Numbered from the stretch's first letter, positions 1-25,876 are shown. The stretch is 25,876 nucleotides of DNA from a virus (IMGVR_UViG_3300009091_000054:1-25876), one strand, 5' to 3'. Numbers and translations: made by a program. Notes: generated by a model from the letters alone, not told the origin.

Positions 1-2
1 AA

Positions 3-1979
3 GGTAATCAAGGCACTCAAGGAATACAAGGTCAGTCAGGTACTTCACAAGGAACACAAGGTACGCAGGGTCCTCAAGGAACACAAGGTACGCAGGGTAT
101 ACAGGGTACGCAGGGTATACAGGGTAATCAAGGAACGCAAGGTATTCAAGGACAAAGTGGTACAAGTCAGGGTACTCAAGGCATACAGGGTAGCCAAGGT
201 ACTCAAGGTATACAGGGAAACCAAGGTACTCAAGGTATACAGGGAAACCAAGGTACTCAAGGAGTACAAGGTCAATCAGGTACAAGTCAGGGAATACAAG
301 GAATACAAGGACCTCAAGGTACTACCGGACTGCAAGGAAATCAAGGTACACAGGGTACTCAAGGTATTCAGGGTAACCAAGGTACACAGGGTATTCAAGG
401 ACAAAGTGGTACAAGTCAAGGTATACAAGGCATTCAAGGACCACAAGGAACTACCGGACTGCAGGGAAGTCAAGGTACTCAAGGTATTCAAGGTCCTCAG
501 GGCACGCAAGGTATTCAAGGACAGTCGGGTACAAGTCAGGGAATCCAAGGTATACAAGGACCTCAAGGTACTCAAGGTATTCAAGGTAGGCAAGGTACTC
601 AAGGTATACAGGGAAACCAAGGAACACAGGGTATACAAGGACAGTCAGGTACATCACAAGGTACGCAAGGTATTCAAGGAAATCAAGGTACGCAAGGAAT
701 ACAGGGAAATCAAGGTACTCAGGGAATACAGGGAAATCAAGGTACTCAGGGAATACAAGGTCAGAGTGGAACGTCCCAAGGTATACAAGGTATTCAAGGT
801 CCACAGGGAACTCAAGGAATACAAGGCAGACAAGGTACTCAAGGCATACAAGGTAACCAAGGTACTCAAGGCATACAGGGTCAGTCAGGTACTTCACAAG
901 GCATTCAAGGTATACAGGGTAACCAAGGTACTCAAGGTGTACAGGGTAACCAAGGAACTCAAGGTGTACAGGGTAATCAAGGAACTCAAGGTATTCAAGG
1001 GCAATCAGGCACTTCTCAGGGTATACAAGGGATACAAGGACCACAAGGAACTCAGGGTATACAGGGACGCCAAGGAACTCAGGGTATACAGGGTAATCAG
1101 GGTACACAAGGTGTTCAAGGACAAAGTGGAACATCTCAAGGTATACAAGGCATCCAAGGTCCTCAAGGTACTCAAGGTATACAGGGTAACCAAGGCACTC
1201 AAGGTATACAGGGTAACCAAGGCACTCAAGGTATTCAAGGTCAAAGTGGGACAAGTCAAGGCATACAGGGTATTCAAGGTCCACAGGGTACTCAAGGTAT
1301 TCAAGGTAGACAAGGAACCACCGGATTACAAGGTAATCAGGGTACACAAGGAATACAAGGACAGAGTGGAACATCTCAAGGTATTCAAGGTATACAGGGA
1401 CCTCAAGGAACTCAAGGTATACAAGGCAACCAGGGTACTCAAGGAATACAAGGTAATCAGGGTACACAGGGTATTCAGGGACAGTCAGGAACTTCACAAG
1501 GAATTCAAGGTATACAGGGACCTCAAGGTACTCAAGGTATACAGGGTAGACAAGGAACTACTGGATTGCAGGGTAATCAAGGAACTCAAGGTATACAAGG
1601 GCAGTCGGGAACAAGTCAAGGAATTCAAGGAATACAAGGTCCTCAAGGAACACAAGGTATACAGGGTAGACAAGGAACACAGGGTATTCAAGGCAATCAA
1701 GGAACTCAGGGTATTCAAGGTCAATCAGGAACCTCACAAGGTATTCAAGGTATACAAGGTCCTCAAGGTACTCAAGGTATTCAGGGACGTCAAGGAACTA
1801 CTGGATTACAAGGTAATCAAGGCACTCAGGGTATACAAGGTCAATCAGGTACGAGTCAAGGTATTCAAGGTATACAAGGTCCACAAGGTACTCAAGGCAT
1901 ACAAGGTAATCAAGGCACTCAAGGCATACAGGGAACTACCGGAACTGGCACGCAAGGTATACAAGGAACAACTGGAGGG
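3..1979 (+). repeat. 120-bp tandem super-repeat (collagen-like, 40 codons)
   Basis: The interruption motif Gly-Thr-Ser-Gln-Gly recurs with its first Gly codon at 39, 159, 279, 408, 528, 648 and then every 120 bases to 1848, giving 16 copies. Only the 279-to-408 interval differs (129 bases, three extra triplets). Each unit is 13 Gly-X-Y triplets plus one inserted Gln, which shifts the triplet register once every 40 residues. Units differ mainly at synonymous third positions (caa/cag, ggt/gga/ggc), so the protein pattern is being kept while the DNA diverges. Confidence 0.93.
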
Positions 1980-4364
1980 ACTCCCATTGATGGTACTTTA
2001 TTAGATTGGGATTCTACACATTATGATCCTTATACAGCTAATGCAGCAGGTAGGTTTTCTACTCAGGTTGCAGATCCTACAAATACAACAAGACTAAATT
2101 ATGATGGTTATTTTTATGCCACCAAATTATATTCGGCAGGGACTGAAGTTTCTGTAATAGGGCATACCCATACATATCTTCCACTGGCAGGAGGTACAAT
2201 GGCTGGTACACTTGCAATGGATGATCATCCCATAACATTTAATTACGCTTCAACAGGTACTCGTTGTATTGATATTAATGCAGGAAACAGAGATGTTAAT
2301 ATATGGGAGGTTTCGGATGCAGGAACATATAATAATGGATTTTATTTGCAATATGTAGGTACTGGTACATTAGCAAATAACAATCTGGAACTTTATACCC
2401 ATAATCAAGCCGGAACGGATATAAAGGTTTATACCGTTACACAAGATGGAGGATTTACCTTTCAAAGCAGTCTTGTCAATTTTAGTGCTTCTACCTATAC
2501 TTGGTTTTATGGGCCAACCTATATCATAGGTTCTTATTTTGATACACCTCTGGGCTATATGGAGGAAGGAGCTGATACCCAAAGGTTAGGATTGGAATAT
2601 AATAATTTATGTCTTGTTGATTATGTTTACAGACATTCAGATCCAACGGGAGTTTCGGGTTCAACTTATCCTACGTTATGGATATACTCTAATGCTGATC
2701 CAGCATCAAGTACGCAGAGCCTTAAATTATATCATAATACTACTAATGGAATCATAACCACAGGAGCGGGAGGGTTAAGTATATCTTCATTTTCAGGTTC
2801 TGTTTATATAACGGGACTTGGTTCTGATGAAGCAGAAACCTATGTAGTTGCTATTGATAATAGTACTGGTTTACTTACAAAAAGGTCAGTGGCTTCTATG
2901 GGTGGAGGTGGTAATGTTTCAAATACAGGAACTCCTTTAGATAATCAGATTGCTGTGTGGACATCAGCAACTGTTATTGAAGGTACCACTGGTCTTACTT
3001 TTGCAAGTAGTATTTTGACTGTTGCAACCACAATGAATATTGCTGCGGGAACTATTACTTATTCGGATGATTCTTATATTCAATTACAATCCAGTGAAAT
3101 AGATTTTTATACAGGAACAACTCCTGCTATCAGAGGTTACTGGGCTGCCGGAGGTCTTTCAATATCAGCAACTGGAGGATTATATGTTGATCACATTTAT
3201 GAGATGTCTGGTGCTCATGGTGTTAGTATTGAGGATGTGGTTTATCTTACAGCACTTGGATCTGATGAAACAGAAACCTACGTGGTTGCTATTGATAATA
3301 GTACAGGGTTACTGTCAAAAAGATCAGTTTCTTCACTTGGTGCTGGCGGTGGAGTGTCAATGGATGAATCAACAAATGGATATATTTGTACGGTTGAATC
3401 GGCAAATCATATTACAGGAGAATCCACTCTTACATATGATGGAACTACCTTTTTTCAAACCAAATCAGGGACAGCATCTTCTTTTGGGATGTTATTTGGG
3501 TATAATCTTACCACAGCACAAGGAACAAAATTTCTTTATGATGCCGACGATGAGAGTATGACCATTTCTGGTCGTCATGGTTCAATAGATTATGGGGCCA
3601 TAAAAATTTACGATTATCCTACTGAAATTGGAATATCTGTATCATTAGAGTATAATACAGCAGCTAAAATAAACATTACTGCTACAGGGTTTACCATGTA
3701 TGGTGATATGAACATATATGGGGATTCTGCCAGACAAATAGGAATGCAAAATGCTCCTGCATCTACAGCAGGAGGAAATTTGACTATCATAGCAGGAACA
3801 GCAGTAACGGCTAATTATGCAGGTGGGCATTTATATCTTAAAGGAGGAAATGCAGTAGCTACTGCTCAGTCCGGTCATGTTTATATTAGAGGAGGAACTG
3901 TAAGTACGGCAGGTAATGTTATGTTAGCTTATGACGGTACTGCTTATGGATATGTAGGAATCAGGACTACCGCTTCTACATCTTATGGTCTTTACGTAAG
4001 TGGTGCTATTTATGCTACAGGTAATATTACTGCTAATTCCGATATACGGTATAAACATGATGTTAAGAATTTAACAGGTGTTCTTGGAGAGCTTAATAAA
4101 ATTAATCCAATAACTTTTAGATACGATGAAGAGGATTCTGATGAGTTACACGCAGGATATAATGCTCAGGAAATTGAGAAAGTATTTCCGTTTATTTCCA
4201 AATATGATCCTGAGAAAGATAGGTTAGGATTGAAACATCTGGGATTGGAAGCTATGAATACAGTCGCTATTAAGGAATTAAAAATTGAAAAAGACGAAGA
4301 TATTCAATCACTTAAATTAAAGATTGATGAGTTAGAAAAAGAAATTAAACAATTAAAAAATTAA
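3..4364 (+). CDS. Giant collagen-like tail fibre with C-terminal S74 chaperone (5' partial)
   Basis: Likely the receptor-binding tail fibre. The reading frame is open from base 3 with no start in the window, so the N-terminus is missing. Bases 3 to about 1980 encode Gly-X-Y triplets, mostly with Gln in the Y position (GIQ, GTQ, GNQ, GPQ). A beta-rich shaft follows, including GHTHTYLPLAGGTM, a motif common in phage fibres, and two copies of a GSDE-x-ETYVVAIDNSTG element. The last 108 residues are a peptidase S74 intramolecular chaperone: NSDIRYKHDV holds the expected Ser (codon 4038-4040) and the Lys five residues later, followed by GYNAQEIEKVFP and a C-terminal coiled coil. Established for this family: the chaperone trimerises the fibre and then cuts itself off before the Ser. 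The internal ATG at 1566 lies in mid-repeat and is not the start. Confidence 0.95.
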   Translation, partial: GNQGTQGIQGQSGTSQGTQGTQGPQGTQGTQGIQGTQGIQGNQGTQGIQGQSGTSQGTQGIQGSQGTQGIQGNQGTQGIQGNQGTQGVQGQSGTSQGIQGIQGPQGTTGLQGNQGTQGTQGIQGNQGTQGIQGQSGTSQGIQGIQGPQGTTGLQGSQGTQGIQGPQGTQGIQGQSGTSQGIQGIQGPQGTQGIQGRQGTQGIQGNQGTQGIQGQSGTSQGTQGIQGNQGTQGIQGNQGTQGIQGNQGTQGIQGQSGTSQGIQGIQGPQGTQGIQGRQGTQGIQGNQGTQGIQGQSGTSQGIQGIQGNQGTQGVQGNQGTQGVQGNQGTQGIQGQSGTSQGIQGIQGPQGTQGIQGRQGTQGIQGNQGTQGVQGQSGTSQGIQGIQGPQGTQGIQGNQGTQGIQGNQGTQGIQGQSGTSQGIQGIQGPQGTQGIQGRQGTTGLQGNQGTQGIQGQSGTSQGIQGIQGPQGTQGIQGNQGTQGIQGNQGTQGIQGQSGTSQGIQGIQGPQGTQGIQGRQGTTGLQGNQGTQGIQGQSGTSQGIQGIQGPQGTQGIQGRQGTQGIQGNQGTQGIQGQSGTSQGIQGIQGPQGTQGIQGRQGTTGLQGNQGTQGIQGQSGTSQGIQGIQGPQGTQGIQGNQGTQGIQGTTGTGTQGIQGTTGGTPIDGTLLDWDSTHYDPYTANAAGRFSTQVADPTNTTRLNYDGYFYATKLYSAGTEVSVIGHTHTYLPLAGGTMAGTLAMDDHPITFNYASTGTRCIDINAGNRDVNIWEVSDAGTYNNGFYLQYVGTGTLANNNLELYTHNQAGTDIKVYTVTQDGGFTFQSSLVNFSASTYTWFYGPTYIIGSYFDTPLGYMEEGADTQRLGLEYNNLCLVDYVYRHSDPTGVSGSTYPTLWIYSNADPASSTQSLKLYHNTTNGIITTGAGGLSISSFSGSVYITGLGSDEAETYVVAIDNSTGLLTKRSVASMGGGGNVSNTGTPLDNQIAVWTSATVIEGTTGLTFASSILTVATTMNIAAGTITYSDDSYIQLQSSEIDFYTGTTPAIRGYWAAGGLSISATGGLYVDHIYEMSGAHGVSIEDVVYLTALGSDETETYVVAIDNSTGLLSKRSVSSLGAGGGVSMDESTNGYICTVESANHITGESTLTYDGTTFFQTKSGTASSFGMLFGYNLTTAQGTKFLYDADDESMTISGRHGSIDYGAIKIYDYPTEIGISVSLEYNTAAKINITATGFTMYGDMNIYGDSARQIGMQNAPASTAGGNLTIIAGTAVTANYAGGHLYLKGGNAVATAQSGHVYIRGGTVSTAGNVMLAYDGTAYGYVGIRTTASTSYGLYVSGAIYATGNITANSDIRYKHDVKNLTGVLGELNKINPITFRYDEEDSDELHAGYNAQEIEKVFPFISKYDPEKDRLGLKHLGLEAMNTVAIKELKIEKDEDIQSLKLKIDELEKEIKQLKN
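2815..3336 (+). repeat. Duplicated fibre-shaft element within the tail fibre gene
   Basis: Two in-frame copies of about 27 codons, near 2818-2898 and 3256-3336, encode LGSDE(A/T)ETYVVAIDNSTG followed by LL(T/S)KRSV and then a Gly-rich stretch. The copies start 438 bases apart. They look like repeated beta-structured shaft modules joined by flexible glycine linkers. The second-copy codons differ from the first, so the duplication is not recent. Confidence 0.8.
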
Positions 4365-4367
4365 ACC

Positions 4368-4655
4368 ATGGAACAAGTATTTACAGTACCCGAACGAGAG
4401 TATGCTTTTATTACTGAACAGGTTGTTATCAACATGCCAAGAAAATCAGCAAGAATCTACACTACTGTCCGAGATCAGAGCAGTGATCCTTTGGACGATA
4501 GTAATACTCAGGCAGAAATTACCTTTACGGAATTACTTGCAGCAGAACCTTCCATTACCGGAGCAGAAGTTACTGCTTTTAAGAAGATTTTAAAAGCAAT
4601 TATTGCAGCAGGATGGAATAAAACACTGGCGGATATAACAGAAGAACCATTTTAA
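4368..4655 (+). CDS. Small hypothetical protein downstream of tail fibre
   Basis: A 95-residue protein of unknown function starting 3 bases after the fibre stop and ending in a TAATG overlap with the next gene, so the three are probably co-translated. The N-terminal half is predicted beta-rich. The C-terminal half, from about residue 55, reads as two amphipathic helices (ELLAAEPSITGAEVTAFKKI and following). No signal peptide, membrane segment or cysteine is seen. Position suggests a virion-associated or fibre-accessory protein, but that is inference from context only. Confidence 0.75.
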   Translation: MEQVFTVPEREYAFITEQVVINMPRKSARIYTTVRDQSSDPLDDSNTQAEITFTELLAAEPSITGAEVTAFKKILKAIIAAGWNKTLADITEEPF

Positions 4656-5116
4656 TGTTACCAGTATCAGGAGAAATATCGTTTAATGCTGCCCTTATTG
4701 AGGTAGAACATTCATCTGGGACAGAACATACACTCTCAGCGTTGATGGATGAGTTAAATAAGTACACAACCGGAGCTTCTCATTCAGCTGATAGTATGTC
4801 TCTGATGCAAGGATATTGGGGAACTGTGGATGATGAGACTTTTCATTTTCTTCACCCTACAATATTCTTTGATGATGGGGAAGGGGAGGTAGTCGTAACC
4901 GTAAAAAACTGGTCTCCCAACGCTGCATATAGTGGAAGTATGGACTATTGGATATATAATTCAAGCATGGTAGAAATAGGAAGTGGTAGTTTAACATACA
5001 CTTCCGTTGCAGCAAGTTCCACTCAGGTTCAATACGGTACATATTCTGGAACGGCTTATTGTATTGATTGGAACTGGGCGTATTATACAGGTTCTCCTAA
5101 CAGACATTATTTCTAA
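4655..5116 (+). CDS. Putative virion-associated protein with an LPVSGEISFN-type N-terminus
   Basis: A 153-residue protein whose start overlaps the preceding stop by one base. The opening LPVSGEISFNAALIEVE, then TLSALMDELNK and SADSMSLMQGYWG, resembles a modular N-terminus (LPSSG-x-IS...SMSDFYGY) that I recall from many structural proteins of Bacteroidota phages. The remainder is beta-rich and aromatic, ending SPNRHYF. That resemblance and the gene's place after the fibre suggest a minor tail or baseplate component. Recognition is from memory of the motif, not from a search. Confidence 0.7.
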   Translation: MLPVSGEISFNAALIEVEHSSGTEHTLSALMDELNKYTTGASHSADSMSLMQGYWGTVDDETFHFLHPTIFFDDGEGEVVVTVKNWSPNAAYSGSMDYWIYNSSMVEIGSGSLTYTSVAASSTQVQYGTYSGTAYCIDWNWAYYTGSPNRHYF

Positions 5117-5149
5117 TTATTATATGTTTAACCAAAAACAATTAAAGCA

Positions 5150-5455
5150 ATGAAAATTAAAGTTAATGAAACATTCAAAGGCATTGATGGTATTCAACCA
5201 TTACCCAGTGAAACTGGAAGAGTCCTTGCTTTGAAGGACATTTGTATTAATGCCATTCTCACACCTGAAGAAAAGGATGATGAGAAAAAGAAACTTGAAA
5301 AGTATAGCATCTTCAAAAAACTTCGGGCCTCTTCGGAGGATGTTGTACTAACTGCTGAAGAGATTACTATAATTAAACGGTCCATAGCCAGAGTCTACGC
5401 TCCGCTTATCATGGGACAAGCCTTCGAAATGCTGGAAGAGAATCATCATGCTTAG
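5150..5455 (+). CDS. Small conserved phage protein
   Basis: A 101-residue charged, mostly helical protein. It has the arrangement LKDICINAIL ... LTAEEITIIKRSIARVYAPLIMGQAFEML, which resembles a small protein widespread in tailed phages. I know of no established function for it. The start is preceded by an A/T-rich 33-base gap (5117-5149) with no Shine-Dalgarno motif, a pattern usual in Bacteroidota. The stop is TAG, which shows TAG is used as a terminator in this genome. The gene overlaps the next by 8 bases. Confidence 0.7.
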   Translation: MKIKVNETFKGIDGIQPLPSETGRVLALKDICINAILTPEEKDDEKKKLEKYSIFKKLRASSEDVVLTAEEITIIKRSIARVYAPLIMGQAFEMLEENHHA

Positions 5456-7124
5456 GGAGCTTTGTAAAGAAACATTACTGCAGGGCGGTGATATTTCTCC
5501 TGTTGTTATTCCGGCAGGCCATACAGGTGGCACCACATTAATGAACCCTTCCGTCTTTGTGTGGGACGGAAGGATCATTGTTAATGTACGTCATGTGAAT
5601 TATGTTTTATATCATTGTGAAGGGGATGAATTATTCTACCATAGATGGGGACCACTGGTTTATATTCACCCTGAGAACGATGTTACTCTTACCACTAAAA
5701 ATTATATTGCTTTCTTTCATGACAATCTTGAAATGACAGGGTTTGCCAAAGTGGAAACAGATAAGTTGGATACAAAACCCATGTGGGACTTCATTGGTTT
5801 GGAAGATGGTAGATTAGTAAAATGGGATGGCAAATTATTTCTGAGTGGAGTCAGAAGAGATGTTAAAATCGGAGGAGAAGGAAGAATGGAACTCTCAGAA
5901 TTAATTACCAAAGATTGTAGAATGTTTGAGGTTACAAGAATGCGCATTGAAGTACCTGAAGGAGAAACTTCTTATTGTGAAAAGAATTGGATGCCGGTTC
6001 TTGATATGCCATACCATTATGTTAAATGGTGCAATCCTACACAATTGGTTAAGGTAGATCCCTTTACAGGAAAATCTAAAGAGGTTTACAAATGTAAATA
6101 TACAATACCTGGCTTACCTGACTTTAGAGGAGGCTCTCAGGTTATTCCATGGAAAGGCTATCATATAGCAATGATTCACCAATCCTATTTGTTTAACAAT
6201 CAAATTGGACAAAAGGATGGAGATTACTCTCATAGATTACTTGTCTGGGATAAGGATTGGGATTTGATCCATGTAGGTGAACCTTTTAAGTTTATGACTG
6301 GTTCAATCGAGTTTTGTTGTGGGATGGATTTCTTTAAGGGTGATCTTCTTGTTTCATTTGGCTTCCAGGATAACGCTTCATACTTATTACGTATTCCAGA
6401 AGATAAGGTTGAATCTCTGTTTAATTTGAAGTACCTTGATTTTAAGTGGGGTATATTCAAAAAGGATCCAGAGTTCTTCTACAATGTTAAACAGGAGTTA
6501 TTTGAAAGAGATATTTACCAGATGATCTTTCCAGTAGAGGAAGGAGATGTGGTTGTTGACATTGGGGCAAGTTGTGGTCCATTCACACGGATGGCATTGG
6601 ATAAAAATCCAAAGCATATCTACAGTATGGAACCCAATAAGGAATTGAGTGTAACCATGGAGGAGAACTTTGCAGATAATAAAATTGTTACTGTTATTAA
6701 CAAAGGTATTGCAAGTAACGATGGTCCATTTATATTTGAAAATGTTTATGAACCTCTAACTAATCACAAGTTCTGGGAAAAAGCCAATGGTGAAGGAATC
6801 TCCCTTAAAACATTTATTAAGGAGTATGGAATTAAGAATATTGATTTTCTAAAGATTGATTGTGAGGGAGGGGAGTATGATTTCTTTAATGATGAAAATT
6901 TGGAATGGATCTTAAAACACGTTAAGAAGATTTCTGCGGAGATTCATTTACTTGATGAGCCAATGATGTTTAAATATAGTAGATTCAGGGATATTTATCT
7001 TTCTAAGTTTCAAGAGTATGAAGCTTACACCTATGATGGTTCTCAGAATCTTACTAAGGATATCCTTACAGATGAATTTGCCAAAACACCACGTTATTTC
7101 ATGCTTTATATTGACAACCGATGA
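5448..7124 (+). CDS. GH130-like beta-propeller fused to FkbM-family methyltransferase
   Basis: A 558-residue two-domain enzyme. Residues about 25-335 look like a five-bladed propeller of the GH130/mannoside-phosphorylase type: NPSVFVWDGR at 33-42, GLEDGRLVKWDGKLFLSGVR at 117-136, EKNWMP at 178-183, RGGSQVIPWKG at 227-237 and EFCCGMDFFKGDLLVSFG at 288-305. Residues about 345-555 are an FkbM/Methyltransf_21 SAM-dependent methyltransferase with VVVDIGASCGPF (SAM-binding loop) and FLKIDCEGGEYDFF. FkbM enzymes O-methylate sugars and natural products. The propeller may bind or process a glycan that the second domain methylates. The gene overlaps the next by ATGA, implying coupled expression. The methyltransferase assignment is strong and the propeller assignment moderate. 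Confidence 0.8.
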   Translation: MLRELCKETLLQGGDISPVVIPAGHTGGTTLMNPSVFVWDGRIIVNVRHVNYVLYHCEGDELFYHRWGPLVYIHPENDVTLTTKNYIAFFHDNLEMTGFAKVETDKLDTKPMWDFIGLEDGRLVKWDGKLFLSGVRRDVKIGGEGRMELSELITKDCRMFEVTRMRIEVPEGETSYCEKNWMPVLDMPYHYVKWCNPTQLVKVDPFTGKSKEVYKCKYTIPGLPDFRGGSQVIPWKGYHIAMIHQSYLFNNQIGQKDGDYSHRLLVWDKDWDLIHVGEPFKFMTGSIEFCCGMDFFKGDLLVSFGFQDNASYLLRIPEDKVESLFNLKYLDFKWGIFKKDPEFFYNVKQELFERDIYQMIFPVEEGDVVVDIGASCGPFTRMALDKNPKHIYSMEPNKELSVTMEENFADNKIVTVINKGIASNDGPFIFENVYEPLTNHKFWEKANGEGISLKTFIKEYGIKNIDFLKIDCEGGEYDFFNDENLEWILKHVKKISAEIHLLDEPMMFKYSRFRDIYLSKFQEYEAYTYDGSQNLTKDILTDEFAKTPRYFMLYIDNR

Positions 7125-8347
7125 AAACGACATTAATCAATTATGTACATCACCCCTACGATCCTCAAGCTAATTTTGCCTTAGGTAAAAAATATGAGGA
7201 CGCAGGTCAGAACTCTGCTGCAATAGCATATTATTTGCGGACTGCAGAATTTACCAGTAACAATGTTTTATCCTACGAATGTTTACTAAGAATGGCAGTA
7301 TGTATAGAGAGACTGGGTAATAGGTGTCATTCAACCAAAGGAATACTGTTGAGAGCAATATCTTTGTTTCCGGAACGACCTGAGGCATATTTCTGGTTAG
7401 CCAAGGTATATGAGAAAACTCAGGAATGGTCTGAGTGTTATGGTATTTCCTGTATTGGGGAACATTTTGCCAAAGGAGACTTCCCATTACTGAAAACAGA
7501 TGTGAGTTATCCAGGTCCTTTCTTCTTTAAGTTTCAGAAAGCCCTTTCGTGTTGGTGGATTGGATTATTTGCATACTCAATTCGTCTATTTAAAGAACTG
7601 AGGGATACTCCTGGCATTCCGTTCGAATATGCACAGGCTGTAAATAATAACCTGAAGAACTTGGGCAATGGTAGTAAAAAGATTACGAAATATGAGCAAA
7701 GCCATTATCAGGATTTGAGACTCAAGTTTCCTGGAGCAGATACGATAGTTGATAATTTTTCTCACGCCTTTCAGGATATGTTTGTCCTTACAATGCTTAA
7801 AGGAAAACAAAATGGCAAGTGGCTTGAGATTGGATGTGGTGATCCTTGGTGGGGAAATAATACCTTCCTGCTTGAAAGACACTTTGGTTGGTCTGGAATA
7901 TCTATTGATATAAGTCCGGAACTGACAAAGAGATTTGAAATGTTTCGTAAGGCGGAGGTAATAACTGGAGATGCAGCAATGATAGATTATGAAAACCTGC
8001 TTGATGGTGATTATGATTACCTTCAGCTGGATTGTGAGCCGGCAGATATAACCTTTAGAGCCTTACAGAAGATACCTCTTCAGTTCCATAAGTTCGCCGT
8101 AATTACATTCGAGCATGATTGGTTCGCTGACGATAACAAGGCGGTTAGAGAGGAGTCCCGCAGATATTTAAAGTCATATGGTTATGAATTAGTTGTTACA
8201 AACATCTCACTTGATTGGTGGGGAGAGTCAGAAGATTGGTGGGTACATCCAGACTTAGTGGATCGTGAAATAATTAAAAAAATGACTTATCACTCAGAAA
8301 CGTCAGTTCCTGCAAATAGATATATGTATAATAGACTTAATACTTAA
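7121..8347 (+). CDS. TPR-domain protein with C-terminal methyltransferase
   Basis: A 408-residue protein. Residues about 12-185 form helical tetratricopeptide-like repeats (ANFALGKKYEDAGQNSAAIAY; then PERPEAYFWLAKVYEKTQEW). Residues about 230-400 are a class I SAM-dependent methyltransferase with KWLEIGCGDPWWG at 233-245, an acidic strand-2 end GISIDIS, and DYLQLDCEPA near 300, a layout close to FkbM enzymes. TPR regions usually mediate protein contacts, here perhaps recruiting a glycosyltransferase or the propeller enzyme encoded just upstream by the overlapping gene. The Trp-rich segment WWGESEDWWVHP near 366-377 is unusual. Substrate is unknown; modification of a sugar on the virion or host surface is inference. 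Confidence 0.8.
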   Translation: MKTTLINYVHHPYDPQANFALGKKYEDAGQNSAAIAYYLRTAEFTSNNVLSYECLLRMAVCIERLGNRCHSTKGILLRAISLFPERPEAYFWLAKVYEKTQEWSECYGISCIGEHFAKGDFPLLKTDVSYPGPFFFKFQKALSCWWIGLFAYSIRLFKELRDTPGIPFEYAQAVNNNLKNLGNGSKKITKYEQSHYQDLRLKFPGADTIVDNFSHAFQDMFVLTMLKGKQNGKWLEIGCGDPWWGNNTFLLERHFGWSGISIDISPELTKRFEMFRKAEVITGDAAMIDYENLLDGDYDYLQLDCEPADITFRALQKIPLQFHKFAVITFEHDWFADDNKAVREESRRYLKSYGYELVVTNISLDWWGESEDWWVHPDLVDREIIKKMTYHSETSVPANRYMYNRLNT

Positions 8348-8350
8348 AAT

Positions 8351-8980
8351 ATGGCTACTGATAAAAAGTTTGTAAATGGATTAATTACAGGGTTGGTAAT
8401 TGCAGCCTTGTTTGTTTCTTTCTATGTAGGATATAGAGTACATAAATGTCCTCCGACAGGTCAGATTCTATTATCTCAAGCAGTTTGGGATTCTATAAAG
8501 GCACTTGCGGATAAACCACCAACAGTACATATAGATACTGCTTGGGTAGAGAAGCCTGTGGTAATTCCTGATCCACAACCTCCTTTGCCTGATCCGCAAG
8601 TTGTTTCTCCTGATACTGTTGAGTATGCAGATAGTTTGGTCAATAAAGAGATTAATGTATGGTATGATTTTAAAGTGAAGGGGACTCTATTGGAAAGGAC
8701 TTGGAGTTACAAGCCTATTACCTTAATTATAAAGGAGGTTGATTCCATTCCTTACCCTGAGATTGAAGAGAAACCAGTACCTTATGTAGACTATAAAAAT
8801 GGTCTTTACATTTACGGTCTTGCGGGAGGCAATGCTAAGGCATTTTTATTTGGTGCAGGAGTAGATTATATATCAAAGAAGAATACAGAGTTTGGTTATT
8901 TATATCAGCGATATGGTAAAGAGAATTTTCATTCTCTTAAAGTGGGAGTAAAATTCAGAATACTCGGTTTTCCAAGGTAA
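8351..8980 (+). CDS. Inner-membrane-anchored protein with proline-rich linker and beta-rich C-terminus
   Basis: A 209-residue protein with one N-terminal membrane segment (about residues 9-28, LITGLVIAALFVSFYVGYRV), a Pro-rich stretch at about 70-100 (PDPQPPLPDPQ), and a C-terminal portion of alternating hydrophobic/polar residues (LYIYGLAGGNAKAFLFGAGV ... SLKVGVKFRI) like porin-type beta hairpins. Topology is N-in with the bulk in the periplasm. A single-protein spanin or another envelope-spanning lysis factor is a possible role, because it joins an inner-membrane anchor to an outer-membrane-like end. No conserved spanin motif is visible. It is the last gene of the plus-strand block and its final 26 bases overlap the opposing gene. 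Confidence 0.7.
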   Translation: MATDKKFVNGLITGLVIAALFVSFYVGYRVHKCPPTGQILLSQAVWDSIKALADKPPTVHIDTAWVEKPVVIPDPQPPLPDPQVVSPDTVEYADSLVNKEINVWYDFKVKGTLLERTWSYKPITLIIKEVDSIPYPEIEEKPVPYVDYKNGLYIYGLAGGNAKAFLFGAGVDYISKKNTEFGYLYQRYGKENFHSLKVGVKFRILGFPR

Positions 8981-9302
8981 GGGTCACATCTATGTATTTC
9001 CAATAATATCCTTGTCGGGTACAGGAGCCCCGTAGGACGGCAGAATATAATCCAGTTTCTTTAAAACCTGTCTTTTTGGCTGCTTCCCGTAAACTGCCAA
9101 ACTCGTTTAATAATGTGCCTTCTTTATTAAACTGCCCTATTCGTTTTTTATGATGAGCACACAATTCCTTCCGTGCCTGTTCCCATCCTACCACAAACAT
9201 TCTTTGTAGGTGTGCCTGGACATAAGGAAAATATTCAGTAGGAAGGAATTCTTCCATTTTTATGGAAAGCATCATTTTGCTTATGGCTCTATGTTGTTCC
9301 AT
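8955..9302 (-). CDS. NUMOD1-type DNA-binding domain protein
   Basis: A 115-residue protein whose C-terminal half, about residues 51-102, matches the NUMOD1 modular helix-turn-helix of homing endonucleases: KRIGQFNKEGTLLNEFGSLR, EAAKKTGF, then a Gly-Tyr-Tyr-Trp-Lys end. The N-terminal half is helical and shows no HNH or GIY-YIG nuclease motif, although a partial helical motif with CAHHKK at about 48-53 is present. It may be a stand-alone DNA-binding protein or a remnant of a homing endonuclease. It is the last gene of the minus-strand operon, overlapping the upstream Rad50 C-half gene by 14 bases and the convergent plus-strand gene by 26. Confidence 0.75.
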   Translation of the reverse strand: MEQHRAISKMMLSIKMEEFLPTEYFPYVQAHLQRMFVVGWEQARKELCAHHKKRIGQFNKEGTLLNEFGSLREAAKKTGFKETGLYSAVLRGSCTRQGYYWKYIDVTLTLENRVF

Positions 9303-9909
9303 ATGATTGTACCTGAGTTATTCCTTTCTCAATTTTTACTCCAAATATCTTATCGGCATATGAAGCTAATGTAGGATTATGAGCAACGATTATAAATTGA
9401 ATTCCAAGTTTGTCTGATATTTCTTTTATCATTTGGGAGGCCTTTTCTTGATACTCTCTTGATAAAAAGCGTAAAGGTTCATCTAAGATAATTGTATTTC
9501 TTGTTCTTGGGCGTGTCATACTCCATGAGGCTATCCTTAAAGCAAAAGCAGCGACGTCAACAGCACCGCCTCCGGAGGCAGTGAGAGGGTCTACCTTGCT
9601 GCCATTCCTTTCAAAGTAGAGGTCACATTCTGTTTTATTACGTCGCTGCACAAATTCAACGGTTAAGTTGTATGGATCATTGAATACTGCTTCAAGGGCA
9701 AGGGAGGTTATATCTGAGATGTGATATTGTAACTGTTGTTGAGTCTTTAAACCCACTTCACGTACTATCTCCCTTGCTCTTTCATGTCGAAGCAAAGAGT
9801 GTTTAGCAACTCTTAATTCTTCTTTTAAGGTATTTAAACCTTGAATGAGTTGAAATCTTTGCCCTTTCTCTTTCTCAAGTTTATACCTGAGTTGTTGAAT
9901 ATCATTCAT
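9289..9909 (-). CDS. Rad50/SbcC-like ATPase, C-terminal half (gp46-like)
   Basis: A 206-residue protein carrying only the C-terminal lobe of a Rad50/SbcC/gp46 ATPase. Residues 1-65 are coiled coil. The signature motif is TASGGGAVDVAAFALRIA at about 110-127, Walker B is IILDEPLRFLS at 140-150, and the H-loop is IIVAHNP with His177. It has no P-loop. The missing N-terminal lobe with P-loop and zinc hook is encoded separately at 11830-12882. Together the two halves total 556 residues, about the size of intact T4 gp46 (recalled as near 560). A stop codon lies directly before this ATG in frame, so the short start is real. The SbcCD complex processes DNA ends for recombination-dependent replication. 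Confidence 0.88.
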   Translation of the reverse strand: MNDIQQLRYKLEKEKGQRFQLIQGLNTLKEELRVAKHSLLRHERAREIVREVGLKTQQQLQYHISDITSLALEAVFNDPYNLTVEFVQRRNKTECDLYFERNGSKVDPLTASGGGAVDVAAFALRIASWSMTRPRTRNTIILDEPLRFLSREYQEKASQMIKEISDKLGIQFIIVAHNPTLASYADKIFGVKIEKGITQVQSYGTT

Positions 9910-9964
9910 TTACTTCTACTATTAATTCTCCACTACCTGTAAATTCTGCTGAATAAGAAAATTT

Positions 9965-10198
9965 CTACGTTCCATACTTTTCCTCCAATTCTTTTAAACC
10001 TTCCTTGATTTTATTATCTATCGTAATCATATCTTTATTCATTTTCTTACTCAGTTTTTCAGCTTCTTCTATAGAATTACACCCCCAATCTTTTTTGAGT
10101 TGTTTCATTAAGGTGGTTAGCTGTCCTTTTAATTCAGATGTAGCAGTTTTTGCTGCATCTATCTCCTGTTTTAATTTAAGTAAACCTGCTTCATTCAT
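9965..10198 (-). CDS. Small coiled-coil protein in the SbcCD cluster
   Basis: A 77-residue, almost entirely helical protein with heptad-like spacing (LLKLKQEIDAAKTATSELKG, then LTTLMKQLKKDWGCNSIEEAEKL and a second helix to the end). It resembles short coiled-coil proteins found beside recombination ATPases in other phages, recalled from memory. It sits between the two halves of the split Rad50 and overlaps the upstream gene by ATGA. Because the C-terminal Rad50 half has a much shorter coil than the N-terminal half, this protein could complete the coil. That is an inference. It ends in TAG and is followed by a 55-base gap. Confidence 0.72.
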   Translation of the reverse strand: MNEAGLLKLKQEIDAAKTATSELKGQLTTLMKQLKKDWGCNSIEEAEKLSKKMNKDMITIDNKIKEGLKELEEKYGT

Positions 10199-10434
10199 CT
10201 CCTTTGAAGTATTACAGTAAATTCTCTTGCCTGCTCGTCTGTTATTATTCTTTCCTCACGTAACTGGCGAGCATAATCCGCACGATATGATGGATGCATA
10301 TTTCTTAATAATATTATCCAATCCATTTCTTTAACAGCTTCTCTCAGGTACTTATTGCAAGCAACAACCCAAGATTCCAGTTCTTTCCTTAATGCTGTTT
10401 TTCTCTCATTCCTTAATTTTTCTTCTGTTGTCAT
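10195..10434 (-). CDS. Small hypothetical protein in the SbcCD cluster
   Basis: A 79-residue charged, helical protein of unknown function (TTEEKLRNERKTALRKELES at the start, then a central Trp-rich helix and YRADYARQLREERIITDEQA). There is no membrane segment or recognisable motif. It overlaps both neighbours by ATGA, placing it in one translational unit with the Mre11-like nuclease upstream and the coiled-coil protein downstream. Context suggests an accessory factor of the recombination complex. Confidence 0.7.
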   Translation of the reverse strand: MTTEEKLRNERKTALRKELESWVVACNKYLREAVKEMDWIILLRNMHPSYRADYARQLREERIITDEQAREFTVILQRR

Positions 10435-11345
10435 AGTTCAATAGATTTATAAATTATATTCATAATTGATTCCCGAACATCGTTCGTTCGTTTAAATTCC
10501 TCAAGATTTTGTTCAAAAGATACACCAGCGTCCCAATCTTTATCTAATCTACTTATAAAGGCTTCAATTCGTTTGTCTCTTTGAACCTCTCTATCCAGAT
10601 GTTCCCTGCTTATTACTCCTTCCTTGATTGGAATATAAACCGCTTTCACACTATTAGTTTCTTCATACCATAGAAAGACCCTTGGCCTGTAGTTTATTTG
10701 ATCCGCCTTTTGTCTGGTTAATGAACCTGGATTAACCAATAATCTACCTTCATAAGTATCATAAAAAGATTGATGATTATCACCTGTTACTATTAAGTCA
10801 TATTGAGGGTATTTGCGAAGGATTCCTTTAGCTTGCCCATCTTTTGCTCCCGGGAATGGAGGAATAACATAGGTTAAATGATGCCAAACAAGGATCTTCC
10901 TTTTATAATTCATTGGAAAGAATGTATCACTTGTCTCCCACCAAACTGAATCAAATAGATCTCCTTTTGGTTCCTGTCCATAATGACATCCGTTCAATAC
11001 CTTTAATTTTCCAGCTGCCTTTAATACATCTATTCCACATTTATCTGTTAATTCCAGATTATGCTGAGGTAAGTCATGCTGTCCATAGACTGTATAGAAT
11101 TGATCAGGTAAATGTTTTATTGTCATTCTTAATAACCAAGGTGACGGTTTCCAGTGATTAAATAAGTCTCCAGCATGAATTACAATACAATTATATTCCC
11201 TTTGCAACCTGGAGATGAAATCTACACCTGTCCATTGTTCTTCTTGAAAGTCCCCTATCCAACAAACGGGAGTATCTTCCCGTAGGTGAAAGTCACTACA
11301 AAAGATAATGGACGGGTACCTTTTATTTACCTTCGTTCTTTCCAT
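10431..11345 (-). CDS. SbcD/Mre11-like nuclease (gp47-like metallophosphoesterase)
   Basis: A 304-residue calcineurin-like phosphoesterase, the expected nuclease partner of the split Rad50 ATPase. Metal-binding motifs are in order: FCSDFH with Asp18 and His20, HAGDLF with Asp60, YGQHDLP at 87-93, WHHL with His155/156, and VTGDNH with His191, then NPGSLTR. The third motif has Gln where most family members have Asn (GNHD); I recall GQHD in other phage members, so activity is probably kept. The C-terminal 70 residues are a helical tail. The protein begins MERTK, like several other genes here. It lies between the two Rad50-half genes and overlaps its downstream neighbour by ATGA. Confidence 0.9.
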   Translation of the reverse strand: MERTKVNKRYPSIIFCSDFHLREDTPVCWIGDFQEEQWTGVDFISRLQREYNCIVIHAGDLFNHWKPSPWLLRMTIKHLPDQFYTVYGQHDLPQHNLELTDKCGIDVLKAAGKLKVLNGCHYGQEPKGDLFDSVWWETSDTFFPMNYKRKILVWHHLTYVIPPFPGAKDGQAKGILRKYPQYDLIVTGDNHQSFYDTYEGRLLVNPGSLTRQKADQINYRPRVFLWYEETNSVKAVYIPIKEGVISREHLDREVQRDKRIEAFISRLDKDWDAGVSFEQNLEEFKRTNDVRESIMNIIYKSIEL

Positions 11346-11347
11346 TA

Positions 11348-11827
11348 TTATTTAACTCTCCAACATCTTACAATACCTTCCTCTTTCAAGGTACGTATCA
11401 CAAATTTGTATTCTGGATGAACCCTGCGGAAATGTCCAGCCCCACCGCTTATAGTTGAGCCTACGTTCTTGGCATAAGGTACTTTAAAAGAATCTCCCAC
11501 TTCCATCTTTGAGAAAGGATAGCGAGAGCCTTTAGGAATATGCACAGGAATGGGTATATCCTTTTCTACTTCATATTCAATCTTTTCTTCCATTTGTTTA
11601 GGTTTTGTTTTTTTAATTGCTTCTTCTAATTCTTTCCAGTCATATAATTTATCCCATACTTTTTGAGAGACTACTTTCCAATAGCTTGGATTTTTAATCC
11701 AAGAGACATGAACTGTTTTACAGGATAACTGTTTTGCTACATCCGCACCGGATAGGTTTTCCTCTTCGATTATTCTAATAAGAAAATCGGCAAGTGTTCT
11801 TCGTGCATTCTCATCAAATGTTCTCAT
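11348..11827 (-). CDS. Phage protein with helical N-terminus and YPF...VGDSF domain
   Basis: A 159-residue protein. Residues about 5-70 read as a helical, possibly helix-turn-helix region (LADFLIRIIEEENLSGADVA, then VAKQLSCKTVHVSW). A charged linker follows, then a C-terminal module of about 55 residues, RYPFSKMEVGDSFKVPY ... HFRRVHPEYKFVIRTLKEEG ... CWRVK. The YPF-x-M-x-VGDSF pattern is one I recognise from many small phage proteins of unknown role (possibly the DUF7303 family, from memory). It is spaced 2 bases from each neighbour, between the Rad50 N-half and Mre11-like genes. Confidence 0.7.
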   Translation of the reverse strand: MRTFDENARRTLADFLIRIIEEENLSGADVAKQLSCKTVHVSWIKNPSYWKVVSQKVWDKLYDWKELEEAIKKTKPKQMEEKIEYEVEKDIPIPVHIPKGSRYPFSKMEVGDSFKVPYAKNVGSTISGGAGHFRRVHPEYKFVIRTLKEEGIVRCWRVK

Positions 11828-11829
11828 AA

Positions 11830-12882
11830 TTATTTAGGTTTACCACATAACGGACACTCGTTAGGAAATACTCTTTTGAATTCTGCCTGCATCTTTATAA
11901 GATTTGCCTTAACAGTAATAACCTGTCCGTTTGTATTGTTTATGTTATTAAGTAATAGACTCAGGCTGCTTTTATTTATTTTCAGTATATTTATATCCTT
12001 GTATAGTTGTAACAAACTTTCAACAAGATTTTCTATAGATATTAATTGTCTATGTTTCTTTATTTTTTTCTTGGACTCTTCGATCCACTTCATTAAAAAT
12101 AATAACTTGCCTCCCTCTCTACCAATGTCCTCTTTCTGATCAATTAGATGATATATTTTATTTACCGTTTCTTCTCCTTCAAGTAAATCATCGTAAAGGG
12201 CAATCTCTTCTGTTACCTCCTGTATGTTTGTTAAAACGGATCTTAACTTCTTCTCCCGTTTAAATTTGTTGAGAAATTGGATTTGTAAGGATTCTAATAC
12301 CTCAATTTCTGTTTCAAATGTATCAAGATATGCAAAACTTTCTATCTCTTCTTTCTTTGATTCAATTTCATCCGTTTTGTATTTAATGGTATGTTCTAAC
12401 TCACGTATCCATCGATTAATATTCTGGATGCTTAAGTCAATTTTATCAAGTCTGGCTACCTTGTTAAAATGTTGAGCAACCTCTCCTGCACTCTTGCTTA
12501 GGAGGAAAGAGTTATCATGTTGCTGTTGGAGATTAATTTCATTGATGTTGAGAGAGCTACGGACTTCTTCCGGAACTGAAGCACCAAAAGCCTTAAAGAC
12601 CAGTGGTTTTTGTCCCACGTTACGAAGGCTATATTTATCAGTCTTACCCTTACTCCTAAGAATGATAGCTTCATCTGTCTCCAGTCGCACGCTTGTCTTA
12701 CCACCCCATGTCGATCGTATTGCACTGCCAGAAGGTCTATTCCATATAAGCCAACGAATAGCTCTGATAATTGATGTTTTTCCGCTGTCCGTTTGTCCAA
12801 CAATGATATTAACTCCCGGCGAGAAATCAAGGGTTGTTTCTTCATGACTTTGAAAGTTTTGTATCTTAATTGCTGTTATCAT
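11830..12882 (-). CDS. Rad50/SbcC-like ATPase, N-terminal half ending at zinc hook (gp46-like)
   Basis: A 350-residue protein carrying the N-terminal lobe of a Rad50/SbcC ATPase. It starts with the typical ITAIKIQNFQSHEETTLDF strand, then the P-loop GQTDSGKT at 29-36 and a Q-loop region EINLQQQHDNSFLLSKS at about 115-131. A long coiled coil spans about 150-335. The protein ends immediately after a zinc-hook CPLC motif (Cys343, Cys346) followed by only GKPK. In intact Rad50 the hook sits in the middle of the coil and the chain returns to the second ATPase lobe. Here that part is a separate gene at 9289-9909. The gene overlaps its upstream neighbour by 17 bases. Confidence 0.9.
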   Translation of the reverse strand: MITAIKIQNFQSHEETTLDFSPGVNIIVGQTDSGKTSIIRAIRWLIWNRPSGSAIRSTWGGKTSVRLETDEAIILRSKGKTDKYSLRNVGQKPLVFKAFGASVPEEVRSSLNINEINLQQQHDNSFLLSKSAGEVAQHFNKVARLDKIDLSIQNINRWIRELEHTIKYKTDEIESKKEEIESFAYLDTFETEIEVLESLQIQFLNKFKREKKLRSVLTNIQEVTEEIALYDDLLEGEETVNKIYHLIDQKEDIGREGGKLLFLMKWIEESKKKIKKHRQLISIENLVESLLQLYKDINILKINKSSLSLLLNNINNTNGQVITVKANLIKMQAEFKRVFPNECPLCGKPK

Positions 12883-13183
12883 AGCTACTTATAAATCTTA
12901 ATTCTGCCGTTATCTCTGTCAATTTTGTACGTTTATTAAAACTATTATTATATTTGATAGCGCCAACTCTGTCCAGTTCTTTTATCATGCGCTGTTGTAA
13001 GCTATTTTTGATCTCAACTTCTGGAATCCGAGCTATTTCCTCTTCTTTAAAAGAAAGTTGACTACGAGTATGGTTAACCTGCCATCTTTTTATCATAAAT
13101 GGTCTGGCTACTTCTTCATACTCTTTATATTTAATCAACTTACTTATAAAATGAATAATCTTTCTTTTAGTTTCTATTTTCAT
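12866..13183 (-). CDS. Hypothetical protein upstream of the Rad50 N-half
   Basis: A 105-residue basic protein not recognised. It is helical at the N-terminus (KIETKRKIIHFISKLIKYKE), then has IARIPEVEIKNSLQQRMIKEL and a C-terminal beta-like TEITAELRFISS. There is no signal peptide or membrane span. It overlaps the Rad50 N-half gene by 17 bases and follows the next upstream gene by 1 base, so it belongs to the recombination transcription unit. Confidence 0.65.
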   Translation of the reverse strand: MKIETKRKIIHFISKLIKYKEYEEVARPFMIKRWQVNHTRSQLSFKEEEIARIPEVEIKNSLQQRMIKELDRVGAIKYNNSFNKRTKLTEITAELRFISSYDNSN

Positions 13184-13184
13184 T

Positions 13185-13403
13185 TTAATTCTCTTTAGAT
13201 AACTGTTTAATAATTACAGACCTCTTCTGTCTTTCCCCTTCTTTAAAACCTTGAGTATGACCATTTTCCCAGATATCCTGAATAAACTCTGAAATATCTC
13301 TTTGAAAACGAACCGCCTGTGCAGTAGGACTCTTTATTTTACCCAACTCCAGCAATATGGCTGTAAATCTATCCATATACTCGTATAATTCTTCCTGATC
13401 CAT
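13185..13403 (-). CDS. Small acidic helical hypothetical protein
   Basis: A 72-residue protein of unknown function, predicted all-helical (DQEELYEYMDRFTAILLELG, then FQRDISEFIQDIWENGHTQGF and a basic end). No motif is recognised. It lies 1 base from its downstream neighbour and 11 bases after the membrane protein gene, so it is most likely part of the same operon. Confidence 0.62.
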   Translation of the reverse strand: MDQEELYEYMDRFTAILLELGKIKSPTAQAVRFQRDISEFIQDIWENGHTQGFKEGERQKRSVIIKQLSKEN

Positions 13404-13414
13404 CTTAATGAATA

Positions 13415-13849
13415 TTATTTAGTTATCAACCAAGTTCCTCCAATTAACAGAGCAATCAATTTAAACATGGCAAGGAAATGTCCTATGGCGACGCCCGTCC
13501 AATTAAACCACCATTGCCAAATTTGGTCGTATATCTTTGTATCTCCAACGTAGAACAAAGGTAGCCCTGCTGATAGGTTATGGGCATAATCAAACAGAGC
13601 AAACCGTAATAGAACATATCCGGCAATTATCCACCAATAATTTAGATCATATATAATTCCTAAACCATGTTTATTACGAAGAGGCATTTGATTGGTAAAG
13701 AAAGCAAACACCGCCAGAGTTATCCCAGCAAGGAATACAAACTCAAATACTCCTGCCAATGTCTTGTGTCCTCCCAAAGCAAGTCCTTCCGGTATTGCCT
13801 CAAAAAGGATTAAGAATAAAGCCACTCCTAAGTACAATAGTCTTTTCAT
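13415..13849 (-). CDS. Multi-pass membrane protein
   Basis: A 144-residue hydrophobic protein with four likely membrane segments at about residues 3-25, 30-52, 68-90 and 115-141. Charged residues are confined to short loops. The opening resembles a signal anchor (KRLLYLGVALFLILFEAIPE). Function is not recognised. A holin-like role cannot be excluded, but it sits in the early region away from any lysis enzyme. Together with the next three genes upstream it forms an envelope-directed cluster inserted between the recombination genes. Confidence 0.7.
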   Translation of the reverse strand: MKRLLYLGVALFLILFEAIPEGLALGGHKTLAGVFEFVFLAGITLAVFAFFTNQMPLRNKHGLGIIYDLNYWWIIAGYVLLRFALFDYAHNLSAGLPLFYVGDTKIYDQIWQWWFNWTGVAIGHFLAMFKLIALLIGGTWLITK

Positions 13850-13850
13850 T

Positions 13851-14006
13851 TTATTTAATCTTTAAGATTTTAATAAACCAATATCGAATATCACAACTTA
13901 TAAACCACCAATTAACTAGACACCATCTTTTAAATTTAACGTGCCACGAATCATGCTTCATCCGTTCTCTTATTTCTTCAAGAACAGGACTTTTATATTC
14001 TTTCAT
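13851..14006 (-). CDS. Small Trp-rich protein (51 aa)
   Basis: A 51-residue reading frame from the ATG at 14006 to a TAA at 13851, filling an otherwise empty 175-base gap. The sequence starts MKEYKSPVLEEIRERMKH and continues with a basic, Trp-rich helix (WHVKFKRWCLVNWWFIS) and an aromatic C-terminus. It looks membrane-surface active. Its stop is 1 base from the next start, which fits the tight packing of the operon. It is similar in character to the Trp/Lys-rich reading frame at 15862-16011. Confidence 0.6.
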   Translation of the reverse strand: MKEYKSPVLEEIRERMKHDSWHVKFKRWCLVNWWFISCDIRYWFIKILKIK

Positions 14007-14024
14007 TACAAATGCTTTTTAATT

Positions 14025-14867
14025 TTATTCTTTTAAATATTCCTGATATTTCAAATAATCTGTTAATGATTTTATATCCATTTTTCTCAGCATGTGCTTA
14101 AAGTGGAACGATGGCATTCCGTTGAACCAATTCCATCCAAAGAGATATTCTATTACAAGAAACTTCCTTATCAGATCCAACCTTAATATCTTACAGTAAC
14201 CCCAATAAAACCTTTTATTACCTTTTCCTGTTAGGAACTCTACTGTTTTCTTGCCCTCATGTGTAGTTCTCCATATATCATTTGCGTCTTTGGCGTCATA
14301 AGGATAACGAAGATATGTACCACCATCATTACCCTCTTCATCCCATTTAGCTTCTGGCATAATATCAAGTGGTATATCTACATTTGTTTTAACAGTCTTG
14401 AGTGTACCTTCAATGATTCCACCTTCTCTTAGAAACCATTCACTGAATGCCCATGTAGAATTTCTAACTCCCTGCCAACCGTAACAGATATAGAAATATC
14501 TTAATTTATCTTTAAATTTAATAGAAGAAGGATTGAGATTAATTATTATTTCCATTCCGGTTCCACCAAACCATTTATCTTTCAGTTTCTTTTTATACCA
14601 TTCTGGTCCCCAATAATAATCTGTAGGAAAACCTGTTGTTAAGCAAAATAGCCAGAAATATGGGTGCAGGTATAGTTTCCATCTTTGAACATAAGGATAT
14701 GAAAATATAACAAACCGTTTATTATCAAAATCTTCCCAGAATTTAGATTTGGCATAACTAACTATCTTATATCTGAGTAAGAATGTAATAGGATAAATAA
14801 TAAGTGCTACAAGTTTAAGTAACCACCCTGCAAGGATAGCAATTATGTACAAGATTATATTTTTCAT
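14025..14867 (-). CDS. Membrane-anchored hypothetical phage protein
   Basis: A 280-residue protein when started at the ATG at 14867, which lies just after the upstream stop and directly precedes a membrane segment (KNIILYIIAILAGWLLKLVA). An ATG 30 bases further up would overlap the upstream gene and add ten polar residues, so it is less likely. One or two N-terminal hydrophobic segments span about residues 1-32. The rest is soluble and rich in Trp and Tyr, with YGWQGVRNSTWAFS and a C-terminal FNGMPSFHFKH. It reminds me of a phage family with a W-x-RN motif (possibly DUF7338) whose function is unknown. Its partners are probably the neighbouring envelope proteins. Confidence 0.72.
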   Translation of the reverse strand: MKNIILYIIAILAGWLLKLVALIIYPITFLLRYKIVSYAKSKFWEDFDNKRFVIFSYPYVQRWKLYLHPYFWLFCLTTGFPTDYYWGPEWYKKKLKDKWFGGTGMEIIINLNPSSIKFKDKLRYFYICYGWQGVRNSTWAFSEWFLREGGIIEGTLKTVKTNVDIPLDIMPEAKWDEEGNDGGTYLRYPYDAKDANDIWRTTHEGKKTVEFLTGKGNKRFYWGYCKILRLDLIRKFLVIEYLFGWNWFNGMPSFHFKHMLRKMDIKSLTDYLKYQEYLKE

Positions 14868-14871
14868 CTTC

Positions 14872-15342
14872 TTAAAATCTAAATCCAATATCAACACAAG
14901 GTTCCCATCTTAAAATATCAGTTCGCAACCCCAGTGCAAACCTACGATAAGTATAAACAGCTACTCCCAGTTCAAATGACCAGGGATTGAATATTTTGGG
15001 ATTCAGGTATGCATTATCACCAAATGATTCTCCTATGTAGTGATAATTTATACCGCACGTAAAAAACAAATGATTTCCATACAAGAGTCCCCAATGAACA
15101 TTATCGGCTAAAGGAACCATAACTCCTATTGAAGCCTTTACGTGGTCAGATAGATAATTATGCCTATACACTCCCCAATCACCGTAAGACAATGAACCAT
15201 AATATCCAATAGCCTTAAACACACGGTTATATCTTATTCCAAATCCAAAATCAGCTGGTTGAAAAGCTATGGATATAGCATTACGCTGACCGTAAATAGA
15301 AAAGTTTATAAGTAATAGTACCACAATTAATAGTGTTTTCAT
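14872..15342 (-). CDS. Predicted outer-membrane beta-barrel protein with signal peptide
   Basis: A 156-residue protein with a clear Sec signal peptide (residues 1-19, KTLLIVVLLLINFSIYGQ, cleavage near Gly-Gln as often seen in Bacteroidota). The mature part of about 137 residues has alternating hydrophobic/polar strands (ISIAFQPADFGFGIRYN; IGYYGSLSYGDWGVY; WSFELGVAVYTYRRFALGLR). It ends in an outer-membrane beta-signal, CVDIGFRF, with a terminal Phe. Size fits an eight-stranded barrel. A phage-made outer-membrane protein could block receptors (superinfection exclusion) or alter the envelope; that role is inference. It overlaps the RuvC-like gene by 4 bases, so it is co-expressed with replication genes. 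Confidence 0.75.
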   Translation of the reverse strand: MKTLLIVVLLLINFSIYGQRNAISIAFQPADFGFGIRYNRVFKAIGYYGSLSYGDWGVYRHNYLSDHVKASIGVMVPLADNVHWGLLYGNHLFFTCGINYHYIGESFGDNAYLNPKIFNPWSFELGVAVYTYRRFALGLRTDILRWEPCVDIGFRF

Positions 15343-15884
15343 CCTTTCATCATTTTAAGTGTTGGTGATTGTAGGTTTGCAACGTAATGAATTGCCAAAG
15401 CATCCGCCACGGCTTCATCAATGTATTTTGTTCCGCAGGGTTCCAATTTATACAAAGGGAATACTTTATCAACCATTTCTTCTTTGGTGGCAGCTTTCTT
15501 GTGTAATACGGCTTTCTTTGCATCCTGCTCTGAATACCACTCTATGGCAATGTTAAAAGAATCCGCCAATGTTTGGATTATTCCTGCAACCACTCCTATC
15601 ATTACCGCTGCAGCTGCATTCTGACTACCATGCGGAAGTTCAGATAATATGAGTCTAATATTATACCTCCTTACTATTTCCAAAAGCTCTATATTGATTT
15701 CCTTCACACGTCGAATGGTATCATCTCCTTTGCGTATCCTGCGTTTCTTTTGTTCAGGGGCAGTTTTAATACACCCTGTTGCAATCGGATTTCCTTTCTC
15801 ATCTAATACAGCCCAACCCCAACCAGTAAGGCTGGGATCATTGGTGAGTATTTTGAAGTGACTAATTTGTCTTGTACGTTCCAT
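15339..15884 (-). CDS. RuvC-like Holliday junction resolvase
   Basis: A RuvC/RNase H-fold endonuclease that would resolve recombination or replication branches. Numbering from the ATG at 15893, acidic metal-binding residues appear in TNDPSLTGWGWAV (Asp19), LILSELPHGS (Glu85) and YIDEAVADALAIHY (Asp159/Glu160 and Asp164). The helix GSQNAAAAVMIGVVAGIIQ between them is typical of phage resolvases. Three in-frame ATGs lie at 15893, 15887 and 15884. The third gives the N-terminus MERTRQ, matching several other genes here, and is my preferred start (181 residues). The 3' end overlaps the outer-membrane protein gene by 4 bases. Confidence 0.85.
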   Translation of the reverse strand: MERTRQISHFKILTNDPSLTGWGWAVLDEKGNPIATGCIKTAPEQKKRRIRKGDDTIRRVKEINIELLEIVRRYNIRLILSELPHGSQNAAAAVMIGVVAGIIQTLADSFNIAIEWYSEQDAKKAVLHKKAATKEEMVDKVFPLYKLEPCGTKYIDEAVADALAIHYVANLQSPTLKMMKG

Positions 15885-16011
15885 CATTTGCATTTATTAA
15901 TTGAATCATCCATCTTAATTGTTTTCTGAACCACCAACGAAGGGGATGTTTCTTTTTAAACAAGAACGATTTTACTGAGATGGCATGGCCTTTTAATTTG
16001 CCTTTTGTCAT
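15862..16011 (-). CDS. Small basic Trp-rich protein (49 aa)
   Basis: From the ATG at 16011 this encodes 49 residues, TKGKLKGHAISVKSFLFKKK followed by a Trp-rich helix (PLRWWFRKQLRWMIQLIN), strongly basic and amphipathic. An earlier in-frame ATG at 16071 would run through the folded RNA element, so the inner start is preferred. It ends with TAG 23 bases into the resolvase gene. Its composition resembles the 51-residue protein at 13851-14006, but no function is recognised. It could also be a chance open frame in a 235-base gap. Confidence 0.45.
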   Translation of the reverse strand: MTKGKLKGHAISVKSFLFKKKHPLRWWFRKQLRWMIQLINANDGTYKTN

Positions 16012-16024
16012 TATATTGTGATTT

Positions 16025-16102
16025 AAAAAAAGAGGCAGAGCAAAGGTTGAGCAATGATTTGTGTAAACCATTAAGAAGTATGAAAGAACGCACCCTGCCT
16101 CT
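16025..16102 (-). ncRNA. Candidate structured RNA or terminator with U-tract
   Basis: Read on the minus strand, bases 16102-16095 (AGAGGCAG) pair perfectly with 16038-16031 (CTGCCTCT), directly followed by a run of T at 16030-16025. Inside is a second hairpin, AAUGGUUU-acac-AAAUCAUU (16072-16053), with eight pairs including one G-U. The whole closed element is 72 bases. It lies between the Band7-like gene stop (16130) and the small basic gene start (16011). The outer stem plus U-tract is terminator-like, but the branched interior is larger than a simple terminator, so a small RNA is possible. It is not a recognisable tRNA. Confidence 0.42.
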
Positions 16103-16129
16103 CATGTTTATTATTTTCCAAATAGTTTT

Positions 16130-16606
16130 TTATTCTTTATCTTCTTTTTCCTGTTGAATTGTTACATTAGTAGGCTCTCTTATTCTATTGGCTTCAAGTA
16201 TTGGCAGGTTTGTTTCAGTTGGTACGTAAACAATCGTCTTGTCTATATTTGTTCCAGCTACATCCGTTATCCATAACCAACGTAGATAATCTTCATTTTG
16301 TTTAAGACTTTGTCCGATTATTTTGTTGGCGATAGCAACACCTACCGCTCGTGTACTGTCAGCCTGTTTAATATAAACGGCAGATTCAAACTTTGCCATT
16401 GCTTCCTGTACAGCTATTTGTCTGTTCTGAGTGGCTTCAGCCAAATCGGCTTTACCTCTTAGGTTCTGTTGATACACTTTGTATCGTGGGCATCCAACCA
16501 TTCCTCCTATGATTAGGATGAATAGTAATAACAGTCCCAAGGTTGTCCATTTGATAGCTAACCTTGTTTCTTTTCTTTCTTCTAATTCCAGAAGTGTTAG
16601 TGGCAT
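16130..16606 (-). CDS. Band7/SPFH-like membrane protein
   Basis: A 158-residue protein with one membrane segment at about residues 18-38 (IKWTTLGLLLLFILIIGGMV). A helical region follows, YKVYQQNLRGKADLAEATQN then RQIAVQEAMAKFESAVYIKQ, and then a conserved end, AVGVAIANKIIGQSL, YLRWLWI and VYVPTETNLPILEA. This is the pattern of small prohibitin/Band7-like membrane proteins common in phages, which resemble the C-terminal helical part of SPFH proteins. These may form membrane microdomains or protect against host proteases; the phage role is not established. It starts 4 bases after the upstream stop. Confidence 0.78.
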   Translation of the reverse strand: MPLTLLELEERKETRLAIKWTTLGLLLLFILIIGGMVGCPRYKVYQQNLRGKADLAEATQNRQIAVQEAMAKFESAVYIKQADSTRAVGVAIANKIIGQSLKQNEDYLRWLWITDVAGTNIDKTIVYVPTETNLPILEANRIREPTNVTIQQEKEDKE

Positions 16607-16610
16607 TTGA

Positions 16611-16811
16611 TTAAAGTTTAGTGATTGTGATTAAATACTCTTGTTTGTCTTTGAAGAAGTTGAAATTCTTTGTTGCATTGTCATATGTAAGATGAATGTC
16701 TCCATTCAGGTCGTTGTCTGGGTCTTTTGGAACATACCCTAACATTGTTAAGGTGACTGTAATACATCTTGTACATTTCTTACAGGTTGCTTTTAATTGT
16801 AGCTTTTCCAT
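16611..16811 (-). CDS. Small cysteine-motif protein
   Basis: A 66-residue protein with C-x2-C-x2-C near the N-terminus (KATCKKCTRCITVTLT), possibly a half metal site, and a beta-rich remainder (DIHLTYDNATKNFNFFKDKQ). It lies 4 bases from both neighbours, between the recombinase and Band7-like genes. Function is unknown. A small beta-barrel or zinc-binding accessory is possible, but a fourth metal ligand is not obvious. Confidence 0.65.
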   Translation of the reverse strand: MEKLQLKATCKKCTRCITVTLTMLGYVPKDPDNDLNGDIHLTYDNATKNFNFFKDKQEYLITITKL

Positions 16812-16815
16812 TTGA

Positions 16816-17871
16816 TTAACGTTTTGGTTTTCTTTCTATTTCGGATCTACGTTCTATCTTTTCCCATAAAGTAATCACCTGTTCCTTGAGTTCTTCTTCA
16901 AGTCCTTGGTCCTCTACTTTGTGTATGGAATCCTCCAGAGAGACACCTAATTTCCTGTCATTTATCATATATACCTTATTCTTGGTATGATCTTTAATAA
17001 ATTGAAGATTTTGGCGTATATCATCTATACCATAGTTAAATAAAATGGTAACAGGTGCTGTACGGAATGGTTTCCAAATAGAACTCTTAAATACTTCTAT
17101 CAATACTTCAACTCCAATAACTCTCTGGACTGTCTTTTTACCTATTGTAAGCTTTGGACCTTTAATCTTTTCAGGCTTATTAAATCTCAGGCGTAAACTG
17201 GAATAAAAACCAAATGCTTCTCCACCTGGAGTATTGTACTTTTGATAGGACATAGGATCTACATTTACTCTGACCTGATTGCTACACACCATCAAATAAT
17301 TTTTCTTTGCAATGATGCGACAAGTTTTTCTTAACTGCTCACTGAACTCTTTAGCACGTCTCATCCCCATCTTATCTCCTTCTGCCTTATCCATTTCCAT
17401 CTCTGTAGATAGGGCAGCAGTAGAGTCTGCGAAAACACCATTTATTGCTTTTTTAACACCTTCTGGTTTCCAGTTTCGGACACCTGTAAAGACTTCATTA
17501 ATTGTATTTGGTTGAGAATAGTTCTCTTTCTTGAGTTCTAATCCAAACATCCGAGCAAAAGGTTTATTTAATCGAGCCTCTGGATCTTCAAACTTAACAT
17601 CCCCTCCTTTTCTCTGTACATCACCCGCAATCTCTGATAGTAATACTGTCTTGCCCGACCCACTTGGTCCAAATGCCTCTACTAATATGCCTCCGGGCAG
17701 TCCTCCTCCTCTGACTCTCCCGCCTGATATGGCGAGATCCAATAACGTAGACCCTGTACTAATAACAGTCCCAAAGTCTCCATCGTACTCTTTACGACTA
17801 ATCTTGGTAGGATTGTTTACTTTCTTTTTCAGTTGAGAACTGAGTGGTATTATCTTTTTTGTTCGTTCCAT
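16816..17871 (-). CDS. uvsX: UvsX/RecA-like recombinase
   Basis: A 351-residue RecA-family strand-exchange ATPase. It has the RecA entry motif STGSTLLDLAISGG (38-51), Walker A GPSGSGKT (68-75), FEDPEARL for the catalytic Glu, a Walker B region GVFADSTAAL, and a loop-1-like segment with GDKMGMRRAKEFSEQLRK. SNQVRVNVDP and NTPGGEAFGFYSSLRLRF correspond to the L2/DNA-binding region. Length is near T4 UvsX (about 390) and Escherichia coli RecA (353). With the gp32-like, UvsY-like and gp46/47-like genes it gives a recombination-dependent replication set. Its first 22 bases overlap the upstream ribbon-helix-helix gene, and it begins MERTK. Confidence 0.93.
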   Translation of the reverse strand: MERTKKIIPLSSQLKKKVNNPTKISRKEYDGDFGTVISTGSTLLDLAISGGRVRGGGLPGGILVEAFGPSGSGKTVLLSEIAGDVQRKGGDVKFEDPEARLNKPFARMFGLELKKENYSQPNTINEVFTGVRNWKPEGVKKAINGVFADSTAALSTEMEMDKAEGDKMGMRRAKEFSEQLRKTCRIIAKKNYLMVCSNQVRVNVDPMSYQKYNTPGGEAFGFYSSLRLRFNKPEKIKGPKLTIGKKTVQRVIGVEVLIEVFKSSIWKPFRTAPVTILFNYGIDDIRQNLQFIKDHTKNKVYMINDRKLGVSLEDSIHKVEDQGLEEELKEQVITLWEKIERRSEIERKPKR

Positions 17872-18233
17872 CGTATTTTGTCTAAAATCGTTGTTATTTG
17901 TGAATTACTCAATCCTTTCTTTCTGAATTCTCGGGTTAAGCCTGATTTATAGTCATTGGATTTAATAAAGGGATATTTCTTTTTCCTTATCTGCCACTCT
18001 TTTGAAGCTCTTCGAGCAATGGTTATTAATAAAGCGTTTTCTGTCTGTCCATCTACCTCCTGATTTGTCATCCAGGTTTCTATTAAAGAAGCTAATATCC
18101 TTGATTTGCTCACTCCTTTTGCTAAAGAATAAGCCTCAAGGTAATTAGTAACTCGTAAGGGCATGGAAGCCCCTACGAGTTTGTGATCCTTACATTTAGA
18201 TATGTTTGGTAGATACGGCATATTACTCTTCAC
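17850..18233 (-). CDS. Ribbon-helix-helix DNA-binding protein
   Basis: A 127-residue protein. Residues about 18-56 match a CopG/Arc ribbon-helix-helix fold: a beta strand with HKLVGASMPLRVTNYLEAYS, then a helix, the turn GVSKSRIL and a second helix ASLIETWM. The C-terminal 60 residues are basic and helical (RRASKEWQIRKKKYPFIKSN). RHH proteins bind operator DNA as dimers, so this is a candidate regulator, though a DNA-packing or recombination accessory role is possible given its site between the SSB and RecA genes. It overlaps both neighbours (11 and 22 bases), suggesting coupled translation. Confidence 0.72.
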   Translation of the reverse strand: MKSNMPYLPNISKCKDHKLVGASMPLRVTNYLEAYSLAKGVSKSRILASLIETWMTNQEVDGQTENALLITIARRASKEWQIRKKKYPFIKSNDYKSGLTREFRKKGLSNSQITTILDKIRWNEQKR

Positions 18234-19329
18234 TTGCGTCTACACAAGGATTCCAGAGTTTACACTCCTCACACTCAGGAAATTTGTCATTATCTTTACC
18301 AAATCTGTGACCATGAGGACAAACCTTTTTCTTGCCTGTAGAGGTTGCTGCAGGTTTCTTTTTCTTACGAACAGGTTCATCCTCTTCCTCATCATCCTCT
18401 TCCTCATCATCCTCTTCCTCATCATCCTCTTCCTCATCATCCTCTTCCTCATCATCATCTTCCTCATCATCTTCCTCATCATCTTCCTCATCATCTACTT
18501 TTTTGTGGACGGGTTTCTTTTTCTTACGAACAGGTTCGTCATCATCTTCATCATCATCCTTTTCTAATTTTCCTCCTGTATCTTCTTCCTCTACCTCAAG
18601 GAATTTTGCTTCCAGTTCTTTAAATGAAAGTATCTTGAGAACTTCGTCCAGATTGGGAATCTCATCTATATCACTTGCAGAATATTGCTCATCTCTTTCA
18701 TCAAAGTCAATTCTGTCAGCAACAGGAAAAGGTTTACTCTTTCCAATGGTGTTTCCTTCAAAGCGAACTCTTATTGTCTCACCGTCTTCAAGATCCGCAA
18801 ATCCCCAATGATCTGGATTTTCTTTTAATTCTTGATACAGCAGTTCCTGAAAGTTTCTTTTACTTATATCAAAGATATGAATCTTATCTTCGTATTTCTT
18901 AGAACCTTTAGGACGTATAACATATAAGTTCCTTTCAGATCTTTTAAGAGCATCTGTGTCTTCTTTATCTGCATGATCTTTAATCATTTGTGCTCTCTGC
19001 AAACATATTGGACACCTCTTTCCAATAGAACCTAAGCAAACATAGGTATTATTTTCGGAACCTATATTGCGATGAATTGCATAAGGTCTCTTATACCATT
19101 GTGCTCCTTCTATTGCCCTACCTTTTTCCTCATCTCTGTCAGGATGACGTGGATCCGTAACCGTGTAAGGCATAATATCAAATTTTACCCTGCCATCAGG
19201 GTCAGGAATAAAAATACTCACTCCTTTTGGAAGGAGCAAGTGACCATAGGATGCTCCAGATCTTTGTCTTTCAGCATCGTCTCCTACCTGGTCCCTAAAA
19301 CTGTTTCTTCTCTTCTTCGTTGTTGTCAT
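18223..19329 (-). CDS. gp32-like single-stranded DNA-binding protein with internal acidic tract and C-terminal zinc ribbon
   Basis: A 368-residue SSB. The DNA-binding core has a T4 gp32-type zinc site, His86-x11-Cys98-x7-Cys106-x2-Cys109 (in AIHRN, YVCLG and KRCPICLQ). After residue about 250 there is a very acidic tract (runs of Asp/Glu) flanked on each side by the same basic motif EPVRKKKKP. The protein then ends with a second putative zinc site, CPHGHRFG ... ECEECKLWNPC (Cys337, His341, Cys353, Cys356, Cys362). In T4 gp32 the acidic region is the extreme C-terminus and recruits partners; here it is internal. The gene overlaps the small membrane protein upstream and the RHH gene downstream. 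Confidence 0.88.
   Translation of the reverse strand: MTTTKKRRNSFRDQVGDDAERQRSGASYGHLLLPKGVSIFIPDPDGRVKFDIMPYTVTDPRHPDRDEEKGRAIEGAQWYKRPYAIHRNIGSENNTYVCLGSIGKRCPICLQRAQMIKDHADKEDTDALKRSERNLYVIRPKGSKKYEDKIHIFDISKRNFQELLYQELKENPDHWGFADLEDGETIRVRFEGNTIGKSKPFPVADRIDFDERDEQYSASDIDEIPNLDEVLKILSFKELEAKFLEVEEEDTGGKLEKDDDEDDDEPVRKKKKPVHKKVDDEEDDEEDDEEDDDEEEDDEEEDDEEEDDEEEDDEEEDEPVRKKKKPAATSTGKKKVCPHGHRFGKDNDKFPECEECKLWNPCVDASEE
18353..18537 (-). repeat. Acidic-tract microsatellite flanked by 26-bp direct repeats
   Basis: Within the SSB gene, plus-strand bases 18391-18450 are four exact 15-base copies of atcatcctcttcctc. A 15-base variant (18451-18465) and two 12-base units (18466-18489) follow, encoding the Asp/Glu run. 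An exact 26-base direct repeat, at 18353-18378 and 18512-18537, encodes the RKKKKP motif on both sides. Tract length changes by whole codons, so the frame is kept under slippage, and recombination between the 26-base repeats would delete the tract in frame (159 bases apart, 53 codons). Confidence 0.93.
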
Positions 19330-19483
19330 GTTTTTTCTGTTTTTTGTTTACGTAATTAGTGAATTTTCTACCTAAATATAAATCAAGTTCTTTTAGAACT
19401 CCTTTTGTTAAAGATCTTCCTACAAGGTATCCTCCTACTATAAAAGCAAGAAAGATTAACAATATCTTAATTAACTCACTCAT
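19295..19483 (-). CDS. Small single-pass membrane protein
   Basis: A 62-residue protein with an N-terminal membrane segment (about residues 4-24, LIKILLIFLAFIVGGYLVGR, containing a small-residue GG...G face) and a highly basic, Lys-rich cytoplasmic tail. It overlaps the SSB gene by 35 bases and the upstream gene by 8. The tail could contact nucleic acid or membrane; function is unknown. It is a moderately safe call because the hydrophobic segment and overlap pattern are gene-like. Confidence 0.6.
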   Translation of the reverse strand: MSELIKILLIFLAFIVGGYLVGRSLTKGVLKELDLYLGRKFTNYVNKKQKKHDNNEEEKKQF

Positions 19484-19991
19484 CGGTATAGTGTTTCTTC
19501 TTGTTACGACTTAAAGAGTCTCCAACTCCTGAATCAACCATCTTCTGACTCTCTTTTCTTTCCCAAGCTAAATCTCTTGGTATCTTAGGTCCTGCGAAGT
19601 ATTGTTGCCCGTGTAATTTTACCAGATTTTCCAGAGCAACCTTCCTTGTAAAGCTTATTTCATTCTTAGCAATCTCTGCCATATCTGCTTCATATTGAGC
19701 AGTAATCCACTCTTCTTTAGCAGCCTTATGTCTTGGATGATTCCTGTAATAAGCTTCAATGTCAGCAGCATTAGGTTTATCTTTATTACAGAATTTCATT
19801 GGATCTGAGTTAGCTCTTTTGACTAATTCTGCTCGTATGACCTTCATCTTCTCCTCCGCTTCGATTAATCGCCTTTTACAGTCTACCCAATATCTCCCAT
19901 ATCTGATAGCAAGACTTGCTTGTTCTAACCACTCTACATCAAGAGCAGTCTCATCTATTCTTATGTCTCTTTCATAATTCATTTCTCCCAA
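19476..19991 (-). CDS. UvsY-like recombination mediator candidate
   Basis: A 171-residue helical protein. It begins IRIDETALDVEWLEQASLAI followed by RYGRYWVDCKRRLIEAEEKM, which recalls the N-terminal region of T4 UvsY (D-x-T-x-L-x-x-E, then a Tyr-containing helix). The later features ALENLVKLHGQQYFAGPKIP and RDLAWE are shared with phage proteins often encoded beside UvsX. UvsY loads the recombinase onto gp32-coated DNA; finding it beside the SSB and two genes from the recombinase supports the role. The assignment rests on motif memory and context, and the T4 protein is shorter (137). Confidence 0.55.
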   Translation of the reverse strand: MGEMNYERDIRIDETALDVEWLEQASLAIRYGRYWVDCKRRLIEAEEKMKVIRAELVKRANSDPMKFCNKDKPNAADIEAYYRNHPRHKAAKEEWITAQYEADMAEIAKNEISFTRKVALENLVKLHGQQYFAGPKIPRDLAWERKESQKMVDSGVGDSLSRNKKKHYTDE

Positions 19992-20161
19992 GGTATTAGT
20001 TTATCATGTAAATTTTGCAACCTAAGAACATTATCCTCAAGCCATCTTATATAATTTGATTTTGTATATATTGTACTACAGATTGGGGTGTCAGTTTCTC
20101 CACTTTCTCTAAGATAGAGAAGTCTCAAATCAATTATTGTTTTGTCTTTAAATTTTGCCAT
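19979..20161 (-). CDS. Small conserved phage protein
   Basis: A 60-residue protein starting at the ATG at 20161, one base after the clamp-loader stop. An upstream ATG at 20194 would overlap that gene by 32 bases and is less likely. The sequence DLRLLYLRESGETDTP ... YIRWLEDNVLRLQN resembles short phage proteins with a Y-x-x-WLE motif whose role is unknown. It overlaps the UvsY-like gene by 13 bases. Confidence 0.62.
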   Translation of the reverse strand: MAKFKDKTIIDLRLLYLRESGETDTPICSTIYTKSNYIRWLEDNVLRLQNLHDKLIPWEK

Positions 20162-20162
20162 A

Positions 20163-21077
20163 TTATTTCGTTTTAGATATTGAATAACAAGCATACACTA
20201 ACTGTGGAAACCCACTATCATAGAATGGATCTATAAAAGCTTCAAGTACCGTACCTGCTTGGTATTCGTCCCTACTTAATAAAATAGCCTGACAATATCC
20301 AAGTACAACTCTACGAATACTTTCCGCCTCCTGTCCTTTTAATCCTGTTAATATTGTTGCTATTGTTCTCCAAGAAGCACGTTTTATTAATGCCCTGCAG
20401 AGTTCGATGGACTGATTAATCTGTTCCTCAGTCTTTTTGGCTACATCTAATCTGTAATCTGGTGCTACATTGAGTACCTGTTCTAATATCTGCAGGGCAT
20501 TTCTTGGCAATCCATTACAATTTTGAACAATAGAATTGTATATTTCATCCTCAAGTGTTTCTTCTTCCCTCTTTACCACCCTCCTTAACAGTGCATGCAT
20601 TTCCTCTTCAGTTAAAGGCTTAACCTGAAATGAACTACATCTACCTTTTATTGTGGCAATTACTTTCTGAGGTTCTGTTGTACATAATATAAAATAGACA
20701 AGCTTTGGTGTATCCTCAAGAATCTTGAGCAAAGCATTCTGAGCATCATTTGTCATTTTATGGCACTCATCCATAATCCAAACCTTACACTCACTTTCAG
20801 TTGGCATAAAATGACTATTCCTTCTTATATCTCTTATTGTTTCTATACCTCTGTAATCTCCTAAATCTATTTCAGACAGATCTGTTCCTGTACTACCTAA
20901 TCTATCTGCAATGATACGTGCTATTGTAGTTTTACCACATCCAGTTGGTCCATGTAGCAAGAAGGTATGAGGACATTTCTCCTTATTTTTCAACATCGTA
21001 TCTAACGTACGAACAACCTGTTCATTACCTTTGACACGCTCTAAAGTCTTCGGGCGGTATTTTAGATATAAACTCAT
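20163..21077 (-). CDS. Clamp loader AAA+ ATPase (gp44/RFC-small-subunit/DnaX-like)
   Basis: A 304-residue AAA+ ATPase that would load the sliding clamp encoded at 24027-25055. Motifs are LKYRPKTLERVKGNE at the N-terminus, Walker A GPTGCGKT (43-50), Walker B VWIMDECHK with DECH at 103-106, sensor 1 at CTTEPQ, and an arginine-finger motif KGRCSSF (Arg146; SRC in most relatives). GLPRNALQILEQ marks sensor 2. Length is near T4 gp44 (319). No second, gp62-like subunit is recognised nearby. The start follows a 36-base A/T-rich gap after the polymerase gene. Confidence 0.92.
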   Translation of the reverse strand: MSLYLKYRPKTLERVKGNEQVVRTLDTMLKNKEKCPHTFLLHGPTGCGKTTIARIIADRLGSTGTDLSEIDLGDYRGIETIRDIRRNSHFMPTESECKVWIMDECHKMTNDAQNALLKILEDTPKLVYFILCTTEPQKVIATIKGRCSSFQVKPLTEEEMHALLRRVVKREEETLEDEIYNSIVQNCNGLPRNALQILEQVLNVAPDYRLDVAKKTEEQINQSIELCRALIKRASWRTIATILTGLKGQEAESIRRVVLGYCQAILLSRDEYQAGTVLEAFIDPFYDSGFPQLVYACYSISKTK

Positions 21078-21113
21078 AAAGTTTATTTTGTATTTATATA
21101 TTATACATGAAAA

Positions 21114-22505
21114 TCATAAAATCGTATACTTCTTTTTTTCAGCCCAATTTCCATCTATTGGACACAATTCCATCTCTATATCCATGGGAACGATAATCCA
21201 AGGCCAAGCCTTTACTAAATCCTTACAGGTAATTCTTTTCATCATTTGAACAATCGTTGGAAGTTCTTTTGGGTTGATATCGAGGATGATTGCATCATGT
21301 ATCTGTCCTACAAGTCTGGTATCCCAACCTTGTTTTCTGATAACCTCATCCATCTTTACAAAAGACCAAAGTAAACAATGAAAGGCTGCTCCTTGAACAG
21401 GATAATTAATAACCTGTTTCTTATCCATTACACCACCACATCTGAATCCTGTAAGTAAATCTACATATCCTTGCTTCTTATAAAGAGTGTACCATCTATC
21501 TTTCCATTGAGCATATTCATAAAATCTATTACTCCAAAAATCATCCTCTATCTTTCTCAGATGTTCTGTAAAAGCATTAAAAGAAGGAAGACCTTTACTA
21601 ATAAGATGATCTGATAAATTTCCTTTTGGCATTGGAATACCTTCCCCAGGTTTCCATTTACCTTGAGATAGTTTCCCCCAATTACAAACCAGATTAGGTG
21701 CACAGTTTTTATAATAGTCCCCATAAAACTCTGGAAATATAAAACCATTCTTGGCTGCTTGTCTAAGTGTATAATGTTCAGGTATGTTTTTATCAAATTT
21801 ATTTACCTTAAATATTTGCTTAGCCATATCTGTGTGCATATCGGACGTAGGGTCTTTAATGTACCTAAGCATTGTGCTGTCTTTGTGGTAACAGGCAGCA
21901 ATTCTAACTTCAAGTCCTGAATAATCTACTTCAAGTAATTGGTGCCCTGGACGTGGAAGTAAGGCTCTTCGAACTATTCGCATCGACTCTTCATCCCTTT
22001 TAGGTATGTTTTGAAAGTTAGGATGATCAGAACTCGATCTATATGTCTGTACTAAATGTAGATTAAAGAAGGGATGAATATATCCCCTAATTTGTTCTCT
22101 TTCAAATATCTCCAGATAGTCCCTTATTTTTTTCATCTTCCTAATCTCTAATAAGGTTAACAACTCAGGAATATTTGACTTTTGTAAAGCTTCATCATCT
22201 ACAGACCCTTGTCCAGAGATTGTTTCCTTTTCGACCTTTATTTTCTTAATCTTATAAAGGAAGTGAGATAATTGTATAGGTGAATGTATATTAACGATTC
22301 CTCTTGTGGTATGTTGCCAATGCTTAAAGAGAGAACTCTCCTTAAACTCCTCCTCAAGAACTTCCATCTCTCGATTTAGTTTACGAATTTTCCTGGTAAC
22401 ATATTCCATGTTAATACGTATTCCTTGCTCTTCTGCCCTGGCAAGTGCTAATATCCCATCATGGAACAGTTTGTAAGCTTCTTGTGTACGTGGGTTATAT
22501 GTCAT
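21114..22505 (-). CDS. Family A DNA polymerase, polymerase domain only
   Basis: A 463-residue polymerase with palm/fingers/thumb motifs but no 3'-5' exonuclease. SSDHPNFQNIPKRD lies at about 158-171, motif A LLEVDYSGLEVRIAA has Asp194, motif B RQAAKNGFIFPEFYG has Arg248 and Lys252 in the O-helix, and motif C is VGQIHDAIILD (His403, Asp404). Motif C reads HDA where Pol I has HDE, a change I recall from other phage polymerases. The motif B to C spacing is normal. Proofreading is presumably supplied by the separate UDG-exonuclease protein two genes upstream. The gene overlaps its upstream neighbour by ATGA. Confidence 0.94.
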   Translation of the reverse strand: MTYNPRTQEAYKLFHDGILALARAEEQGIRINMEYVTRKIRKLNREMEVLEEEFKESSLFKHWQHTTRGIVNIHSPIQLSHFLYKIKKIKVEKETISGQGSVDDEALQKSNIPELLTLLEIRKMKKIRDYLEIFEREQIRGYIHPFFNLHLVQTYRSSSDHPNFQNIPKRDEESMRIVRRALLPRPGHQLLEVDYSGLEVRIAACYHKDSTMLRYIKDPTSDMHTDMAKQIFKVNKFDKNIPEHYTLRQAAKNGFIFPEFYGDYYKNCAPNLVCNWGKLSQGKWKPGEGIPMPKGNLSDHLISKGLPSFNAFTEHLRKIEDDFWSNRFYEYAQWKDRWYTLYKKQGYVDLLTGFRCGGVMDKKQVINYPVQGAAFHCLLWSFVKMDEVIRKQGWDTRLVGQIHDAIILDINPKELPTIVQMMKRITCKDLVKAWPWIIVPMDIEMELCPIDGNWAEKKKYTIL

Positions 22506-22777
22506 GCTTTCTTAATAAATACGTGACCAACAAACCAATCTTTTTGATATGTTCCTATGTAGACGAGTTTTTCACTGGTTATCTCCTCAGGAATTCTATT
22601 TCCAGTACCAAGAGTAACGATTTTTACTTTTTCTGTTTTATCACTTGGTGTACAGAAAGCCCATATTACAACTTCTCCATTCTGGATTTGAACAGTTTGT
22701 AATATTTTAGATTCAGCAGGCATTATGAGTTCTTGTTCATCACTAATGCTTAATGTAAATTTGTAAATTGTTTTCAT
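22502..22777 (-). CDS. Small beta-rich phage protein between exonuclease and polymerase genes
   Basis: A 91-residue beta-rich protein (IYKFTLSISDEQELIMP, then ILQTVQIQNGEVVIWAFCTP and a GTGNR-IPEE turn, ending FVGHVFIKK). The pattern IYK...mP...iL.vq.Q...vvlWa...GTG matches a small family common in phages (possibly DUF7352, from memory) without a known function. It separates the two gene products that in other phages form one polymerase chain, overlapping the polymerase start by ATGA and lying 2 bases from the UDG-exo gene. Confidence 0.72.
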   Translation of the reverse strand: MKTIYKFTLSISDEQELIMPAESKILQTVQIQNGEVVIWAFCTPSDKTEKVKIVTLGTGNRIPEEITSEKLVYIGTYQKDWFVGHVFIKKA

Positions 22778-22779
22778 GG

Positions 22780-24027
22780 TTAAAAAGGTAAAATGTCTAA
22801 TCTTTGTTTCTGTGCTAATCTGTACTCGTAGATACTATCATATCCACAGTATGTTAAGAGTTTTTTCTTGCCTCCAGGTCTTCGTAATAAATCAAAGATC
22901 TTATTTAAGGCATTTGCATTAGAACTGTCTGTTGATGTTAAATATGAAGCAATCTCACTGGCATAATCTACAATACCAAATTGGACATAGACTTGAAACT
23001 TTAAACTGGTTATTCCAGGTCTATTATCAAATACATGAGTAGCAATCATAGTGTCCCACACCCAAGGAGATATTTCTATCTTTAATCTTGTTTGAGACCA
23101 AGCGTGTTCATACTTCATATTTTGAGCAATCTTTCCTACATTAGGATCCGTCAATAAACGTATAAGAGGTTTCAATTCTTTCCTTGATTCGGGCATCATA
23201 AAAACATAACACCTGTCTGCTTCATATGCAACTGACGTACAGACAATTCTGTGTCCTGGAGCATGAGATTTGATTCCTGTTGTTTCATAATCAAAAGCAA
23301 TCTCACCTTTCTTTATTGTGTCAAGCACACGTAAATCATTTACAATTTCTATTTGTGGTTCTTTATGTAAAGAAAAAGGAACATCTTTTCTTGAGTAATT
23401 AACAATCTGTTCTAAGTCTTGGCACCAAATTGTATATTCCACACCGTAGGTACCTTGGTGTCCCGTAGAAGCGGATCTTTCAACATAACTTGGATGAAAT
23501 GTAGGACACAACCAAGTCTTAAAATCTTGATCTGGTATAGCCCATCCTCTCCATTTTGTAATGCCTCCCAAATCCTTTTTCCAGCGATGCCCGATAAGGC
23601 TAAAGACAGCCTGATTTCCAAATAAGGCAATTACCCTTGGCTTGTGCTCCTCTATTACTTTTAAAACTGATCTACGGCAGCATTCAGCCTCATAGTTAGT
23701 AGGAGCCCTGTTATATCCATCCTTGTCCACAGGGCGGCAATTAACAGTATTGATATTAAGACAATCTTCAAATAAATCAATGCCAAGTTTTTTATATACC
23801 TTCTGAAGTAATTGTCCTGTCCTACCTTGCCATGGTTTGCCTGTTTTGTCTTCTATCTCCCCTGGAGCCTCACCAATATTAAGTATCTTCTTTTTAAAGT
23901 TACCATAAGGTTTCATTTTTGGGGAACGACAGTCTTTATATAAGCCACAAGATGCACAAGAGTAAGTCTTTCCATCCGGTCGAGACTTAGACTCGACTTC
24001 TTTCTTTGAGAAAAATCCTTCTGTCAT
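22780..24027 (-). CDS. Uracil-DNA glycosylase (family 4 type) fused to 3'-5' exonuclease
   Basis: A 415-residue two-domain protein. Residues about 20-205 are a family 4-type Fe-S uracil-DNA glycosylase: Cys24-x2-Cys27, motif 1 GEAPGEIEDKTGKPWQGRTG (52-71), NTVNCRP with Cys97, a further Cys at 116/117, and HPSYV at 178-182. Residues about 225-415 are a DnaQ-like proofreading exonuclease with exo I FDYETTG (Asp246, Glu248), exo II QNMKYEHAW (Glu307 at the usual Asp position), WDTMIATHV (Asp325) and YCGYDS (Asp397). SPO1-like phages carry UDG, exo and pol on one chain; here the polymerase is a separate gene. The gene end overlaps the clamp stop by one base. Confidence 0.88.
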   Translation of the reverse strand: MTEGFFSKKEVESKSRPDGKTYSCASCGLYKDCRSPKMKPYGNFKKKILNIGEAPGEIEDKTGKPWQGRTGQLLQKVYKKLGIDLFEDCLNINTVNCRPVDKDGYNRAPTNYEAECCRRSVLKVIEEHKPRVIALFGNQAVFSLIGHRWKKDLGGITKWRGWAIPDQDFKTWLCPTFHPSYVERSASTGHQGTYGVEYTIWCQDLEQIVNYSRKDVPFSLHKEPQIEIVNDLRVLDTIKKGEIAFDYETTGIKSHAPGHRIVCTSVAYEADRCYVFMMPESRKELKPLIRLLTDPNVGKIAQNMKYEHAWSQTRLKIEISPWVWDTMIATHVFDNRPGITSLKFQVYVQFGIVDYASEIASYLTSTDSSNANALNKIFDLLRRPGGKKKLLTYCGYDSIYEYRLAQKQRLDILPF

Positions 24028-25055
24028 TATTCTTTATTCTGGTCCAACATAGATATATAAAGCCATCCTTCTCCTTCAAACTTTATCTTCGATTTAGAAA
24101 TCTCGCAAGATTGAGTCTCTGCTAATATCCCTCTTAATAAATATGGTGTTATTCGAAAAGATATAGGATCACCTTCATATTTGATGTTTGTTTCTTCCTC
24201 AAACCATCCTGAGTCCGCTTCTGCAGAAATTGTAAGTTTTCTATCTTGTATGTTGATATGAACAATCTCATCCAGTAGGTGTTCCCTTTTAGCAAACACA
24301 CCAGCTCTATCTAATACATCTTGTGCAGAATGTGGTAATATAACTCTTGTTCCTGTCATCCTTAAGAAATGAGATGTACTTGGATATATATCTTCAAACA
24401 ATCTACAAGATATGATTGTATGTGCTGGATTTTGAAAATGTATCCATCCTTTCCCTTCCGCAATTTTGGTAGGTTCTATTCTTAACATCTCCAATACAGA
24501 TGTAGCAGGTATAAGAAATGTCTTTACTGGCATAGATACTCTTAAATCACAACGAGTGATTCTTCTATCATCTGAGGCTTCTATAAGACCATTCTGATCT
24601 ACGTGTACACACATTAATATAGCTTTTGCTAATTCTTTACCACAGGATGATACAGCAAAAGATATAAGTCTGAGAAAGTTATCTGGTATATCCTTCCACT
24701 TACCTCTTTCAACAACTTCCTCATCCAGTGGAAGTTTTATCTCTTCTTGTAAGGTAAATCCTGCACGAGCTTTTCCAGATGTAAGTAAGATTTCATTCTT
24801 CTTAATTTCTACATCTATTATTTCCTTTTTTACCTTGCCTAAGAAAGCATACAATATGTCTGCCTTAGTAGCACCCATTATATCTAATCCTTTTATTGGA
24901 TGCGATATACTTATCTCATCATTGTACGTAACAACCTTTCCACCAACAAAGGCAAAAGAAGTTGATTGTTCAATTAATTCTTTATTGGCAAGACCTGGCT
25001 TGACAATTTCGAGAGCTTCCTGTAATTCTTTTTTACCTATTTGCATGATATTCAT
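24027..25055 (-). CDS. DNA sliding clamp (DnaN-like)
   Basis: A 342-residue protein with beta-clamp features: an opening KKELQEALEIVKPGLANKEL, then SFAFVGGKVVTYNDEISISH, and a mid-protein NGLIEASDDRRITRCDLRVS that matches the DnaN ATDG-x-R-like element. PATSVLEMLRI and repeated beta-alpha-beta units follow. Clamp function (tethering the polymerase) fits the adjacent UDG-exo, polymerase and clamp-loader genes. Two near-start ATGs exist at 25055 and 25046; the first overlaps the upstream stop by 23 bases and either is possible. It lacks the full bacterial DnaN length (about 366) by about 24 residues. Confidence 0.82.
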   Translation of the reverse strand: MNIMQIGKKELQEALEIVKPGLANKELIEQSTSFAFVGGKVVTYNDEISISHPIKGLDIMGATKADILYAFLGKVKKEIIDVEIKKNEILLTSGKARAGFTLQEEIKLPLDEEVVERGKWKDIPDNFLRLISFAVSSCGKELAKAILMCVHVDQNGLIEASDDRRITRCDLRVSMPVKTFLIPATSVLEMLRIEPTKIAEGKGWIHFQNPAHTIISCRLFEDIYPSTSHFLRMTGTRVILPHSAQDVLDRAGVFAKREHLLDEIVHINIQDRKLTISAEADSGWFEEETNIKYEGDPISFRITPYLLRGILAETQSCEISKSKIKFEGEGWLYISMLDQNKE

Positions 25056-25755
25056 TATTTATGGTCCAATAGTGCATCTGAGTTAGAAGGGCATCTCTTA
25101 ATTTAGACATCTTTTGAAAATGCCCACCAGTTTGTGCTTCTGGAAGAGTAGCTATTCTATCTATTTTTGAGTGATCCTTAGACCTGTAGGTTAGGTACCA
25201 ACCACAAGGACCCTTCAGCTTTTCAAGTCCACCGTCTGATATAGATGTATATGCTCCCAGCCAGAATTTTCCTGTCTTTGTCATAATAAGAAACTGACTG
25301 TCCAAGGCATACCATTTATTCCAAATAGCTCTAATCCAAATGTTCTGGTGAAAGTTTTCTAATTCCTTCAAGAATTCTTTTGTAAGATTCCACCTGGGAT
25401 GGTTACTCAGATGTTTTGTACTTTCAATAACACAAGGTTTGCAGACATACCATTTAGCCGGTCTTTCTAATTGGCATATCTCCAGCCACCATCCTTTATC
25501 TCCTTTTAATAACGTTCTGGGAGGGATCTCACTCCACTTTTCATACTCTTTTTCTTTTTGTCTCCTAAGCAAATCTTCGCTTCGAATTAATTTTGCCTTG
25601 TACCCTGCTTCTCGTAATGCTGGTATCATATAATTTGTAACATCAGCAACGAGTTTGTCTACACCAGCTTGCATACCTTGTTTGGTACGTTTTACCAATG
25701 CCTCTGGAAAAATACCTTGTTTAGGTTTTTCGTTTGAGAACTTCTTTCTTTCCAT
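25033..25755 (-). CDS. Hypothetical protein beginning MERKKF
   Basis: A 240-residue protein not recognised. The N-terminal third is basic and helical (ERKKFSNEKPKQGIFPEALV). The rest is rich in Trp and beta structure (GDKGWWLEICQLERPAKWYV, then WIRAIWNKWYALDSQFLIMT) with a CKPC motif near 105. There is no signal or membrane segment. It overlaps the sliding clamp gene by 23 bases. Position first in the replication group suggests an early or regulatory role. The MERK start resembles MERT starts of other early genes. Confidence 0.7.
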   Translation of the reverse strand: MERKKFSNEKPKQGIFPEALVKRTKQGMQAGVDKLVADVTNYMIPALREAGYKAKLIRSEDLLRRQKEKEYEKWSEIPPRTLLKGDKGWWLEICQLERPAKWYVCKPCVIESTKHLSNHPRWNLTKEFLKELENFHQNIWIRAIWNKWYALDSQFLIMTKTGKFWLGAYTSISDGGLEKLKGPCGWYLTYRSKDHSKIDRIATLPEAQTGGHFQKMSKLRDALLTQMHYWTINNEYHANR

Positions 25756-25876
25756 AATCTTGATTTTTTAGATAAATCACGTGTTCTAAATTTCCTCTAT
25801 AAAAGAAGGATTGGAGACGTCCTTTTAGTTTAGAAACATCTTCCTTAGAAACCCCCTTCCAAAATATGTCCTCTTC
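25721..25876 (-). CDS. Partial CDS at window edge (C-terminal end)
   Basis: The minus strand is open from the window edge (25876) to a TAA at 25721, giving 51 C-terminal residues (EEDIFWKGVSKEDVSKLKG, then RLQSFFYRGNLEHVIYLKNQ and a basic end). The other two minus-strand frames close within about 50 bases. It overlaps the following gene by 35 bases, like other overlaps here (22-35). The remainder lies outside the window, and function is unknown. Confidence 0.5.
   Translation of the reverse strand, partial: EEDIFWKGVSKEDVSKLKGRLQSFFYRGNLEHVIYLKNQDYGKKEVLKRKT

Follow-up and report, generated by a model that had tools for sequence, protein, structure and literature searches.

The closest described relatives of the system analyzed here are the archaeal Rad50-Mre11 and bacterial SbcC-SbcD complexes, in which the Walker A motif and Q-loop lie in the lobe on the N-terminal side, the signature, Walker B motif, and H-loop lie in the lobe on the C-terminal side, a CxxC hook occupies the far end of the arm, and an adjacent gene encodes a metallophosphoesterase. 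The phage locus described below shares all these features but differs in that its system comprises three chains, the N-terminal arm is far longer than the C-terminal one, the hook sits at the end of a chain, and the signature reads SGGG or RGGG. None of the curated SbcC/Rad50 models reached its cut-off with these proteins: the best score was 69 bits versus the required 1000 (Rad50_Sulf), and the NCBIfam SbcC model TIGR00618 gave 19.5 versus a cut-off of 478.5. The gp46/gp47 pair of phage T4 is likewise a phage recombination ATPase with its nuclease, has a similar total size, and has the UvsX recombinase nearby; however, T4 gp46 is a single polypeptide. Separately expressed halves of the Rad50 head are represented by the crystal structures 1f2u, 1ii8, and 3qkr, in which the head is formed by N and C lobes on separate chains. 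Such constructs are laboratory truncations without the full arms or the hook, whereas the division seen here is natural.

Other essential phage enzymes also exist as two chains. The products of nrdA and gene 43 have been split by homing endonucleases, but these splits are recent and intact relatives exist (PMC2988022), whereas here the whole family is split. A survey of jumbo phages (PMC7824862) describes split polymerase III and RNA polymerase, and the passages of that survey available to us mention no split SbcC. A search of open-access papers found no description of a split SbcC or Rad50. The two halves are nevertheless present in databases: PHROG 16465, annotated as “exonuclease,” contains relatives of the N-terminal half (N-half), and PHROG 15167, annotated as “ATPase,” contains relatives of the C-terminal half (C-half). 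These annotations, which gp32 and gp35 of Bacillus phage vB_BboS-125 carry as well, are silent on the two proteins being halves of one ATPase and on the third gene.

The window, i.e., the entire analyzed stretch of 25,876 nucleotides of the viral sequence IMGVR_UViG_3300009091_000054, carries on its minus strand a module transcribed in the order N-half (350 aa; 11830..12882), a 159-aa ORF (11348..11827), SbcD (304 aa; 10431..11345), a 79-aa ORF (10195..10434), a 77-aa protein referred to here as S (9965..10198), and the C-half (206 aa; 9289..9909). The SbcD/Mre11-type metallophosphoesterase matches Pfam Metallophos_2 (1.6e-10). The 159-aa ORF has no homologue in the other loci and is not part of the core, and the 79-aa ORF, with homologues in only six other loci, is accessory in a subset of phages. 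A UvsX/RecA-like recombinase is encoded upstream of the module on the same strand (16816..17871; Pfam RecA, 3.2e-35; PHROG 97, UvsX-like, 2.1e-44). The first-pass annotation had read this region as a Rad50/SbcC protein broken at the apex of its hook, with the partner nuclease encoded close by, a reading borne out by Rad50 profile matches of both halves and by the AlphaFold2 (AF2) model of the N-half. The positions, strands, and lengths that it gave for the halves agree with the sequence, as do their combined length of 556 aa and their separation by SbcD and three small genes. The split is no oddity of this phage, however, and proved to be an old trait of the family.

Elsewhere in the window, DNA polymerase is also encoded by two genes (21114-24027, minus strand), whose products align with successive portions of PHROG 17. 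One product (22780-24027) combines uracil-DNA-glycosylase-like and 3'-5' exonuclease parts, the other (21114-22505) is a family A polymerase domain, and a 91-aa ORF separates the two genes. Directly after the C-half, the minus strand encodes a NUMOD1/HNH-like ORF (8955-9302), probably a relic of a homing endonuclease, with homologues in four other loci. On the plus strand, two neighboring ORFs (5448-8347) encode a 558-aa protein that ends in an FkbM methyltransferase domain and a 408-aa protein that weakly matches a family of phage glycosyltransferases. A tail-fibre-like ORF (1566-4364, plus strand) begins with collagen repeats and ends with an endosialidase chaperone; its listed start overlaps an ORF at 157-2004 in another frame.

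The N-half consists of lobe I and a long ascending arm that ends at the hook. It matches Pfam AAA_23 (4.6e-16) and PHROG 16465 (3.8e-39), the profile of its relatives matches the Rad50 structure 3aux (E = 3e-14), and its AF2 model structurally matches Rad50. In this model (pLDDT 88, pTM 0.43), the head is followed by a nearly unbroken helix of 190 residues (helices 146-182 and 185-338), although single-chain AF2 models of long helices carry little information on packing. Within the Walker A motif (GQTDSGKT; 12775..12798, minus strand), Gly29, Gly34, and Lys35 are invariant among 60 N-half relatives, and the motif is detected in 146 of 150 N ORFs. The Q-loop residue Gln121 is also invariant, in keeping with lobe I of Rad50/SbcC.

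The zinc hook motif CPLC (codons 343 to 346; 11845..11856, minus strand) is followed by a stop codon four residues later, the C terminus reading ...NECPLCGKPK-TAA, just as had been noticed initially. Both cysteines, Cys343 and Cys346, are invariant among the N-half relatives. In 139 of the 142 complete relatives, from phages and Bacillota chromosomes alike, a CxxC motif lies 2 to 36 residues before the C terminus; the locus counts include some near-duplicate contigs, and 122 N representatives are left below 80% identity. Across all 58,967 family residues, only two further CxxC motifs occur, so that the terminal position is not due to chance. The hook is the sole conserved island of the distal arm. 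Its placement at the apex of the coil is that of the Rad50/SbcC hook, and it can be predicted to bind zinc.

The arm lengths in the window, about 196 residues in the N-half and about 65 in the C-half, are close to the values of about 185 and 65 suggested initially. Across the loci, the N arm spans 144 to 413 residues, whereas neither S nor the C arm changes in length. The N arms fall into length classes of about 144, 194, 245, and 300 residues, with steps near 50. Measured from a common anchor, the distance from head to hook in all N-halves is similarly quantized, at about 170, 217, 269, and 320 residues, as if the arm grew by modules of about 50 residues.

The C-half comprises a short arm and lobe II: a charged helix comes first, followed by the signature (ASGGG), Walker B (IILDEP), and the H-loop (AHNP), which upholds its initial description as a coiled-coil start with only these motifs. 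It matches PHROG 15167 (1.6e-26), a family itself of ∼211 residues, and this match gave an early hint that many C-halves exist as separate proteins. The profile of its relatives matches chain B of the Rad50 structure 3qkr (E = 1.6e-15). Among 43 C-half relatives, the Walker B acidic pair Asp143-Glu144 (9478..9483, minus strand) is invariant and His177 is nearly so, as expected of lobe II. The family signature is xGGG (SGGG or RGGG), not SGGQ or SGGE.

A search of IMG/VR with the N-half alignment returned 176 relatives, of which 80 were kept, and the same alignment retrieved 66 relatives, nearly all from Bacillota, from bacterial and archaeal assemblies. In the collected loci, the N profile matched 151 ORFs and the C profile matched 128, with no single ORF in the searched loci matching both. 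The search for other phages with a hook-terminal N-half and a neighboring C-half, which had been proposed on first inspection, thus found many, along with the Bacillota chromosomes. SbcD is present in 124 of the 125 loci that contain both N and C, and the order N-S-C holds in 124 of 124 loci. The arrangement N-SbcD-S-C is found in 59 phage loci, SbcD-N-S-C in 51 bacterial loci, and N-S-C-SbcD in 11; SbcD is therefore mobile, whereas N-S-C is fixed. Twelve further loci are consistent with this arrangement wherever the contig spans the genes, and in Bacillota the genes of the cassette overlap or nearly touch. Most Bacillota SbcD proteins carry the metal motif GHxH; in most phage SbcD proteins, it is GDxH.

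Complete phage genomes also encode N and C in separate ORFs, without a one-piece SbcC. In vB_BboS-125, the N-half gp32 ends with GGICPLCEQTHKGGGC; next come a gene with an AP2 domain, one for a helical protein of 78 aa, and the C-half gp35. The N-halves of Tunturi_5 and of the 485-kb phage LR745208 end near CGKC and CPVC, respectively, and each is accompanied by a separate C-half. In the Magritte phage, the halves are split and the hook is absent; no S was found near them.

The 77-aa ORF had been listed initially as a small gene between the halves, which it is; that it represents a conserved third component had been missed. Of the 125 loci holding both halves, 124 have S between them according to a profile seeded with 14 examples; in the remaining one, a phage locus that also has SbcD, S was not recognized. 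AF2 predicts two helices, at residues 3 to 38 and 43 to 75 (pLDDT 96), around the tip WGCNS; these near-equal helices and the four-residue turn suggest a helical hairpin. Foldseek searches with S returned nothing, and no homologue of known structure or function was found. Judging by sequence, S is under purifying selection, its pairwise dN/dS in bacteria being mostly 0.01 to 0.06, below that of N. In Bacillota pairs of comparable divergence, the median identities are 0.66 for the N head, 0.23 for the N arm, 0.61 for S, 0.36 for the C arm, 0.69 for the C head, and 0.62 for SbcD, so that S is about as conserved as the ATPase heads but the arms are not. In phages, the identity of S is 0.33, the same as that of the C arm. 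The frame of S in the window stays open for 19 codons past its TAG stop codon (9910-9964, minus strand), up to a TGA that overlaps the ATG of the C-half. Reading TAG as Gln would alter, among the main genes of the module, only the ends of S and the C-half; the resulting tail of S is not seen in close relatives, and such recoding was dismissed as a chance effect.

In ten genomes from a single order of Bacillota, one ORF carries a fusion of N and C (350 to 520 aa) that has no CxxC motif and in which the arm is gone or greatly reduced. Five of these ten loci also join SbcD, producing a single protein of 680 to 780 aa. No S was found near the ten fused loci, while SbcD is still present, and all eleven additional relatives from the fused-form search are split, with both the hook and S. 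In a midpoint-rooted tree, the fused loci form one clade nested within the split family, which makes the joint loss of S, arm, and hook a single evolutionary event. The fusions mark N, C, and SbcD as partners and connect S with the arm, with the hook, or with the split itself.

The split N-half is encoded in about 48 of the 299 analyzed Bacillota genomes, about a sixth (51 matches minus three of the fused or canonical form), and canonical SbcC is encoded in 120 (TIGR00618 at E 1e-12). The two forms occur together in one or two genomes versus about 19 expected; a Fisher test for this avoidance gave about 1e-9 to 1e-10, values that are too small because Bacillota genomes share ancestry. In the second co-occurrence search, two candidates were scored per genome. 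A closer look at ten split-bearing genomes showed that eight lack canonical SbcC; in the two that have it, the cassette takes the vB_BboS-125 form and would belong to a prophage. The split form thus seems to replace one-piece SbcC in Bacillota. The layout recA-sbcD-N-S-C-rny is found in 45 Bacillota loci, for example, in Alkalihalophilus pseudofirmus OF4, and RecA-like genes lie upstream of N in about 50 phage loci.

Several other explanations were considered. It is unlikely, if still worth serious attention, that S is simply the missing descending coil, left over from an ancestral one-piece gene that broke both at the hook and before lobe II, and that it pairs along the N arm between the short arm of C and the hook. 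The gene order N-S-C follows that of the corresponding parts of Rad50 in 124 of 124 loci, the shortest N arm (144 residues) is about as long as S and the C arm combined (about 140), and S is lost along with arm and hook. However, the N arm changes in steps of about 50 residues while S stays the same, S in Bacillota is conserved like the heads (61%) and not like the arms (23% and 36%), and AF2 predicts two helices with a turn instead of one long helix. Slightly more doubtful is the notion that S shares the operon but is a regulator in its own right, acting, for example, on SbcD or RecA, and no structural part of the ATPase. Although the strong conservation of S in Bacillota, similar to that of SbcD, and its position between recA and rny would suit such a role, S is absent exactly where N and C are fused and armless but SbcD is retained, and it stays between N and C wherever SbcD moves.

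Classification of the locus as an anti-phage or plasmid-defense SMC-like ATPase of the Lamassu LmuB, MADS mad3, or Gabija type, as opposed to a recombination enzyme, appears very unlikely. It is favored by weak PADLOC matches (the best being mad3, 2e-14, and LmuB, 1e-13), but these are partial and confined to the ATPase domain, and no PADLOC match was obtained for SbcD, S, or either of the two small ORFs. The best matches among solved structures are to Rad50, an Mre11-type partner is present in 124 of 125 loci, recA genes are neighbors, and the system seems to stand in for SbcC. A recent split by a homing endonuclease, like those in nrdA and gene 43 of T4-like phages, is more improbable still. 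The NUMOD1/HNH-like ORF adjoining the C-half and the AP2-domain gene between N and S in vB_BboS-125 would fit such an origin, but the split is also found in loci without such genes, a search for an intact close relative found none, all relatives being split, and split forms extend throughout the family tree, chromosomal operons included. Finally, the idea that a one-piece SbcC has been disrupted by a frameshift or an error in sequencing, or is decaying as a pseudogene, has nothing but the unusual break in its favor and can practically be discarded, given that the identical break is conserved in more than 130 phage and bacterial loci with intact ATPase motifs and low dN/dS. The conservation also excludes the sequencing error or missing segment that the first-pass annotation had named as fatal to its reading.

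The locus thus probably encodes a DNA-end-processing complex of the Rad50-Mre11 (SbcC-SbcD) type with an ATPase protomer made of three chains. In such a complex, N would supply lobe I and the ascending arm, ending in a CPxC half-hook, and C would supply the short descending arm and lobe II. Given that the heads are Rad50-like in both profile and fold and that lobes expressed as separate chains assemble in crystals, N and C can be expected to meet at a composite ATPase head, much as the truncated Rad50 halves do. Two N chains would then form a dimer by sharing one zinc ion via their terminal CPxC motifs. As the N arm varies in length while S and the C arm do not, S cannot simply make up the return strand that the long arms lack, and since it could fill the arm gap in the shortest class only, the arm lengths suggest that intermolecular coil pairing along the full length is at best partial. 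The fixed size of S, its high conservation, and its loss together with the split are better explained by a clasp docked at one site, where S would probably contact both the N arm and C and hold them together. SbcD would bind to the head and do the cutting, presumably in recombination, beside the UvsX/RecA recombinase.

It seems reasonably likely, albeit less firmly than the assignment of the locus itself, that these loci represent an ancient three-subunit class of Rad50, consisting of a half-hook N, a joining hairpin S, and C, which is found in phages and Bacillota and stands in for SbcCD beside recA, and that one bacterial lineage has secondarily shed the arm, the hook, and S and in some genomes fused the remainder to SbcD. 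A sizeable share of the Bacillota that the standard model scores as lacking SbcC have this split SbcC, which the curated models leave unnamed. Why Rad50 needs its arm and zinc hook has been asked for a long time, and the family offers ready-made comparisons for this question: a chain that is severed at the hook, an additional subunit that stays constant, arms that vary in steps of ∼50 residues, and a sister clade free of arm and hook.
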